In this document: positions 1-64,000 of the stretch, piece after piece | Layout of the letters: every line of letters starts with the position of its first letter | Numbering within the stretch: position 1 is the first letter of the stretch | Origin: Sulfobacillus benefaciens | GTDB taxonomy: Bacteria; Bacillota; Sulfobacillia; Sulfobacillales; Sulfobacillaceae | NCBI GenBank assembly: GCA_003023725.1 | Contig: PXYT01000001.1 | Location: forward strand, 1-64,000 | DNA length: 64,000 nt | Reading direction: 5' to 3' | Notes under the pieces: generated by a model | What the model was told of the DNA's origin: nothing | Databases searched by the model: none | Seen by the model: the letters and a program-made list of their open reading frames with translations, nothing else | Made by a program: the position numbers and the translations under genes

Positions 1-89
1 CAAAAGAAAAACCCCGGAAGGCGGCCAAGAGGCCGCCACCCGCTTGACCCCCTCCCGGCTTCGCCTGGGAAGGGGAATGCGCGGGCATT
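1..89 (+). ncRNA. Possible 3' part of an IscB-associated guide RNA (HEARO/omega RNA)
   Basis: Two stem-loops lie directly before the decayed IscB coding sequence: a perfect 7-bp GGCGGCC/GGCCGCC stem with an AAGA loop (about 22-39), and a CCCCTCCC/GGGAAGGGG stem enclosing GGC-TTC-GCC (about 51-76). Intact IscB genes are preceded by a long structured guide RNA. Position and folding fit its 3' end, but no family covariance was tested and the 5' part lies outside the window. The assignment is inferred from the neighbour. Confidence 0.3.
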
Positions 90-532
90 ATGTTCAACAC
101 TGGCAGCCAAAACACGGGTGTGGCGATTATCTTAGAAGCAACCCGAGAGACCAAGGGGGCCTTCTTTGGCCAAATTGTTCATAAAACGGGCATCAAAGCC
201 CGACTGGATACCCGGCGAGGATGCCGGTATGGCATGACACGCTATCGTCAACCCAGGTTTCGGAATCGGCAACGGGAAGCGGGCTGGCTGCCCCTCCCCT
301 GGAGGCCCGTGTCAGTCAAACGCTCCAGGTGCTGACAACAATGCAGATTCGGAATCTGGATCGCATCACGGCCCTCAGTGTCGAGCACGTCCGATTCGAC
401 CCACAAAAACTGGAGTCCTCACAAATTTCCGGTGTCGAATATCTGCGGGGGATCCTGCAAGGCTATAACGTGAAGAAGTATTTACTCGAAAAATTTGATC
501 ATCAGAGTGCCTATTGCGGCGGGGTTTTTTAA
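90..532 (+). pseudogene. Decayed IscB-type RuvC/HNH nuclease (5' part)
   Basis: Remnant of a transposon-encoded IscB nuclease. One reading frame (90 to about 295) gives the RuvC-I motif (TGSQNTGVAII) and the arginine-rich RRXRR-type segment (TRYRQPRFRNR, GWLP). The reading then moves to a second frame, which continues the family pattern with SVEHVRFDPQKLE, ISGVEYLRG, KKYLLEKF and the first HNH half-site AYCGG, and stops at 532. The N-terminal PLMP domain, the rest of the HNH and the later RuvC motifs are not found, so the product must be inactive. Besides the frameshift near 290-300, a few residues appear lost after TRRGCR. Recognition is by motif pattern only. Confidence 0.7.
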
Positions 533-750
533 GACCACGGACTCAATGTGAAACATGTCATTCCCCAAAATCCGCGCCCCGAACATCACCCCAGCGGCCA
601 GCGCGCAAATCGAGGCACTGCGGCGGGCCTGCCACTTGCTCCAGCGCGGCGGTGGGTGGCAGTATAAGAAAAGACTGTGCGAGCGGATATTCCAAGAAAG
701 AGAGCTGGCGGCTTCTGAGCAGGAACAATCCAGGAACCACCAAAGAACAC

Positions 751-2061
751 ATGATTCATAACAGACCAACAAACGGCGACAGAACCTATGATGTCGTTGT
801 CATTGGCGGGGGACCCAGTGGCCTAATGGCAGCGATCTCCGCCCAAAGTTCACAGGCCCGGACACTCCTGATTGAAAAAGGGAGCAAACTTGGCCGAAAA
901 CTGGCCATTTCCGGAGGCGGACGCTGCAACGTCACCAATGCCAAACCTCTCGACGAATTGATTCGCAATATTCCGGGCAACGGACGTTTCTTGCATTCGG
1001 CACTCGCACAATTTAACAACTATGACATCATTCGCTTCTTCGAAAACTTGGGAATCGCGTTAAAAGAAGAGGATCGCGGCCGCGTCTTCCCCCGCTCCGA
1101 CAAAGCGTCAACGGTTGTAAGCGCGTTAGTGGATTACGTACGGAACTTGGGAGTGGACATACGATTAAACAGTCCCGTCAACAACCTGGTCGCGCCGAAT
1201 CAGGAAATTCAAGGCATCGCACTAACCTCCGGAGAGGTGATTACGGCGCGTGCCGTAATTGTCGCCACGGGAGGGGCCAACGTTCCAGCCACTGGCAGCA
1301 CCGGGGATGCTTATCCCTGGGCCCGGGCCCTGGGACATAGGATCGTTCCTCCCTATCCCACGGAAGTTCCCCTTACCAGCGACGATGCCATCATCCTCCA
1401 ACACCGTCTGCAGGGATTGTCGTGGCACAATGCGACGGTTCAACTGACAGCCGGAACAAAACCTTTGGCCACCGAATCCGGTGACCTTCTGTTTAGTCAC
1501 TTTGGACTCACGGGACCCGTCGCCTTACGTCTGAGTCATTATGTCTCGACGGCATTGCGCAACAATCCTGCTACCATCTTCACGGCTTTCATCGACCTAG
1601 GAGGCACTGATTCCCAGGAAGACCTGGCTAAGCGATTTCACGAGGCACGCCTAAGCCAGGCTCGCCGCCAAATCCAAACGCTACTACACCAAACTTGGCC
1701 CCAACGCCTGACAGAGGTGCTATTGGACATTGCACAGATTTCTGGCGCCACCCCCGTTTCCCAGCTGTCTAACGCTCAGATCCAAACCTTAGCCCGCCTC
1801 ATTAAGAAATTCCCGTTGAGCATCAGCGGAACATTGCCGCTAAACAAGGCGACGGTCACAGGCGGCGGAGTCTCGGTTAAAGATATCCATCCCAGAACCA
1901 TGGCCTCTAAACGATGCCAAGGCCTTTACTTCGCGGGTGAAGTCATTGACGTCCATGCCCATACCGGCGGATATAACATTACGGTAGCATTTAGCACCGG
2001 TCATGCGGCAGGTCTTCATGCAGCCTTATTCGCTCGTCAAGTGTCCGGGACTGATGCCTGA
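751..2061 (+). CDS. NAD(P)/FAD-dependent oxidoreductase, BaiN/HI0933 family
   Basis: Flavoprotein of 436 residues in the HI0933/BaiN/YtfP family. It has an N-terminal dinucleotide-binding motif (VVVIGGGPSGLMAA), the family signature LGRKLAISGGGRCNVTN shortly after, and the C-terminal FAD-contacting segment GLYFAGEVIDVHAHTGGYN. The family holds probable reductases of unsaturated substrates, and the physiological substrate here is unknown. The ATG at 751 is chosen because homology begins right after it; the frame is open further upstream but runs into IscB debris, and no strong ribosome binding site is visible. The gene converges on msrA with only 4 bases between stop codons. Confidence 0.85.
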   Translation: MIHNRPTNGDRTYDVVVIGGGPSGLMAAISAQSSQARTLLIEKGSKLGRKLAISGGGRCNVTNAKPLDELIRNIPGNGRFLHSALAQFNNYDIIRFFENLGIALKEEDRGRVFPRSDKASTVVSALVDYVRNLGVDIRLNSPVNNLVAPNQEIQGIALTSGEVITARAVIVATGGANVPATGSTGDAYPWARALGHRIVPPYPTEVPLTSDDAIILQHRLQGLSWHNATVQLTAGTKPLATESGDLLFSHFGLTGPVALRLSHYVSTALRNNPATIFTAFIDLGGTDSQEDLAKRFHEARLSQARRQIQTLLHQTWPQRLTEVLLDIAQISGATPVSQLSNAQIQTLARLIKKFPLSISGTLPLNKATVTGGGVSVKDIHPRTMASKRCQGLYFAGEVIDVHAHTGGYNITVAFSTGHAAGLHAALFARQVSGTDA

Positions 2062-2065
2062 AAAC

Positions 2066-2596
2066 TCATTTACGGTTATCACCCCAGTAGCGATCCAAAA
2101 AAAGATCGCGACCCGACGCTTGCCGGTACTGACGGTAATGAGCCGCGTGAGTCCGGTAGAAATTTTGATGGTAGTCTTCAGCCGGATAAAATTTTGTCGC
2201 AGGACGGACATCTACAACAATCGGACTGGAAAACCGTCCCGACGCAGCCAATCTGCCCTTCGATTCCTCGGCCTCACGGCGTTGTCGCTCATTGACATAG
2301 AAAATCACGGGGCGGTATGATGACCCCCGATCATAAAACTGGCCGCCATCGTCCGTCGGATCAATTTGACGCCAAAACATGTCCAAGAGTTGTCCGTAGG
2401 AGACCCGATCCGGGTCAAAAGTAATTTCCACGGCCTCAACGTGTCCGGTTTTTCCGCTGCACACATCTTCATATCGCGGATTTTCGATTAACCCTCCGGT
2501 GTACCCAGAAATAACCCGGTGTACGCCCGGAACCTCGTCAAAAGGGTGGACCATACACCAAAAGCATCCTCCTGCAAATATGGCTGTTTCTTCCAT
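2066..2596 (-). CDS. msrA: Peptide-methionine (S)-S-oxide reductase
   Basis: Reduces methionine S-sulfoxide in proteins and free methionine, a cytoplasmic oxidative-damage repair enzyme. The product is 176 residues, normal for the family. The catalytic motif [12 protein letters not shown] is near the N-terminus, followed by [20 protein letters not shown] and the RSSYRP-type segment [10 protein letters not shown]. The start at 2596 is set by an AAAGGAGA Shine-Dalgarno about 10 bases upstream; the frame is open for 25 further codons that do not belong to the family. No msrB is fused or adjacent. Confidence 0.93.
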
Positions 2597-2700
2597 CTTT
2601 ATGAGCACTCTCCTTTCGGGGACGCCGACAACGTGCCCTTCCCGTGCTTTCTCATCGCACAGCCACCGCACCCTCTCAAAACCCCTTATGTGAGCGACCT

Positions 2701-3306
2701 TTACGTTACAACCCGCCCCAATAAAGGGCTAAAGACTTCCTGAAACAATTCCAGACCGCGGATGAACCATGCGCGAAGCTCTTCTATGTTATCATCTCCG
2801 ATACGTCCCGGACGATAGAGAGCTATCCGGCACGCCCGCCGATGAACGTTGTCTTCCCACGACAGAGCCCGGGGAAAATGCTGCTCAATGTCGCGGCGCA
2901 TAGCTCTCAGAGCCTCAAAAACGCGGTGATTGGCCGCCTTGTCCCCCGTGTCGACAGACATGTCGATGCGGATACGGCCGTCTTTGCCAAACGACAAGGT
3001 ATAAGTAATGCCTTTGTGTCCCGAAGAGAAACTCAGCCACGATTGTGGCAGAGCAGTCCGCTTCACGCCCATTTCCGTCACTAATTCCTTCCAAAACGCT
3101 CGGTATTTCTCAGGCCGGGAAGCCGTGGCCGGTGAATCTTGCAACTCTTGCTCTACCAGATATTGTATGGCTTCACTAACGGACAAATTAAGCTCCTCAA
3201 CATAAGCGCGAAATTGCTGCACTAATAATTTCGGTAGGGAAATAACCATGTCCTCTTGGTCGTCATCAAGACTCGTTCGCGCATAACGTTGTAAATACCC
3301 TCCCAT
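2701..3306 (-). CDS. DUF4268-like protein with N-terminal ribbon-helix-helix-like region
   Basis: About 201 residues. The N-terminal 60 residues look like a ribbon-helix-helix module ([19 protein letters not shown] followed by [14 protein letters not shown]). The C-terminal 130 resemble DUF4268 ([40 protein letters not shown]), a domain often found at the end of restriction-endonuclease-like proteins. No nuclease motif is seen. The start at 3306 (MGGYLQ) is preferred over ATG 3315 because GGAGGTG lies about 11 bases before it but only 2 before the other. A perfect 11-bp palindrome lies in the promoter region. The function is unknown and autoregulated DNA binding is a guess. Confidence 0.6.
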
Positions 3307-3346
3307 GATGTTCATTTCACCTCCCCTACTTTCCCGATCCATTATT

Positions 3347-3366
3347 CTTAGTATAATGCTTAGCAT
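3347..3366. promoter_or_regulatory. Palindromic element before the DUF4268 gene
   Basis: Positions 3356-3366 are a perfect 11-bp palindrome, ATGCTTAGCAT. It sits next to a TATACT -10-like hexamer on the minus strand (3350-3355). The same core word, CTTAGTATAA, occurs inverted at 3609-3618 inside an imperfect CTTAG/CTAAG palindrome (3602-3617). An operator for the RHH-containing product is plausible but untested. Confidence 0.35.
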
Positions 3367-4075
3367 GTTGTTACACCAGAACTACACAAAGAGCACGGTT
3401 GGTTTTCACAAGAAATAAATCATGATCATCGGATGACATAATTTGTGATGTCTTCGGTTCTGTCCAACGTAATTTGTTAAATAGTTCACATAACCGCCTT
3501 ATCAAATAAAATCTTCATAGCCGATTAAAGCCTGACGATATCAGATGGGCGCTGTGACATCACAGGCCAGACGCCCTCCCCCGCCCTCCTCATTGTATGA
3601 CCTTAGCTTATACTAAGCATGATCTATGTTTATACTTTCTAATTTAATAATTATTATGTCACTATTATTGTCCAGGCAACGTTTTTCCATGCAACAAGTT
3701 CCCATGGGTATATGAATGCAAAATCCCACAAATCCCCAGGGACATGTGGTTCACAGAACCATGCTCAATAGTTTAGGCGTTGAATGAAAATGAGTGGCAC
3801 TTTCCGAGTCAATCAATAAAGCATATGAAGCTCATCTTGAAAGCGGATCGAAAATTTTCCAGCGTTGAATACCCCCTCGGCGGGTGTGGCGAGATTGGCC
3901 GATGATTCAGAGTCCCTATTGGTGCCTCAAACCTCTTTTGGACCCCGTTAATGGAAGTTGGAACGATGAAGGCCAGACCCCGAGTTATGGTAAGACGGAA
4001 CCCGTCACTAAATCAGGGTAGAACGGAAATGAATCGGTAGAGAATGAACAAATGCGGATGACGGCCCCGGTAGGT
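3367..4075. other. Intergenic stretch, no gene recognised
   Basis: About 700 AT-richer bases (3400-3850), then a GC-richer part (3850-4075). The latter, around 3880-3990, has the look of a decayed insertion-sequence end, but I could not name a family. Apart from the CTTAG-type palindrome at 3602-3617, nothing interpretable was seen. Confidence 0.5.
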
Positions 4076-5203
4076 TTAGGAGTACCGGTCAAGACGAAAG
4101 AGAGATGGACTATCAGCACTCTCCCCCCGAAATGCCAAATCAACCAGCCATCGGCCAGCCAAGGGGGCGTATTTGAAGCCCCTACCGGAGAACCCGCCTC
4201 CTACAATGATGTGAGGATCTTTTGGCCAAATTCCTACGTAAAAATGCAAGTCAGGAGTATAGGTGGCCGTGCAAGGTTCGTGTCGAACCAAGGGTGCCTG
4301 ATCAATACCCCGCCAAAATTGCCGAACAGCGTCGTTGACCTTCACAATGTCTTCGACGTTCACCCCTGATGCCGGCGCAACCTCGGCCGAACTGTCTTCC
4401 AAAGACACATCGGCAACAATTTTGACGGTCACTTCGGATTCAGGATAAAAGGCCAGGCGAGGATGCTCGCCCAAGTCAACACTCACCGCGGTCGGAATGT
4501 TGAGGGAATGGCGCGGAACCCAAATCATGAGTTGACGCTTCTTCCGAATGGGCAAGGACAAATTAAACTGAGGCAGCCATGGCCCGGGCGTTACGATGAC
4601 GCGAGAAGCTTGATAACGCCCCTGCGGAGTCATCACAATCACTCCGCTCTCCTCAGGCGCAAGTTCCTGAACCTCTTCTCCATAGTGCTGCGCTACCCCG
4701 TGGGATTCTCCCCAGGCTACCATTGCCTCAATCAACGGTTCCACACGAATGAGCGCGGCGTCCTTTTCCCACAGGCCAACTGTATGCCGGGGAATCGAAA
4801 AATAAGGAAAATGGGACCGAAGGCCGCCTGTTCCCAAGAGAGTCACTGGTGTCCGCAACTCTTGAGCCCATGATTGAAAGGTGCTAGCTCTGGGGTCTCC
4901 CTCAGGAATCATGATAAGAGCTCCGGTTCGCTGAAGTGGCCCCACTGCTGGGAATGCCAGGTTTATTGTCTCCCATAACTCCCACGTTTGCCGCACCCAC
5001 GGTTTATATCGTTCATCGACTTCGTTGAAGGTGCGTTCGATAGCACGGGAAAGCCCATGGGATGAACCCAGTCTATGCGGTGGATGATAGCGATCAAAGA
5101 TTATAACTTTTGCTCCCTGACTGCGGGCCCAGTACATAGCAAACAAGCCGACTATACCGCTTCCTACCACAGCCAGATCATAATGCGCCGGAGATTCTTT
5201 CAT
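4076..5203 (-). CDS. FAD-dependent amine oxidase, monomeric sarcosine oxidase / N-methyltryptophan oxidase family
   Basis: A DAO-fold flavoprotein of 375 residues, the usual length for monomeric sarcosine oxidases, which oxidatively demethylate secondary amino acids and release H2O2. The evidence is the N-terminal FAD motif (LAVVGSGIVGLFAMYWA), the family signature GSSHGLSRAIERTF, a C-terminal CTATYTPDLHF, where the cysteine corresponds to the covalent flavin ligand, and GGGFSGRGFKYAPLAG. The GGAGGAAGG ribosome binding site 5-6 bases before ATG 5203 supports the start. The exact substrate cannot be read from sequence. It is a single-gene unit. Confidence 0.82.
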   Translation of the reverse strand: MKESPAHYDLAVVGSGIVGLFAMYWARSQGAKVIIFDRYHPPHRLGSSHGLSRAIERTFNEVDERYKPWVRQTWELWETINLAFPAVGPLQRTGALIMIPEGDPRASTFQSWAQELRTPVTLLGTGGLRSHFPYFSIPRHTVGLWEKDAALIRVEPLIEAMVAWGESHGVAQHYGEEVQELAPEESGVIVMTPQGRYQASRVIVTPGPWLPQFNLSLPIRKKRQLMIWVPRHSLNIPTAVSVDLGEHPRLAFYPESEVTVKIVADVSLEDSSAEVAPASGVNVEDIVKVNDAVRQFWRGIDQAPLVRHEPCTATYTPDLHFYVGIWPKDPHIIVGGGFSGRGFKYAPLAGRWLVDLAFRGESADSPSLFRLDRYS

Positions 5204-5568
5204 GAATTCCTTCCTCCCTGCCTGTCTTTCTGTCTTTTGAGTTGACGTTTCTTCAGAACATGGGTGTGACTCACTTACCGATTAGAAACAAAGCTCGAAC
5301 GAAGCCAAAATATCGTTAACATGGTATTATCTCACAAATTCTTCCCATTCTTGGGGGAAAACTTCTTTCAGAGCACCCCCCTTCTTCCGCTTCGCTCCGT
5401 CTGGTGAAATGATGAACCGATGAGGTCCTGGACAGATCGGCGAAAAGTGGCGCGGTTGTCCTCCGTCTTACCCTGAGGATAAGTCTTTTCTCGCGCAAAA
5501 AATGGCCAAAACTCGAGCAATATGCTATGAATGTTACTATGACATAGTTCTAAAGGAGGGGTTCATTC
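5204..5568. other. Divergent intergenic region
   Basis: 365 bases between the divergent sarcosine-oxidase-type and flavin-reductase genes. It must hold both promoters. No convincing -35/-10 pair could be assigned and no gene or repeat is seen. Confidence 0.5.
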
Positions 5569-6048
5569 GTGGATCAAGAATCCAAGAAAAAGAGTTTGAG
5601 GATGATCACCTACGGCCTTTACATCCTCACAGTGAAGGATGGTGACGCCATAGCAGCCGGCACCGTTAACTGGCTGTCGCAAGCGTCATTTACGCCACCC
5701 TTGGTCATGGTCGGTGTAAAAGCTGACAGCCAGTTACATGCGATCATCGAAAAGACGGGCCGGTTTGCCGTTAGCACTTTAGCTCAGGGGCAAAAGACTA
5801 TCGCGTCGGACTTTTTCCGTCCAACCCAAGTTGAGGATCATCAACTCAATGGCCATCCGTTTGAGCTCTCGCCCATGTTTCAATGCCCCATCTTAACCGA
5901 GTGCCCAGGTTGGTTCGAAGCCAGAGTAACCAATTCTGTGTCTCGGGGAGACCATACCATCTTTGTGGCGGAAGTGACCGGCGCCGGCGTTCGTGAGGAC
6001 GCTGTGCCTCTGGTCATGCGCGACACCGGATGGTTTTATGGGGGATAG
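5569..6048 (+). CDS. Flavin reductase-like, FMN-binding split-barrel protein
   Basis: A 159-residue protein of the flavin reductase-like (DIM6/NTAB) family, which binds FMN and typically passes electrons from NAD(P)H to flavin for a partner oxygenase. Typical features are an N-terminal YGLYILTVKDGD strand, NWLSQASFTPPLVMVGV (substrate/flavin loop), GRFAVSTLAQGQ and the C-terminal RGDHTIFVAEVTGAG. The start codon is GTG, placed by AAAGGAGGGG 9 bases upstream. No partner monooxygenase is adjacent, so its electron acceptor is unknown. Confidence 0.85.
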   Translation: MDQESKKKSLRMITYGLYILTVKDGDAIAAGTVNWLSQASFTPPLVMVGVKADSQLHAIIEKTGRFAVSTLAQGQKTIASDFFRPTQVEDHQLNGHPFELSPMFQCPILTECPGWFEARVTNSVSRGDHTIFVAEVTGAGVREDAVPLVMRDTGWFYGG

Positions 6049-6130
6049 GCAAAATCGGTAAAGTTGTTTCATCGTGGGAAAGGCCCGGCAGAGCGGTGGA
6101 ACGACACAACCTCCCCTATCCGGGAACCTC

Positions 6131-7003
6131 CTATTTGGCATTGGGCCGGTTCCAAAAGGCATGGTTCGCTTGCTCTCTGGCTTCCAAGGCTTCCAGACGC
6201 TGTTTGAGCCCGGGAGTCAGAGCGGCAACCTGCCGGATAATGTAGTTCATGAGAACAAAGGCCGCAGCATAGGAATCAAAAAGAGAAGCGCTGGCTACGG
6301 GTACCACCACCACTGGATCGGCGAGTTGAACCGCCGGCGATACCCATCGGTCCGTAAAAGCGGCAACCGGAATGTGCTGCTGGCGCAGGCGTTCCAACCA
6401 CGTCACCAAAGCTTCCGGGTACCGCGGAAAAACCCATGCCACCACTAAAGATTCGGGATCGGGATCAAGCCCGAAAGTCTCCCACAGAGGCGTATTAGGA
6501 GTCGCTATTTCTACCCCATCTTTTACCTTGCTCAAAAAATACGCAGCGTAGGGAATAATTGTTGAGGAGGCCCGGGCCCCGGCCAAAATAACACGCTTGG
6601 CAGACACAATAGCCCGGGCTACCGCCTCGACATGACTATCCGAAACCAGTTCCGGCAATCCTTCCAAGTTCTGTATTTCCTGTTCCACAAGCAAGTCTTT
6701 TTTTCCAGCCCATTCGGAGTGAACGTACACGGCCCGCTCGGGAGTGTTCCACTGCTCTCGCACAAGTCCTTGCAACGTGCGCACAAAATCCGTGAATCCC
6801 GAAAAGCCCATGGCAACACTAAAGCGAGTGATGGATGCCTGGCTCACGCCGATTGCGTGTGCCAGCTCACTCGCCGTCATGAAAGAAGCTTCCCGATAGT
6901 GCTCCGATACATACTCTGCAATTTGCTGGTTTATTGATGATGTTTGTGCCGCTGCCGCAACCTGTGCATGAAACATCTCCAACGTCATACCTTTTGTCCG
7001 CAC
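6131..7003 (-). CDS. MurR/RpiR-family transcriptional regulator (HTH + SIS)
   Basis: 290 residues: an N-terminal RpiR-type helix-turn-helix (FMTASELAHAIGVSQASITRF) and a C-terminal SIS sugar-phosphate sensing domain (KRVILAGARASSTIIPY, FPRYPEALVTWLERL). Such regulators respond to phosphosugars. The start is set at GTG 7003, 7 bases behind TAGGAGA; the frame is open upstream, but those codons are hydrophobic and unlike the family. It lies about 120 bases downstream of the MFS exporter gene on the same strand and may be cotranscribed with it. The ligand is unknown. Confidence 0.82.
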   Translation of the reverse strand: MRTKGMTLEMFHAQVAAAAQTSSINQQIAEYVSEHYREASFMTASELAHAIGVSQASITRFSVAMGFSGFTDFVRTLQGLVREQWNTPERAVYVHSEWAGKKDLLVEQEIQNLEGLPELVSDSHVEAVARAIVSAKRVILAGARASSTIIPYAAYFLSKVKDGVEIATPNTPLWETFGLDPDPESLVVAWVFPRYPEALVTWLERLRQQHIPVAAFTDRWVSPAVQLADPVVVVPVASASLFDSYAAAFVLMNYIIRQVAALTPGLKQRLEALEAREQANHAFWNRPNAK

Positions 7004-7124
7004 GATGATTTCTCCTAGTGTGTTGGTGAATGCCGTATTTGGATACGCCATTATTATAAAAACCCACATCGCCAGCAGCAATCATCTACAGCACGTTACC
7101 GGGATTTTTCGAACTAATCACCTC

Positions 7125-8297
7125 TTACAACGATTTGAGTTTCATGGTAAAGGGAATGCTAAGCAACAGGAGAACGGCAGTAACACTCAAGGCCATCTCC
7201 GTACTCGTCTGCTTTGCCAAAAATCCGATACCGGCCACTGCCACGGCACCCAGTGTGTTGCCCACCCCCAGCGTCAGACCCGATGCCATCCCTTTGTTAT
7301 TCGGGAAGAGAGCCTGCCCGTAGACCATAACCACTGATGCGGTAGAATAAAGAGCAAACCCAAGAAGGCCCATTGAAATCCAGATGAAGGGACCTTGTGC
7401 GTGCAAAAACCACCACAAGAACACACTCGACAAGATGGCGGATCCGATTAATACCGGTTTGGCTCCCAACCGATCGGAAAGGGCTCCTCCAGACATATTC
7501 CCTAAACTTCCCAAGAGAAATAACACGGACAACAAGGCAGCGGCTTCCCCTAAGGGGCGATGTCGGGCATGCCACAATATGGGGACCAGCGTCATCGTGG
7601 CCAGGCTAGCCATATTCCTCAGCATGACAATCAGCAACAGATTTCCGGAGTGCTTCAATCCCCGACGAAATTCCGGTGTCCATATCTTCACATCGCGGGT
7701 TTTAGGCTGGGGACTAGGACGCATCACAAACCACATCACGCCAGCCATCGCCATTCCAGGAAGAGCCAAAATCCATAGACCATGGCGCCCAAAATATAGA
7801 AAAGTCGTTGTCGCCGCGATCGGGGCAATGGCCCGGCCAATATTTCCTCCAATCATAAACAGCCCCATGCCCAGTCCCTTGCGTGCCCCAGATAAATCCC
7901 CGACCAAAGCAGAAGCGTGGGGATGAAACGCCGCGTTGCCGATTCCTCCGATGAGAAGGGCCACAACAAAGATGCCATAAGTGGGCGAGAACGCGAGCGC
8001 CGCAGCCGAGACAATACTTCCGGCCATGAGTCCGCCCACCACAAAATAGCGTGTGCCAACACGGTCGGCCCACAGACCCATTAAGGGCTGAAGCAACTGG
8101 GTTGTCAGGGCCGCAATCGAACTCAGCAGGCCTGCCAGAACCACGGAAAAATGCATTGCCACCATTAAGACAGGCAAGAGAGCCGGGTATAAATTCGGAT
8201 AGGAATCATTCAAAAAATGGGCAACCGTAAAAAATCCCGTTTTCCATAAACTGCGATTGCGCCGGGGAACCGCGGTGGCCGTACCTGTCGTGATCAT
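7125..8297 (-). CDS. MFS transporter, fosmidomycin-resistance (Fsr)-like
   Basis: 390 residues with about 12 hydrophobic segments, a major facilitator. Family marks are VAHFLNDSYPNLYPALLPVL at the N-terminus (Fsr-like), LMGLWADRVGTRYFVV (the motif A loop between TM2 and TM3), GGIGNAAFHPHASALV and GGALSDRLGAKPVLIG. Fsr-type proteins export small antimicrobial or metabolite molecules by proton antiport; the substrate here is unknown. The start at 8297 follows AGAAGG at 7 bases. The upstream promoter overlaps a perfect palindrome, and the RpiR regulator gene follows downstream, suggesting local control. Confidence 0.82.
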   Translation of the reverse strand: MITTGTATAVPRRNRSLWKTGFFTVAHFLNDSYPNLYPALLPVLMVAMHFSVVLAGLLSSIAALTTQLLQPLMGLWADRVGTRYFVVGGLMAGSIVSAAALAFSPTYGIFVVALLIGGIGNAAFHPHASALVGDLSGARKGLGMGLFMIGGNIGRAIAPIAATTTFLYFGRHGLWILALPGMAMAGVMWFVMRPSPQPKTRDVKIWTPEFRRGLKHSGNLLLIVMLRNMASLATMTLVPILWHARHRPLGEAAALLSVLFLLGSLGNMSGGALSDRLGAKPVLIGSAILSSVFLWWFLHAQGPFIWISMGLLGFALYSTASVVMVYGQALFPNNKGMASGLTLGVGNTLGAVAVAGIGFLAKQTSTEMALSVTAVLLLLSIPFTMKLKSL

Positions 8298-8736
8298 TGT
8301 GACGCCTTCTCTCGTTAAAGATTCTGAGACTGTCATTTCTTTTACTGTCATTATCAGTATACTGATTATTTTATTCCTGGCAAGTTCATACGCAACAAAT
8401 CATGGTTTCCCGTTTCTTTGTTCCACCCCTAGTCTAAATCTCACTCTGAACTTAGAGACACATTTGCCGGGAATTTCTTGAGTGCGAACGACGGGAAATC
8501 ACGAGCCGAGAAGTCAAGGCAGCGTAACCCACGGTCACTGCCCCAGAAATCACCCGATTTTGTTCCCGAGACAAAAGGGCCATGCTGTATGCCTTTAAGC
8601 GGATATTGCCCAGCAGATTCAGGAAATCTTCAGATTGGAAAGTGGCAAACCCCATTATAATCGGTAATGAAATTTTGATGAATACTTGAGTTACATCAAA
8701 AAAGAATTTCGCATCTTAGAGTAAAGGAATGGGTAC
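8298..8736. other. Divergent intergenic region between MFS gene and PQQ-repeat lipoprotein gene
   Basis: About 440 bases. The left end holds the MFS promoter and operator-like repeats described separately. The middle (8400-8650) shows nothing recognisable. The right end holds the leader of the lipoprotein gene, with AAAGGA before ATG 8737. Confidence 0.5.
8329..8383 (-). promoter_or_regulatory. Promoter and operator-like repeats of the MFS gene
   Basis: On the minus strand, TTGCCA (8378-8383), a 16-base spacer and TATACT (8356-8361) form a good vegetative promoter. The -10 lies inside a perfect 14-bp palindrome, ATCAGTATACTGAT (8353-8366). Just downstream are two direct copies of ACTGTCATT (plus-strand sense) at 8329-8337 and 8344-8352, 15 bases apart. 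This is the arrangement of a repressor site. The adjacent RpiR-family gene is the obvious but untested candidate. Confidence 0.6.
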
Positions 8737-10035
8737 ATGAAGCAATTACGTTATCTCATCACCATAGCTATTCTGGGAGCAACGGTTCTGGCAGGCTGCG
8801 GAGTGTTTTCGGGACGGCCCGGCTGGCCCGATGTTGCCGACGCCCAAATTGGGGCATTGAACTGGACTAGTTACGGGCTAGGCGGGTCACACAACACCGT
8901 GGTGGACCCCGGTGCCAATTTCAGCGCCAACTGGACACGGCAGTTTTCTCAGCCCTTGATGCAACCGGCCGTAGTCCGCGGAGTGGTCTACGTGGGGGGA
9001 ATCGGAACCCAGCCGGCAGTGTATGCCCTCAATGCCAAAACCGGGAAGACTCTGTGGAAAACACCGCTCGATAATCAGGTCATGACAACCCCGGTGGTGG
9101 TAAATGGGGAAGTTTTCGTGGGCACCGGCAATCATAACTTTCCCGTAAGTCATGTACCGCAATACGGCACCAACATTGTGCGGGGCAATGGCCCCAATGC
9201 CATCTACGCCCTGAGCGCCAAAAACGGAAAAATCATCTGGAAACACAGTACACCGGGAGAAAATATGCCAACCTTTGTCTACCGTAATAATACATTATAC
9301 AGCGCCAACGGCAGTGATGAGGTTCTGGCACTGAATGCCACCAACGGACAGACCCAATGGAAACTCCCTATTGGCTCCTACGTCAGCATGTCCTCACCGG
9401 AACTCGTCGGAAATCTTCTGTACTTCGGTGGTGCTCATCCCTACGCCATGTATGCCATCAACGTCAAAACCCATCGCATCCAGTGGATGCATACGTTTCC
9501 GCATCCCCTCGGCGGTTCGGATGACGTTTCGCCGGCCGTGTCCGGCAACAACGTCTATGTGGACGCGGTCGTAGCTGTTCACGGAAAACCGCATGAAGTA
9601 TTTTACGCGTTTAACCGTCAGAACGGCCGTCTTGAATGGACGTTTGATGAAGGCACCGGAAAGATTCCCCATGGCCCTCACGGGGGTCCCCGGGACGAAA
9701 CGGTGGCACCCTTGGTCCACAACAACACAATTTACATAGGCAGCCCGCTCAACAACATACTATATGCATTAAACTCTCAGAACGGCCAATTGCTTTGGAA
9801 ACAACAACTAAATGGCACTCTGATGCAATCCCCCATTGCCCATAACGGGATCCTGTATGTTGGCGACACCAAGGGCCGATTTCTAGCCATCCAGGCCTCT
9901 AATGGAAAAATATTGGGATCTCGACAGTTTAAAGGACCTTTTATGCCTTCCAGTCCGGTTCTCGTTGGTCACACCATTTTTACCGGAACCCGTTTAGGAG
10001 AGTTTATGGCAGTCCCCTTATCCACACTGCATTAA
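8737..10035 (+). CDS. Lipoprotein with PQQ-type beta-propeller repeats
   Basis: 432 residues. A lipoprotein signal peptide (LVAGC-like lipobox ATVLAGC) precedes about seven repeats of the PQQ-enzyme/BamB type, recognisable as YALNAKTGKTLWK, YALSAKNGKIIWK, LALNATNGQTQWK, YALNSQNGQLLWK. The protein would be lipid-anchored on the outer face of the membrane. Catalytic residues of quinoprotein dehydrogenases are not evident, so a binding or scaffolding role is as likely as an enzyme. It is a single-gene unit; a strong stem-loop lies about 180 bases downstream. Confidence 0.8.
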   Translation: MKQLRYLITIAILGATVLAGCGVFSGRPGWPDVADAQIGALNWTSYGLGGSHNTVVDPGANFSANWTRQFSQPLMQPAVVRGVVYVGGIGTQPAVYALNAKTGKTLWKTPLDNQVMTTPVVVNGEVFVGTGNHNFPVSHVPQYGTNIVRGNGPNAIYALSAKNGKIIWKHSTPGENMPTFVYRNNTLYSANGSDEVLALNATNGQTQWKLPIGSYVSMSSPELVGNLLYFGGAHPYAMYAINVKTHRIQWMHTFPHPLGGSDDVSPAVSGNNVYVDAVVAVHGKPHEVFYAFNRQNGRLEWTFDEGTGKIPHGPHGGPRDETVAPLVHNNTIYIGSPLNNILYALNSQNGQLLWKQQLNGTLMQSPIAHNGILYVGDTKGRFLAIQASNGKILGSRQFKGPFMPSSPVLVGHTIFTGTRLGEFMAVPLSTLH

Positions 10036-10400
10036 ATTTACTGGGAAAGGAGCCTCCTGCTTTACTCCTTACCCGCTCTTTTTCGCGGTTGGCTGTCCTC
10101 TCGCGTGAACATCAGAGGCGCCATCCATTGTTCAAAGATTCACGCCTTGGACCTGCAGCAATTTCCACTACATCCCGGCTTTGTTGCCAACTTGGCGGCA
10201 CTGCTTTTCTCTCCCAAACGGCAAGCCATGCCGTTTGGGATTTTGGCGCGTGTCAGCCGAGGAGGGAAGAGGATATGCTTGCCTAGCCCGAAACCAGTTT
10301 AAAAATTCCGCCAAAGCTTCCGGGCCACACACCCAAGGCAGCGACAGAGCATAATTCTGTCCACCAAACGCATTTTTCCCTACCCAGGAATATTCCCGCC
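10036..10400. other. Intergenic stretch between convergent genes
   Basis: 365 bases with no supportable gene. It contains the 11-bp stem-loop at 10213-10239, listed separately; the remainder has no recognisable feature. Confidence 0.5.
10213..10244 (+). terminator. Stem-loop, probable terminator
   Basis: Perfect 11-bp stem CCCAAACGGCA/TGCCGTTTGGG with a 5-base loop, followed on the plus strand by ATTTT. The T tract is short and it lies about 180 bases after the lipoprotein stop, so it is a plausible but imperfect intrinsic terminator between convergent genes. Confidence 0.5.
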
Positions 10401-11198
10401 TTAACGCGCTCTTAAAAAGCTGTCGATGACGGACGCCACTTGCTCGGGAGATTCGATCATGGGATAGTGACCAGCAGAGGAAATTTGGACAAAACGTGCT
10501 CCCGGAATCTGTTGCAAAGGTTCCGAATCGGATGCCAGCATTCGGTCATGCTCACCCCGAATTACCAGAGTCGGACAGTGGATACGAGGCAAAAGATGCT
10601 CAATGTCGGTGCTCAGATTAGTATGAAGCGTCTGTTCCAAAACATGGCGGGTGATTTTTCGAATCGCTTCTTTTTGTTTCGTCACCACGTCCGGAGCCGG
10701 CACACGGTAAAAAGCCTGCATCCAAATACGATTAAGAATCTCGGGTTGACGGTGTTCGGGCGTCCGGTAAATTAACTTTTCCACCCGCTGCAAATGTCGT
10801 TTGGTTGTGCGAGAAACCGAAGGGGCACTACCACCCGGAAAAGTGTCAAGCACAACCAGAGCGTTCACATAATGGCGTACTTTGGCTGCAATGAATAACG
10901 CTCCCGCCCCGCCGAAGGAATGACCGATTAACGTTACCGGCTGAATATTCCAACGACGGATAAGTCGGATCGTATCACGGGCATAATCTTCGATGGCATA
11001 CCCAGCTGGGGGCTTGTCGGTGTCCCCGAATCCACGCACATCCACAAGATAAGCCCGGTAGAACTCCATCGGCAAATGATTGAGCAGGGGGTACCAACTC
11101 TCTTTGGACATCAGCCAGCCATGCAAAAACAATAAAGGATGGGATCCTGTACCGACAACATCAAAAGATACGGATATATTGCCAACCGATACATACAT
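10401..11198 (-). CDS. Alpha/beta hydrolase
   Basis: 265 residues, standard single-domain alpha/beta hydrolase. LLFLHGW (oxyanion-hole HG) is near residue 26, the nucleophile elbow GHSFGG gives Ser94, an acid is in VIRGEHDRM and the catalytic His is in SSAGHYPMIE. A cap region lies between residues 130 and 200. The substrate cannot be inferred; the set includes esterases, epoxide hydrolases and C-C hydrolases. ATG 11198 follows AAGAAGGA at a good distance. It stands alone, divergent from the next lipoprotein gene. Confidence 0.85.
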   Translation of the reverse strand: MYVSVGNISVSFDVVGTGSHPLLFLHGWLMSKESWYPLLNHLPMEFYRAYLVDVRGFGDTDKPPAGYAIEDYARDTIRLIRRWNIQPVTLIGHSFGGAGALFIAAKVRHYVNALVVLDTFPGGSAPSVSRTTKRHLQRVEKLIYRTPEHRQPEILNRIWMQAFYRVPAPDVVTKQKEAIRKITRHVLEQTLHTNLSTDIEHLLPRIHCPTLVIRGEHDRMLASDSEPLQQIPGARFVQISSAGHYPMIESPEQVASVIDSFLRAR

Positions 11199-11375
11199 CG
11201 TCTAATCCTTCTTTTCCATTTAAATTCGGGCAAGAATATGCTATACCCATTCTTGTCCATTATTTTACGCGGCAAAGGGATTTTTGGCATCTATTTATTT
11301 GCCACCAGGTCTGATGTGTAACCCACTGAGGTCGTTCATCGTTATTATCAACAGAAGACAGAGGAGGAGACAGAC

Positions 11376-12401
11376 ATGAAGCGGCGAATATATTACATCA
11401 CAGGCAGTGCTCTCGCACTCCTCTCATTAACCGGTTGCGGACTGAACGGAACATCTGCTGCCACATCCGGACACGGCGCGAATAATTCTACGGTATCCGG
11501 AACAGTGACGGCCACGGGACATCAGTCCAGTTCAAACAACAGCCAACACAAAAATGCCCCTAACACCAGCGCGACACCTTCGGACAATTATGACACACCA
11601 CCGAATGCCTCCTCCTCGCCATCATCTGGTCAGGGATCGACCTTTTCGGCGAGCTCCAGAGCTGCAGCGCCATTCAACCCAGTAATTCTCCAAGCCATGT
11701 CCGTTATCAGGCGGTCTACGGATTTGCCGCTGGAAGCTCCCGAAGTGGTTCCCCTAACCGCATACAGCCCAGCAGACGGCTATTTGACGGCCATAACCTT
11801 AACAGCACCGGATTACTGGCTTGTGCAGTTACGGGACACGACGGTGCGAGAGCCAGTAAATTCCCGCAACATCTCGCATACTCTCAGCCCAACCCCCGCC
11901 GTCGGCTCGTTCGGCATTAACCAACTGGCCAGCAACCAGGTTGGCACGCCCTCACTCGACAACACCACATTACGTCAGTTTAATCCTCTGTGGCATCCCA
12001 ATCAAAGTATTTTGAACGCCACCGGCAAAGAACGCCTCGTGGTAGGCGGGCCTCGCTCCGGTCTGGGTGCAACCGCCTACGGCTTTCACGGCACCTTCAA
12101 CAACGCCAAAGTTATGTGGGCAGAGGGAAACTGGACCATTGAAGTCGCTGGCGGCAGCCCTCGCTACGAACAGGACACAGCCTATCATCTTGTCAACTAT
12201 TTGCACTCCCACTACCTTCCTCCCTACCCCGGACTGATTATGATTCAACTCACACATGAAGGACGGGGAAACAAAACTCAGGCCGTTACACATATGGATT
12301 GGATTGATGGACAGTACCTGATGCATATTGACACTCGAATTCCAGGATTGCAAAATCCGGTGAGTGCGGCCAAGATGGCTGTATCATGGAGCCATTACTA
12401 A
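11376..12401 (+). CDS. Lipoprotein of unknown function
   Basis: 341 residues. Signal peptide with lipobox LSLTGC, then roughly 75 residues of Ser/Thr/Asn/Gly-rich low-complexity linker, then a globular part of about 230 residues (from about PFNPVILQAM) with no domain I recognise. The linker would hold the domain off the membrane surface. The GAGGAGGAGA ribosome binding site before ATG 11376 is strong. It is a single-gene unit. The composition is typical of extracytoplasmic lipoproteins in acidophilic Firmicutes, but no function can be claimed. Confidence 0.75.
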   Translation: MKRRIYYITGSALALLSLTGCGLNGTSAATSGHGANNSTVSGTVTATGHQSSSNNSQHKNAPNTSATPSDNYDTPPNASSSPSSGQGSTFSASSRAAAPFNPVILQAMSVIRRSTDLPLEAPEVVPLTAYSPADGYLTAITLTAPDYWLVQLRDTTVREPVNSRNISHTLSPTPAVGSFGINQLASNQVGTPSLDNTTLRQFNPLWHPNQSILNATGKERLVVGGPRSGLGATAYGFHGTFNNAKVMWAEGNWTIEVAGGSPRYEQDTAYHLVNYLHSHYLPPYPGLIMIQLTHEGRGNKTQAVTHMDWIDGQYLMHIDTRIPGLQNPVSAAKMAVSWSHY

Positions 12402-13021
12402 GCTCTTCAAACTTTCCTGCCCCTTGCAGGATGAGGGCGATTTCTAACACCCTGGTTAATTTCCCCGTCATGTTCCAGCTGTCCGGTGCGTCTTGTTCCC
12501 CTGCACTCGCTGATGGTCTGGAGGAATAACCATCCCGAACGCATACGAGTTATCAGAGCCCAGGACACAAGAGGAGCCGCCACCAAACTTCGCCACCTCC
12601 CTGCGTGTTCACCTCCTGTCAGAAAAACGACAACGGTTTACTTCTCTTTCCGTTGCTGCATTGAGAAGCAAAGCCCTCTCTCGTTGCACGGCATCTGGAT
12701 GACCTGCTTCCCGTGTTGTGGGATACAATACTGGGGTTATAACGGTTTCCCTCGATCCATCCACCTCATGTTAGCCGTTTGATCTTTCCAGCCATCAGTT
12801 ATGTACAACCTGGTGGGCACCAATCGACACTCGTCACTAGAACTTCGATCCCCTTCACACCGAAGGGAGATATTGTGACCGTTTTGTTGCCAGCCGGTAG
12901 CCGGCTCGTTATTCTCCGGCCCTTGTCATCAAAGATTTACGATCCGCCTTGAGTCACATTCAACTCCGGTGGTCTTGTTCAGCATCGCCTCTTACACAAT
13001 GTTGTTCGGCCTTCGCATGGT
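12402..13021. other. Intergenic stretch, no gene recognised
   Basis: 620 bases between convergent genes. Short open frames occur (for example 12486-12782 plus), but they have no ribosome binding site, are rich in Cys, Arg and Pro and match nothing known to me. No clear terminator with a T tract was found. Confidence 0.5.
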
Positions 13022-13999
13022 TTATCTCGGATCATCGCCCAACAAGCCGGCCGCAGGAATATGCCCCATTTTTCCGGATTGAAAATCCTCTATGGCCTGA
13101 AGAATTTCCGCACGGGTGTTCATCACAAAAGGGCCATAGGAAAAAACCGGTTCGCGAAGGGGAGAACCTCCCAAAAGGAGAACTTCCAGCCTCGGAGTCT
13201 TCGCACTTTGAATTCGGGCAGCTTGAATCCCCAGAACATCTCCGGCTCCCAATACGATCGCCTCACCTTCGGTAATGGGTACGTCCTCTCCCACGACTCC
13301 CTCCCCAGCCAATGCATACACCACAGCATTGAATCCTTGCGGCCACAAGAGCCGTAGTTGCGAGCCGGGCGGAAGACTAACGTGTGCATAGGTAATGGGG
13401 GTTCTGGTCAACCCCGGTCCCCTAAATCCCTCGAGTTCCCCGGCAATTAAGCGAATCACAGCGCTACCATCGGCAGAAGTCAGTAACTGCACTTGGTCAG
13501 ATTCAATACTTTGATATCGCGGTGGCACCATTTTTAGTTTTCGGGGCAAGTTCACCCACAACTGCACCCCATGAAAAAGCCCTCCTCGCTTCACAAGATC
13601 GTCCGGAGGCATCTCGTCGTGCAGAAGACCGCTTCCCGCTGTCATCCACTGAGTTGCTCCGTTAGTAATGAGACCTCCGCCCCCATGGGAATCCCGGTGC
13701 CGAAATGCTCCATCCACGATGTAGGTCACGGTTTCAAAGCCGCGGTGCGGGTGCCAGGGGGCTCCCTTTGCTTCTCCGGGTGCATATTCGACAGCCCCCA
13801 TGTGGTCTAGCAAAAGAAACGGGTCGCTCATCGCAAAAGGAATGTCCCGGGAGGGAAAAGGGCGGCGCACCGGAAATCCCGCACCCTCTAAAAACCGAGG
13901 TGCCTGTGTTCGGACGAGGACCTCCTTAGTCCTTAAAGACTGATCCGGTTCCCGCAAACGGGGCAGAAGTAAAATATTGTCAGGTTCCACTGCCGGCAT
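13022..13999 (-). CDS. Pirin family protein
   Basis: 325 residues, double cupin of the pirin family. The N-terminal cupin has metal-binding marks HPHRGFETVTY and the later LHDE, in the order expected. The C-terminal pirin domain includes LLLGGSPLREPVFSYGPFVMNT. Bacterial pirins bind iron; some act as quercetinases, others as regulators. The start ATG 13999 has AAAAAGGAG about 10 bases upstream. No functional partner is adjacent. Confidence 0.87.
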   Translation of the reverse strand: MPAVEPDNILLLPRLREPDQSLRTKEVLVRTQAPRFLEGAGFPVRRPFPSRDIPFAMSDPFLLLDHMGAVEYAPGEAKGAPWHPHRGFETVTYIVDGAFRHRDSHGGGGLITNGATQWMTAGSGLLHDEMPPDDLVKRGGLFHGVQLWVNLPRKLKMVPPRYQSIESDQVQLLTSADGSAVIRLIAGELEGFRGPGLTRTPITYAHVSLPPGSQLRLLWPQGFNAVVYALAGEGVVGEDVPITEGEAIVLGAGDVLGIQAARIQSAKTPRLEVLLLGGSPLREPVFSYGPFVMNTRAEILQAIEDFQSGKMGHIPAAGLLGDDPR

Positions 14000-14323
14000 A
14001 ATTCTGATGCTCCTTTTTATCAGGGTAATTAGTCCTACTGCTATTCCTTTATATTATAAACCCAGAAACAAACCCAAAAATCCCCCCTGTTTCCACCCAA
14101 AATAGGAGATCCCAAAAGAGCGCAAGACCTCTCGATCTTCCCACCGCATCCCATGGCCTGGGTTTTTTTCTTTAACCCTTACTATCCTTGCCCAACCACT
14201 CCCACGAAATCATGAAATTTTGTGTTATCATTTCTCAGTAGCGTGTATAATTTTTACCCTTTTAAAACAAGTCAGGCAATTTTTGCGATCATCCTTGATG
14301 CCGCCGCAAGGAGAAAACAAATT
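14000..14323. other. Divergent intergenic region with promoter-like elements
   Basis: 324 bases. A small CCCA/TGGG hairpin followed by seven T (14150-14169) looks like a weak plus-strand terminator. A TATAAT hexamer at 14246-14251 is a candidate -10 for the downstream oxidase gene, without a good -35. Confidence 0.4.
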
Positions 14324-16825
14324 ATGCAAACATTCGCTGAAGGGTCGTTGCACCAAAGCATTCAAAATCTCCTTGTTCCAATCGATTCAGAGCAAAAACA
14401 GCAGTTTATGGTGACGCTGGCTCCGTTTTTTGGAAATCGCCTCCTTCTCCAAGCGGACCGCTTAACAGCCTACAGCTATGACGCGACGGCAGAACAATAC
14501 CGTCCGGATGCCGCGTTAGTCGTCGAAAATGAAGATGAACTCAGGCGAGTTCTGGAAGCGGCGGACAAATTCGGTATCCCAGTGATTGCCCGCGGGTCCG
14601 GAAGCAACATCAGCGGGGGCACTCTGCCCATCGTGGGTGGTATCGTCCTTTCCCTGACGCGTCTGAAACACATCCGGAAGATAGATCCCGAAAACAGGTC
14701 GGCGACCGTAGAACCCGGTGTAGTCAACGCCGATTTGCAGATGGCTTTAAAGCCTTATGGATTCTTTTTTCCACCTGACCCCGCAAGCCACCGCATTGCC
14801 ACTGTCGGCGGCAATGTGGCAGAAGGATCCGGCGGCCCGCACTGCGTAAAGTATGGTACTACCACTCACTATGTCAGATCGTTGCGGGTGCTGTTGGCAG
14901 ATGGTACGCCTGTGGTGTGTTCGGATAAATTCACACGGGTCGACTGGCCTGGTTTATTAACCGGATCGGAAGGAACACTGGCGGTCATCACCGAAATGAC
15001 AGTCCGTATTCTTCCTCTGCCTTCTCATACCGGTATGCTGCTCGCAGGATTTTCATCGGTCGTGGAAGCGGTGTCGGCCGTTTCCGGGATCGTGCGGGCC
15101 AGGCAAATTCCCTCGACCTTGGAACTTTTGGACAAAGCCACGTTGGATACTGTCAGACCGTTCATTAACGCCGGCTATCCGAATTCCGAGGCTGTGCTGT
15201 TAATTGAGGTCGATGGCTCAGAAGCCTCCGTACAACAACAACTAGAGCAACTGGTGGCTATTTTAAAGACGTTTCATGCTGAACCTATAGTGGTTGCCGA
15301 AACACCTGAACAAGCCGACAGGCTGATGGCGGCACGGCGATCAGCTTATGGAGCCGCGGCCCGACTGGCATCACATGTTTGGACCCAAGATGTCACCGTT
15401 CCCCGACCTCTTTTGGCCGACATGATGAGCCACGTCCTCACTATTGCCCGGCATTATGCTCTGTCCATTAACACCGTAGCTCATGCCGGCGACGGTAACC
15501 TGCACCCCCTTATCCCGTTTCACCCCGACAACCGGGACGAAGTGGACCGCATGCGAGCGGCCGATCATGACATCCTGCAAAAAGCCACCGAGCTGGGCGG
15601 CTCCATAACCGGAGAGCACGGTATCGGCATAGACAAGCTCCATGAACTGCCGCTTATGTTTTCTGAAGATGAATTAAGTGCCATGTATGCCGTAAAAAGA
15701 GCATTCGACCCGCGAGGACTACTCAATCCCGGAAAGGCAGTCTTACCTGTTACTGCGGAACCGTCCGTCTCCGCCCCACCCCAATACCCGCCCTTGCCTG
15801 GCTCCCTGGAACCCGGTTCTATTCCGGAACTGAGGGAGATACTCCGCAACGCCGAATTTCAGCATGCGCCTCTAGGCACTGATCAAAACCGCTATCAGGG
15901 TGAATGCCGGATATCTTTAACACATCTTCGAAACATTGTGGATTTCGATCCCGATAACATGACCATCACTGTGGAAGCCGGTATGCCTTTCGAGGATTTC
16001 GCCGCGTTTCTCCGTGATCACCGGCTTATGTTTCCACCCGTCCCCCTCCATTCTCAACAAACACTGGGAGCACTCGTAGCGGAAGGGCTGCCCCATCTCA
16101 CCCAATTTGGCTACGGCCCTTTGAAGAACTGGATTCTGGGTGTAGAAGTCGTTGATGGACGGGGTTGCCTTCTCCGTTTCGGACGCAAGATCATGAAAAA
16201 TGTCGCTGGGCTGGATATGCCCAAACTTTTTATTGGTTCACTCGGTCAGTACGGGATTATCACCACCATCATCTTGCGGTTGCAACCCGAAATTCCCACT
16301 CCCCGTGTTTACACTTTAGAGCGTGGGGCACTGACCGGGACGAAAGACCAGGATTTGGTCCGCAAGCTGTCCCCTTTGGCACCGGGCGTCCAAGGACTGT
16401 GGATGTTTTCGGGGCAAATCGTGATTTTTCTCGATGGCCGGGATTTGGCTACACAGGAAAGTCAACTACAAACGGTTTTGCAGGATCTGAACTGTTCGTA
16501 TCAAACCCACGAAGCAGCGCCTGTTATCGCAATGACGCAATCCTTCCTTTCCGGTTTGTATCACCGGGCGTATGATAACAATCAGGCGATTATTCTGGGA
16601 TGTGGACAGGCCGAGGGGGTCCGCGATCCTTACTATCTGCAGTTGGACGGCAGTCTATGGATAGCGCCGGAGACGAACCAGAACCTTAAGGCATTTCCGG
16701 GATCACGCCGCTTAGACCAATCGGGGTGGCACATCCTGGGGCCGGAAGATCCGCATTTGGCAGCCATTGCGGAGAGAATCAAACACTATTTCGATCCCGC
16801 CAAAATCTTAACCCACGTTCCATAA
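14324..16825 (+). CDS. Fused FAD-linked oxidase, GlcD-GlcE-like
   Basis: 833 residues joining two FAD-binding PCMH-type units. Residues 1-480 match a GlcD/lactate-dehydrogenase-type subunit: IARGSGSNISGG and VGGNVAEGSGGPHCVKYG contact FAD, and HAGDGNLHPLIPF with GEHGIGIDKL are typical of its C-terminal domain. Residues 490-833 resemble the shorter GlcE subunit (GALVAEGLPHLTQFGYG, GRKIMKNVAGLDMPKLFIGSLG). In glycolate oxidase these are separate proteins working with an iron-sulfur subunit GlcF, which is absent here. The start at 14324 follows AAGGAG; the frame is open upstream without homology. Next to it, a DapA-like aldolase suggests 2-hydroxy/2-oxo acid catabolism. Confidence 0.8.
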   Translation: MQTFAEGSLHQSIQNLLVPIDSEQKQQFMVTLAPFFGNRLLLQADRLTAYSYDATAEQYRPDAALVVENEDELRRVLEAADKFGIPVIARGSGSNISGGTLPIVGGIVLSLTRLKHIRKIDPENRSATVEPGVVNADLQMALKPYGFFFPPDPASHRIATVGGNVAEGSGGPHCVKYGTTTHYVRSLRVLLADGTPVVCSDKFTRVDWPGLLTGSEGTLAVITEMTVRILPLPSHTGMLLAGFSSVVEAVSAVSGIVRARQIPSTLELLDKATLDTVRPFINAGYPNSEAVLLIEVDGSEASVQQQLEQLVAILKTFHAEPIVVAETPEQADRLMAARRSAYGAAARLASHVWTQDVTVPRPLLADMMSHVLTIARHYALSINTVAHAGDGNLHPLIPFHPDNRDEVDRMRAADHDILQKATELGGSITGEHGIGIDKLHELPLMFSEDELSAMYAVKRAFDPRGLLNPGKAVLPVTAEPSVSAPPQYPPLPGSLEPGSIPELREILRNAEFQHAPLGTDQNRYQGECRISLTHLRNIVDFDPDNMTITVEAGMPFEDFAAFLRDHRLMFPPVPLHSQQTLGALVAEGLPHLTQFGYGPLKNWILGVEVVDGRGCLLRFGRKIMKNVAGLDMPKLFIGSLGQYGIITTIILRLQPEIPTPRVYTLERGALTGTKDQDLVRKLSPLAPGVQGLWMFSGQIVIFLDGRDLATQESQLQTVLQDLNCSYQTHEAAPVIAMTQSFLSGLYHRAYDNNQAIILGCGQAEGVRDPYYLQLDGSLWIAPETNQNLKAFPGSRRLDQSGWHILGPEDPHLAAIAERIKHYFDPAKILTHVP

Positions 16826-16897
16826 TCTGCCCTTCCACCCGGAAAGGACTATTTATCCGTTAAATCCCATCACGCAAACACGAAGGAGAACAAAGAA

Positions 16898-17791
16898 ATG
16901 AGCGAAACTGTCCTGCAAACTGCCTTGATTACGCCTGTAACGTCGGATGGCGAACTGGATGAAAACGCCTTGGACCGTCTGGTCCCTCGTATTTTGGCAG
17001 CCGAAACTCTAGGATTTTCCATCTTGGGATCAACCGGGGAAGGCGCCAGTGCATCGCTTAACCTGCGCAGACAAATGCGCGAAGCAGTCCTGAAGCGGGT
17101 CGGCGGACACCGGGAAGTCTATAGCGGAATTATCAGTACCGTCCCGGACGAAATCCGACGCGATGTGGACGCCTGCCGAGACTTACCTCTGACGGGATTG
17201 CTCATTCCGCCGCCGGCGTACTATCCCTTGGATTCTCAAGATTTGGAACAATTTTACCGGGAACTGGCCGATTTCGTGCCTGTTCCTATTATGCTATATA
17301 ACATTCCCCCCTATACCAAAGTGAGCATTCCGCCCGAGACCGTGGCCAAATTGGCCGTTCATCCGAATATTATGGGGATAAAAGACAGCAGCCGCGATCT
17401 CGATTATTATCTTCGTGTTTTGCACCTGACCCAATCGGTGCCGGGCTTCAAAGTGTTAATCGGGACCGACACCTTAATCTTGCCTGCATTAGCCGCAGGA
17501 GGGCACGGCGCCGTCGTAGCATCGGGCAATATTGTGCCCGAATGGATAGCCGATCTTGTTCACAGTGCGGAACGCGGGGACTTTAGTCACGCCCGTGTCA
17601 TGGAAAGCCAGTTGATCGAGCTAGCCAATGCGTTAGGCCGGGCGGACGGAATCCGTGGATTCAAATTTGCCGCAGCTGCCATCGACCGCCACCAGGGTTG
17701 CCTCATCGCCCCCTATCACGCGCTGGATAAAGAATCTCCCGCGGCCCTGGCCATCCTGGACGTGCTCAAACGCTACCATCTCATCAGCTGA
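16898..17791 (+). CDS. DapA-superfamily aldolase/lyase (not the lysine-pathway copy)
   Basis: 297 residues, class I aldolase of the dihydrodipicolinate synthase/N-acetylneuraminate lyase superfamily. GSTGEGASASL is the phosphate/substrate loop, YNIPPYTK the tyrosine motif and IMGIKDSSRD holds the Schiff-base lysine. It is divergent from the dapA at 47532-48494, which sits in the dap cluster, so this paralogue more likely cleaves a sugar-derived 2-oxo acid such as a 2-keto-3-deoxy acid or 4-hydroxy-2-oxoglutarate. It follows the GlcD-GlcE-like fusion by 72 bases with its own AAGGAG site, probably one operon. A terminator follows. Confidence 0.8.
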   Translation: MSETVLQTALITPVTSDGELDENALDRLVPRILAAETLGFSILGSTGEGASASLNLRRQMREAVLKRVGGHREVYSGIISTVPDEIRRDVDACRDLPLTGLLIPPPAYYPLDSQDLEQFYRELADFVPVPIMLYNIPPYTKVSIPPETVAKLAVHPNIMGIKDSSRDLDYYLRVLHLTQSVPGFKVLIGTDTLILPALAAGGHGAVVASGNIVPEWIADLVHSAERGDFSHARVMESQLIELANALGRADGIRGFKFAAAAIDRHQGCLIAPYHALDKESPAALAILDVLKRYHLIS

Positions 17792-17831
17792 TATGGCCGC
17801 AAGACCCTCCTGGTGATACCCCTTTCCGACC

Positions 17832-17857
17832 AAAAAGCCGCCTTAGGGCGGTTTTTT
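17832..17857 (+). terminator. Rho-independent terminator after the oxidase-aldolase pair
   Basis: A CCGCC/GGCGG stem with a TTAG loop, preceded by five A and followed by six T. It is therefore intrinsic on the plus strand and nearly symmetrical. It lies 40 bases past the aldolase stop. Confidence 0.85.
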
Positions 17858-18013
17858 GATCGAATTCAGGCAGTGTTCATCTTCTTGCCGCTACAGGCGA
17901 ATAAGGGGCATAGTCCCGAACGAAGCACAAGCAGGACATCTTTTGGAAGGACAACGCACCGGTGTATCTGTATCGAGATGCCTTCGTCATCTCAGGGTGT
18001 TTGTGTTTCCGCT

Positions 18014-18043
18014 CGAATAGAAAACCGGATAGGGGTCACACTA
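18014..18043 (+). promoter_or_regulatory. Candidate forespore (sigma-G type) promoter of the ger operon
   Basis: CGAATA (18014-18019) and CACACTA (18037-18043), separated by 17 bases, each differ by one base from the Bacillus sigma-G elements TGAATA and CATACTA. The element lies 16 bases before the start of the gerA-type gene, whose relatives are forespore-expressed. Evidence is by consensus only. Confidence 0.5.
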
Positions 18044-18059
18044 CCGCCAGGAGGATGTT

Positions 18060-19679
18060 GTGATCGTGGAGAATTCCGTGCTACAACCCAAGGAGGTCAA
18101 CGCTATCATGACCCAGGCGGCATCATTGATCGGAGAACTCGATGGGTGGATTCCTTTGTTATCTCAGGCTCCTGATGCGCTGACTCATTATTATCCCCAT
18201 TTATCCGCGGTTTATCATCGTTTAAAAGCCGGCATGGGATCCAGCCCGGACGTTTTGCTGCGTTGGATCGTCGTGCCGGCTTGCGCACCGGAAAAAGTGC
18301 TCATAGCCTCCATCGACGGTCTTTCTGATTCGCAGATGGTCGACCAGGACATTATCGCTCCGTTGTTGAAAACCACTAAGACCCCCGAATCCTGGGGCGA
18401 AGCCGTGATCACTCCGGGCCACGTTCACGCGGAAACCGAATGGGATCGAATCCTCCAAGCCCTGGCCGCGGGCAATACGTTGGTGTTTGCTCCCCGGCTT
18501 GACAAAGTCTGGGTGGTTGACACCGTCACGTATCGTCAGCGCGCCATCGATCGTCCGCAAACCGAAATTAGTGTGCGGGGGCCCGAAGACGCGTTCAATG
18601 AAGTGATCCTGACCCAGATGAATCAATTGCGTCAGCGTATCCTCGATCCGCATCTGCACTTTCAGCAGTTGACGATCGGAACACGACAGCACGCCACCGT
18701 CGCCGTTGCCTATTTGGCAGGAGTAGCCAATCCGGCCCTGGTGGCCACGTGTCTGGATCGGCTTCAAAGGGTCGACATTTCGGGTCACGCCAACGCCACC
18801 TTGATTGCGGGATTAATCCGCGATCACCCCCGGTCGATTTTTCCCACGATCCGCTCCACCGAACGGGTCGATATGGCCTGTTGGAATCTTCTCGCCGGCA
18901 AAGTGGTCATCCTCGTGGACGGGGATCCCTTCGTTCTCATCGCCCCCGCATCCCTGGCTGATTTCTACCGGACTGCCATGGATTATTCGGATGCGTGGTA
19001 TGATACCTCGTTCGTGCGAGTTATCCGTCTCGTAGCCTGGATTTTCGGTGTGTACTTTCCCGCCCTCTACATTGCCCTGACCCAGGTCAATCCGAATTTA
19101 GTGCCGGCCACGTTGCTCATTATTACTTTAGGAGATCATGCGGCGCTCCCTTTCTCCCCGTTTGTCGAGGCCATACTGATGGTTTTGGTGGTAGAGATCT
19201 TGCGGGAAGCGGCTCTGCGCCTGCCCCAAGCGATGAGTACCACTATCGGCACGGTCGGGGCCATTGTGGTCGGGACCGCGGTGGTCAAAGCAGGTTACGT
19301 GAGTCCCCAAATTATTGTCGTCATGACCCTGACGGCACTCAGCTTTTTTTCGGTGCCGGTCTACGAACTCACCGGCACCTGGCGCGTCGTCAATGGCGTA
19401 ATGTTATTGATCTCAGCGGTGTTAGGCATATTAGGCATCATGTTGGCCACTTTGTTTCTGGGCGGCCTGTTAATGTCCATGACCTCGTTCGGCACTCCCT
19501 ACCTGTCGCCTGTGGCTCCACTGCGCCTTAAGGACTGGAAAGACTATTTGATGCGGACTCCATGGGCCAGCATCCGCTCCCATCTCAGCACTTCCCGTCC
19601 CTTATCCGCAACCTGGAATGATACCCCAACCGCTCAGGAGCCGCCGAATCTGAAAAAGAGCCGGGAGCATCGTCGATGA
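18060..19679 (+). CDS. Spore germination protein, GerA family A subunit
   Basis: 539 residues. The A subunit of a nutrient germinant receptor in the spore inner membrane. It has a soluble N-terminal domain of about 300 residues (with VDGDPFVLIAPASLADFYRTAMDYSDAWY before the first membrane segment), four or more transmembrane helices (about 320-490) and a basic C-terminus. The start GTG 18060 is 5 bases from GGAGG; GTG 18066 would give the more usual spacing of 11 and cannot be excluded. The stop overlaps the next start (ATGA), so the genes are translationally coupled. A sigma-G-like promoter lies just upstream. Confidence 0.88.
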   Translation: MIVENSVLQPKEVNAIMTQAASLIGELDGWIPLLSQAPDALTHYYPHLSAVYHRLKAGMGSSPDVLLRWIVVPACAPEKVLIASIDGLSDSQMVDQDIIAPLLKTTKTPESWGEAVITPGHVHAETEWDRILQALAAGNTLVFAPRLDKVWVVDTVTYRQRAIDRPQTEISVRGPEDAFNEVILTQMNQLRQRILDPHLHFQQLTIGTRQHATVAVAYLAGVANPALVATCLDRLQRVDISGHANATLIAGLIRDHPRSIFPTIRSTERVDMACWNLLAGKVVILVDGDPFVLIAPASLADFYRTAMDYSDAWYDTSFVRVIRLVAWIFGVYFPALYIALTQVNPNLVPATLLIITLGDHAALPFSPFVEAILMVLVVEILREAALRLPQAMSTTIGTVGAIVVGTAVVKAGYVSPQIIVVMTLTALSFFSVPVYELTGTWRVVNGVMLLISAVLGILGIMLATLFLGGLLMSMTSFGTPYLSPVAPLRLKDWKDYLMRTPWASIRSHLSTSRPLSATWNDTPTAQEPPNLKKSREHRR

Positions 19680-20761
19680 TGGCACGACGTCTGGCCTGGA
19701 GTCTCAGCGGCTTGCTGGCGCTGCCTTTGAGCGGCTGCTGGGATGTTCATCCCCTGGAGGACCAAGGGATTGTCCTGGCTATCGGAGTTTCCCATGGCTC
19801 TCAGAAGGGAGCATTGCGGTGGACCTTCACGTTTCCCAACGTGACCCTGTCACCCAGTTCCCTGACGAGTGTCAAGCGCCGCGAACAGTATTACGACGTA
19901 ACGGTACACGCCTCGACGTTTGGCGACGCAGTAATGCGAGCCCAGCAAAAATCCAGCCGCATTATCTATCTCGGCCAGCTTCAAGGCCTGATCTGGCCGG
20001 ATACGCTGTCCTGGCGGCAATTATGGCCGATCGTTGCCGCGTTGAATGCCCAGGGCCCCATCCCCAAAACCTTCTGGATGATGGCGGCCACGCCTCCCTT
20101 GCAGGCTGTGATGAAATTTGTGTCTCCTCAAGTTGTGGCTCCCCGGACTTATCTGGCGACGTATTTCGATTGTGTTCATTGCCAGCCTTTTAGCCTGGCT
20201 CAGCGGGGATGGGAGTTCTGGTCCCATTCGCTCACCCCGGGTGTCAGCCCCTATGTGCCCCTGGTTAATCTGGAACATGGTAACGTGGCGATTCGCCAGA
20301 TTGTCGTCTACCCCTCCTCTGGACATCCTGTCCTGTACTCTCCACAGGAAACCGAGGGCTTTGGCTTCTTGAGTGGAAAAGTCAAGCGCGCTGCCTTGTC
20401 GGTACATTGGAACGGCCATACCGTGGAGTTGACCAAATTGCACGATGGCCGTAGCGTGTCCGTGCGAAAAGCCCCCGGTGGCATTATGGTCAATGAAACC
20501 CTCCGGGTTTCGGGATTCATCGGTGAGCCGCCCGCCGAATCATCCCCCTTGCGCAGCCAGAATCTGATCCGCCGACTCGCCCAACAACGCATTGTCACCT
20601 GGTGCCTGGCGGCCATCCGTCAGGCCAACAACACGCGCACTGATCCCTTTGGCTACGCCGCTTCCGTTCTTTGGAGCCAGGGAAAACGTACGCCATTTCT
20701 GCCGATTCATGCCCACATCACGGTCTCGGTATCTCTCAAAGGAGAAGGTATGCTGCGATGA
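19676..20761 (+). CDS. Spore germination lipoprotein, Ger(x)C family
   Basis: 361 residues. The C subunit of the germinant receptor: signal peptide and lipobox PLSGCWD followed by the characteristic CWDVHPLEDQGIVLAIGVS start of the family, and a C-terminal region as in GerAC/GerBC. It would be anchored by a diacylglycerol on the outer face of the spore inner membrane. It overlaps the preceding A subunit and the following B subunit by 4 bases each. The gene order A-C-B differs from the A-B-C of Bacillus subtilis gerA. Confidence 0.88.
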   Translation: MMARRLAWSLSGLLALPLSGCWDVHPLEDQGIVLAIGVSHGSQKGALRWTFTFPNVTLSPSSLTSVKRREQYYDVTVHASTFGDAVMRAQQKSSRIIYLGQLQGLIWPDTLSWRQLWPIVAALNAQGPIPKTFWMMAATPPLQAVMKFVSPQVVAPRTYLATYFDCVHCQPFSLAQRGWEFWSHSLTPGVSPYVPLVNLEHGNVAIRQIVVYPSSGHPVLYSPQETEGFGFLSGKVKRAALSVHWNGHTVELTKLHDGRSVSVRKAPGGIMVNETLRVSGFIGEPPAESSPLRSQNLIRRLAQQRIVTWCLAAIRQANNTRTDPFGYAASVLWSQGKRTPFLPIHAHITVSVSLKGEGMLR

Positions 20762-21882
20762 CGTCAACAGTCGAACCCATAGGGCCGCTGCAGTTCTTCT
20801 TCTTTCTCACCATGTCAATGGTCACGGGAGGCGTCTTTATCTGGCCGGAAGCCGTGCTCTCTACGGCCGGAAACAATGCTCTATGGGCCATTACCGGCAG
20901 TATTATGCTGGCCCTGGCCACCACGGCCGCTCTGTTTGTCTGGATGAGCCTGACAGGCCCAGGGATCTTCGTGGACCGCCTTCATCAAACCTGGGGATTT
21001 CTCGCTTGGCCCTGGATACTCAGTTTCTCCCTATTACGCGTTGTGCTCGACGCCGCGCTCGTGACCCTCTTTTCGCAAATGCTCAGCACCATTTTCTATC
21101 CGTTGACCCCCCTGTGGGTGTTGAAGCTCATAATTCTCGCCGAAGCCGCATGGTTTGGGGGGCGCCGGCTGACGATATTGAGCCGCAATATTCAGTTCTG
21201 GTTTCCCGTACTGGCTTTTAGTTTTTTCCTGTTGGCCTCTCTGGCTTTCGGCAATGTTCAGTCTTGGTGGGCTTTGCGGCCTTCGAGCCACGTGGTTCTC
21301 ACACCCTTGACGCAAGCGGTCATCGGCACATGGTTTCTGTGGGCTCAAACCGACGTGCTACTCACCATCTCCCATTTTATGCGTCCCGCCAGGGCCGGCT
21401 TAGTTCGGAAACTGACGGTGGCAGCCATCCTCTTCCACAGCGTTGTCATTGTCGTGATTTATATGATTACTGTGGGGGCCCTGGGACCGGAGGCCGTCAT
21501 GACTCTTCGCTGGCCACTCGTCTATGTTCTGAGCAACTTGTCGAGCCATACCTTCTATCTGAGCCGTCCCGGACTGATTATTTTGCTGACATGGACCGGG
21601 GGCATGGTATTCTTCTCGGCTTCCCACCTCTTCTGTCTCGGCATGAACCTCTCGCAGCTCGCCGCCCGCTCCTTTCGTTGGACCCCCCAAATCAGCTGGG
21701 GGGCCGCTACAGTAGAATTCGGCGGATCCTTTCTCTTGCCCAGTGCCGCCGTGGCGTCTCATGTCGTTCTGAACGTGTTCGATCCGCTTTCTCTCGTCTT
21801 GGTCAGCATTTTGTTAACCGTCTCCATCGTGATCCGCTTGGTCATGAATCGGCAAAGAATCCGGAAAAACACAACATTTTAG
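20758..21882 (+). CDS. Spore germination permease, GerAB/APC family
   Basis: 374 residues with about ten hydrophobic segments, the B subunit of the receptor. It belongs to the endospore germination permease branch of the APC transporters and binds the germinant. The N-terminus IGPLQFFFFLTMSMVTGG is typical. The start ATG 20758 overlaps the gerC stop, arguing against the longer open frame upstream. Germinant specificity cannot be read from sequence. Confidence 0.87.
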   Translation: MTSTVEPIGPLQFFFFLTMSMVTGGVFIWPEAVLSTAGNNALWAITGSIMLALATTAALFVWMSLTGPGIFVDRLHQTWGFLAWPWILSFSLLRVVLDAALVTLFSQMLSTIFYPLTPLWVLKLIILAEAAWFGGRRLTILSRNIQFWFPVLAFSFFLLASLAFGNVQSWWALRPSSHVVLTPLTQAVIGTWFLWAQTDVLLTISHFMRPARAGLVRKLTVAAILFHSVVIVVIYMITVGALGPEAVMTLRWPLVYVLSNLSSHTFYLSRPGLIILLTWTGGMVFFSASHLFCLGMNLSQLAARSFRWTPQISWGAATVEFGGSFLLPSAAVASHVVLNVFDPLSLVLVSILLTVSIVIRLVMNRQRIRKNTTF

Positions 21883-21908
21883 ATTAGAGAAACAAGGAGT
21901 GTTCATCC

Positions 21909-23393
21909 ATGGCCACCGTTATCACGGCATCCGAGGGGATTGTGCTCATCACCGTCTTAAGTACGCTCGTCACGTTTACCGTAGTCATTGTGGGCGGGTG
22001 GTGGGGAATTCGGCGATTGTCCCGGCATCTCGAACATTTGGCGGGAACCGTTCCCCGAACGAACCTTTTCGAGCTCTTTTTCATGCTCAAATCCTGGTCA
22101 TGGCGGGAGATTCTTTTGACACTGCAGCGTTCCGAGACCGGAAAAGGAGCGCAGCATCCCATGGGGTCGGTTGTCACCGACACTCCTTGGCTGGATCAAC
22201 TGGCTTTCGACCCGGTAACCCTGGACCCCAGTCCTCCTGTGCCTAAAGATATCTCGCTGCGGGTGACAATTGGGCCCCGGGCCAAAAAACCGTTGGTGCT
22301 GGAACTTCCTGTGCTCGTCGCCCCTATGGGATACGGCGTGGGATTAACAGCAGCAGCCAAAACCGCCTTGGCCCAAGTGGCAGCCCTCGCCGGAACGGCC
22401 ACATCGTCCGGCGAAGGACCCTTCTTGCCGGAAGAACGGGCATATGCCCACAAGTGGATTTTGCAATGGTCGCAAGGCCCGTGGAATCACCAAAAGGAGG
22501 TGGTCCGGCTCGCAGACATGGTGGAAATTCATCTGGGCCAGGGGGCCGAAGGTCAAATTCATATCTCTCGGCACAAACATTTGCCGCGCCGGCTTAAGCG
22601 TATGGTTCAAGGGAAATCGGTGGTGATTCGCGGCGGAACGCCTCCTCTTCCGTACTTGTTCACTCATCTCAAACGGATAAACCCTGACATTCCCATCGGC
22701 GTCAAATTGATCGCCAGCAACCATATTGAGAAGGACCTGCAAATCCTGATGCGCTGGCCCGTAGATGTCATTACCGTGGATGGTCAGGAGGCGGCCAGCC
22801 AAAACAGTCCCGCCGTGATTTCCGATCACTTCGGCATCCCTACAGTCTGGGCCGTGATCAGAGCTCGGCGGTGGCTTAAACGCCACCACATCCATCACAT
22901 CACTCTGATTGCCTCTGGCGGCGTTAAAGGGGCTGCGGACATTGCCAAACTTATCGCTTTGGGTGCCGATGCGGTGGCGCTGGGATCACCCCTCCTTTTG
23001 GCGGTCAGCCACGAGCAGCTTTCGAAATTCTTGCCCTTGTCCTGGCACGGGCCAAGCCGGCTGGTGTTTGCCGACCATTCTTCTCACATGGCCGCCCGTT
23101 TTGATGTGGGACAGGCCGTCCATCACGCTGTCAACTGGTTCACATCCACAGCCGACGAATTGCGAACCATTCTGGAAGCATTAGGTCTGGACAAAGTCGC
23201 AGCACTAAATCCCGGCCTTCTTATCGCCAAAACCGAGAACGCTGCCCCGTTATTGGCTGTGTCCCGACTAGAAGTCCCGTTCCTTGTAACCCAGTTGGCT
23301 GGATTGACCGACAGCTATAAAGAACTAAACCATTGCCTTCTCGAACAATACCGCTTACTGCGAACTCAAAAGGAGAGGATATCCGGTGCATAA
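21909..23393 (+). CDS. Membrane-anchored FMN-binding glutamate-synthase-family protein
   Basis: 494 residues. One N-terminal transmembrane helix (about 10-35), then the FMN/synthase barrel of the GltB family: LVAPMGYGVGLT, GTATSSGEGP, DMVEIHLGQGAEG and the FMN-phosphate segment LIASGGVKGAADIAKLIALGADAVALGSPLL. In glutamate synthase this domain makes glutamate from 2-oxoglutarate and ammonia. Here the only cysteine is near the C-terminus, so the 3Fe-4S cluster ligands of true GltB are missing, and there is no glutaminase domain. It follows the ger genes by 26 bases with AAGGAG and overlaps the next gene, so it is probably cotranscribed with the germinant receptor. Its reaction is unknown. Confidence 0.8.
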   Translation: MATVITASEGIVLITVLSTLVTFTVVIVGGWWGIRRLSRHLEHLAGTVPRTNLFELFFMLKSWSWREILLTLQRSETGKGAQHPMGSVVTDTPWLDQLAFDPVTLDPSPPVPKDISLRVTIGPRAKKPLVLELPVLVAPMGYGVGLTAAAKTALAQVAALAGTATSSGEGPFLPEERAYAHKWILQWSQGPWNHQKEVVRLADMVEIHLGQGAEGQIHISRHKHLPRRLKRMVQGKSVVIRGGTPPLPYLFTHLKRINPDIPIGVKLIASNHIEKDLQILMRWPVDVITVDGQEAASQNSPAVISDHFGIPTVWAVIRARRWLKRHHIHHITLIASGGVKGAADIAKLIALGADAVALGSPLLLAVSHEQLSKFLPLSWHGPSRLVFADHSSHMAARFDVGQAVHHAVNWFTSTADELRTILEALGLDKVAALNPGLLIAKTENAAPLLAVSRLEVPFLVTQLAGLTDSYKELNHCLLEQYRLLRTQKERISGA

Positions 23394-24555
23394 CGTGGTC
23401 GTGCTGGGATCGCGATTTGGAGGATCGGCTACCGCCTACTGGCTCTCCAAACTGTTTGAACGTCGTGAAATTACGGTCACCATCGTGGATCAATGGACTT
23501 TGATGACATACCGGCCCGCTCTTGTCCGCGTGGCCGCGGGCCATCCAGCTCAGGCCGACAACTGGCACATTCCCATGGTCCGCCGCTACCAGCGGGCGGG
23601 GTTTCGGTTTATACGGGACACGGCGTATCAAATCGACCCCCGTGCCCAAAAAATCCATCTGGCCACTCATCCTCCACTCCCATATGACACCGTTTTCGTG
23701 GCCACGGGGGCCGATCCTGCCTGGGAAGCCATCGACGGGTTAGGGCCCCATCATGGCGGGGTGTGTGAAGACTATCTGGCCCGCCAAACCGCATATGCCC
23801 TGTCCAAGACTGCGGGGCCTATAGTCGTCGGCGTCGGCCCCTTATATTATTCAGGTAGTCCGGTTCGGCTGCGGGCGTCCCTGGATGTTCCTGCGCTGGA
23901 GGTGGCCTTTCTTCTCGATGCCTGGCTCAGCAAGCATCGCCGGCGTCAGGACATTCCTATTACGGTGATCACTCCCGCTTGCGTTCCCGGTGAATCTTTG
24001 GGCCCCAAAAGTCAGGCCATACTGACCCGCGAATTGGAGCGACGCCAAATTCAGCTCATTGCCGAATCCAAGGTCGAGCAAGTCGGCGACTCCCATATAA
24101 CCCTCTACCCCCAGCGTGTGATAAAGGCCGATCAGATGATCTGGATCCCCCCTTATCACGGATCTCAACTAGCTCGCCGCAGCGGCCTGGATGATGGCTG
24201 GGGATGGATCCCCACGGACAAGTATTGCCGTCACGAGAAATGGTCCAACGTTTATGCCGTGGGCGACATCAACCGCTCCGCACTGCCAAAACTGGGCCAT
24301 ATTGCCATGTTACAGGCAAAGGTTGCTGTCCATGCATTGTGGGCAGCCATGCATCACAAGTCTGCACAACCTTTTACTCCTTTTGTTCTGCATGTAATCT
24401 GGACGGGCCACGGCCGGGGACTCTTTACCCTCAGTGACATTTTATATGGGGGAAAGCGGGACTGGGTCTATTTCGGAGCACCTGCATCCCTAGCCAAAAC
24501 GGCGTTTAACGCAAGCTACCGCTTTTTTTCCGGCTGGATGCCGATTATGCCTTAG
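23386..24555 (+). CDS. FAD-dependent oxidoreductase, SQR/NDH-2-like
   Basis: 389 residues. Rossmann FAD motif at the extreme N-terminus (VVVLGSRFGGSATAYWL), a central VFVATGAD, and VYAVGDIN binding the flavin ribityl. The overall pattern is that of type II NADH dehydrogenases and sulfide:quinone oxidoreductases, which reduce membrane quinone. Cysteines are present (in CEDYLARQ, TPACVPGE and YCRHEKW), but whether they form the SQR active-site pair needs alignment. The GTG start overlaps the previous stop by 8 bases, and no ribosome binding site separates them beyond AAAGGAGAGG in the previous gene. It is the last gene of the ger unit. Confidence 0.75.
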   Translation: MHNVVVLGSRFGGSATAYWLSKLFERREITVTIVDQWTLMTYRPALVRVAAGHPAQADNWHIPMVRRYQRAGFRFIRDTAYQIDPRAQKIHLATHPPLPYDTVFVATGADPAWEAIDGLGPHHGGVCEDYLARQTAYALSKTAGPIVVGVGPLYYSGSPVRLRASLDVPALEVAFLLDAWLSKHRRRQDIPITVITPACVPGESLGPKSQAILTRELERRQIQLIAESKVEQVGDSHITLYPQRVIKADQMIWIPPYHGSQLARRSGLDDGWGWIPTDKYCRHEKWSNVYAVGDINRSALPKLGHIAMLQAKVAVHALWAAMHHKSAQPFTPFVLHVIWTGHGRGLFTLSDILYGGKRDWVYFGAPASLAKTAFNASYRFFSGWMPIMP

Positions 24556-24936
24556 AAAAATGAGCAGCACTGTTCCCCGGGGCTACCAGCTTTAGGGGTG
24601 GGGTAATGACACGATGACATCTCCTCCTCAACGCCTACGCCATCATACGCGATTTTCCGCATCACCTCTCACCGCAGAGTCCCGCTTGTGGCATGGTCAA
24701 AGACCGAGCGAAACCGCCTTTTAGACGCGTCGCAGCCCTCAAGCACCGCTGAAATATGTCACGACTTGTGGACCACAGGCGTGATGGCGCCATCTTAAGT
24801 CCTCTTCATTCAAAGAACCCCCGGTACATCTCCAATGGTGAATAGGAATCCAGCATGACATCTCTCGCACAATCAGAGGAGCCTGTCACCCCATCGCCTG
24901 AACATTTCACGGCAAAAAAGAGGAATCGGTCTATTG
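24556..24936. other. Intergenic stretch before the diguanylate cyclase
   Basis: 381 bases without a gene. No c-di-GMP riboswitch signature or clear terminator was found. Only the AAGAGG site before the next start stands out. Confidence 0.45.
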
Positions 24937-25761
24937 ATGTCAAATAATTACAATATGATGAACAGATTTATGCGTATGCGTTACCAGGATTCTGGTAGAT
25001 CCCACCAAATGGACAGTCGGCTCGGCCAAAAATCACGGTCGCGGCGAAACACGTGGGCGGCATGGTTACTGACGCTCCTTAGCTTTTTGGTCTACATGGC
25101 CGTATCCGACTGGACGGGGCGAGGGCAAGTAATAGCCCATCGAGCGGGACAAACCAATGTGGTTGCCTGGCTGACAGTGTTAGAAATTATCGCGACTGTC
25201 TTATTCGCACTGGGTATTTTTGTCGTTGAATATGCCTTCCTCGTGCGCCCCTGGCGGTGGTCTGCACAGCATGACGCACTCACAAGTCTTCTGAATCAAG
25301 GAGCTTTTTGGGCCACTGCCCAAAATCTCTGGCACCGTTACCGCGACAAGACTTCCGTAACGATCATGATCGCCGACGTGGATCATTTTAAATCAATTAA
25401 TGACGAATATGGCCATCTGCAAGGTGATCAGGTCTTAATGCATATCGGCCATGTCCTCGGTCAACCCGGTTCGTCGACGGCGGTCGTCGGACGCATAGGC
25501 GGCGAAGAATTTGCCGCGCTTTGGGTCGGATCACCTTCCAACGACGTCTATCGCACCGCCGAATACTGGTCCGGGCAGATACAAAGCATCGAATGTCCGG
25601 AAGGCATTAGTCATGTCACCATTTCGGTTGGCATTGCAACTGCTCACCCTTCAGCCGTAGAGACCTTGCAATCATTGGAATCGCTGGCACGTCATGCGGA
25701 CAAAGCATTATATCGGGCCAAGACCAATGGCCGCAACCGTATCGAAACCATCCAATGCTAA
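24937..25761 (+). CDS. Diguanylate cyclase (GGDEF) with two membrane helices
   Basis: About 274 residues. Two hydrophobic helices (about 37-55 and 73-100), then a GGDEF domain starting at HDALTSLLNQGAFW. The metal-binding DVDHFKSINDEYGH and signature GGEEF are both present, so cyclic-di-GMP synthesis is expected. The I-site RxxD is not evident before GGEEF. Start: ATG 24937, or the adjacent TTG 24934; AAGAGG is 10-13 bases away. There is no sensory domain apart from the membrane part. Confidence 0.85.
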   Translation: MSNNYNMMNRFMRMRYQDSGRSHQMDSRLGQKSRSRRNTWAAWLLTLLSFLVYMAVSDWTGRGQVIAHRAGQTNVVAWLTVLEIIATVLFALGIFVVEYAFLVRPWRWSAQHDALTSLLNQGAFWATAQNLWHRYRDKTSVTIMIADVDHFKSINDEYGHLQGDQVLMHIGHVLGQPGSSTAVVGRIGGEEFAALWVGSPSNDVYRTAEYWSGQIQSIECPEGISHVTISVGIATAHPSAVETLQSLESLARHADKALYRAKTNGRNRIETIQC

Positions 25762-25936
25762 AGAGATTGGTGTCCTGACTGAAGTCTTACTCAGTCGATG
25801 GCCGACAACACGACAACCATATCCACTTTCCCGTTCTACCCGGATAAATCGAGTCTCCTCACGATCCTCTCATTCACGGCATGTTAAAATAAGAATGGAT
25901 AAAAGAGTTGGGATTTTTCTCGGGGAGGGATCCAGG

Positions 25937-26197
25937 ATGAAATTTACGTTTAACGATGACACGATTTTCGATTTTGACCGATTCGACGCGGGAATTCAGG
26001 ATTTGCTGCACCGGGTGCTGCCCTTTGCTTCATTCTCGCAGGAAAGTTTAGGGAAACTCGATGATTTTACCTTAAGATCGATGCTAAGGCGTCTCAGTGC
26101 CCGTCGGGATACCCTAAATGATGCTATTGATATGATTCAACAAGAGCTCACCAAACGGCAAAATCCACCGGGCGGCGACCCGCCCGCCACCATGTAA
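25937..26197 (+). CDS. Small protein of unknown function
   Basis: 86 residues, acidic N-terminal half (MKFTFNDDTIFDFDRFD) followed by a predicted helical part (FTLRSMLRRLSARRDTLNDAIDMIQQELTKRQ). GGAGGG lies about 8 bases before ATG 25937, and a strong terminator follows the stop. I do not recognise a family. The clear translation start and terminator make it a likely real gene; the longer open frame upstream lacks a ribosome binding site. Confidence 0.6.
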   Translation: MKFTFNDDTIFDFDRFDAGIQDLLHRVLPFASFSQESLGKLDDFTLRSMLRRLSARRDTLNDAIDMIQQELTKRQNPPGGDPPATM

Positions 26198-26210
26198 ATC
26201 ACGCGGACGC

Positions 26211-26246
26211 CAAGCTAAACGGCCCCAGGCTGTTTAGCTTGATTTA
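26211..26246 (+). terminator. Terminator after the small protein gene
   Basis: A 10-bp stem CAAGCTAAAC/GTTTAGCTTG around an 11-base GC-rich loop, followed by ATTT, 14 bases after the stop codon. Both the stem and its position fit an intrinsic terminator. Confidence 0.75.
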
Positions 26247-26464
26247 GACGTGGCGCTTAGGGTTTTGCGGTGTTACTGGCTTTGATTGAACCGGGGATTT
26301 TTCTCCAATTTCGTTGTGTTTCAAATGGGGTAAGCTAGGCCTGCGGGCCGCCCATCAATGTCCGACCGTGGCTACTGAAACCGTCACGTCTCCCTTAACG
26401 CCAGGACATCTCTTCACACAAAAACCATCCCCTTCACGATTAGCCCAGGAACAGGATGCCAGCA

Positions 26465-26504
26465 GTTACTATGGGCCTTGAGGTTGCTTTCGGCCCATAG
26501 TAAC
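26465..26504. repeat. Perfect 13-bp inverted repeat, no T tract
   Basis: GTTACTATGGGCC (26465-26477) and its exact reverse complement (26492-26504) flank a 14-base spacer. Neither strand has a run of T afterwards, so it is not an ordinary terminator. No flanking gene explains it. Confidence 0.8.
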
Positions 26505-26930
26505 CAAACATTCGCCAAATGCATGCCGGAAGGCAAGGGGCAAAACCTTGTACAACACCGTGATTGTCATCTAAACTCCCTTAGTGTGCTGGCAAACGAA
26601 ATTATGATACCAGAGCCCTTTCCCCCTCCCCTAAATGACTTCCTTACCGACCAAGACCCCGAAAACCGAAACCGCAGGTCATTACGAATTGACATTTGTT
26701 CCGAAATTGGTTTTTATAACGGTGGTCGATTCGTACAGGTCTACACGATCCGTGAGATTTACAGGGAAGAGCATACCGGATTTCACCCCATCTGCCGTCA
26801 GGCTGTGGCCTGGAGTGGTGATTCCACGACAAAGTGAATTAAATACCTCTTGGCGAATCCCAGTGGCCCTGAGTATTGTGCGGAATCATCTCTTGAGAGC
26901 ACAGCACCAAGAAAGGAAAGGAACAAAGAC

Positions 26931-28907
26931 ATGCCGCGACATTTAGTCATTGGCAACGGACATATTGCAATCGGTTTTGATGATACAGCCCAGATTCGCG
27001 ACATTTATTATCCCTATGTCGGTGAACTGAATCATGTTGGAGGTCATCGTTGTGCAGTGGGCATATGGGTGGACGAGACCTTCTCCTGGTGGCGCGATCC
27101 CGAATGGGAATTTGACATGGGATATCATGAACGGTCGTTAGTGGGAAAAATCCAGGCTGTTCATCCCGCCATGAAATTGACCATCACCGCGGAAGATGGA
27201 GTCCACCAACGCTTAAACATCTACTTGAAACGCATGGCCGTCCGCAACGACTCGACAGAGGAACGGGAAGTCCGTGTGTTTTTTAATAACGACTTGATGA
27301 TTAGCGAAACCGAAGTAGGAGACACCGCTGTCTATGATCCAGAGCGTCACGTGATTTACCATTACAAACGGGGCACCTACTTCCTATTCAACGGAGCCAC
27401 CGAAAACGCCCGGCTGTTTCAGTATTCCACCGGGGTCAAACGTTTTAACCATAGTGAAGGCACCTGGCGGGACGCCGAAGACGGTGAGCTCATGGAGAAC
27501 GCGATTGCCCAGGGTTCGGTGGATAGCGTGATCAGTTTTCGGCTCGTCCTCAAACCGGGTGAGACTCAGTTCCTTCACTACTGGATGACTATTGGTTCAA
27601 CCCTGGAGGAAGCGAGCAATCTCGACGAATATGTCAAGGACAGCGGTCCGAGTATGCTATTGGACCGGATCATTGTCTATTGGCAGCGGTGGGCCGAGAA
27701 ATCGGGAACATGGTTTGCTGATTTGCCGGCCAAGGTTCGGGATCTGTTCTATACGAGTTTGTTAATGGTCAGAGCGCACTCAGACGTGAACGGGGCTATT
27801 GTCGCCGCCCTCGATTCGGATATCCTGCAATATAATCGTGATCACTACAATTACGTCTGGCCGCGTGACGGGGCTTTTTGCGCCATGGCCATGTCGGAGG
27901 CCGGATATCACGGAATGGTCCGCCCCTTCTTCCGGTTTTGCGCGGATGCCTTGACCGAAGAGGGGTACCTGGGACACAAATACAATCCGGACGGTACCGT
28001 CGGTTCCAGTTGGCATCCCTATATTGAGCAAAAAGAACCCCGTCTGCCCATTCAGGAAGACGAAACCGGATTGACCTTGTTGGCTTTGTGGCGTGACTTT
28101 GTTCACCATCAGGAAATCGATTTTCCTCAAAGTGTGTATGACACCTTAATCCGGCCCGCAGCCGCCTTTTTGGCCCGTTATATTGACAGCGCCCTGGAAT
28201 TGCCCAAGCCCAGCTACGATCTCTGGGAGGAACGCTACGGGATCTTTACGTTTACCAGTTGTGCCGTATACGGAGGCTTGATCGCCGCCGCGAATTTCTT
28301 TAGGCTGTATGGCAATGATTATCTCAGTGAGAGATACCAGAAAACGGCGCAAATGATCAAACGGGGTATCCTATCCCGGCTCTACGACCCGGAACGTGGA
28401 ATTTTTGCGCGCGGCCTGATACGGGAGAACGGGACGTGGACGCTGGACAAGACAGTGGACAGCAGCGTCTTTGCTTTATGGGTCTTCGATGTGCTACCCC
28501 CGGACGATGAAAGGGTGGTTCGCACCATGCAGGCGGTCGAGTCGGTGTTGTCGGTACCGACTCCAGTCGGAGGAATCGGACGTTATGAGGGCGACACCTA
28601 TTTCCGTTCCGGGCCAGACGATGCCCCCATTAACCCGTGGTTCATTTCTACATTATGGGTGGCTGACTGGAAGATCGCCAAGGCCCGGACCCTCAAGGAT
28701 CTCAAGGCACCGCGCGAAACCCTGATTTGGGTTGCCAATCATGCCCTGTCCAGCGGTTTGTTGCCGGAACAACTGCACCCTCTCACCGGGGAACCCTTGT
28801 CCGTCTCGCCGTTAACCTGGTCGCATGCCGCGTTAGCGTCCACAGTCCTTCGTTATATCGACCGCTACCGTGCCCTGTCCAAAGGTCATGAAACAGGACG
28901 GCGATGA
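26931..28907 (+). CDS. Glycoside hydrolase family 15 protein (glucoamylase/glucodextranase-like)
   Basis: 658 residues, cytoplasmic (no signal peptide). An N-terminal beta-sandwich (about 1-270, IGNGHIAIGFDDTAQIRDIYYPYVGE) precedes an (alpha/alpha)6 barrel. RDHYNYVWPRDGAF is the substrate pocket signature, SYDLWEERYGIFTFTS the general-acid region and GLLPEQLHPLTGEPL the general-base region. GH15 enzymes cleave terminal alpha-glucose units from glucans or trehalose. ATG 26931 follows a purine-rich AAAGGAAAGGA. A role in storage-glucan or trehalose use is likely; the precise bond is not determined. Confidence 0.87.
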   Translation: MPRHLVIGNGHIAIGFDDTAQIRDIYYPYVGELNHVGGHRCAVGIWVDETFSWWRDPEWEFDMGYHERSLVGKIQAVHPAMKLTITAEDGVHQRLNIYLKRMAVRNDSTEEREVRVFFNNDLMISETEVGDTAVYDPERHVIYHYKRGTYFLFNGATENARLFQYSTGVKRFNHSEGTWRDAEDGELMENAIAQGSVDSVISFRLVLKPGETQFLHYWMTIGSTLEEASNLDEYVKDSGPSMLLDRIIVYWQRWAEKSGTWFADLPAKVRDLFYTSLLMVRAHSDVNGAIVAALDSDILQYNRDHYNYVWPRDGAFCAMAMSEAGYHGMVRPFFRFCADALTEEGYLGHKYNPDGTVGSSWHPYIEQKEPRLPIQEDETGLTLLALWRDFVHHQEIDFPQSVYDTLIRPAAAFLARYIDSALELPKPSYDLWEERYGIFTFTSCAVYGGLIAAANFFRLYGNDYLSERYQKTAQMIKRGILSRLYDPERGIFARGLIRENGTWTLDKTVDSSVFALWVFDVLPPDDERVVRTMQAVESVLSVPTPVGGIGRYEGDTYFRSGPDDAPINPWFISTLWVADWKIAKARTLKDLKAPRETLIWVANHALSSGLLPEQLHPLTGEPLSVSPLTWSHAALASTVLRYIDRYRALSKGHETGRR

Positions 28908-28969
28908 CCAACAGGGTGATAGCGTATAATGGATGCAAATTGGCTTTGTCTTTGAAAGGATCGATGGGA

Positions 28970-29419
28970 ATGCTCACACGTCCGAATTGGCAATATCTCG
29001 TAGTGGCCGCAATACTAGGATTGATTCAGTTGATTTTAGGCATCGCATCGCCGTTTCATCCGATTTTTGTCAGCTATATTTTAGATTTTCTCATTATTGT
29101 GCTGGCCTTTATCGCCGGCCAGCACGCTAAACTTAACTCCGGCCACCCTGGCTGGTTCGCCTCGGCCACAGGGGCTATTTTTGGTCTGGTAGCCGGACTG
29201 GCACCGTTTTTCGTAACCATCACCGCTTCCGAATTAATGAAGGCGGATCCCCATGCTTCCCGAGCCAAGGTGCTTACCGCGCTAAAGTTGGAAAATTCGG
29301 CCGTAGCGCATTCCACTGAATGGTTGATGTCGGTATTCGCCTACGGTATCCTCACCCTCATCATCGGTTCCATGGGAGGACTCATCATGAAAAGGACCCG
29401 TGATCACAATGCCATATGA
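28970..29419 (+). CDS. Small membrane protein linked to the MacB-like ABC gene
   Basis: About 149 residues with three to four transmembrane helices (WQYLVVAAILGLIQLILGI, YILDFLIIVLAFIAG, GAIFGLVAGLAPFFV, YGILTLIIGSMGGLI). It resembles small DUF-type membrane proteins of Firmicutes; no family named. ATG 28970 is 9 bases behind AAAGGA, and a TATAAT at 28924-28929 could be its own -10. Alternatively, ATG 28904 overlaps the GH15 stop and would add 22 residues. Its end overlaps the ABC gene by 11 bases, so the two are probably coupled. Confidence 0.6.
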   Translation: MLTRPNWQYLVVAAILGLIQLILGIASPFHPIFVSYILDFLIIVLAFIAGQHAKLNSGHPGWFASATGAIFGLVAGLAPFFVTITASELMKADPHASRAKVLTALKLENSAVAHSTEWLMSVFAYGILTLIIGSMGGLIMKRTRDHNAI

Positions 29420-31448
29420 TTCGACGTCACCGCTGCCTCCCGGGGAGACGGAACCTTTGGTGCGAATCGACCACGTCACCAAGGAATACCTTCGTGGAAA
29501 CGAAAAAGTCATTGCCTTGCGTGATGTGTCGTTTTCGATTTCCTACGGTACCGTGGCCGTGGTGCTTGGGCCATCCGGGGGCGGAAAATCCACTCTTTTA
29601 CACATTTTAGGCGGAATGGACCGCCCTACCACAGGCAGTATTTATGTTCTGGGGCAAGACATTAGCGGCTGGACATCGGATCAACTAGCCAAATATCGAC
29701 GGGAAACCGTTGGCTTCATATTTCAATCCTTTCATTTGATTACGAACATGACCGCATTGGAAAACGTGGAGCTGCCATTAATGCTGGCAGGCGTCCCTAA
29801 AGAGACCCGGCGCCTGCGCGCCATGGAGTTATTGGATCGGGTCGGACTCGCTGATCGACAAAATCACAAACCCGGAGAGCTTTCGGGAGGGCAAGCGCAA
29901 AGAGTGGCCATTGCACGAGCCCTAGCCGCCGATCCGCCTTTGATATTGGCCGACGAACCAACTGGCAATCTAGACAGTCAAAGCGGCCAGGAAATTATGT
30001 CTCTGCTTACCGCATTGGCTCATGAAGATGGTCATTGTGTCGTTATTGTGACTCACAATGAAGATTTTGTTCCCTATGCCGACCACGTATTGCGTATTAA
30101 AGACGGCAATGTCCAGGAGCAGGTCCAAAATCGCCCGTCGGCGACCGCCGAGATTCAACGTGGCAATCTGGGCCACGCCCGTTGGCTCACTCTTTACGCC
30201 TTGGCCTGGCATTCCCTGGTCAAGCGTCTGGCCCGCGGATTGTTGACAGGGCTAGGCATAGCCATTGGGGTGGCTGCCATGGTCCTGCTCATTGGACTTG
30301 GCTCGGGACTCAAGTCCAACGTTGTGCAAGGCGTATTGTCTTTAGGCCCGCTGAATGCCATTAATGTTGCTCCCGAGGCAGCCAAGTCCCAGTCAGGCGG
30401 ATTTTTGGGTCCAAGCGTCGTGTCGGGTCCGTCACATCCCATCACCCAGAAAACACTCGTGCGATTTGCACACTTGCCTGATGCACGGGGCGCCTATCTC
30501 AATGTAACCTTTGTGGCCGGAGCCACTTATCGTGGACGCTCGACTACGGCTGCTTTGAATCCGCTGCCTCCGGTAAAATTCTGGAGCGTTCCTGGTGTCT
30601 TGCCCACAACTCTCAAGGGCCGTGTTTCCAGCAAACCATTACACGTCTTGCTTCCGGAAAGTGTGGCCGAGGCCTTGGTAGGCGGGACCCATCCCCAAGT
30701 CGGCCGGCTTTTGGGCAAAACCATTGTGCTTCACATCGAAACTGTCAGCGGCGGCCTATTTTCCGGGCAAGGTTTGACCGGTCCGGCCCATCCCATTCGC
30801 AACCAGTCGGTGATCGTGATGGGCATCATTAATTCCGGATTAGGATTTGTCCCCTATTCAACGGCCGAAACTTGGTTTAAGGATTTTTCTTCAAATGCGC
30901 GTCATTTGCACTATCCAGGGGCCACGGTCCTGGCTCGCAGTTTGTCTCAGGTTGCCCCCTTATCCCACCAGATCGGGGCCATGGGTTATAGCACTACAAC
31001 GCTTCAACAGGCTCTTCACTCCATTGATAAGAGCTTTAGCTTAATTGAAACGGGTCTGGGCGCAGTGGGCGGCATCGCTCTAGTGGTGGCCGGCTTGATG
31101 ATCGGGGTCGTGATGAGCATGGCCGTCCTCGAACGCCGGCGGGAAATCGGCATTTTGCGCGCTATTGGAGCCCGCCGTCGCGACATTTCCCGGCTCTTTC
31201 TGCTGGAAGCTTTATCTATCGGCCTTATTGGAGGAATTGTCGGGATCGCCATCGGGGCAGGAGTCGGTTCCGGCATTAACGTCCTAGTTCAACATAGCAG
31301 TCAGGTCGCCCACGGCATCTTCACCTTGCCGCTCTGGTTGGTGGGAATTGGGTTGCTGTTTGGCGGCGGCATCTCCATCATTGCCGGAGCCGTGCCTGCG
31401 TCTCACGCCTCCTCTCTCAATCCGGTCGACGCTTTGCGGCAGGAATAA
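29409..31448 (+). CDS. MacB-like ABC transporter, fused ATPase and FtsX permease
   Basis: 679 residues. The N-terminal ABC ATPase has Walker [10 protein letters not shown], signature [14 protein letters not shown] and Walker [14 protein letters not shown], followed by a MacB-type periplasmic core and FtsX permease with four membrane helices (one near residue 280, three in the last 150; [23 protein letters not shown] is the typical FtsX motif). MacB-type machines are mechanotransmitters rather than channels and usually pair with MacA/TolC in Gram-negatives. Gram-positive relatives normally encode ATPase and permease separately, so the fusion is unusual. The preceding small membrane protein is the likely partner. 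A strong terminator follows. Confidence 0.85.
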
Positions 31449-32162
31449 GATGCCAGCTTGTCATCCTGCTTCACTCCTTGCCCCCGATAAAGATCCGGCA
31501 CACGATCACTGGTCCCAAAAATCCCCACTCCTTGATCCAGGAATGGGGATTTTTCCACTCCCTCCTTGACGCTCCGCCAGTCTTCCGTCACCGGAAAGCG
31601 CTTCCCAGTTCCTGCGGGTTAAAACGCCTCCCCCCTCCAGTCGTAACCGGTCCTGGCTGTCGGCTTTCTCCCTTCGTCTCATGACTGGGTTTCTCTCAGG
31701 GATGCAATGGGGCGTGAAAATGTAAAAAATAGAATGCGATGAAGGATTGGGATCCGAAAAGTCTCCATAACCTACGACGCCCTTGTCATGTGGGCCCCAA
31801 AATGCTCTTTGGAAAACACGTCCCTGAAGGAAGGAGAGCCATCCTCTTCACACCCCTTGGATCCGCACATCCTCACACCAATTGCAGACTGCCGAACAGA
31901 GGTCTTCACGGTTCTCGTGCCGGATTTGTAGAGCCCCGTTCCCCGCTCTTAAAATTTGTATGGCTTAAATGGAAATTTTTTCTGTCAAAAAAGCAGGACT
32001 TTGTCGATCGACAGCAAATTATATTTAAGGAAATCGAATTACAACCACGTATTTACAAAAATCACCAGCGATTTCCGAAAATCGTTTGTTTATTCTTGTT
32101 CTTCGGCATCTAGGAACAAGATAGGCTCTGTCGTTGTGTTCTGTATGACCAGGAGGTCTTTC
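31449..32162. other. Intergenic stretch and long leader of the GH18 gene
   Basis: About 710 bases. After the terminator at 31517-31554, no gene is supportable. From 31950 the sequence becomes AT-rich and contains a perfect 12-bp palindrome, TGTCGATCGACA (32002-32013), and a CTTGTTC/GAACAAG hairpin just before the ribosome binding site (about 32095-32120). Confidence 0.5.
31517..31554 (+). terminator. Terminator after the MacB-like gene
   Basis: AAAAATCCCCA pairs with TGGGGATTTTT around an inner partly paired loop. The A-tract/T-tract symmetry makes it a likely bidirectional intrinsic terminator. Confidence 0.85.
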
Positions 32163-34391
32163 ATGCATCGTAACCGTAAACGCCGACGTCATCGCAAACC
32201 GGCAAAAACATTCACCGTTCTGGGTCTGTCCATTCTTTGCACAGCCTCGGCAGCCGCTTTAAGCGGTCAAAAAGCCGACGCCTTCTCGCTCAGTCAGGTC
32301 CAATACGTGCGTCTTCAAGGAACCGCACCGATTTTTGCTCTGTCCAACTCCACCCTCTATCATATTCCCAACGCCGCCACTTTCTATGCCATGGGCGGGT
32401 CGTGGTCGGCCGTCAAGAGCATTTCTTCTGCCGGCGGCGACACCTTGGGATTGCCGATGGTTGTCCCCTATCCTTCCGGCACTCTCATTAAGACGTCGTC
32501 CCAGCCGACGGTCTATCTTGTGGTGCGTGGCATCCTTCGGCCAATTGCGTCAGCCAGCGTTTTCAATCAAATGGGCTTAAACTGGGGTACCCTGAAGGTT
32601 GTGCCCCAACTGATGAACAACTGGCCAGTGGGCGCATCCATTACCACACCGTTAAACTATTGGCCGTCCGGTACGGTCTTGAAGCAAGCCACTCAATCCC
32701 AGGTTTATGAAGTAAAAAACGGCGTGCTTTCCCACATCACTTCCTCAGCTCAGTTTTATGCTTTAGGCTATCAATGGTCGCAGGTTCATGTCGTTTCCAC
32801 ACTGCCTTACCCAATCGGAGCACCCGTGGCTCAGAGCGTGCGAGTCTACCCTAATGGCTCGCTATTGAAAGAGCCGGGAAATCCGGCGATATACGTGGAC
32901 GAAGAAGGAACATTGCGTCATATTCCCAGTGCCACACTCTTTCACAATTTGGGATTCCACTTTAGCGCACTCATCTCTGTTCCCAATCTAAACGGCGAAA
33001 CCATGGGACCAGCCCTGGGATCTACCGCAATTCCGGCTGACCCCCCGGATCCGTCACCGTCACCGTCGCCCTCGCCCACCACATCCGTAAGCGGTTTTCT
33101 GTCCATGGGTTATGGGTATTACGCGGATAACGAGCCTAACGGAGCCAGCAACTCGTCCTATCTTGATCTGTTGCAAAACGCAAATGCCTTATCCGTGATA
33201 AATCCTGTCTGGTATTTTGTTCAACCCGTGTCAGGCGGCGGATGGACACTTCACGATTGGACCACATCCATTCCCACAATTAACGGGCAAACCAACGTCC
33301 AAGTGGTCACCCAGGCGGCCCACAACAAAGGTGTTCTGGTCATGCCCTCGGTCGGCATTTACTACAACCCTTCGTCGGGTCCGATTACGACAGCGGCCAA
33401 TCAGCAGCAGCTCGTCCAGCAACTGGTCGGCATTGTTCAGAAAAATGGATACGACGGCTTAACCATTGATTTCGAAAGTCAAGGTTCGGGGAATATGAGT
33501 GTGAGTCAGGCATCGAACCAATATACGCAGTTCATTCAGTTGCTGGGCAGCCAACTGCATGCCATCGGCAAAAAACTCATGATAGCGGTGTACGCCAGTC
33601 CGTATCCCTCTACAATCTATAACTATGCAGCCCTAGCGCCCTACGTGAACTGGATTAATGTCATGGCGTATCCTGAGCATAATAGCTCGACTCCGCCTGG
33701 ACCTACTCAAGGTTTCCCTTGGCTCTCCAACATTGTTCAAAATGCCCTGGCAACAGGCGTTAATCCCGATCAAATTATTTTGGGTGTCGCCCCCTATGGG
33801 CACTCGTGGACGTTTACCAATTCAGGATCCACCGGGAATAATTATGAGTCCAACCGTGCTATTGAAAACTATATTACATCGCACCAGATTGTGCCTTTGT
33901 GGGATTCTCGGGAAAAAACCATCGCGTTCACGACCGGTTCATTGGCTCAAACTCCCCCAGCACCCTTATCCTATAATGTTAACCAAGCCTCTCCTCAGGT
34001 GGCTAATCTTCAGGCAATTCTAAATATGGTGTTGTTGGAATATGCTGTAGCTCATAACCAGACTCCCCCTGCCCTCTTGTGGGCGGCAGGATATTATGGC
34101 TCTCAAACCACCCAGGCCGTTGCAACGTTTCAGCAGGAATTTCAGGTGCCCGTGACCAATGCTGAGAGCGGGGTCTACACTCAGGCAACAGCCCAGGCAT
34201 TGTCCCAGGCAATCAGCCAATACCATATTGGACAGACACAGTGGTGGGACCAGACCTCCCGATCCCTGGCCGATCTGCTAAAATTAGCAGTACAGGATCA
34301 TTTGGCTGGAGTTGCGTCCTGGCGGTTGCCGTTCGAAACCTCGGGCTATTGGAGTACTTTGACTTCGATGACGTCCATCTGGAAACAGTAA
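32163..34391 (+). CDS. Secreted GH18 glycosidase with N-terminal repeats and nested peptidoglycan-binding domain
   Basis: 742 residues. A very basic N-terminus and signal peptide (cleavage probably near residue 40); four repeats of about 60 residues (42-290) of the form YPSGTLIK...VYLV..G.LRPI.S...F...G; a Pro/Ser linker (about 295-312); then a GH18 barrel whose catalytic strand is YDGLTIDFES (about 433-442), as in spore-lytic YaaH-type enzymes. Near residue 610-690 a peptidoglycan-binding module (SPQVANLQAIL, YGSQTTQAVATFQQEFQV) interrupts the barrel, which resumes with LADLLKLAVQDHLAGVASWRLPFE. A cell-wall or spore-cortex hydrolase is likely. AGGAGG is 6 bases before ATG 32163. A lipoprotein gene follows in 16 bases. 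Confidence 0.85.
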   Translation: MHRNRKRRRHRKPAKTFTVLGLSILCTASAAALSGQKADAFSLSQVQYVRLQGTAPIFALSNSTLYHIPNAATFYAMGGSWSAVKSISSAGGDTLGLPMVVPYPSGTLIKTSSQPTVYLVVRGILRPIASASVFNQMGLNWGTLKVVPQLMNNWPVGASITTPLNYWPSGTVLKQATQSQVYEVKNGVLSHITSSAQFYALGYQWSQVHVVSTLPYPIGAPVAQSVRVYPNGSLLKEPGNPAIYVDEEGTLRHIPSATLFHNLGFHFSALISVPNLNGETMGPALGSTAIPADPPDPSPSPSPSPTTSVSGFLSMGYGYYADNEPNGASNSSYLDLLQNANALSVINPVWYFVQPVSGGGWTLHDWTTSIPTINGQTNVQVVTQAAHNKGVLVMPSVGIYYNPSSGPITTAANQQQLVQQLVGIVQKNGYDGLTIDFESQGSGNMSVSQASNQYTQFIQLLGSQLHAIGKKLMIAVYASPYPSTIYNYAALAPYVNWINVMAYPEHNSSTPPGPTQGFPWLSNIVQNALATGVNPDQIILGVAPYGHSWTFTNSGSTGNNYESNRAIENYITSHQIVPLWDSREKTIAFTTGSLAQTPPAPLSYNVNQASPQVANLQAILNMVLLEYAVAHNQTPPALLWAAGYYGSQTTQAVATFQQEFQVPVTNAESGVYTQATAQALSQAISQYHIGQTQWWDQTSRSLADLLKLAVQDHLAGVASWRLPFETSGYWSTLTSMTSIWKQ

Positions 34392-34407
34392 AAGGAGAAT
34401 TTAACGT

Positions 34408-35049
34408 ATGCGCGGATCATACCGTTCCATTCTAATGAGTACCGGATTGAGCCTTGGTCTACTGGGGTTTGCAGCTGGCTGCGGCCAATCACCTTCGAGC
34501 GCGTCTGGCACCAGCTTCGGAGGATCAGTCCACACCACGGCACCAAGCAATACTTCCCAAACATCGCCGTCCCAATCCCAGCCAGCTTCCACGACACCGG
34601 CTTCCAGCACTCAGTCCGTCTCATTTCAGACTCCGGCGCCGCCTCAAGCGGGTGTCTACTCCGAAATGACCATTCGAGTCACAAAAGTTACGCCGGAGGG
34701 ACAGGATACCGTCAACGGACAGCGCCTGGATGCCTACACCCTTACTGTGTCGGTGAATAATCCTACGTCGGCCATGATCCCCTTAAGTCTCAATGATTTC
34801 ACGGTGGAACCTCTTCGCGCAACGACTTATTCCTATTCTTATAACGATGTCAAGACTTCGTGGCTGACAGCCGGCAATTCGTTATTTCCTTTACCACTGA
34901 AGGCTTCCACTCCATCCGCCGTAATCCGTTACGTCGAACCGGGATCTTCTATTCAGGGACAAATCACCGTCATGGTTCCTCCCTCCTCATCGTATCAAGT
35001 GCGGTGGGGTGATTCGACCCATACTGCCGCAACATTTGCCTCACCCTGA
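34408..35049 (+). CDS. Lipoprotein of unknown function (DUF4352-like)
   Basis: 213 residues. Lipobox GFAAGC, a Ser/Thr/Pro-rich linker of about 55 residues, then a beta-rich domain (TIRVTKVTPEG, YTLTVSVNNPTSAMIPLSLNDF, YVEPGSSIQGQITVMVP) in the style of the extracytoplasmic DUF4352 immunoglobulin-like proteins. AAAGGAG precedes ATG 34408. Directly behind the secreted GH18 gene and before a strong terminator, so probably one operon; the lipoprotein could present or regulate the hydrolase, which is inference. Confidence 0.7.
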   Translation: MRGSYRSILMSTGLSLGLLGFAAGCGQSPSSASGTSFGGSVHTTAPSNTSQTSPSQSQPASTTPASSTQSVSFQTPAPPQAGVYSEMTIRVTKVTPEGQDTVNGQRLDAYTLTVSVNNPTSAMIPLSLNDFTVEPLRATTYSYSYNDVKTSWLTAGNSLFPLPLKASTPSAVIRYVEPGSSIQGQITVMVPPSSSYQVRWGDSTHTAATFASP

Positions 35050-35055
35050 TTGATC

Positions 35056-35096
35056 TGTAACGGGCCGGAATTCTCCTCGAAGTCCGGCCCGTTACA
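35056..35096 (+). terminator. Long perfect stem-loop after the GH18-lipoprotein operon
   Basis: TGTAACGGGCCGGA and its exact reverse complement form a 14-bp stem with a 13-base loop, 7 bases after the lipoprotein stop. The T tract is poor (ATTCC), but the position and stability point to termination or 3'-end protection. Confidence 0.7.
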
Positions 35097-35206
35097 TTCC
35101 AGGAAATTCACAAACACCGCATCATCGTGGTCAAATAGTATTTATTCCAGCACACTCCTAAATCTTCCGTTATACTGATAACTAAGACTAGTAAGGAGGG
35201 AATGAA

Positions 35207-35956
35207 ATGGCAGGATTAATGGACCGCGTAAAGACTATTCTAGGTGCAAAGGCTAACCGCGCTTTAGACTCAGTGGAGGACCCTACCGAGACCGTTGAGT
35301 ATTCGTACCAGAAGATGCAAGAGGCGCTACAAGAGACGAAGCGGCACATTTTAGAAGTAGTTACCGCAAAAAAGCAACTGGAAATGCAAGTAGCAACGTT
35401 GCAGCAAAAAGCCAATCAGTATTCTCTGGATGCGAAAGATGCCGTGAAGGCAGGGCGCGACGATCTCGCCACTCAGGCTCTATCGATGAAGGCGACCACC
35501 GAACAGCAAATTCAAGATATGCAAAAGCACGTCGAAGAAACGCAAGCCGAACAAGACAAACTGATGACGGCCCAGCAAAAACTTGAAGCACAAATCGAAT
35601 CCTTCCGCACGCAGAAAGAAGTCATGAAAGCCCAATATTCCGCAGCAAAGGCCGAAGTTCAAGTGGGGGAAACAGTCCACGGAATTACCCAGCACGCCGA
35701 AGACGTGTCAGGAGCTTTACAAAGAGCTCAAGACAAAATCAGCCACATGCAGGCCAAAGCTTCGGCTTTGGACGAATTGGACACTTCTTCCGACATGAAT
35801 GCCCTGCCACAATCAGATGGGGACACTATTCGTCAACAACTCAACGCGTCCAATCAGAATGCATCTGTCCAAGACGAACTGGCCAAATTGAAACAGGAGA
35901 TGCAACAATCGGAAAAACCGTTGGATTCCTCGTCTGCGGACAAATCAACCGAATAA
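35207..35956 (+). CDS. PspA/IM30 family membrane-stress protein
   Basis: 249 residues, almost entirely predicted coiled coil, starting with the amphipathic membrane-binding helix MDRVKTILGAKANRALDSVEDPTETVEY. PspA proteins assemble on the inner membrane leaflet and protect it under envelope stress. The C-terminal 60 residues are Ser/Gln/Asn-rich and variable. AAGGAGGG precedes ATG 35207, and TATACT at about 35174-35179 is a candidate -10. No PspF or LiaFSR-type regulator is adjacent. Confidence 0.88.
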   Translation: MAGLMDRVKTILGAKANRALDSVEDPTETVEYSYQKMQEALQETKRHILEVVTAKKQLEMQVATLQQKANQYSLDAKDAVKAGRDDLATQALSMKATTEQQIQDMQKHVEETQAEQDKLMTAQQKLEAQIESFRTQKEVMKAQYSAAKAEVQVGETVHGITQHAEDVSGALQRAQDKISHMQAKASALDELDTSSDMNALPQSDGDTIRQQLNASNQNASVQDELAKLKQEMQQSEKPLDSSSADKSTE

Positions 35957-36066
35957 GCCAGGGGTCCTGAGTGTTAGGGGGGCCGTTTCCGGCTCCTTTT
36001 CTTCTTTATTGCCCCTCTTGCCTGTATTACTCAGCATCCTCGGCAATTCGCCTAGGAGGGTCCTCA

Positions 36067-36258
36067 ATGAGCGAGACAAAGCAAACCACCATCCGCTTTC
36101 CCGGGCCCGTCTATCAACGGCTGGAAAAAGCCAGTGAGCGTACCGGACTCAGCATCAATTCTCTTGTCACCATTGCCTGCCTGGACTGGCTCAGGCGCCA
36201 CGAAAATCAATTGGCACTCTGGGGACAGGGGAAAGAAGATCCCCATGACGGAGAATAA
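36067..36258 (+). CDS. Small ribbon-helix-helix (CopG/Arc-like) protein
   Basis: 63 residues. ETKQTTIRFPGPVYQRLEKAS gives the DNA-binding ribbon and first helix, and TGLSINSLVTIACLDWLRRHE the second. Such proteins are usually dimeric repressors. AGGAGGG is 5 bases before ATG 36067. No toxin gene follows; the next gene is convergent. The target is unknown. Confidence 0.72.
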   Translation: MSETKQTTIRFPGPVYQRLEKASERTGLSINSLVTIACLDWLRRHENQLALWGQGKEDPHDGE

Positions 36259-36335
36259 CAGGCACCCTTTTGATTTGGGAGTGTGGGAACAAGGCGTATC
36301 CACATATCCTGGATCCATGATTCCCAGTCGATGCT

Positions 36336-38528
36336 CTAAGCAGACGGTGACTCATCCACAAAAATTCTGTGATATTCCGCCATCGTAATCCGAACTTCCC
36401 GAGCCTTCGCTCCTTCCGAGGGTCCGACATACCCTCGTTCCTCCATGGCATCGATCAGTCGGGCTGCACGGGTATAGCCCACCCGCAACCGGCGTTGAAG
36501 CATTGATGTGGAGGCTTGGCCGCTTTCCACCGCTATTTTGACAGCCTCGGGAAACAGAGGGTCGGTTTCCTGCACCGCCGGACGATCATTGCCTCCGGCT
36601 TCTTGAAACTCTACGGCTTCTGCCGGCTCTTGCTGTTCCACGTGTTGGATGACGTATTCCACAATCCCTTCAATTTCCTTTTCCCGGATAAAGGCCCCTT
36701 GAATACGCTGCGGTTTCGTAGCGCCCACGGGATGGAAGAGCATATCCCCGCGCCCCAACAATTTTTCGGCGCCGCCAGTATCGAGGATGGTTCGCGAATC
36801 GACCTGACTGGACACAGCAAAGGCGATGCGGGAGGGAATATTAGCCTTAATAGTCCCGGTGATGACATCAACCGAAGGACGCTGAGTGGCTACCACCAAG
36901 TGAATTCCTGCCGCACGGGCCATCTGGGCAAGACGGGTTATGGATTCTTCCACGTCTTGAGGAGCCACCATCATCAAATCCGCCAGTTCGTCGATAATCA
37001 CCACAATTAAGGGGAGCCGCTCTTCTGCTACCTGGTTGTAGCGGGTGAGATCACGCACTTGGGCTTCGACAAACAAGCGGTAACGGCGTTCCATTTCGGC
37101 AACCGCCCACCTTAACGCTCCGGCCGCTTTTTTCGGTTCCGTCACCACTGGGCTCAGAAGATGAGGGATGCCGTTATAAATCGACAATTCTACAACTTTG
37201 GGGTCAATCAACAAGAGTCGCACGACATCAGGGCTTGCCCGAAACAGCAAGCTCGTAATCAACACATTGATCAGCACACTCTTGCCAGAACCCGTCGCTC
37301 CCGCGACTAAAAGATGAGGCATTTGATCCAGTCCGGCAACTATGGGAGCTCCCGCCACGTCCCGTCCCAACCCGACCGACAGGGGTGAAGGAGACTGGGC
37401 AAATTGCGGACTCTCCAGGACTTCTCTGAGCAAAACCGGGGTCACCTCATCGTTTGGCACTTCGATACCGATAGCCGATTTTCCCGGAATCGGCGCTTCA
37501 ATACGGACACCCGTCGCGGCCAGGGACAAGGCGATATCATCAGATAAGTTCACAATACGGGAGACCTTCACGCCAGGAGGGGGAATAATTTCAAAGCGAG
37601 TAATCGTAGGGCCCTGACTCACATCGCCCAGAGTCACGTTAATACCAAACTGATGCAATGCATTGACCAAGATATCAGCCCGATCGCTGGCAGTTTGACC
37701 GCGGCGTCCCCCCTTATGCCCATCCGGTGTAGCCAGTAAACTCAGAGGAGGAGGCATATAGTTCACCCCGTACACCGGCGAGAATGTTTTAAGGGGCGCG
37801 GAACTGTTGTTGCTCTGGTCGGGATCTTCCGCGGCAGCTTTGGCCTCAGGCGGAGCAAATGCCCGCGGGGCTACTTCTTTGGCTGGGGATTCGGATTGAG
37901 CGACGGAAGGAGGGGTGGTTAACGACCGAGCTCTCGTTTCCTTGCGGGATGGTGGTGCCTTCTCTTCGGTTTTGCTCACCTCTACAGGCGGGTAGATCCA
38001 GTCTCTTAACCCGCGGTAGATGCCCAGCCCCGCCCAGTACAATCCCTTGAGAATAAGAGACAAAACCGCCCCCACACGGTTTCCCATGGTTAAGGCACTC
38101 GATCCGGTATACAGCATAAGTCCAATCACAATCAGAACAATAGCCAGTAAAAACGCTCCCGTAGGAGCAATGGCCCCGGCAATCCCGTCCTCAAGCCATG
38201 TCGGCGCAAAACCGGCCGCGGGTTTGTCCACTACAGGAAGAAGGACAAAGACGCCCATCACCACCAAAATCGCACCCCATCCCCGCCTGTGGCCGGTAAA
38301 GGAGGGTCGCGCCAACAGTCGCAAAATACCTGCAGTCAAGACCAAGCCGGGGATAACCCAGGCAAATAGCCCGAAGCTGAAATTCAGTCCATAAGCCAAA
38401 TCACGGGTGAGAGCACCGGAGTGAGGAAAGACGAGCGACAAATAGCCCAACAAACCCAAGGCAACCAATAGGATGCCACCAATTTCACGACGCATGTCCT
38501 TGGAAATTTGTTTGAGCACAGCCAGCAT
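36336..38528 (-). CDS. ftsK: DNA translocase FtsK/SpoIIIE
   Basis: 730 residues. Four N-terminal membrane helices (residues 1-170), a charged Pro/Ser/Glu linker, then the hexameric motor: Walker A GATGSGKSVLINVL (near residue 406), Walker B LIVVIIDELADLM (near 508), and the C-terminal gamma winged helix (SMLQRRLRVGYTRAARLIDAMEE) that reads polar KOPS/SRS motifs. It pumps chromosomal DNA through the division or sporulation septum. AGGAGG precedes ATG 38528. The location next to tepA/ylzJ matches spoIIIE of Bacillus subtilis, with uppP inserted between. Confidence 0.93.
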   Translation of the reverse strand: MLAVLKQISKDMRREIGGILLVALGLLGYLSLVFPHSGALTRDLAYGLNFSFGLFAWVIPGLVLTAGILRLLARPSFTGHRRGWGAILVVMGVFVLLPVVDKPAAGFAPTWLEDGIAGAIAPTGAFLLAIVLIVIGLMLYTGSSALTMGNRVGAVLSLILKGLYWAGLGIYRGLRDWIYPPVEVSKTEEKAPPSRKETRARSLTTPPSVAQSESPAKEVAPRAFAPPEAKAAAEDPDQSNNSSAPLKTFSPVYGVNYMPPPLSLLATPDGHKGGRRGQTASDRADILVNALHQFGINVTLGDVSQGPTITRFEIIPPPGVKVSRIVNLSDDIALSLAATGVRIEAPIPGKSAIGIEVPNDEVTPVLLREVLESPQFAQSPSPLSVGLGRDVAGAPIVAGLDQMPHLLVAGATGSGKSVLINVLITSLLFRASPDVVRLLLIDPKVVELSIYNGIPHLLSPVVTEPKKAAGALRWAVAEMERRYRLFVEAQVRDLTRYNQVAEERLPLIVVIIDELADLMMVAPQDVEESITRLAQMARAAGIHLVVATQRPSVDVITGTIKANIPSRIAFAVSSQVDSRTILDTGGAEKLLGRGDMLFHPVGATKPQRIQGAFIREKEIEGIVEYVIQHVEQQEPAEAVEFQEAGGNDRPAVQETDPLFPEAVKIAVESGQASTSMLQRRLRVGYTRAARLIDAMEERGYVGPSEGAKAREVRITMAEYHRIFVDESPSA

Positions 38529-39305
38529 TCAAAATCCTCCTAACCACAGCGTCACGATTCCCAGGATCAGTGTGTACCATCCGAACCGCCGCCACAAGCG
38601 TGTCGTGGCGAGCGCATGCTTAACCCATTCTATCGCAAAAAGTCCACTTATGGCAGCTACTCCCACTCCGATCGCCACACCGGGTAAACACCGGCCACCA
38701 ATCGGGGTTCCCGAAACAAAGGTCAGTAGAATCGCACCGGCAATTACCGGAATCGCCATATAAAAGGAAAACCGAGCAGCTTCCGCAGGGGACAACCCCA
38801 AGACGCGCCCGACAAATATCGTGGAACCCGACCGCGACAGTCCGGGCCATAACGCCACAGACTGCGCCGCTCCTATGAACAGTGCCCCTTCCCATGACAG
38901 CTCATCAATCCTTTTGGTGCCATATCCTGCCTCCGGGGTCAGCCACAGGGCGGCCGTCGTAGCCAGCCACCCCGCTCCCGCCGCCAGAGGAATAAACCAC
39001 TGGGTTATCCACGTATTCAACCCATAACCCACGGCGTCTGCCGGAATGGTCGCCACGGCGATTAAGGCCACAGTTTTTCGCATTTCGCTTTGCCCCTGGA
39101 CAGCGCCTCGCATCACCGTTGCCAAGTCATGACGGTACCCGGCGAAAATGGCCAACAAGGTACCGCCGTGCAAAGCCACTTCCCACTGAGCACCCCGACT
39201 GACAATTCCAAAAAATCCCCGAAGAACGATAAGATGGCCCGAAGAACTGACCGGCAAAAACTCACTCAGGCCTTGAACCAATCCCAACAGAATTATCCGC
39301 CACAC
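38529..39305 (-). CDS. uppP: Undecaprenyl-diphosphatase UppP (BacA)
   Basis: 258 residues with about eight hydrophobic segments. Hallmarks are QGLSEFLPVSSSGHLIVL at the N-terminus and GLSRSGSTIFVG, both part of the active site. It dephosphorylates undecaprenyl pyrophosphate to recycle the lipid carrier for peptidoglycan synthesis; overproduction gives bacitracin resistance. The start codon is GTG behind GGAGG. The stop abuts the ftsK start, so the two are one transcription unit. Three tandem repeats lie just upstream. Confidence 0.92.
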   Translation of the reverse strand: MWRIILLGLVQGLSEFLPVSSSGHLIVLRGFFGIVSRGAQWEVALHGGTLLAIFAGYRHDLATVMRGAVQGQSEMRKTVALIAVATIPADAVGYGLNTWITQWFIPLAAGAGWLATTAALWLTPEAGYGTKRIDELSWEGALFIGAAQSVALWPGLSRSGSTIFVGRVLGLSPAEAARFSFYMAIPVIAGAILLTFVSGTPIGGRCLPGVAIGVGVAAISGLFAIEWVKHALATTRLWRRFGWYTLILGIVTLWLGGF

Positions 39306-39323
39306 ACTCGTTTCCTCCTCTGC

Positions 39324-39365
39324 TAATGGCCTATATGTTAATGGCCTATATGTTAATGGCCTATA
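39324..39365. repeat. Tandem repeat (15 bp, 2.8 copies) upstream of uppP
   Basis: TAATGGCCTATATGT occurs at 39324-39338 and 39339-39353, and its first 12 bases again at 39354-39365. Each unit holds an imperfect palindrome around GGCC. The array ends 19 bases before the uppP start region and lies in its leader or promoter. Confidence 0.9.
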
Positions 39366-39452
39366 GGAGGAAAACGGAAAATATGCCCCTTGATTGAAAT
39401 TTCTTTCGAATAAATGGTCTGAATAAATGGACGCTACCGTATCAATGCCGGT

Positions 39453-39668
39453 TTAAAACAGAACGGTCGCCACCACCCTGTTCGGCTGAAATCGCTGGTC
39501 GAGATAATCCTGGGGATCCGAAGATACAAGCCGTTCCAACCGGAAATATCCGTCGTCATCGCGGCGAACCAAGCAGAGACGGCCGTCAATCCACCATTCC
39601 CGGACGGGTGAGGCGGCAGGTTTTTCCGGAAAAATGTCTTCGATAGCCAAGGGCGTGTAAAGTGTCAT
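39453..39668 (-). CDS. ylzJ: YlzJ-like protein
   Basis: 71 residues: MTLYTPLAIEDIFP, then REWWIDGRLCLVRRDDDGYFRLERLVSSDPQDYLD. Small YlzJ-like proteins sit between tepA and spoIIIE in spore formers, and the position here is identical. The function is unknown. The gene starts 3 bases after the tepA stop, so it is cotranscribed. Confidence 0.8.
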   Translation of the reverse strand: MTLYTPLAIEDIFPEKPAASPVREWWIDGRLCLVRRDDDGYFRLERLVSSDPQDYLDQRFQPNRVVATVLF

Positions 39669-39671
39669 GAA

Positions 39672-40466
39672 TTAATGAACCTCCTCCCCCTTTTTGCCTT
39701 TTACCCTGTTCTTTTGCGCACGGGCCTTGCGCACAGTCGGCGTCCTTTGGGCGTCAATCAGCATATTGAGGTGATGAAGAGCCTGATCAATCCCTCCCAC
39801 TTCATCGATGAGACCAAAGTTCACAGCATCCTTGCCGACCAAAACCGTTCCAATGTCCCGAGCCAGTTCCCCGGTTCGAAACATTAACTCGCGAAATCTG
39901 GGCTCGGTAATGTGCGAGTGGTTAATCACAAAATTCACCACGCGATCTTGCATTTTGTCCAAATACTCATACGTCTGCGGAACTCCAATCACCAACCCGC
40001 TCATGCGAATAGGATGAATAGTCATGGTCGCAGTCGGAGCAATGAAGCTGTATGTCGTGGCGATCGAAACCGGCACGCCAATGGAGTGACCTCCACCCAA
40101 GACCAGCGAAACCGAAGGTTTCGACAGGCTCGCAACCATTTCCGCCAACGCCAATCCGGCTTCCACGTCCCCCCCGACCGTATTCAAAATCAACAAAAGG
40201 CCCCTGATGTCTTTACTCTCTTCGATGGCCACCAATTGGGGGATCACATGCTCATATTTCGTGGTTTTGTTTTGTGAAGGCAGCACAACGTGTCCCTCAA
40301 TCTGGCCGATAATAACCATGGTGTGGATTCGAGATTTAGCCGTGGGAACTTTCGTCTCCCCAAATTCCTGGATGCTTTCCACGGCACTTGGTGATCTCCT
40401 TTTCTCCGGTTCATGCTCTCGGGGTTCTTCCGTTTCATCGAAAATGTCAAGACGTGAATGTCGCAA
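39672..40466 (-). CDS. tepA: ClpP-family protein TepA (YmfB)
   Basis: 264 residues. The ClpP/crotonase-fold core has [16 protein letters not shown] and [13 protein letters not shown], where the serine corresponds to the ClpP nucleophile, and [27 protein letters not shown] is characteristic of TepA. In Bacillus it is a cytoplasmic protease homologue implicated in presecretory protein translocation and in degrading spore proteins. The start is TTG 40466, 8 bases behind AAAGGAGGG. It is the first gene of a tepA-ylzJ unit and divergent from ytrH. Confidence 0.9.
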
Positions 40467-40639
40467 TCACATAACCCTCCTTTGGTTTGTGACTAGTGTT
40501 TGACAATCTCCCTTTTTCATACCGATCTACAAATCTTTTCAACCTCCCCATGACAACTAACGGAACTGTCCGGTTATTTATCCGTAATAGGGATAGATGC
40601 CAGCTTGATTCATAATCTTGTACCAAAGAGGTGACTAAG

Positions 40640-41012
40640 ATGCACACGCTTAATGCCTTAGCGGGGGGATCGGAAGTCAGTTATCTAGTGTCGAAATTCG
40701 CCCGCATGGGCATTTGGCCATTATTCCTCTCCCTCGCCGTCACTGTTGGCGGCTTGTTAGGACCCTTGGAGTTATGGATTGCACGCAAGGGAGATGGGGA
40801 TCCCGCTGCCGTCAGATGCCACTTTCGCATCTGGATGGTGGCTATTGCCATCGGCGAAACCCTCACGGTATTGGGCGCTACTGAACAGGAATGGTCTTCG
40901 GGAACTTTCGGCCATTCTTCCGGAAGCCGTGACGACTCTCACCGCCTATTGGGGAGCCCGGAGCGGTTACCGGCTTCCCAACCCGCTTGCAGAAAACCAT
41001 GAAGCGCCTTAA
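40640..41012 (+). pseudogene. YtrH-like sporulation membrane protein, frameshifted
   Basis: From ATG 40640 (AAAGAGG 8 bases upstream) one frame gives two membrane segments (FARMGIWPLFLSLAVTVGGLLGPLE and FRIWMVAIAIGETLTVLGA). Around 40893-40905 the coding pattern changes to another frame, which continues LLNRNGLRELSAILPEAVTTLTAYWGARSGYR and stops at 41012, overlapping the next gene. Joined, it gives a roughly 123-residue protein resembling YtrH, which is needed in sporulation with YtrI. No slippery heptamer is visible, so this is a mutation or sequencing error rather than programmed shifting. Confidence 0.6.
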
Positions 41013-41475
41013 AATTCTCCGTCAATGGCCTGGTTTTCTCCTTGGAGTCTTAACGGCATTGGCACTCTCGCAGGGCGTCACACTGCGGGAACGGTTGCAA
41101 GCGGTAACAGCCTTGGATAAATGCTACGCCGAGGCACAATACTGGCAAAAACAGGCCATCCGGCTGAAGGCCGAATTAGGGTCCATTAATCGCAAATCCG
41201 AAGCCCGTTTGTATATTCAAAACGTGAGTATTACTGTGATCAAAAGCCCTGTACCGGCCCACGAAGCCGTTGAAGCACTGGCACCCTATACGCGAGCCCT
41301 TCTCGGATTATCACTGCAATATCTCAAGTTGCCGGTTCTTTACCACATGTTTAACAATCGCATTGTCGTCATAGGAACCCATCTGTACGAGATCCATGTC
41401 CAGGCCTTATTACTCGATCCCCATACTGAATTAATAATATCCGTTCATCTGAACCCTTCGTCATCCTCCCTTTAA
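40999..41475 (+). CDS. YtrI-like sporulation membrane protein
   Basis: 158 residues. One N-terminal membrane helix (WPGFLLGVLTALALSQG), a short coiled segment (YAEAQYWQKQAIRLKAELGSI), then a C-terminal domain (LYIQNVSITVIKSPVPAHEAVEAL, VVIGTHLYEIHVQALLLDP) with the layout of the YtrI C-terminal domain. It overlaps the YtrH-like frame by 14 bases without its own ribosome binding site, so translation is coupled; this dependence makes the upstream frameshift consequential. The identity rests on layout and pairing with YtrH. Confidence 0.6.
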   Translation: MKRLKILRQWPGFLLGVLTALALSQGVTLRERLQAVTALDKCYAEAQYWQKQAIRLKAELGSINRKSEARLYIQNVSITVIKSPVPAHEAVEALAPYTRALLGLSLQYLKLPVLYHMFNNRIVVIGTHLYEIHVQALLLDPHTELIISVHLNPSSSSL

Positions 41476-42142
41476 GTGACCTCCCTTCTCCGACAAATGG
41501 AGGCTGAAAGGAATGCCGCCTGACTAGACAACGGCCTTCCTACTGACCGCAATATTCCCGGGCGTGTGCCCAAGCAGCGGTTAGGAGCGTTTCGCTGAAA
41601 CATTGTGTGATTGTCACTGCAAAACCGAATTGAACTTTTCCCTTGAGGGAGATGGGGGACGGAAACTGATTGGATAGCACGTGTACAGCGGTGTTTTTAA
41701 GAAAATCACACGGAACCTGGTGCCGGAAGAAAGGTATACGAGGGATGCCGATTTAACCCGCATGGACTCGATAAGAGGGCTTCCTTGACTCTGCAGCCTA
41801 TATGAGGCGGGACAGACGAAACCTTTACGAGATGAAGGATTCGGAACACCGAGATTATCGACGGATGTGGCAGAAGCAGTGCGAGATGAAAGATTCACCT
41901 CGAACAGCACAAAAGCTATGAGCATTTCAGCTGCGATCAAGGCGTAATCTTTGCAAACCTATCCGCGGACATACGCGCAATAAGCAAACATAGATGGCCC
42001 AACTCGCAGACGAATGCTGAAGCCCATAGGTTCCCAAATGCATCGCAACCGATGGTTAATGGATTTGAGGGATTTTCCGTCAAGGATGCATGAGGCCCCA
42101 TCCGTACTGTTCACACCCGTCGCAAGGTTATTTCACTTCAGA

Positions 42143-42182
42143 TCAATCGCCAAGGCCTTATCTCAATCGCCAGGGCCTTATC
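42143..42182. repeat. 20-bp tandem duplication
   Basis: TCAATCGCCAAGGCCTTATC is followed at once by a second copy with A-to-G at position 11. A second, 12-bp tandem duplication (CTCTTTCACAGC twice) lies at 42380-42403. Both are in DNA without a gene. Confidence 0.9.
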
Positions 42183-42971
42183 CGGCGACGGAGTCGGTCG
42201 CGCTTCTTCGAACGCTTCCTAGACAAATGGCACCGTGACGAACCGGGCTTTCTCCACGGGCAATATCCGAACGTCTTTGATCGTTTTCTCTGCCAATCGA
42301 GAAGGGAAAGGAAGCTTGAGTGTTCTCGCTCCGGATGTGCTTTCTGAACCTCCTGCGACAGGGGCACGGTCAAGAATCCCTCTTTCACAGCCTCTTTCAC
42401 AGCCAGGCGTTCGTCGACATGATGCGTGGGGAATCCCCGTCTTTTTCTCATTCGTGAGACTCCGCACGTCATGCAAATGGTATTAGTCCGCTTGGGCCTT
42501 TTGGAGTCGGTTGAAAAACCATCAACACGACCGGTCCACCACCGTAAGACTTTGTGGCCTCACTCCTGCTTGAAGCAGAGTGGAGTCTTCGTTATCTTTC
42601 ACGGCCTGGTAGTGCGATTTCTAGCGAAGACGACGGCTTTCTGCCAAGAAATCCTGACGGATAGAGTACACAGCGACAGATCGCAAATTTTTGAGTCCCT
42701 GCACATTTCCCGTAACGCTCCCTATTCGATTTTCGGCAATCCGTAATTTGGTTGCAGTGTCCGGTACATGATTTCACCGTTTTTCTATACAGATAGTGTC
42801 TACTCACTGCAAGATGGGATAAAGACAAAGATTCGCCTGATATCCCCATGCCTAAAGGCAAGGGTTTTACAGCGCGCTTGACAATTCACGAGAACACTCT
42901 GATAGTGCGCATAGACTTTAGTACCCTACCATGGTAAGAGGCGCGGGCGGAATATTCCAAGATCCGGAATC

Positions 42972-43000
42972 TTGATTCTGCGGTAACCAAACAATATAAT
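42972..43000 (+). promoter_or_regulatory. Strong vegetative-type promoter of the CMD-family gene
   Basis: TTGATT (42972-42977), a 17-base spacer and TATAAT (42995-43000), giving a leader of about 57 bases. A 15-bp inverted repeat, AAGAT-CCGGA-ATCTT (42959-42973), touches the -35 and could be an operator. It is a near-consensus sigma-A promoter, notable because the surrounding DNA is decayed. Confidence 0.7.
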
Positions 43001-43063
43001 GATCCACAACCCAGTTCTCTGAGTGAAGAAATTCGCGCCATCGCCAAGAGAGGAGAATGAGTC

Positions 43064-43426
43064 ATGCCGGCCATTAAAAAACCACGTCATTTCTCTGCCA
43101 ATGCACACTATCGAACGTATTTTGCCCAAACCCATGAAGCGGGAGCGCTGGACGCAAAAACCAAAGAGTTGATGCATTTGGCCTTGGTACTCGCCTTTCA
43201 CTGCGAACCGTGAGCGGTAAGCCACTTCGCAGGCGCGAAGCGAATGGGCGCGACGGAGGCAGAAATTGCGGAGACCGTGCAACTAGCTGCGTCGGTGGGT
43301 GCCGGTGTCGTGCTGGCGATGGCAGATCGTGCGCACGATGCGTCTGACGCACGCCATTACTGGTGGCGACCGTCCCGCCCCGGAAACAACGCGGAGCATG
43401 CTCGCACCGAAAAGGATTCGGATTAA
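43064..43426 (+). CDS. CMD/AhpD-family protein with in-frame TGA: candidate CxxU selenoprotein
   Basis: A frame of 120 residues if TGA 43211-43213 (codon 50) is read as an amino acid. Before it: GALDAKTKELMHLALVLAFHCEP; after it: AVSHFAGAKRMGATEAEIAETVQLAASVGAG. Both belong to the carboxymuconolactone decarboxylase/AhpD family, and together they give C47-E-P-[TGA]-A-V-S-H54, the AhpD active-site pattern CxxCxxxH with the second cysteine replaced. A perfect 6-bp CTTCGC/GCGAAG hairpin with loop AGGC starts 12 bases after the TGA. AGAGGAG precedes ATG 43064, and the promoter is strong. Peroxidase or disulfide-type redox activity is expected. The alternative is a recent nonsense mutation; no sel genes are in the window. 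Confidence 0.6.
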
Positions 43427-43643
43427 GGTAAAATCCCACTAGCCATTTGGCATTCGAACTTTCTTCGCTTCATTCGGCAGGCTGGCGCCACAATACGGAT
43501 GCCCTGGTCCCCGGAATGTACCCAGCATGGACAGGGAATTGGCCGGTGTGTTCTCCGGGAATACGCTAAGTGTCCCCCTCTATGACAAAAAAATGGTCAC
43601 GTGGAGAAACTGGAACGAATGCTTCCTGGAGGAGAGACAGCAC

Positions 43644-44306
43644 ATGAGACGGATTGTCTTTGACGCATACGGCACATTATTGGATTTGACGGCGATCATG
43701 GCTCGCGTGCGGGCGGTGACAGAGGACCGAGGGGAAGAGTTTTTGGCTCTGTGGCGCCAAAAACAATTGGAATACGCCTTCTTGCGAACGATCATGGGGC
43801 GCTATGCGCCCTTTCGTCAAATTACGCAAGACGCGTTGGATTATGTGCTGGAGCGATTCGGACTTCGCGTAAACCCATCGGAACGGGAACGGCTCGTGAA
43901 CGGATGGACCGCTGCCGAGGCATTCCCAGACGCTGGCCCCGCCTTGAAGGCGCTTCGCTCGGCCGGGTGGTCCCCTTTGATTTTATCCAACGGGGATCCC
44001 ATGATGCTCCAAGCATCGGTGGCGCATAGCGGACTATTGCCCTTGCTTGATGATGTTTTGAGCATTGAGGACGTACATCGCTTTAAACCCGATCCTCGTG
44101 CATACCAGATTGTGTTAGATCGGTATGGAGGGACGGCCGATCAGGTAACATTCGTTTCGTCCAATGGGTGGGATGTGGCCGGAGCAGTCGCTTTCGGCTT
44201 TACCGTGTTCTGGATTAACCGAACGCATACGGTTCTGGAGCATCTGAATTTGCCTCCGACAGCTCAGCTTACGTCCTTAACCGAATTGACACGCCAACTT
44301 CTTTAG
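43644..44306 (+). CDS. HAD hydrolase, L-2-haloacid dehalogenase type
   Basis: 220 residues, type II haloacid dehalogenase family. Nucleophile aspartate in FDAYGTLLD at the very N-terminus, PLILSNGDPMML (motif II), HRFKPDPRAYQIV (motif III lysine) and FVSSNGWDVAGAVAFGF (motif IV). The family hydrolyses 2-haloacids to 2-hydroxyacids, though many members act on other substrates. GGAGGAG lies about 10 bases before ATG 43644. It lies 218 bases after the CMD-family gene on the same strand, within the island. Confidence 0.87.
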   Translation: MRRIVFDAYGTLLDLTAIMARVRAVTEDRGEEFLALWRQKQLEYAFLRTIMGRYAPFRQITQDALDYVLERFGLRVNPSERERLVNGWTAAEAFPDAGPALKALRSAGWSPLILSNGDPMMLQASVAHSGLLPLLDDVLSIEDVHRFKPDPRAYQIVLDRYGGTADQVTFVSSNGWDVAGAVAFGFTVFWINRTHTVLEHLNLPPTAQLTSLTELTRQLL

Positions 44307-44821
44307 GACATCTCCTCACGCACGGAACCCGAAAGTCTGATCGTGGTTGGATAGCAAATGCTGAGACGTTTTGACACATGGAGACGACGTCAAGTCCAGC
44401 CAAGAAGCGTATGGAGATCAAAAATAACGAACAACCTCTGCAAAGCCTGTATTTGGTCCTTTAGCCTGCTTGGTCTCGTTTGGTCGTGACCTTTCACAGC
44501 CAAGACCGGTTCTTTGTGGCTGACTAAGGCGTGTGGAGGCCGGAATTCCATCGGCTCGGAACATCAGCTTGGGTGCACGGAAATCGGATCCATTTGAAAA
44601 GACGATTTTTGCCATCGATTATCTCTCTCAGAAAGGGCTGCATCGTCGCATCACCCCGAGGCTGAACAAATGACAATCTATGAATTGTGTCCAGGCCTCT
44701 CCTTGGGCAAATACGAAAGCTTTCGCGAGAGTGCATGACCCAATGAGCGAATACGCTGAACATCTTCAACAACCATCAAGTTCCAACATTAGATTAGATT
44801 CTTGAAGGCCGCTGACAATGG

Positions 44822-45100
44822 ATGACACGAAGTGAGTGTCAGAATGATCTAATTCTGCCACCGGAAATCCGCGTCTTGTTGGCTGTGCCCCCACCCGATA
44901 TCACTCAGTGCATCCTCACCTGTCAACTTGGAGAGATCAAATTTGGCCGGGAAGGCGACCGTGCGCATCTGCTGGTGGGCATCCATCCGGCACTCACCCT
45001 CTCCACGGTGAGCAATAATCTTAAGTCGTCCAATTCCTATCGGATGGCCCAATTAACGCGAGAGAAGGTAAACCGAGTCCACGCATTAAGGTGGGAATAG
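44822..45100 (+). pseudogene. Degenerate IS200/IS605-type TnpA transposase remnant
   Basis: About 92 residues resembling the core of the HUH transposase TnpA: LPPEIRVLL (as in 'TPEIRQFL'), GEIKFGREGDRAHLLVGIHP corresponding to the D-H-V-H-L-L histidine motif, then ALTLSTVSNNLKSSNSYR corresponding to 'SKIVRALKGRSSR'. The first histidine of the HUH pair is replaced (R-A-H), and the sequence ends before the catalytic tyrosine helix, so it is inactive. No intact TnpB is adjacent. Identification is by pattern only. Confidence 0.5.
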
Positions 45101-45574
45101 TCCCCCACGCCGCCTATGGCAAAATATTGACCCCCATCCCCGAATCACCGGGGCCACGACAGTCCGGTCTCCTCCGGTTCACAGGTCGTCACGGCTCCGC
45201 AGTTTGGTTCAGGCCCATCAGATTCCCGATTGCTGGGAAAACCTTGCCGCTATGGCCTACCGCGCTGGAACGAGTAAACTGGCACTAACAAGAACTGCGA
45301 GCTGCCGGGCGCACGATCCCTTTCCATCTTCGCCCGGGGATTGCACGGACTTTTTTGTGTTCAATGCGAGTGGTTTTCTCCGATAGAGATACGCTATGAT
45401 TTCCAACACATTCGACCGCCACACCCCGCCTTGCTATCCCCCAAGAAAATCGAATGAGGACTCCTCTCAAGTCCGAATTCCCGGCTGGGCTTCTTCAATC
45501 GGGATAATGGAACAACCCGGTTCTTGGAGCGTGCAAACTTGCCGGGTCAAGGCACAATGGATAATCAATAAAGC

Positions 45575-45600
45575 GGCACTCTCCATGATTAGAGAGTGCC
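45575..45600 (-). terminator. Probable terminator of rnj
   Basis: Perfect 9-bp stem GGCACTCTC/GAGAGTGCC with an 8-base loop. On the minus strand it is followed by GCTTTATT, about 60 bases after the rnj stop. Confidence 0.6.
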
Positions 45601-45661
45601 CTGGTAATCAACGACTTGTTACTCGGCGGTTCTGCCATTTCTCCGAAATGTCCTGAAACCG

Positions 45662-47341
45662 CTAAACTTCCATAATAATCGGCAAAATCATGGGGCGCCG
45701 TTTCGTGCGATCCCACAAGAATCGTCCCAGTGTATCCCTCACAAGTGCCTTGATTGCCGACCATTCGCTGAGATGGCCGCCTTCCATCGCAGTCAAAGCA
45801 GCTTTCACCCGCGTCCGTGCATCGTCGAGCAGAGCCTCTGACTCTCTCACATAGACAAACCCACGGGATACAATATCAGGCCCCGAAACCAATAAGCCTG
45901 ACTGAGCATCCATGCCCACGACGACAATGAGAATACCGTCGTTGGATAACTGTTTGCGGTCTCTCAGCACGATATTGCCAACATCGCCCACACCAAAGCC
46001 GTCCACCAAGACTTTCCCAGATGTCACTTGCCCCACAACTTGTGCTGTCTCCTTGGTAATCTCAAATACCGTTCCGTTCTCCCCAAGCAACACATGAGAG
46101 GGGTTAATACCCACCTCACGAGCAAGCCGGGCGTGATGTACCAAATGACGGTATTCGCCATGTACCGGAATAAAGAATTTGGGTTTAACCAGATTCAGCA
46201 TCAGTTTCAACTCTTCCTGACACGCATGCCCGGAGACGTGAACACCGATGCCGGGTCCGTAGTGCACATCGGCACCCAGACGATATAGATTGTTGACCGT
46301 CCGCGCCACCATTTTTTCATTGCCTGGGATCGCCGTCGCCGAGATAATCACCGTATCACCGGAAATAATTTCGACTTTTTTGTGATCGGACGAGGACATC
46401 CGGGTTAAAGCCGACATCGGCTCGCCCTGGGAACCCGTAGTCAAGATCAATGTCTTATTGGCAGGCTGTTTCAAAATAGTATCCAGTGGCATCCATGTAC
46501 CCTCTGGAAAATTGAGGTAATTCAGCTCCGTCGCTTTTTGGACCACGTTTTCCATGCTACGTCCTACCACGGCAACGTAACGTCCGTGCCGAACCGCCGA
46601 TTCCACCACCTGCTGAATACGGTGAACCTGAGACGCAAAAGAGGACACCAACACACGGCCTGCGGCTTGTTCAATGATCCGGTCCAAGGATTTACCAACT
46701 GTCTTTTCAGAAGGGGTGTATCCCGGCCGCTCCGCATTCGTGCTGTCGGCTAATAATAGAAGCACCCCTTCCGACCCCACTTGCGCCAATTTATGAAAGT
46801 CCGCAACGTGGCCATCGACAGGGGTATGGTCGAACTTGAAGTCACCAGTGTGAACGATAGTCCCAACCGGATTGCGGATAATGAGACCGGTCGCATCGGG
46901 AATCGAATGATTAACGCGGAAAAATTCCACTGAAAAACTTCCGACGCGAATGGTATCTCCCGGATCCACCGGATGGGATTTAGGATGAAGACTGATTTGA
47001 TGTTCCTGCAATTTCATCTCCACAATTCCCAGTGTCAGCCGCGTGCCATAAACCGGGACTTGCATCTGTTTCAAAAAATATGGGACGCCACCAATATGGT
47101 CTTCGTGGCCATGGGTCAGGAATACTGCGCGAACACGATCTTTGTTTTCCACTAGATAGGTGATATCAGGCAGAACCAAATCTATGCCGGGCATGTCGGG
47201 TTCTGGAAATGCCAATCCACAGTCGATCACAATAATATCATTACCGTACACCACCGCAGCTAAATTCTTGCCAATTTCACCTAATCCCCCAAGGGGAATA
47301 AACTGTAACTTTCCGGGTCCTGGGCGTGCCAGTTTCCCCAC
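45662..47341 (-). CDS. rnj: Ribonuclease J
   Basis: About 559 residues, full length. Metallo-beta-lactamase/beta-CASP nuclease: FIPLGGLGEIGKN at the N-terminus, metal motif THGHEDHIGG, HTGDFKFDHTP and the beta-CASP HVSGHA, then a C-terminal domain. It is a 5'-to-3' exonuclease and endonuclease central to RNA turnover in Firmicutes. The GTG at 47341 overlaps the AGGAGGTG Shine-Dalgarno itself, so initiation may really be at the CTG three codons later (47332, spacing 6). The position after dapA is conserved with rnjB of Bacillus. Confidence 0.92.
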   Translation of the reverse strand: MGKLARPGPGKLQFIPLGGLGEIGKNLAAVVYGNDIIVIDCGLAFPEPDMPGIDLVLPDITYLVENKDRVRAVFLTHGHEDHIGGVPYFLKQMQVPVYGTRLTLGIVEMKLQEHQISLHPKSHPVDPGDTIRVGSFSVEFFRVNHSIPDATGLIIRNPVGTIVHTGDFKFDHTPVDGHVADFHKLAQVGSEGVLLLLADSTNAERPGYTPSEKTVGKSLDRIIEQAAGRVLVSSFASQVHRIQQVVESAVRHGRYVAVVGRSMENVVQKATELNYLNFPEGTWMPLDTILKQPANKTLILTTGSQGEPMSALTRMSSSDHKKVEIISGDTVIISATAIPGNEKMVARTVNNLYRLGADVHYGPGIGVHVSGHACQEELKLMLNLVKPKFFIPVHGEYRHLVHHARLAREVGINPSHVLLGENGTVFEITKETAQVVGQVTSGKVLVDGFGVGDVGNIVLRDRKQLSNDGILIVVVGMDAQSGLLVSGPDIVSRGFVYVRESEALLDDARTRVKAALTAMEGGHLSEWSAIKALVRDTLGRFLWDRTKRRPMILPIIMEV

Positions 47342-47374
47342 CTCCTAATTTTCCGCACACGGAGCACATCAAAT

Positions 47375-47413
47375 TGCCCCTAGCCTCCCGACTAGGGACT
47401 TATGCCAGGGGCA
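47375..47413 (-). other. Stem-loop between dapA and rnj
   Basis: TGCCCCT/AGGGGCA pair around an inner CTAG-rich imperfect stem in the 190-base gap between dapA (upstream) and rnj (downstream). No clear T tract follows, so it may act as an attenuator or processing site. Confidence 0.4.
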
Positions 47414-47531
47414 CTTGATTTAAGGCAGCGGTATTGGCCCCGTCCCGTCCTGTGCCAACCCATGCATGCCATTGACCACCGAGCACTAAGTCGTTAATAC
47501 TAGTATAACTCGGTGACCCTTCGACATGCAA

Positions 47532-48494
47532 TCACAGAAGGTGATTTTCACCAGCCAGACTTTGAGGCTGACCATTCCTGTTCGGCCCTGACGCACGACC
47601 ACCCAATTCGGCCCAAGGATGACGCGTGACGTGCACATACGCCAACCACAGAGATTCAAATGCGGCGTCATCCGGCATAAACAGGGGTGAGCGTACCCAG
47701 GGGCCTATCAAACCCAGACGTGCCAGCAACCATTTGAGAGGCAGAGGGTTGGATACCACAAATAATGCTTTAAACAAGGGCCACAAGTCGTCATGAATGC
47801 CTTGCGCAAGACCAATATTGCCGCTGAAGAACGCTGCTGTCATGGCTAATATTTCTTCGCCAACGACATGGGATGCTACCGAAACCACACCGTAAGCCCC
47901 CACCGCCAGCGCAGGAAGATATAGGGCATCGTCTCCGGCATAAATGGGAACATCCGGTGCGAGTCCCCGGCGTAACCGCATGAGTTGGTCAATGGACCCC
48001 GATGCTTCTTTGACCGCAAAAGGGCCCGACGTGTGATGACTGATAGCCTGAATTGTCTCGGCATCGACCATACTGCCTGTTCTCGACGGCACGTTATAAA
48101 GCATCATGGGGCAGCGAACGAAGCGAGCCACTTCCGCATAGTGCTGGAACAAGCCTTCGGGTGTTGGCTTATTATAATAAGGAGACACCAATAATAGCCC
48201 ATCTACACCCCACGACTCTGCAGCCATGGACAATTCTACAGTGGTTCGGGTGTCATTGGTTCCCGTTCCCATCCAAATGGGAATGTTTTCAACAACGCTA
48301 TGCACGGCTTCGTACAGAGTCCGACGTTCGCTAAGACTCAAACTGAAAGCCTCGCCGGTGGATCCAGCCAAAATGATGCCGCCGGACCCGTGATCCCGAA
48401 GATATCGGGCCAGTCCGGCGGCAGCCTCGGTGTCAACGCTCCCCTCCCTTGTGAAGGGTGTAGCCATTGCGGTAAAGAGTCGTGGCCAAATCAT
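47532..48494 (-). CDS. dapA: 4-hydroxy-tetrahydrodipicolinate synthase
   Basis: 320 residues. Condenses pyruvate with aspartate semialdehyde, the entry to the lysine/diaminopimelate and dipicolinate branch. Marks are ILAGSTGEAFSLSLSER, VSPYYNKPTPEGLFQHY, MLYNVPSRTG and FAVKEASGS with the Schiff-base lysine. The C-terminal 25 residues beyond the usual end are Gly/Asn/Gln-rich and not conserved. The start ATG 48494 overlaps the dapG stop by 4 bases. This is the pathway copy; a divergent paralogue is at 16898-17791. Confidence 0.93.
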   Translation of the reverse strand: MIWPRLFTAMATPFTREGSVDTEAAAGLARYLRDHGSGGIILAGSTGEAFSLSLSERRTLYEAVHSVVENIPIWMGTGTNDTRTTVELSMAAESWGVDGLLLVSPYYNKPTPEGLFQHYAEVARFVRCPMMLYNVPSRTGSMVDAETIQAISHHTSGPFAVKEASGSIDQLMRLRRGLAPDVPIYAGDDALYLPALAVGAYGVVSVASHVVGEEILAMTAAFFSGNIGLAQGIHDDLWPLFKALFVVSNPLPLKWLLARLGLIGPWVRSPLFMPDDAAFESLWLAYVHVTRHPWAELGGRASGPNRNGQPQSLAGENHLL

Positions 48495-49726
48495 GTCCTG
48501 GGCACCTCCTCGTCCAGATGAAACTGCCTATGTAAGGCGTAAACTGCCTTCTCCATACTATGGCGGTGCAACAGGAGAGTGATAGTTGAATGAGAGTCAG
48601 CGGACTGTAAAATTTCAATGTCCGATTGCGCCATCGCCGCCATTACCCGTCCAACAACCCCCGGCAGGCCTTGGATAGCCGAACCCACAATGGAGACCTT
48701 GGCCCGATCGTCATAAGCCTCGAAAGCATATCCCATATTTTTTAGAGTGTCCTGGGTAATTTGTGTTTTTTCGGGAGGCACACAGAAATAGACTCGGTCG
48801 GGAAATAGATTGATCAAATCCACGGAAACCCCGTTATCCCCGAGTGACATAAAGAGATGATATGCCCAGTCTTTCAGCATGGAAGAAGGTGGAGTCACCT
48901 TAAATTGCATCAAATGATCCAACTGAGTAATCCCTGTAACAGCATGATCAGGATCCCGATGCCCCCATGGGTCCAATGTTCCATGTCCAGGAGCTATCAA
49001 GGTCCCGGTTGATTCCGAAAAAGTCGAACGCACTCGGATGGGTACGCCAAATTGTCGTCCGATTTCAACTGCGCGCGGATGGATCACCCGCGCTCCCAAG
49101 TTGGCAAGCTGGAAGATTTCTTCATAGTCCATTTCCGCAATGGTTCGGGCATCCGGAACAATGCGAGGATCGGCCGTTTTAATGCCGTCAACGTCGGTAA
49201 AAATGTCAACCACCGAAGCCTGTAGTGCTGCCCCTAACGCCACGGCCGTGGTGTCGGACCCTCCCCGTCCCAAAGTGGTCATCCGGCCGTCTGCTGTGCG
49301 CCCCTGAAACCCTGCCACCACCGGTATAACTCCTTCTGCCAACAAGGATTGCAACACCTTTGGCTCCACCTCAAGAATTCGGGCATCGCCAAAGGTGTCA
49401 TCAGTAATCACTCCGGCTTCTCCCCCGGTCAATACCCGAACATTCAGTGCGAAGTCTCGAAGATGGGAGGCCAAAATCACCGCACTGATAATTTCGCCGC
49501 AAGATACCAGCAAGTCCCGTTCTTGAGCTGGCGTCTGATCTTTTCCCGCAATCAGATCCAGCAAGGTGTCGGTGGCATAAGCATCTCCCCGGCGTCCCAT
49601 TGCCGAGACCACAACCACCACTTGGTCCTTTGACTGACTGGCTTTGTAAACCCATTCAGCTACGATGTCCCGACGACTGGAATCTCGAACCGACGTGCCA
49701 CCAAATTTTTGAATAACGATTGCCAC
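48491..49726 (-). CDS. dapG: Aspartokinase (DapG type)
   Basis: 411 residues. Phosphorylates aspartate, the first step toward lysine, threonine, methionine and diaminopimelate. The N-terminal kinase has VIQKFGGTSVRD, TLGRGGSDTTAVALGAAL, DIFTDVDGIKTADPR and NLGARVIHPRAVEI; two C-terminal ACT domains (about 260-411, SLGDNGVSVDLINLFP and SIVGSAIQGLPGVVGRVM) give feedback control. In spore formers this clustered isozyme serves diaminopimelate/dipicolinate supply. It is in an operon between asd and dapA. Confidence 0.93.
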   Translation of the reverse strand: MAIVIQKFGGTSVRDSSRRDIVAEWVYKASQSKDQVVVVVSAMGRRGDAYATDTLLDLIAGKDQTPAQERDLLVSCGEIISAVILASHLRDFALNVRVLTGGEAGVITDDTFGDARILEVEPKVLQSLLAEGVIPVVAGFQGRTADGRMTTLGRGGSDTTAVALGAALQASVVDIFTDVDGIKTADPRIVPDARTIAEMDYEEIFQLANLGARVIHPRAVEIGRQFGVPIRVRSTFSESTGTLIAPGHGTLDPWGHRDPDHAVTGITQLDHLMQFKVTPPSSMLKDWAYHLFMSLGDNGVSVDLINLFPDRVYFCVPPEKTQITQDTLKNMGYAFEAYDDRAKVSIVGSAIQGLPGVVGRVMAAMAQSDIEILQSADSHSTITLLLHRHSMEKAVYALHRQFHLDEEVPRT

Positions 49727-49738
49727 ACAAATCCTCCT

Positions 49739-50740
49739 CTAGGCCCACCGCGGCAGAAGGGATTCCACGATTTGAATAGCGTTGGTCGCGGCGCCTTTAC
49801 GCAAGTTGTCTGCGACTACAAACAGATGCAGTCCGTTTTCGACGAACAAGTCTCGGCGTAATCGCCCCACGAGCACCAAATCCTGATCCGCAGCCTCCCA
49901 TGGCACCGGAACCTCACCCCCGGCAGGGTCATCGATCACACGCAACCCAGGCGACGAGGCTAAAAGATTTCGCACAGCGGCCACATCAAAGAGTTGCTCC
50001 GTCTCCACGTAAACAGATTCCGCATGGGAAACAAAAACCGGTACTCTGACGGCGGTGGCACTCACTGGCAACGGCTCACCGAAAATCTTTTGCGTCTCCC
50101 GGGTCAACTTCCATTCCTCACCGGTATAGTCTTGTTCGCCAAATTTGTCGCAATAAGGCAAAACATTGAAGGCGATAGGTGTGGGGTAGGTGCTGGGCGT
50201 GACAGTCCTGTCATCCAGAACATCCCTGCTTTCCCGGGTCAGTGTCTCCATCGCCTCCCGTCCGGTACCCGATACCGCCTGATAGGTCGACACGATCACC
50301 CGCTTCAGGCCATATTGCCTGCGTAGCGGTTCCAATGCTACGACCATTTGTATGGTGGAACAATTCGGTGACGCAATGAGTCGAGCATCCCTGGCCGCAT
50401 ATCCATTAACTTCCGGCACAACAAGCGGTACGGATGGGTCCATCCGAAAGTAGCTCGACTTATCGATAACCGTCACTCCCTGGGCTATCGCCTTCGGAGC
50501 ATATGTACGGCTGGCTTCCGCACTGGCCGCAAAAAATGCTACATCAACCGACGACCATTCCATTGAGTCAACACTGCGAACAGGAATATCTTCCCCTCGA
50601 AACCTTACCGTCCGCCCTTGCCCTTCCGTTGCCAGGGCCGTAAGATTACCTACCGGAAAGTGTCTTTCTTCGAGAATTTCCAGGATTTTCTGTCCGACCA
50701 ATCCTGTGGCGCCTAAAATGGCAACATTTACGCCATACAC
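49739..50740 (-). CDS. asd: Aspartate-semialdehyde dehydrogenase
   Basis: About 333 residues. Reduces aspartyl phosphate to the semialdehyde with NADPH. NVAILGATGLVGQKILEIL is the nucleotide site, SPNCSTIQMV holds the catalytic cysteine, and RVPVFVSHAESVYVET has the substrate-binding arginine and the active histidine region. GTG 50740 is preferred over the longer GTG 50752 because AAGGGA directly abuts the latter; both are possible. It lies between dpaB and dapG on one transcript. Confidence 0.92.
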   Translation of the reverse strand: MYGVNVAILGATGLVGQKILEILEERHFPVGNLTALATEGQGRTVRFRGEDIPVRSVDSMEWSSVDVAFFAASAEASRTYAPKAIAQGVTVIDKSSYFRMDPSVPLVVPEVNGYAARDARLIASPNCSTIQMVVALEPLRRQYGLKRVIVSTYQAVSGTGREAMETLTRESRDVLDDRTVTPSTYPTPIAFNVLPYCDKFGEQDYTGEEWKLTRETQKIFGEPLPVSATAVRVPVFVSHAESVYVETEQLFDVAAVRNLLASSPGLRVIDDPAGGEVPVPWEAADQDLVLVGRLRRDLFVENGLHLFVVADNLRKGAATNAIQIVESLLPRWA

Positions 50741-50762
50741 CCGCCATACCACTCCCTTGTCG

Positions 50763-51362
50763 TTATCGTTCCCACTCTACCAAAAGAGGCTGCACTTGCT
50801 GGTGTTCCAACGCGCTGTGGATAGAAGGAATAATCAGTTCCAAATGTGCGTCCAATGACCGGGGTTTTAAAATCGGGTCATCCTGGCCAAACGGAACGAA
50901 ATAGATGTTGCGAGCGCTCAAAAGCCTCCCCAGGTTCATGGCATTCATTCCCAACAAGTCATTAGACGTGATAGCCAACAAAACCGGTCCTTGGTTTCGC
51001 AACTGAGCTTTTACCGCCATCGTCACCGGCGAGTCGTTGATAGCATTGGCTATTTTCGCCAAAGTGTTGCCGGTACAAGGCATCACGACCACAATGTCAA
51101 ACCAGTGTTTCGGACCGCTTGGTTCCACTTCCGGAATCGATGTCAAAATCGGCTGATCCGTAATTCGGCTGAGTTCGCCTTTCCAATACTCCGGTGTGCC
51201 AAACCGTGTCGCAACTTGCAATAGGGATGATGACACGATGGGCGTAATGGTTGCTCCTTCCTCGGCCAATGTTTTCATTGTAACGATAGCACGATGCATA
51301 TTGCAATGGGACGCAGACATGGCGACCCCGATTTTTATCTCCGAAAGTTGCCCTTCACTCAC
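50763..51362 (-). CDS. dpaB: Dipicolinate synthase subunit B
   Basis: 199 residues, flavoprotein-like fold (IGVAMSASHCNMHRAIVTMKTLAEEGA, VVVMPCTGNTLAKIANAINDSPVTMAVKA). With DpaA it oxidises dihydrodipicolinate to dipicolinic acid, the major spore-core solute, in the mother cell. The start is GTG 51362, with AAAGGGGGT upstream; it overlaps the dpaA stop by 4 bases (GTGA), so the subunits are translationally coupled. Confidence 0.93.
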   Translation of the reverse strand: MSEGQLSEIKIGVAMSASHCNMHRAIVTMKTLAEEGATITPIVSSSLLQVATRFGTPEYWKGELSRITDQPILTSIPEVEPSGPKHWFDIVVVMPCTGNTLAKIANAINDSPVTMAVKAQLRNQGPVLLAITSNDLLGMNAMNLGRLLSARNIYFVPFGQDDPILKPRSLDAHLELIIPSIHSALEHQQVQPLLVEWER

Positions 51363-52234
51363 GATAACGACCCCCTTTGTGTTCTCATGACACGGCCTGA
51401 CTGGTCTTGAAGAATAGATGCCAGCGTTTCCCAAATAATTTCGGCTGCTCTTCTGGGGGCAATGTGTCCCGGAACCCCCAAATAGGATTCGTAGCGGGAT
51501 AATATCGCAGCGTCATCGGCAATAGACGGATGCAGACCACCGGGTTTAGAGGCCAAGTCAATGATCCACACCGGGTCTGTGGCCTCGGCCCATTGACGAG
51601 TCAGCACGGGAGCCGGTATAGTGTTGAACACGCCGTCGACCGGCGGGCACCATTTCGGATCCAGAGAATGCACAGGAAAACCCATTGCTGAAGCCATCGC
51701 GCGTTTTTCCACTGCCCGGTCAAATATTTCCGGCATAGCACCATAAGCTTGCAGACGTAATGCCAGGATGGACCCAACGCGGCCAAATCCGAGCACAGCA
51801 ATCGGCCGGTGGTAGAGAGTGAAGCCTGAGCGGCCAATCGCGGATTTGATCGCGCCTTCTGCCGTGGGCACAGCATTCAGCCACATGAAAGTCGTCTGAT
51901 TTCGATATTCAATGGTTTTGATACCCAAACTTTTTGCCCGTTCCTTTATTGGCGAAGCGATTAATCCTGCTGCCACTACGGCTCCTTCACTCATTGAATG
52001 AAGAATATCCGAACTTAGCACCACCTCTCCGTCCACTGTCTCCATCCGTCCCTGGGCATCAATGCCCGTCATTGGACCGATAAAAATATTCAAGGGGGCG
52101 TCTTTGGGACAAAATGGCCGCACTCCCTCCACATGAAAGCCAAAGGATTTGACTTCATAGCCCTGGTCTTCCAGGAACCGGCATAGCCACGCATCCCGGG
52201 CATCTCCGCCGGCAACCACGACACGCGTCGACAT
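51359..52234 (-). CDS. dpaA: Dipicolinate synthase subunit A
   Basis: 291 residues. N-terminal domain RVVVAGGDARDAWLCRFLEDQGYEV and a second Rossmann domain PIAVLGFGRVGSILALRLQAYGA for NAD(P)H. Oxidises the DapA product branch to dipicolinate together with DpaB. The GGGGGACGGA site precedes ATG 52234. It heads the dpaA-dpaB-asd-dapG-dapA-rnj series. A mother-cell (sigma-K) promoter is expected, but I found no clear match in the 223 bases upstream. Confidence 0.93.
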   Translation of the reverse strand: MSTRVVVAGGDARDAWLCRFLEDQGYEVKSFGFHVEGVRPFCPKDAPLNIFIGPMTGIDAQGRMETVDGEVVLSSDILHSMSEGAVVAAGLIASPIKERAKSLGIKTIEYRNQTTFMWLNAVPTAEGAIKSAIGRSGFTLYHRPIAVLGFGRVGSILALRLQAYGAMPEIFDRAVEKRAMASAMGFPVHSLDPKWCPPVDGVFNTIPAPVLTRQWAEATDPVWIIDLASKPGGLHPSIADDAAILSRYESYLGVPGHIAPRRAAEIIWETLASILQDQSGRVMRTQRGSLS

Positions 52235-52403
52235 GAATCATTCCGTCCCCCTCTCTGGGAAAGAATCCTGGTTGAGCTTTTTCCGCAACTTGTAGCCGTG
52301 TCTCACAATCGCGTCCGGAGCGTGTGACAGGCAACACCCTCCGATTCACTATACGAGCAGGATGATAAGACCGTTCCCGATTTTGATGTGCCATAACTTG
52401 CCA

Positions 52404-52440
52404 TAAAAAGAATCCGGGAGCGTTTATTCCCCCGGATTCT
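52404..52440 (-). terminator. Terminator of the stress-protein gene
   Basis: 10-bp stem AGAATCCGGG/CCCGGATTCT with TTTTT following on the minus strand, 17 bases past the gene stop. It separates it from the dpaA operon downstream. Confidence 0.9.
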
Positions 52441-52457
52441 CAGAAATTTTCTTGCTC

Positions 52458-52934
52458 TTAGTGGACGTGAATGTCGCTGCCACCATTTTGCTCAAACAGT
52501 GTTTTGGCTTTGTCGACTTCGGGTTCGTCGGCCCGGACCATCATGAGTACATCCCCTTCCTTGAGGCGTTCTTCGTATTCATGGCTTTCGTTTTTGGGAA
52601 TCCCGTAATCCATCAAGCCTCCCGCGACTCCGCCTGCAACAGCGCCAGTTAGCGTAGCTGCCAAAGGACCGGCGGCAATAATAGGACCGATTCCGGGAAT
52701 AGCTAGAGCTCCGACGCCTGCCAACAACCCGCTCACACCTCCCACTGTACTGCCCCACCCTATGCCGCTGGAAAGGTCGTGCATGCCAGTGCCGGGATGA
52801 CCCCCCTGCGTTGTTCCGTCATGACGGGCCACCATTGAAATGTCCTTTTCCGGCACTCCCCGTTTTTTCAGAATTTGGACCGTCTTTTCGGCGTCGTGAT
52901 GATTTTTGAACACCCCAACAACTGTTTTTTCCAT
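52458..52934 (-). CDS. General stress protein, YflT/GsiB-neighbour type with Gly-rich membrane domain
   Basis: 158 residues. The N-terminal YflT-like domain (VVGVFKNHHDAEKTVQILKKRGVPEKDISMVAR) is followed by a Gly/Ala-rich hydrophobic hairpin (GSTVGGVSGLLAGVGALAIPGIGPIIAAG) and an acidic C-terminus with KEGDVLMMVRADEPEVDKA. Related proteins are general-stress proteins of unknown mechanism. It has its own ribosome binding site (AAAGGAGG) and terminator, so it is a monocistronic insertion within the ymxH-dpaA neighbourhood. Confidence 0.8.
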   Translation of the reverse strand: MEKTVVGVFKNHHDAEKTVQILKKRGVPEKDISMVARHDGTTQGGHPGTGMHDLSSGIGWGSTVGGVSGLLAGVGALAIPGIGPIIAAGPLAATLTGAVAGGVAGGLMDYGIPKNESHEYEERLKEGDVLMMVRADEPEVDKAKTLFEQNGGSDIHVH

Positions 52935-52996
52935 ATTATCTACCTCCTTTTCGCGTAATCGGAACTAGTATGTCCGTCCCGCCAAAAAAGAGGCAG

Positions 52997-53260
52997 TCAG
53001 TTTTGCGATTCTTTTCGACGTAATGGTTCGTCGTCTAAATCAACAATCATCACTTCCGGACCAATGCGCCGGATGGACCGCCACGGGATCAGGGTCGGCG
53101 GGTGAGCTTGGCGGCCAAAGCGACCCCGGGGTGGAACCAATATAGCGTGGATTTCACCATTCCCAGGGTCAATTTCCAGATCTGTATCTCCCAAAGGTCC
53201 CAGTCTGCTGCCATTGGACAAATTGATAATTTCTTTTGACGATAACTCGCTAAAACGCAT
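52997..53260 (-). CDS. ymxH: YlmC/YmxH family sporulation protein (PRC-barrel)
   Basis: 87 residues, single PRC-barrel-like domain: MRFSELSSKEIINLSNGSRLGPLGDTDLEID. Small proteins of this family sit between the M16 peptidase and dipicolinate synthase genes in spore formers, as here. AAGGAGGG precedes the ATG. The function is unknown; a scaffold role in sporulation is assumed from its relatives. Confidence 0.88.
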   Translation of the reverse strand: MRFSELSSKEIINLSNGSRLGPLGDTDLEIDPGNGEIHAILVPPRGRFGRQAHPPTLIPWRSIRRIGPEVMIVDLDDEPLRRKESQN

Positions 53261-53283
53261 AAGACGTCCCTCCTTAGGAAAGT

Positions 53284-54531
53284 CTATGCGCTAAATCCCC
53301 GTTCTAGCACCGTCTCGATGGAGTCCACGGGTCCACAAGCGCCCATGGCCCACAGATTCCCATGAAATAGCCGACGGGCTAAAACCGCCACTTCGTCACA
53401 AGTCACCCGCTCCATCTGAGCCAGGCGGACACGGGGTTCCAACGGCACCATACCGTAAAGCCCGTAAAGCCCCAGCCTCATCATGCGCCCATCCGGAGTC
53501 TCCATGGCAAAAGCCATCGACGTTTCCGCCTGTGTCAGTGCAAGAGCCCGTTCTTGACTTGAGGGCGGGTGCAGCTTCAGCGCTTGAATTTCTTCGCGTG
53601 TAGCTTCTAATGCGCGAAACACGGATCCGGGGCTCATCGCCATGTAGACTGACAACTCCGCCCAGTCTTTAAGCGCCGAATACGAGGCGGAAACTGTATA
53701 AACCAGTCCCTCCTCTTCCCGTAAGCGTTGCCATAAACGGGAGGTGTTTTGACCCGCGATGATGGTCGTGAGAATTAACGTCGCATCATGAGAGGCATCT
53801 CCCAGCAATGGCGCAGCAATGCCCATGGTCAGATGAACCTGTTCCCCGGCCTGTTTCAGCAACCGAACACGCGGCCGATGAAGCACCTGAGGTCGACTGA
53901 TGGGACGGCCCCCGTCTGATCGCGGCCAGTTATACCCCTGAACCTGTTCCAGGAGTTTCTCTACCCCGTCACCGCTGAGCACGGCCACAATATTGCTTGG
54001 ATAATAAAAAAGACGATGAAAGTCACGAAGACTTTGTGCGTTAAAGTTCTTTATGGTCTCTTTTGTTCCTAGCACATCATGATGAAAGTTGGGGTCGGGA
54101 AACAAGGCCCTCACATATAATTCGCCTGATCGATCCTCCAGGTCATCTTGCGCTTCCAGCAGTTCTTCCCAAATCACTTGCCTCTCTTTATCAATATCGT
54201 CGTCCCCAAGCCAGGGTACGCTAATCAAGGTCCATAATACATCCAGCGCCTGAGATGCCTTGGAAGACAAAATCTTGGCATAATAAACCGTATAATCACG
54301 CGTTGTAAATGCATTGATTTCTCCGCCCAATTGGTCCTGAAGGCTAGCAATCTCGCGTGCCGACCAATTTCCAGCTCCCTTGAAAACTGCGTGTTCTAAA
54401 AAATGCGCTGCGCCATATTGACCTTCTGGCTCGTCACGAGAACCGGCTCTGACAAAAAAAGCAATCGCTGTCGTGCCCACTGATCCGTAATCATCCCAAG
54501 CCACTGCCATTCCGGAAGGGAGCGTAGTCAA
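53284..54531 (-). CDS. M16 family zinc peptidase (YmxG/MlpA-like)
   Basis: 415 residues. Zinc motif HFLEH within AAHFLEHAVFKGAGN, with a downstream glutamate in the KERQVIWEELLEAQDD helix; the second, inactive-type M16 domain includes the R/Y pair region (LREEEGLVYTVSASYS). Mitochondrial-processing-peptidase-like, cytoplasmic. The TTG at 54531 is 18 bases from the AAGGAGG site, too far, while no ATG/GTG/TTG lies closer in frame; initiation at the in-frame ATC (54540-54538) would be 9 bases away and is conceivable. The location between ylxY and ymxH is conserved. Confidence 0.9.
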   Translation of the reverse strand: MTTLPSGMAVAWDDYGSVGTTAIAFFVRAGSRDEPEGQYGAAHFLEHAVFKGAGNWSAREIASLQDQLGGEINAFTTRDYTVYYAKILSSKASQALDVLWTLISVPWLGDDDIDKERQVIWEELLEAQDDLEDRSGELYVRALFPDPNFHHDVLGTKETIKNFNAQSLRDFHRLFYYPSNIVAVLSGDGVEKLLEQVQGYNWPRSDGGRPISRPQVLHRPRVRLLKQAGEQVHLTMGIAAPLLGDASHDATLILTTIIAGQNTSRLWQRLREEEGLVYTVSASYSALKDWAELSVYMAMSPGSVFRALEATREEIQALKLHPPSSQERALALTQAETSMAFAMETPDGRMMRLGLYGLYGMVPLEPRVRLAQMERVTCDEVAVLARRLFHGNLWAMGACGPVDSIETVLERGFSA

Positions 54532-54540
54532 ATAGTTGAT

Positions 54541-55235
54541 AGTTGTTCTGCCTCCTTAAAAAATTCCGACGGTGCATTTCGACCGTTCCTTTTGCCGTAT
54601 CCGTGTCCTGTTTTGACGCAGGTCCTCCCGCCCAGATTATGGGATTCAACGGTATTGCACGGATCAAGGCGGCCCTTGGGAATCACTGGTGTCTTATTCA
54701 ATCATACCGCACCCAGGGTTCAGTTGGCACCGTGGGTAACCGGGAATTGCGCGCTTACCGTCACACCAAAGGTGTTGCCCATCCCGAGTCGACCGAGCGC
54801 CGCCTCCACGAACCCAAACCGCTGTCTTTCGTCCCGCGCCAGCCAAACGCCAAGTCCTTTTCATACTCTCCATATTCCGGCATTCACTGGGGATAAGGGC
54901 TTGTTGGCTTTTTCATCCGTCCGTCTCCAGCGTCTCCCCAAGACGCCTCGCGTATCACACACCCAAAGTCGCAGCGATGGCATTTTGACAACGTGTTGTC
55001 CTAGGCCGGGATCAACAACTCCACCTGCCGTGTACATCGGGCTCTCCACAATCGATGAGTCTGACGAAGTTTTGGCTGAAATCGGATGGCCAGCTCGTCA
55101 CGTTGAAATATCCCGTGCCTCGGTTTTTTAGAAAAAATCTTCGCGATTTGCCCCACCCGTGGGGTAAGGACTCCGGGGGCTAGGACGGTCATCCCACTAG
55201 GTGTTTCTGTATTCGAATTCCACGGTGCAGCCTAC
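54541..55235. other. Long gap inside the conserved cluster, no gene recognised
   Basis: About 700 bases between the M16 peptidase and ylxY genes. An open frame of 179 codons (54592-55131, plus) has no ribosome binding site and a Pro/Ser/Arg-rich composition unlike a real protein. The minus strand has many stops. Some spore formers carry dut near here, and I searched the minus strand for dUTPase motifs without success. Confidence 0.5.
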
Positions 55236-55979
55236 CTAGCCGTCTCCCACAGGTGTGCCCATTTTCAGCAGTTGCGAAACCGTCACCAGCTGATAGCCCT
55301 GGCTTCTTAGGCCCTGAACGATTTGATTTAAAGCCGCAACAGTGCGGTCTGTGGGATGCATTAAAACGATAGACCCCGGTGCCGCGTTCTGCAACACTTT
55401 ATTAACCATGTAGGTTACTTGGGATGACGGACGCCAGTCAATCGTGTCGATAGTCCACATCACTAGCGGCATGCGAAGTTCGGATGCTGCCGTCAATACC
55501 GACGGCCCCAGTTCCCCATAAGGCGGCGCATAAACCCGTGGACTCACGTTAGCTGCAGCTTTTACGGCCTCATTGGTTTTTTCAATGTCTAAGACATTTT
55601 CTGCCACCGACATACTGGCCGGATGGCCATGATTCCAACCGTGATTGCCAATCTCCATGCCGTCCGACACCATTTGGCGGACAATTTCGGGATGATTCCT
55701 CACCCACACTCCCCCCACCATAAAAGTGGCCTTGACATGAGCATGGTGTAATATTGCCAACATTTTGGGTACATACGGAGTTCCCCAAACCACGTTAATA
55801 GTTAAAGCCATTGCTCGTTTGGAGGTGATGACCCGGTAAACCGGCCCTGGAACAGGCGCCTGGACCGGCGCGCTACTCGGTGCCGGAGTCTTGAAAACCC
55901 ATACACTGGTGATCAGCACCGCAATCAGCGACAGCCATTTTACCGTGGGCGACCGTAATGAGATCACCTTGATCCACAT
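55236..55979 (-). CDS. ylxY: YlxY-type polysaccharide deacetylase homologue, catalytic Asp missing
   Basis: 247 residues. N-terminal signal anchor (VKWLSLIAVLITSVWVF), a Pro/Ala linker, then the NodB homology domain: VKATFMVGGVWVRNHPEIVRQM, EIGNHGWNHGHP, VYAPPYGELG, SIVLMHPTDRTV. The first motif, TFDDG in active enzymes, reads ALTINVVWGTPY, so the catalytic and metal-binding aspartates are absent, as is usual in YlxY. Probably a non-catalytic or altered-function cell-wall protein. GAAGGAG is 8 bases before ATG 55979. The position after pnp is conserved. Confidence 0.85.
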   Translation of the reverse strand: MWIKVISLRSPTVKWLSLIAVLITSVWVFKTPAPSSAPVQAPVPGPVYRVITSKRAMALTINVVWGTPYVPKMLAILHHAHVKATFMVGGVWVRNHPEIVRQMVSDGMEIGNHGWNHGHPASMSVAENVLDIEKTNEAVKAAANVSPRVYAPPYGELGPSVLTAASELRMPLVMWTIDTIDWRPSSQVTYMVNKVLQNAAPGSIVLMHPTDRTVAALNQIVQGLRSQGYQLVTVSQLLKMGTPVGDG

Positions 55980-56492
55980 CGTCAATACTCCTTCCCCTGT
56001 TTTCATTGGGTTCTTCCCTGTCCTATGTCATCGCCGAACAGAGTAGAACCTTTGATCATGAGAGGAGTTGACGATTTTCGACACACAATATATCTAACCG
56101 GCCACTAACAACGAGTTCAAAGCCCAATGCGACAAAAAGGCCGAAAGGGTTGGGTGCGGTAAATTTTCCCACAAACGACATACACATCAGGGACTCCGTG
56201 ACTTGCTAAATAGTCGCCACAAATTGCGTTGCACCCGAATCATTTCATCATAAAGAACCTGTCGGCCGGGTTGACTCATTTACGAATAGGACAAGCGGGG
56301 TGAATAAACAAAAAACGGGCGGATGTGGGGCGCTGCTCTAATCAGCCCATTACCCGTCCCCGTTTTGGGAAGTGGTGTACCCTGTTCAACCGCCGAACTC
56401 CACAGGAAAAACAAACTTGCCCCCAGTTCGTACGCTCGCGTCTAAAAAATAGCAAACTCAAGAGGTTTTCCCGTTGACAATTCCATCGACAT
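55980..56492. other. pnp-ylxY gap
   Basis: About 510 bases without a supportable gene. It holds the pnp terminator (56311-56365). The remainder should contain the ylxY promoter, which I could not assign. Confidence 0.5.
56311..56365 (-). terminator. Terminator after pnp
   Basis: On the minus strand AAAACGGG...GGGC pairs with GCCC...CGCCCGTTTTTT, a long interrupted stem ending in six T, about 130 bases past the pnp stop. Confidence 0.65.
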
Positions 56493-58730
56493 TTACTTGG
56501 CCGAATCACGCCGCGTCGGATTATGGGGACCCGAACGCCGCGGTGCGCTTCGTTCATGAGAGGAATGTTCATGGGTTCGTTCATGTGGTGAGCGTTCCTG
56601 CGATGAACGCGATTTCGACGGATCATACCCTTCCGGTATCGGCTGTGTATCCTTATGGGACAAGTTAATTCGTCCCACACTGTCAATTTCAATGACTTTG
56701 ACCTTCAAGGGATCGCCGACCGCGACAACATCTTCTACCTTGCTAACGCGGTTATAGGACAATTGCGAGATATGCACCAACCCCTCTTTACCGGGAAGGA
56801 TCTCCACAAACGCTCCGAAATTCATGAGGCGCGTCACACGCCCTTCAAAAACCTCTCCCACCTCAGGACTTCGGGTAAGATCTTCAATCATTTTCTGAAC
56901 GCGCCGAGCAACGTCCTGGTTAATGGCCGCAATATAGATTGTGCCGTCATCCTGGATATCGATATCCACTTTCTTGTCACCAATTCGCGTGTTCTCGATA
57001 ATTTTGTTTATCATCTTCCCGCCTGGACCAATCACCTCCCGAATTTTTTCGGGATCAATCTGCATGGTCAAAATACGTGGTGCGTGCAAAGACAAATCTT
57101 TGCGCGGTTCGGGAATTATCGCCTCAATCATGTCCAGAATTTGCAAACGGGCCTTACGAGCCTGTTGTAAGGCAGTTTCCAAAACTTCCCGGTCTAGTCC
57201 GTGAATTTTGATATCCATCTGGATAGCCGTTATGCCTTCTCGGGTACCGGCCACTTTAAAGTCCATGTCGCCCAACGCATCCTCGAGGCCTTGGATATCC
57301 GTTAAGACAGCCACTCCTTCATCGTTCTTCACCAATCCCATCGCAATCCCGGCAACAGGTGCTTTGATAGGCACCCCTCCATCCATCAAGGCTAGCGTGC
57401 TGCCGCACACTGATGCCATGGAACTGGATCCGTTAGACTCGAGGATGTCAGAAACGAGTCGAAGTGTATATGGGAACTCTTCTTCGGACGGTATCACAGG
57501 TTCCAACGCGCGCCCGGCAAGCGCCCCATGACCAATCGCGCGACGGTTGGGACCCCGCATCGGCCCGGACTCGCCGGTTGCAAATGGCGGGAAATTATAA
57601 TGATGCAGATATCTCCGGGATTCTTCCACCCCAATGCCATCCAGCATTTGCTGATCCGACAGCGGCCCAAGAGTCATTGCCGTGAGTGCCTGAGTCTGTC
57701 CTCGCGTAAACAGCCCCGTGCCGTGGACTCGCGGCAACACGCCTACTTCAATGGAAATGGGGCGGATCTCGTCGAGTTCCCGGCCGTCGGGACGGATGCC
57801 ATCATGGATTATGGCGTACCGAACGACTTCTTTGAGCACCTTCTTGAGGGTCACGGAAATCATCGCTTCTTCCTCCGGAAAGCGCTCCAGCAAAATTTGC
57901 TTGAGTTCCGTGTTGGTCTGCGCGATATTTTCTCCGCGTTGCTGTTTATCACTGTTGTGCATGGCCTCAAGCAATTTGTCCCACCCAAGTTCCCGGGTCG
58001 CTGCCATTAATTCTGCCGACGGCAGAATTAGGGGATATTCGGCCTTAGGCCTGTTCACAATATCTTGAAAATGACGAATTTCCTCGATGATTCGCCGTAT
58101 TTCTTCGTGCCCGAATAGAATCGCATCTAACATCACGGATTCAGGAACGATATTGGCACCGGCTTCAATCATCAGAATGGCATCGTAGGTTCCCGCGATC
58201 ATCAGCTTTAAATCGCTCGCTTTGTCTTGTTCAGCTGTGGGATTTATGACAAATGCACCATCAACGTAGCCGACCTGAACAGCCCCAATCGGTCCGTCAA
58301 ACGGGATGTCGGAAATACTCAGTGCAGCCGAAGCTCCGATCATGCCACAAATTTCCGGGGAATGATCATAGTCTACAGACAAAATACTCACGACAACATG
58401 AACATCGTTGCGCAAACCTTCCGGGAAGAGCGGGCGAATGGGCCGGTCAGTTAAGCGTGCAGCCAAAATTGCTGACTCACTGGGTCGGCCTTCCCGCTTA
58501 ATATAGCCTCCTGGTATCTTCCCTACAGCATACAACCGCTCTTCCACGTCCACCGTCAACGGAAAAAAATCAGCATTTTCCCTTGGCTCTCGCGATGCCA
58601 CAACGGTCACGAGCACGACGGTGTCCCCGTAGCGCACTACCACCGAACCATTGGCCTGCCGTGCCATTTTCCCGGTTTCTAGTGCCAAAGTGCGGCCGCC
58701 TACCAAAAAGTCGGTAGTAATAGCCTCCAT
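56493..58730 (-). CDS. pnp: Polyribonucleotide nucleotidyltransferase (PNPase)
   Basis: 745 residues. Phosphorolytic 3'-to-5' exoribonuclease of RNA turnover. Two RNase PH-like domains (N-terminal [28 protein letters not shown]; second with [14 protein letters not shown] and DIPFDGP), a KH domain ([19 protein letters not shown]) and an S1 domain ([32 protein letters not shown]), then an Arg/Ser/His-rich tail. ATG 58730 has AGGAGGG upstream, so the longer open frame is not used. A 7-bp CCAATTC/GAATTGG hairpin (58775-58795) lies in the leader, a possible processing site. Confidence 0.95.
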
Positions 58731-58774
58731 ATGTACCCTCCTGTACAATAAATCCCGATCCCAACAATACAATA

Positions 58775-58795
58775 CCAATTCACTGTGAGAATTGG
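58775..58795 (-). other. Hairpin in the rpsO-pnp spacer
   Basis: Perfect 7-bp inverted repeat CCAATTC-ACTGTGA-GAATTGG in the pnp leader, directly after the rpsO terminator. In Escherichia coli pnp is autoregulated through a leader hairpin cut by RNase III; whether this does the same is unknown. Confidence 0.5.
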
Positions 58796-58821
58796 AAAAA
58801 AGAGCGGGAGTATCCCGCTCT
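58795..58821 (-). terminator. Terminator overlapping the end of rpsO
   Basis: AGAGCGGGA/TCCCGCTCT 9-bp stem with a 3-base loop, followed by TTTTTT on the minus strand. It begins within the rpsO stop codon region and should partly separate rpsO from pnp. Confidence 0.9.
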
Positions 58822-59089
58822 ATCGACGTAATCCCAACCGTTCTATCAGGGCACGATATCTTGCACTGTCAGTTTTTCGCAGGTAATTCAGCAATGCCCG
58901 GCGGTGTCCGACCATAGTCAGCAAGCCGCGACGGGAATGATGGTCCTTTTTGTGTATCTTCAAGTGCTCGGTAAGTTCCGTAATGCGCTGCGTTAACAGC
59001 GCCACTTGAACTTCCGGCGACCCCGTGTCCGATTCATGCAGCCGGTTAGCCGCAATGATGGCCTGCTTATCTTTTGCTTCGAGGGCCAT
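58820..59089 (-). CDS. rpsO: 30S ribosomal protein S15
   Basis: 89 residues, the exact family length. [51 protein letters not shown] is the S15 core binding the 16S rRNA central domain. A GGGGGG-rich site (AAAGGGGGGAAC) precedes ATG 59089. It has its own promoter within the end of ribF and a leader of about 250 bases, and ends in a terminator, so it can be made independently of the infB operon. Confidence 0.96.
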
Positions 59090-59347
59090 CGTGTTCCCCC
59101 CTTTCTGAACAACCGTTAATGCGTACTACAAAATTGCACCTCTGGCGTTATCCTGTGCCAGGATAGAGAGCCACGCGTCCTCATAAACCTGTGCTGTCGG
59201 TTGGGTAATTCCTGTCCGCCGATAAAGCCCTTCCAGGCGACGCCCGGCGCGCCGGTTCCCTCTTAATGCCCAAAATGGGAAGTCGTCCCCACCATTCCCT
59301 GCCAGATTCCTGTCTGCGTTAAGCTTACTCCGATCCAAAGACACTTT
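59090..59347 (-). promoter_or_regulatory. Long rpsO leader, possible S15 autoregulatory element
   Basis: About 250 transcribed bases between the promoter and the rpsO start, rich in potential pairing. S15 represses its own mRNA through leader structures in several bacteria, including Bacillaceae. No specific structure could be assigned by eye. A 72-codon open frame here (59126-59344) has no ribosome binding site and is not believed to be a gene. Confidence 0.35.
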
Positions 59348-59376
59348 ATTGTATCATACGGGATTTTCTAGAGCAA
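59348..59376 (-). promoter_or_regulatory. rpsO promoter overlapping the 3' end of ribF
   Basis: On the minus strand TTGCTC (59371-59376), a 17-base spacer and TACAAT (59348-59353). The -35 lies within the last ribF codons. Confidence 0.6.
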
Positions 59377-60288
59377 CTCACGGGCTTTGTCGATATCTTG
59401 GCGGATCTGCCTAACAAGTGCCTCGACACGATCAAACTTTTGTTCCGGTCTTAGCGAGTAGTGGAAATCAAAACGTACCGACTGCTCATGGAGATCCCCG
59501 AGATCCCGGTCAATAACGTGAACCTCCAACACAGGTTGGTCTCCTCCAAATGTAGGGCGGATGCCCCAATTGGCAACACCGGGCCATTCCGTTTCCGATC
59601 CATTTATTGTCAGATATCCAGCATAGACCCCATACGGTGGCATAATCTGTTGAGCCGGTGGAAAGAGATTGAGGGTAGGTATGCCAATTTTGGATCCTCG
59701 TCCGTCACCGCGCTGAACAGCCGCCCGGACGCTGAACGGGTGACCCAATAAATCGTTGGCCTCACCAATATTCCTTTCGGCAATGTTTTGACGGATCGCA
59801 GAACTGGAGACAATCAGTGAGTTCGTGTTCACGGGTTCGACGATTCGCACTGTAATCCCGGTTAATTCTCCCCACTGCCTAAGGGTTTCGATGGTACCCG
59901 CCCCGCCTGCGCCAAAAGTAAAGTTGTACCCCACCACAACCGCCCGCGCTCTGAGCCTCTGAGCCACCTCCAAAGTTAGGAAAGCAAAAGGTGGGACCAT
60001 GGCCAGCTCATGATCAAAGGACAGAACTCTGACATAATCCACGCCATAATATTCCAGCCAGTACAATTTCAAATCCAATGGCGTGATCAAATAATTTTGT
60101 GGGGGCTGAGGGCGCAACACCATAGCGGGATGCGGGTCAAACGTTAAGGCGACCACCGGCCACTGATTTTCCTGGCCTATTTCCTTGGCTTGTCTGATTA
60201 GAGCTTGATGTCCCACATGAACCCCGTCAAAATTACCAACAATAACAGTCGTAGAAAATTCCGGACCGACTCCTGTAAAAAGTTCCAT
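59368..60288 (-). CDS. ribF: Bifunctional riboflavin kinase/FAD synthetase
   Basis: 306 residues. Makes FMN and FAD. The N-terminal FAD synthetase has VIVGNFDGVHVGHQALI and VALTFDPHP, with SSSAIRQNIAERNIGEANDLLGHPFS; the C-terminal riboflavin kinase has GRGSKIGIPTLNLFP and YAGYLTING...GVANWGIRPTFGG. The start ATG 60288 has only a weak site, and IscB-derived sequence lies immediately upstream. The position between truB and rpsO is as in Bacillus. Confidence 0.94.
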   Translation of the reverse strand: MELFTGVGPEFSTTVIVGNFDGVHVGHQALIRQAKEIGQENQWPVVALTFDPHPAMVLRPQPPQNYLITPLDLKLYWLEYYGVDYVRVLSFDHELAMVPPFAFLTLEVAQRLRARAVVVGYNFTFGAGGAGTIETLRQWGELTGITVRIVEPVNTNSLIVSSSAIRQNIAERNIGEANDLLGHPFSVRAAVQRGDGRGSKIGIPTLNLFPPAQQIMPPYGVYAGYLTINGSETEWPGVANWGIRPTFGGDQPVLEVHVIDRDLGDLHEQSVRFDFHYSLRPEQKFDRVEALVRQIRQDIDKARELL

Positions 60289-60296
60289 CCATTTCC

Positions 60297-60520
60297 GCGG
60301 CGCGGGGACTCCGTCCTTCAGGGCGGAGAGGAGCGCCGCTTCCCCCCCTTCTTAGGCATTCACAAAACCACTTTGTCCCCCCGCCAGCCGTCGCCTCATT
60401 GCAGGTCGCAGCAGTGCCTATGGCTTGTTTCCGGGGTGAACGTTCTCGTGTTTTTGACATGGACCTTTGTTCCCGGCGGGATCCCTGTCGAGTCGCCTAG
60501 GAACACCGCACCGCTTGCAC
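60297..60520 (-). pseudogene. Remnant of an IscB-type nuclease C-terminus between truB and ribF
   Basis: The minus strand reads GTKVHVKNTRTFTPET, SHRHC.DLQ-stop-GDGW, then KKGGSGAPLRPEGRSPRA. This matches the tail of IscB/RRXRR-HNH proteins, where a domain with '...HVGRVAVR..G.F....' runs into 'SHRHCRLLQRGDGW' and a 'PLRPEGR.FRA' terminus. Two in-frame stops and the missing nuclease core show it is dead. The PLRPEGRSP codons form a CTCCG/CGGAG hairpin (60309-60328). It occupies most of the 356-base truB-ribF gap and probably supplies ribF's immediate upstream sequence. Confidence 0.5.
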
Positions 60521-60522
60521 TA

Positions 60523-60588
60523 CCTCCAAAGTTCCGGCGGCTAAAATGCATCAACCCGATGCGTGTAAGGTTCCTCAAAAGTTCCGGC
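60523..60588. repeat. Direct repeat in the truB-ribF gap
   Basis: CCTCCAAAGTTCCGGC (60523-60538) and CCTCAAAAGTTCCGGC (60573-60588), one mismatch, 50 bases apart. They border the upstream end of the IscB-like remnant. Confidence 0.8.
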
Positions 60589-60644
60589 ACGTGCCCTCGT
60601 TGACCTTCTCGCTCTGGAGGTTTCCGGAGTAGTTGACATACTAC

Positions 60645-61508
60645 TCATTCTTTTCCGATAACTTTGCGAAAACGCCATGGAGGCCCTTCGACCACGGCAA
60701 CAACCACGTTGTCGCAACTCAAGCTCACAACACCAGACTCCCCCTCAATATGAGGAATGGCCGAGATCTTACCATGAACCAGATCCGGGATTGCACGGCC
60801 CGTGACCGCAACGGCCGGTATGGTCAATAACGAAGGGCGGGTCAGTAATAGGCGTTTCCAATCAGTATGCTGATTGAGTTGGTCCAAACGATGGGCATTT
60901 TCCAGCGTAAAACTTCCGACTCGCACGCGCAGAAGAGACTGCAATGACGCGGCATGCCCCAGGATAAATCCCATATCTCTTACAATGGCCCGGATGTACG
61001 TTCCGGAACCTACTGTTAACTCCAGCGACCAACACCGGTTCTGACCTCCGGTTAGCCGGATGTCCTCCACCACCGTGTGACGCGGCGCAAGCCATGGGGT
61101 TCGACCATGACGGACCAAGTCATAGGCTCGCCTGCCGCCCTGTTTCAGCGCAGAAACCTGAGGAGGAAACTGTAGAATTTCACCTCGAAACCACCTAAGA
61201 ACGGTCGCAATCTGGTCCACATTGGGAAAGGGGGCACCGGATTCGGCCACTACGTATCCTTCCCGATCCCCGCTATGTGTTTGTGTTCCCAGTGTCATGT
61301 GAGCATGATAAACTTTCGGGACCAGATTTGTCCATTCCAACAGTCGGGTGTAGGATCCCATAGCAATAGGCAAAACTCCTTCCGCCATGGGATCCAACGT
61401 TCCTGCATGACCCACCTGTTTCTGGCCGGTCATCATCCGAATTTTGGAGACAGCCTGATGGGAAGACATGCCTAAAGGCTTATAGAGGTTTAAAAATCCG
61501 TTTAACAC
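60645..61508 (-). CDS. truB: tRNA pseudouridine(55) synthase
   Basis: 287 residues. Isomerises U55 of the tRNA T-loop. GFLNLYKPLGMSSHQAVSKIR starts the protein, and catalytic Asp is in VGHAGTLDPMAEGVLP; VSALKQGGRRAYDLVRHG and GTYIRAIVRDMG follow. The start is GTG 61508, 6 bases behind AAAGAGGGA; the open frame extends 81 codons upstream over rbfA without homology. It lies 49 bases after rbfA in the infB operon. Confidence 0.93.
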   Translation of the reverse strand: MLNGFLNLYKPLGMSSHQAVSKIRMMTGQKQVGHAGTLDPMAEGVLPIAMGSYTRLLEWTNLVPKVYHAHMTLGTQTHSGDREGYVVAESGAPFPNVDQIATVLRWFRGEILQFPPQVSALKQGGRRAYDLVRHGRTPWLAPRHTVVEDIRLTGGQNRCWSLELTVGSGTYIRAIVRDMGFILGHAASLQSLLRVRVGSFTLENAHRLDQLNQHTDWKRLLLTRPSLLTIPAVAVTGRAIPDLVHGKISAIPHIEGESGVVSLSCDNVVVAVVEGPPWRFRKVIGKE

Positions 61509-61557
61509 GCACAATCCCTCTTTAACCGTTTTCCTCCAGCGACTCGAAAGCTTGCTG

Positions 61558-61911
61558 TCATTCCGGTCTCCGATTCGGCAATTGCCGCAGAATGTCCTGG
61601 ATGTGCATACTTTCCACAATGGACCCATCCAGCCGAAAATCGAGTTGAGGTGCCAGTCGCAAGTGCAGCCGGCGGGTAATCTCCCCTCGCAAAAACGGTG
61701 TGGCACTCTTGAGCCCTGCAAGGCTAGCCTTGGCTTCCTCTTCTGTTCCAAGATGACTCACAAACACTTTAGCCATTGACAGATCCCGCGACAGCTCAAC
61801 ATGTGTAATGCTGACAAAGCCAATCCTGGGATCTTTGACGTCCCGCTGCAGCATATCCCCGAGTTCTTGCTGTATGGCTAAAGCAATGCGCTGGGCACGT
61901 GCCTTATTCAC
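61558..61911 (-). CDS. rbfA: 30S ribosome-binding factor A
   Basis: 117 residues, KH-type fold. RAQRIALAIQQELGDMLQRDVKDPRIGFVSITHVELSRDLSMAKVFVS is the family start, and FLRGEITRRLHLRLAPQLDFRLDGSIVESMHI the end. It matures the 5' end of 16S rRNA and the decoding centre. GTG start; the upstream site is weak, 24 bases after infB, so coupling to infB translation is likely. Confidence 0.94.
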   Translation of the reverse strand: MNKARAQRIALAIQQELGDMLQRDVKDPRIGFVSITHVELSRDLSMAKVFVSHLGTEEEAKASLAGLKSATPFLRGEITRRLHLRLAPQLDFRLDGSIVESMHIQDILRQLPNRRPE

Positions 61912-61935
61912 CGCCAGTCACCCACTTTCACTTTC

Positions 61936-64000
61936 TCAACTTGCCTTAACCTCTTCTTCGGTGAACACCTCAAAGATGTCCCCAACCTTGATATCGTTAT
62001 ACTTTTCCAGACCGATCCCACACTCAAAGCCGGTGGCCACTTCCCGAACATCATCTTTAAACCGTTTCAGTGAGCCGATATTTCCTTCATGGACAACGAC
62101 CCCATCCCGTATCACCCGGGTTTTACCGGTACGCAGAATCTTTCCGTCAGTCACGTAACATCCTGCCACTGCGCCGACCTTTGGCACACGGAAGACTTCC
62201 CGCACCTCAGCCCGTCCAAGAATAACTTCCTCATATTTAGGTTCGAGCATTCCTTTGAGCGCCTTGTTAATATCGTCAATCGCGTCATAAATAACACGGT
62301 AGCTCCGAATGTCAACGTGCTCCTTTTCCGCAATCTGGCGTGCCTTGTTTTCCACGCCCACTCCGAATCCTACAATAATTGCGTGAGATGCCTGAGCCAG
62401 CATAACATCGGTTTCGGTCACCGTACCAACGCCTGAATGTAAGACTCTCACCCGCACTTCGTCATTCGACAACTTAACCACAGATTGTCCCAATGCTTCC
62501 GCCGAACCATGTACATCAGCCTTAATAACCAAATTCAGTTCCTTAACCGCTTCGTCCTTCAGACGCTGCAAAAAGTCGTCTAAGGAAACACCATGCGCCC
62601 CACCCTCGGATTGACGGCGTAAGCGGTCTTGGCGGGAGTCCGCAATCGCTTTGGCTTGTTTTTCGTCGGCTAAGATCACAAAGTCATCCCCCGCTTCAGG
62701 CAACTGATTGAAGCCCAGCACCTCCACAGGGAGAGACGGACCCGCATTCTTCACTCGCTGACCTCGATCATTGATCAAAGCCCGTACGCGCCCGTAAACG
62801 GATCCCGCAACAAAAACATCGCCCACCTTCAACAATCCGCGGGAAACCAGTACCGTAGCAACAGGTCCCCGGCCTTTATCCAATTTGGCTTCAATGACTG
62901 TCCCCTGTGCGGCCCGGTTGGCGTTAGCCTTTAGTTCCAGAACATCAGCCTGAAGAATTAAGGCTTCCAACAATTGGTCGATACCTTCTCCGGTCCTGGC
63001 AGACACGGGCACCATGATAGTATCCCCGCCCCATTCCTCTGCAATAAGGCCAAAATTGCTCAACTCGGTCCGTACCTTTTCGGGATTGGCATCGGGCAAA
63101 TCGATTTTGTTAATAGCCACGACAATAGGAACATTTGCCGCCTTGGCATGATTAATCGCCTCAATGGTCTGAGGCATGACCCCGTCATTTGCCGCAACGA
63201 CCAGCACAGCCACATCGGTAACTTGTGCACCTCGCGCACGCATGGATGTGAATGCCTCATGACCTGGAGTATCCAAAAATACCACTTTCCGGTCGTGCCA
63301 TTCAATGACCGAGGCTCCAATATGCTGGGTAATGCCCCCGGCCTCAGATTGCGTCACTCGTGTAGCTCGAATGCGGTCCAACAGGGAGGTTTTCCCGTGA
63401 TCCACATGCCCCATCACCGTCACCACCGGCGGTCTCTCGGTCCTGCTTTCGGGACTGTCCTCTTCCCCCTGCAAGATCAATTCTTCCTGTTCTTCCTGAG
63501 TGGCCCTTTCCTCCACCGTGGCGCCAAGTTCCGTTGCCACAATGGTTGCGGTATCCCGGTCGAGTTCCTGATTGACTCCCGCCATGATGCCTAAAGCAAT
63601 CAGGCGTTTTATCAGTTCGTTAGCTTTGACTCCTAGCTGATCCGCCAAGTCTTTAACCACGATAGATCCGGATAAAACGATGTGACGCTGAACCGGCGGC
63701 ATGGACACGTCATGCTGTTGCATGTTGGCTGATTTTTGCGACTTGCGTTTCTTACTGCCATAACGATCTTCGTCCCATCCTCCACGGCGGCGCGCTCCCT
63801 GGTCGTGTACATTGCGACGGTCCTTGTTATTGTAACTACCGCGCCTGTTTTGCTCCTTGCCAGGGCGTGTCGTCTGGGTTGGAGCAGGCGGAACCGATAG
63901 CGGTTTAGGCCCTGACCGATAGGGAGCGTTGCCCCGCTGGGCCCCAGGATGTCCGCTGGTATTGGACCTTTGATAACCGCCACTCTGGGGCCTCCCCGAG
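61936..64000 (-). CDS. infB: Translation initiation factor IF-2 (5' end outside window)
   Basis: At least 688 residues, open to the edge of the window. The visible N-terminal part is a low-complexity Arg/Gly/Asn/Pro/Gln-rich linker (63724-64000), then the IF2-N fold ([32 protein letters not shown]), the G domain ([28 protein letters not shown]), and domains II-IV ending in [12 protein letters not shown]. It delivers fMet-tRNA to the 30S subunit. ATG 63723 is internal; the frame continues upstream without stops and the true start lies beyond 64000. rbfA, truB and ribF follow in the same direction. Confidence 0.95.

Follow-up and report, generated by a model that had tools for sequence, protein, structure and literature searches.

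The DNA analyzed here, a 64-kb window that is part of a 4.56 Mb draft genome of the acidophilic spore former Sulfobacillus benefaciens, contains an operon whose germinant receptor part is ordinary and which, judged by sequence comparison, is a new and conserved Ger operon variant, extended by genes for two flavoproteins. All three Ger subunits are encoded on one strand, match their Pfam families above the cut-offs and overlap by 4 bases, the arrangement by which a GerA-type operon is recognized. They are followed by genes for a GltB-like FMN protein and an SQR/NDH-2-like FAD oxidoreductase (Table 1). The spacing along the + strand is -4 bases for gerA/gerC, -4 for gerC/gerB, +26 for gerB/FMN and -8 for FMN/SQR-like; an earlier sequence-only reading had described this tight row of five genes, and open reading frames and Pfam matches confirmed it. 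A second in-frame gerA start, with a good Shine-Dalgarno sequence, is present at 18108, and the coding sequence directly after the GTG is conserved in two related loci (L044 and L045). The upstream neighbor is a DHDPS-like gene with its end at 17791, beyond which come a hairpin and T run (listed on the - strand, 17851-17838, by the scan), so that the row starting with gerA seems to be a unit of its own; the next gene downstream, at 24934, encodes a GGDEF protein. Farther upstream (14222-16825), and followed by the DHDPS-like gene, is a single 867-aa ORF with two FAD_binding_4 stretches (Pfam), which resembles what we take to be a fused glycolate-oxidase GlcD-GlcE.

Table 1. Features of the extended ger operon and its upstream border (positions in the 64-kb window)
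Feature	Position	Strand	Evidence
Terminator-like hairpin and T run, end of upstream DHDPS-like unit	17838..17859	+	Read from sequence
Sigma-G-like promoter, GAATA-17-CACACTA	18015..18043	+	Conserved block 5' of gerA, 5/5 aligned species
gerA, germinant receptor A subunit	18060..19679	+	PF03323, 459.5 bits; 539 aa from GTG
gerC, lipoprotein subunit	19676..20761	+	PF25198, 66.9 bits; PF05504, 28.6 bits
gerB, permease-like subunit	20758..21882	+	PF03845, 37.7 bits (cut-off 23.4)
FMN gene, N-terminally membrane-anchored FMN barrel, GltB-like, without Fe-S Cys	21909..23393	+	PF01645 (Glu_synthase), 129.7 bits
SQR/NDH-2-like FAD oxidoreductase gene, without catalytic Cys pair	23386..24555	+	PF07992 (Pyr_redox_2), 71.1 bits

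The promoter proposed in the earlier reading, whose interval starts at 18014, corresponds to GAATA-17-CACACTA and is weak as a lone match, since 35 of 200 300-base windows contain one of equal quality; its support comes from conservation. Alignment of the regions upstream of gerA from five species contains a single strongly conserved block, TCACACTA, just 5' of the Shine-Dalgarno sequence, with GNATR or GTATT located 17-18 bases 5' of the block. When a strict consensus was applied (at least 8 of 9 positions, excluding L068, which is near-identical to L067, and loci with <100 bases upstream), sites were found 5' of gerA in 4/5 loci of the genus set (shuffle mean 0.18) and in 7/14 outside it (0.63), 5' of gerB in 2/20 (0.87), 5' of gerC in 1/19 (1.13), and 5' of none of six SQR genes that overlap the FMN gene (0.13). 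Elsewhere in the same genome, SASP/SpoVA genes (L221, L223 and L224) are preceded, as read by eye, by a CATACTA -10 and a GNATR-like -35 at 18-19 bases, and no clear site of this type was seen by eye upstream of L220 and L222. The gap between gerB and the FMN gene contains no terminator-like site, and the sole nearby sigma-70-like match on the + strand (21586-21613) is inside gerB and at chance level (4 in the region versus 5.5 expected). Spacing, conserved promoter and terminator absence together support the prediction that the ger, FMN and SQR-like genes form one transcription unit, as the earlier reading had argued, and the conserved sigma-G-like promoter suggests that the ger operon may be expressed in the forespore.

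The FMN protein (494 aa) has Pfam matches only to FMN-barrel-type families. Its AlphaFold model (mean pLDDT 91.3) begins with one long helix spanning residues 2-45, in agreement with the membrane anchor that had been predicted, followed by the barrel and C-terminal helices. The top Foldseek matches are glutamate synthase alpha chains, with glycolate/mandelate oxidases and type 2 IPP isomerase next, and the barrel aligns with that of GltB from the same genome, where a normal-length GltB-type gene is located elsewhere. What the protein shares with GltB is this PF01645 fold. No Cys is present in the FMN protein where same-genome GltB has its 3Fe-4S stretch (CxxCRGCQLDTC), and no Cys is conserved among 65 homologues; the alignment contains eight invariant columns, K266 among them. 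The GltB motif KxxQGAKPGEGG, which we take to be the substrate loop of glutamate synthase, is not kept and HLGQGAEGQIHIS stands in its place, so that the KIGQGAKPGEGG loop of same-genome GltB is replaced, and Pfam detects no glutamine amidotransferase domain. Because the 3Fe-4S cysteines, the amidotransferase domain and the substrate-loop motif are all missing, we rejected the FMN protein as a glutamate synthase, and the earlier suggestion that the operon generates its own glutamate-type signal is not supported. From its sequence, the protein should bind FMN, but it has lost both the electron wire and the substrate loop of glutamate synthase. It shares an N-terminal helix and FMN barrel with the PF01645-only "glutamate synthase family" proteins, of which Bacillus subtilis YerD is presumably a member, and differs from them in belonging to a separate clade (at least 630 bits versus at most 473) with ger linkage.

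The SQR-like protein is modeled with comparable confidence (pLDDT 94.2) as a two-Rossmann FAD fold with a C-terminal helix, features it has in common with SQR, NDH-2 and FSP1. Its best fold matches are SQRs, followed by NDH-2, flavocytochrome c (FCSD) and FSP1, with a query TM-score of 0.84-0.87 against Acidithiobacillus ferrooxidans SQR, and the first profile match is Acidianus 3h8i (208.9 bits), labeled "NADH oxidase" in the profile-search listing and titled SQR in the fold search. Residues 148-157 (VGVGPLYYSG) also look SQR-like, unlike what we take to be the second GxGxxG pattern of NDH-2. The redox-active pair of SQR, which we take to be Cys178/Cys350 in 3h8i and Cys160/Cys356 in A. ferrooxidans, corresponds here to Leu166 and His336; not one of the 31 homologues has both cysteines, and only the third Cys (C127) is retained, in 30 of these proteins. 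Homologues from loci that also encode a methyltransferase (see below) mostly have CxC at the first catalytic position, and most homologues carry a conserved PxMP-like C-terminal tail. In the mirror image of the methyltransferase-type proteins, the SQR-like proteins of two loci unlinked to ger (L050 and L052) have Cys at the second position (column 336) and not at the first. The quinone-reductase-type fold that had been assigned from sequence stands, whereas true SQR chemistry is not supported, and we rejected a true SQR reading on account of the absent catalytic cysteines. On these comparisons, the enzyme names GltB and SQR are both misleading for this pair.

That the linkage is conserved in relatives had been set beforehand as one of the points on which the earlier reading could be refuted, and a neighborhood survey upheld it. 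A class-wide search with the FMN alignment delimited a clade of 30 proteins scoring at least 630 bits (the next scored 473 and the remainder at most 410), and neighborhoods of the corresponding genes were fetched and profile-searched for ger, methyltransferase and SQR-like genes. The ger genes directly adjoin the FMN gene in 22/30 clade members, comprising 19 complete gerA-gerC-gerB-FMN rows, one cut at a contig end (L062) and two with ger remnants (L058 and L063), and they lie 3.3 and 4.5 kb away in G004 and G005. Since 24 of the 30 members have ger either adjoining or only a few kb off, we rejected a chance neighborhood in a single genome. The remaining six (L048, L050, L051, L052, L069 and L073) are unlinked; L048 has a gerB fragment at a contig end 9.2 kb away, and L050-L052 have a divergent SQR-like gene beside the FMN gene, indicating that the pair can exist without an adjacent receptor. 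In G004 the operon is naturally divided into ger and FMN-SQR parts by ~3.3 kb (L047:9335-12484) of ORFs that, read by eye, resemble transposase genes.

In the window's genus (the window, L044, L046, L047, L048 and L049) the SQR-like gene overlaps the FMN gene on the same strand and a methyltransferase gene is absent, but elsewhere in the family the SQR-like gene is mostly convergent. There the row is gerA-gerC-gerB-FMN followed by a UbiE-like methyltransferase gene and facing a convergent SQR-like gene: the methyltransferase, with UbiE/MenG-type matches, is found 3' of the FMN gene in 15 loci, and the convergent SQR-like gene is next in 14 of them. Three other ger-linked loci (L059, L060 and L061) also lack the methyltransferase, and an SQR-like gene inside a ger operon is found only in the window's genus and one distant genome. 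In both the FMN and the SQR-like tree, the window's genus stands apart from the family's main group of methyltransferase-type loci. In the SQR-like tree the genus joins the unlinked divergent pairs L050-L052 with modest support (85/72), and in the FMN tree it falls in a 13-row group with L050-L052, L053, L055 and L140 (85/91), again with modest support and unresolved internal order. By sequence, the FMN and SQR-like genes mostly go together, and attachment of the FMN gene to ger operons recurs.

Forespore-type promoter sites are also found where the two genes are arranged differently. In G001 and G005, where the FMN-SQR pair lies apart from ger, the FMN gene has, as read by eye, its own GCATA-18-CACGCTA or CACCCTA. 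The convergent SQR genes of L058 and L067 have perfect GCATR-CATNNTA sites upstream, and strict forespore-type promoters precede only 3/15 convergent SQR genes. A GGATA-18-CATCCTA-type site 5' of the methyltransferase gene is perfect in 8/14 loci and in most lies inside the FMN coding region, over a conserved Ala-Ser-Tyr; in L057, L058, L062, L065, L066, L074 and L075 a perfect sigma-G-like site falls within the 3' coding end of the FMN gene. Ala-Ser-Tyr is present in eight rows, with the Ala codon GCA in 7/8 (GCG in L063), and L062 has Thr (ACA) at this position. GCA is a rare Ala codon, accounting for 12% of those in seven of the methyltransferase-type FMN genes; its use at the site is no more than suggestive, since the genes are related. 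Read by eye in part, conservation of the promoter and the separate forespore-type sites where the pair is split from ger would link the pair to the forespore.

Outside the clade, GerA lies within 3 kb of the FMN gene in 6/72 class loci, where the density of GerA across 61 genomes would lead one to expect 0.54 (Poisson 2e-5, a value that ignores kinship among phylogenetically non-independent loci); this count excludes 20 weaker loci and L140, whose FMN protein falls inside the clade in the tree. The six include two divergent arrangements (L070 and L153), one with FMN downstream (L154) and three with FMN 38-72 bases upstream (L187, L188 and L193). L193, from another family, has the order FMN-gerA-gerC-gerB-SQR-like on one strand, and the SQR-like protein encoded there shares only 26% identity with that of the window. 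In L140, also of another family, FMN-SQR faces gerB-gerC-gerA. Between the divergent GerA and FMN genes of L070 (7175-7735, G057) is a gene for a NapC/NirT-type multihaem cytochrome c (Pfam), a further redox gene at a ger locus. Beyond the class, GerA was within 3 kb in 1/30 FMN loci (L245), with L227 at 3.1 kb. The wider PF01645-only FMN family, clade included, is present in 82/154 class genomes and 119/398 phylum genomes (E<=1e-70). Among 36 genomes of families f1-f3, 22 have both a clade FMN protein and a GerA of at least 580 bits, a line picked post hoc after the data were seen, and 10 have neither; three (G023, G025 and G027) have FMN only and one (G007, 61% complete) has GerA only. In G006, of the same genus and 96% complete, the clade FMN protein, the SQR-like protein and the ≥580-bit GerA type are all missing together. 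Elsewhere in the window's genome (L082, C1:143000-161000), a GerA-like gene, spoVAF-like by position and adjoining SpoVA genes, is split in two by an OrfB_IS605/TnpB-type gene (Pfam; 7103-10531).

Our data lead us to favor, tentatively and at somewhat below even confidence, a Ger operon joined to an electron-transfer module of two flavoproteins, produced in the forespore and positioned at the core-facing side of the spore's inner membrane. The FMN protein would be held in the inner membrane of the forespore, its barrel probably projecting into the core, as the arginines after the helix suggest, and its partner in electron exchange would be a small cytosolic substrate; the FAD protein would sit peripherally on the same face of the membrane and pass electrons to or from quinone. 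Beside one particular Ger receptor, the module could report or set the local redox state, which in turn may license germination, or it may power an early germination step. The UbiE-like methyltransferase of relatives fits a quinone-linked module. For the pair itself, a quinone-facing role in the forespore inner membrane, presumably coupled to one Ger receptor, is the most likely reading.

The same methyltransferase could point to lipid chemistry instead: the pair and the UbiE-like enzyme of relatives would modify a quinone or some other isoprenoid lipid in the inner membrane of the spore, and they would be grouped with ger either because the receptor depends on that membrane or because all are forespore membrane genes. 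The UbiE/MenG-type matches, the quinone-reductase fold of the FAD protein and the likeness of the FMN fold to type 2 IPP isomerase are in keeping with such a role, but the methyltransferase is missing from the window's genus and from three other ger-linked loci, and we consider this explanation rather unlikely. About equally doubtful is that the pair serves general redox or protective functions and shares the ger promoter as a co-expressed passenger, functionally independent of the receptor. In its favor, six of the 30 clade members are unlinked, some with a forespore-type promoter of their own, and yerD, encoding the putative relative named above, appears in a gene list of the SigB-regulon paper PMC7824861; the repeated attachment to ger operons in varied layouts and the near co-occurrence with the ≥580-bit GerA type argue the other way.

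An enzyme that makes or consumes a small germinant, of the glutamate type or a 2-oxo acid, would turn the operon into a receptor with its own ligand enzyme, and the FMN-barrel relatives of the protein do include glutamate synthase and lactate and glycolate oxidases. The protein has none of the Fe-S cysteines, amidotransferase domain or substrate-loop motif that glutamate synthase carries, and a GltB-type gene of normal length lies elsewhere in the genome, which makes this improbable.

With all three subunits overlapping behind a forespore-type promoter, the operon resembles other GerA-family operons and differs in its A-C-B order and its two added flavoproteins. Known extra genes of ger operons include that for the small D subunit, and our searches of the open literature, subscription papers aside, turned up no account of a ger operon carrying flavoenzymes. 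How ligand binding leads to germination by Ger receptors is unsettled, and dormant spores are usually regarded as inactive in electron transfer. A conserved receptor operon with its own flavoprotein pair offers defined genes with which to test whether a waking spore senses or uses redox state, and the choice to germinate may be linked to electron transfer within the spore membrane. It is rather unlikely, in our estimate, that receptor output depends on a dedicated flavin/quinone module, that the dormant spore reads the redox state of its inner membrane or of some redox-active compound in the environment beside its nutrient ligand, and that YerD-like FMN proteins are germination factors. The operon gives this widespread FMN family its first functional lead and makes the family a testable germination candidate; if that unlikely reading is true, YerD-like FMN proteins across Bacillota would be an unrecognized family of germination factors.

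Follow-up and report, generated by a model that had tools for sequence, protein, structure and literature searches.

A predicted stand-alone AhpD/CMD-fold selenoprotein gene in Sulfobacillus benefaciens

A gene of the CMD/AhpD family lies at positions 43064-43426 of a 64,000-nucleotide stretch of Sulfobacillus benefaciens DNA (hereafter the window), and has TGA in place of the codon for its second active-site cysteine. Is this a broken gene, or is the TGA read as selenocysteine (Sec, U)? An initial annotation, made from the sequence letters, put the gene forward as a candidate CxxU selenoprotein. This proposal is supported by what follows: the same TGA and hairpin recur in relatives, and the genome encodes Sec machinery.

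The reading frame and its family

As the initial annotation had it, a single frame on the forward strand runs from ATG 43064 to TAA 43426, the one interruption being a TGA at 43211-43213 (codon 50); the window copy carries no further lesion. With U counted, the product has 120 residues, the size first given, and the context of codon 50 is HCEP-U-AVSH. The motif is thus C47-E-P-U50-x-x-x-H54, or CxxUxxxH, so that the AhpD pattern CxxCxxxH is indeed present with TGA at its second Cys. A PF02627 match covers residues 17-81 and spans the TGA (51.2 bits against a cut-off of 23; E 1e-13), and TIGR00778 also matches (40.6 bits; cut-off 27.8). The predicted fold (pLDDT 86, with U given as C) has its best PDB matches among CMD/AhpD proteins, namely RclX (7y4r) and TM1620; a domain above the gathering cut-off together with a CMD fold places the protein in the CMD/AhpD family (PF02627). 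Cys47 (43202-43204, forward strand), the presumed resolving Cys of CxxU, is invariant in 30 aligned homologues, and the column of His54 (43223-43225, forward strand) is nearly so.

The sequence upstream of the gene had been credited with a good ribosome binding site and a near-consensus promoter. The former, AGGAG at 43051-43055 (forward strand), is there, with the ATG 8 nt downstream. A promoter-like TTGATT-17-TATAAT is likewise present at 42972-43000 (forward strand) and agrees with the consensus at 10 of 12 positions, but it is weak evidence: a consensus scan of the region found two such sites where 0.8 would be expected by chance.

Codon 50, the hairpin and gene loss in relatives

Homologues were sought in 61 relatives and in a genome collection. 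Intact TGA orthologues with 65-77% identity were found in G011, G012, G015, G020, G031, G038, G040, G041, G424 and one Dormiibacterota MAG. Codon 50 is TGA in every intact close orthologue (11/11), with conserved sequence on both sides, and it is also TGA in the more distant members G146 and G213 (~47% identity) and G527 (59%). No orthologue with Cys at codon 50 occurs among 154 genomes of the class; remote homologues, at ~48-50% identity and below, usually have Cys at this position (TGC or TGT, in CxxC). If U is read as C the column of residue 50 is invariant, Sec aligning with the conserved redox Cys of the homologues. The alignment of homologues that the initial annotation had recommended therefore gives TGA rather than Cys in close relatives, with the hairpin conserved. 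Downstream of the TGA the gene is under purifying selection, dN/dS being ~0.07-0.13 in pairs with estimable dS; dS is saturated 5' of the TGA, and these values cover the downstream side only. An in-frame UGA flanked by conserved coding sequence in orthologues is a pattern by which bacterial selenoproteins are recognized. A sequencing error, which the initial annotation had allowed for by naming reads with TGC/TGT at 43211-43213 as a refutation, is untenable because independent genomes share the TGA, the finished plasmid CP003180.1 included. Judged from these alignments, the TGA is ancestral to the orthologous group and not a new mutation.

A hairpin, CTTCGC-AGGC-GCGAAG, occupies 43225-43240 (forward strand). 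Its position and geometry are as originally described, with a 6-bp stem and an AGGC loop starting 17 nt 3' of the TGA. The free energy of the 50 nt counted from the UGA is -13.9 kcal/mol, and, folded by itself, the hairpin has no greater stability than shuffled controls (z +0.66); the hairpin is significant because it is conserved in relatives, not by energy alone. The comparison of silent sites took in 36 degenerate codons whose residue is invariant among the 11 TGA orthologues. Only six of them show no third-base variation (codons 51, 54, 55, 56, 58 and 59), and all six lie directly after the TGA, a clustering with a hypergeometric P of ~1e-5. The hairpin itself is nearly identical across orthologues; within its 16 nt one base alone varies freely, the third base of Gly57 at the end of the loop. 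More distant TGA members have the stem CCTTGC/GCAAGG (or CTTGC/GCAAG) instead of CTTCGC/GCGAAG, with both partners changed in two pairs. The 6-bp stem is found in 12 of 14 TGA sequences and the remaining two keep five of the six pairs; none of 51 Cys homologues has a six-pair stem. The loop, stem, spacing and G position agree with the published model of the bacterial SECIS (PMC13188914), so that the fit to this pattern noted at the outset holds, now with a stem conserved through compensatory changes. On sequence comparison rather than energy, the hairpin is a SECIS element.

The selenoprotein gene is patchily distributed. It is missing from six of seven congeners searched, and G007, of the same genus, retains only a C-terminal remnant (L153): the gene has lost three quarters of its length from the 5' side, the conserved part is down to its final ~25 residues, preceded by unrelated sequence, and the haloacid dehalogenase gene beside it is intact, with 85% amino acid identity. 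Damaged copies also occur in G022, G029 and G039. The G039 orthologue (L152) is frameshifted by the loss of two bases at the Sec codon, and downstream of this the hairpin and the frame remain. The usual fate of the gene seems to be loss and not return to Cys.

Could the window gene then be a pseudogene, that is, a CMD gene of the Cys type, sited on an island in decay, in which a single base change turned TGC or TGT into TGA? The decayed copies just described would agree with this, as would the gene-poor stretch that surrounds the window gene. Nevertheless we consider it highly improbable, given that the same TGA is present in all intact orthologues, from several families and two phyla, that the hairpin shows compensatory changes, that dN/dS is low 3' of the TGA, and that the window copy has no second lesion. 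A milder version accepts the selenoprotein family as real and holds that the window copy is silent or just starting to decay. Because the gene is patchy and copies in relatives are damaged, loss of the window copy could have begun even though no lesion can be seen in it, and the truncation in G007 and further losses within the family point the same way; with frame, SECIS, ribosome binding site and start codon all intact in the window, such decay appears unlikely.

It is of note that a different AhpD-family gene (G004, L024) has TGA at the second Cys, in the context GCSY-TGA-IDSH, and is another likely CxxU selenoprotein. Matches with one in-frame TGA are found in the related genomes G003, G022 and G026.

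Selenocysteine machinery and the reading of UGA

The initial annotation had suggested a search of the genome for selA, selB, selD and a tRNA-Sec, and all were found. The window's own genome has a tRNA-Sec with anticodon UCA (TCA in the DNA), selB (358 bits), selA (556 bits) and selD (358 bits), the last itself with an in-frame TGA. The presence of selA, selB, selC and selD together is that expected of a bacterium that makes selenoproteins. In all checked genomes that carry the TGA gene, selB scores above cut-off. For tRNA-Sec, only matches above the gathering score were counted, and the anticodon TCA was checked by ARAGORN in four; the family search at E <= 0.001 is unspecific, every genome being matched via other long tRNAs.

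The same genome has two formate dehydrogenases with an in-frame TGA (T-U-HAPSV; L157 and L158, on contigs C81 and C46 of G000), each followed by a hairpin at the same distance, with loop GGTCT. The selD gene (U-GCK; L132, G000 C84) likewise has a hairpin at this distance from its TGA. On these sequence features, the formate dehydrogenases and selD are further selenoproteins of the genome.

UGA read-through without Sec occurs in other lineages, and this general precedent is what could be said for a reading in which a suppressor or code change inserts another residue at codon 50, or in which two separate proteins are made. That the TGA falls exactly at the redox Cys position, that a tRNA-Sec with anticodon UCA and selB are present, and that the hairpin is conserved make such readings exceedingly improbable. 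We conclude, from the PF02627 match, the TGA orthologues, dN/dS, the SECIS-type hairpin and the Sec machinery of the host, that 43064-43426 (forward strand) is almost certainly a living gene for an AhpD/CMD-fold CxxU selenoprotein with Sec at residue 50 of 120. SelB carrying Sec-tRNA(Sec) would bind the hairpin, and the UGA would then be decoded as selenocysteine.

Possible role and known relatives

What might such a protein do? As a CxxU redox enzyme it would have Sec50 in place of the peroxidatic Cys of the AhpD-type CxxCxxxH. His54, acting as a relay, would activate Sec50, which would reduce its oxidant, a (hydro)peroxide or something similar, before being resolved by Cys47. The parts given here to Sec (attacking) and Cys47 (resolving) follow established AhpD chemistry. 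By this analogy a peroxidase-like role is the one towards which we lean.

The gene neighbourhood gives a further clue to the possible task of a CMD selenoprotein. A type II haloacid dehalogenase gene is linked to it at 43644-44306 (forward strand; TIGR01428 at 213 bits, cut-off 125). In eight of nine family genomes a haloacid dehalogenase gene, intact or damaged, adjoins the CMD gene or what is left of it: the window's, G007, G011, G012, G020, G022, G029 and G031, with G015 the exception (conserved neighbour loci: L147, L148, L153, L154 and L164). In the sister family no dehalogenase was found beside the CMD selenoprotein gene. The linkage suggests a shared detoxification or stress role acting on halogenated or oxidised small molecules. 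A more far-reaching proposal, which we offer tentatively and hold to be rather less than even in probability, is that the stand-alone CMD/AhpD selenoproteins of acidophilic Sulfobacillaceae and their relatives form a subfamily of their own in which only Sec is used, paired with a type II haloacid dehalogenase. The two would make up a detoxification module that depends on selenium; it would disappear by deletion, and a Cys form would never take its place.

In Sulfobacillus acidophilus DSM 10332, plasmid CP003180.1 (84,933 bp) carries the orthologue immediately following a TetR gene. Its annotation there is a 'hypothetical protein' of 48 residues (25727-25873), which stops at the TGA; the present analysis corrects this error, in which the protein of a finished plasmid was cut at its Sec codon. 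The papers retrieved make no mention of this orthologue, and we found no report of the Sulfobacillaceae CxxU group; the only selenoprotein mentioned in a genome comparison of Sulfobacillus is formate dehydrogenase (PMC4378227).

Two NCBIfam families of selenoproteins were considered. The best match is NF041537, the ArsM/AhpD-domain selenoprotein, which is also CxxU. Its members are fusions of ~345 residues between an arsenite methyltransferase and a C-terminal AhpD domain, whereas the window protein is a stand-alone domain of 120 residues; the match (55.7 bits, residues 14-91) covers the AhpD part only and falls far below the cut-off of 510 for ArsM_AhpD_UU. The NF041047 GSU3128 family (seleno)protein is, like the window protein, AhpD-type, CxxU and stand-alone, but the score of 39.4 bits is below the equivalog cut-off of 110. 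The nearest solved structures, by sequence and by fold, are the CMD-family proteins RclX (7y4r) and TM1620 (1p8c, 1vke); RclX is 38% identical over the aligned region, the Sec being the window protein's.

The initial annotation was right that AhpD-like proteins are a reported selenoprotein family of bacteria, and the window gene is not the first of its class because CxxU selenoproteins of the AhpD/CMD type go back to 2005 in the literature (PMC1088965, PMC2398784). It belongs to this class, and is not broken, because many relatives share the codon and the RNA hairpin; it is an unannotated, overlooked addition to it. The CMD-like (PF02627) or AhpD-like CxxU selenoproteins from metagenomes (PMC1088965, PMC2398784; listed in PMC13188914) share the Pfam domain of the window protein, and like it have Sec at the second Cys and a SECIS just downstream. 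Unlike the Sulfobacillaceae group they are mostly marine, and the window gene and its orthologues extend CxxU AhpD-like selenoproteins to acidophiles of the bioleaching type.
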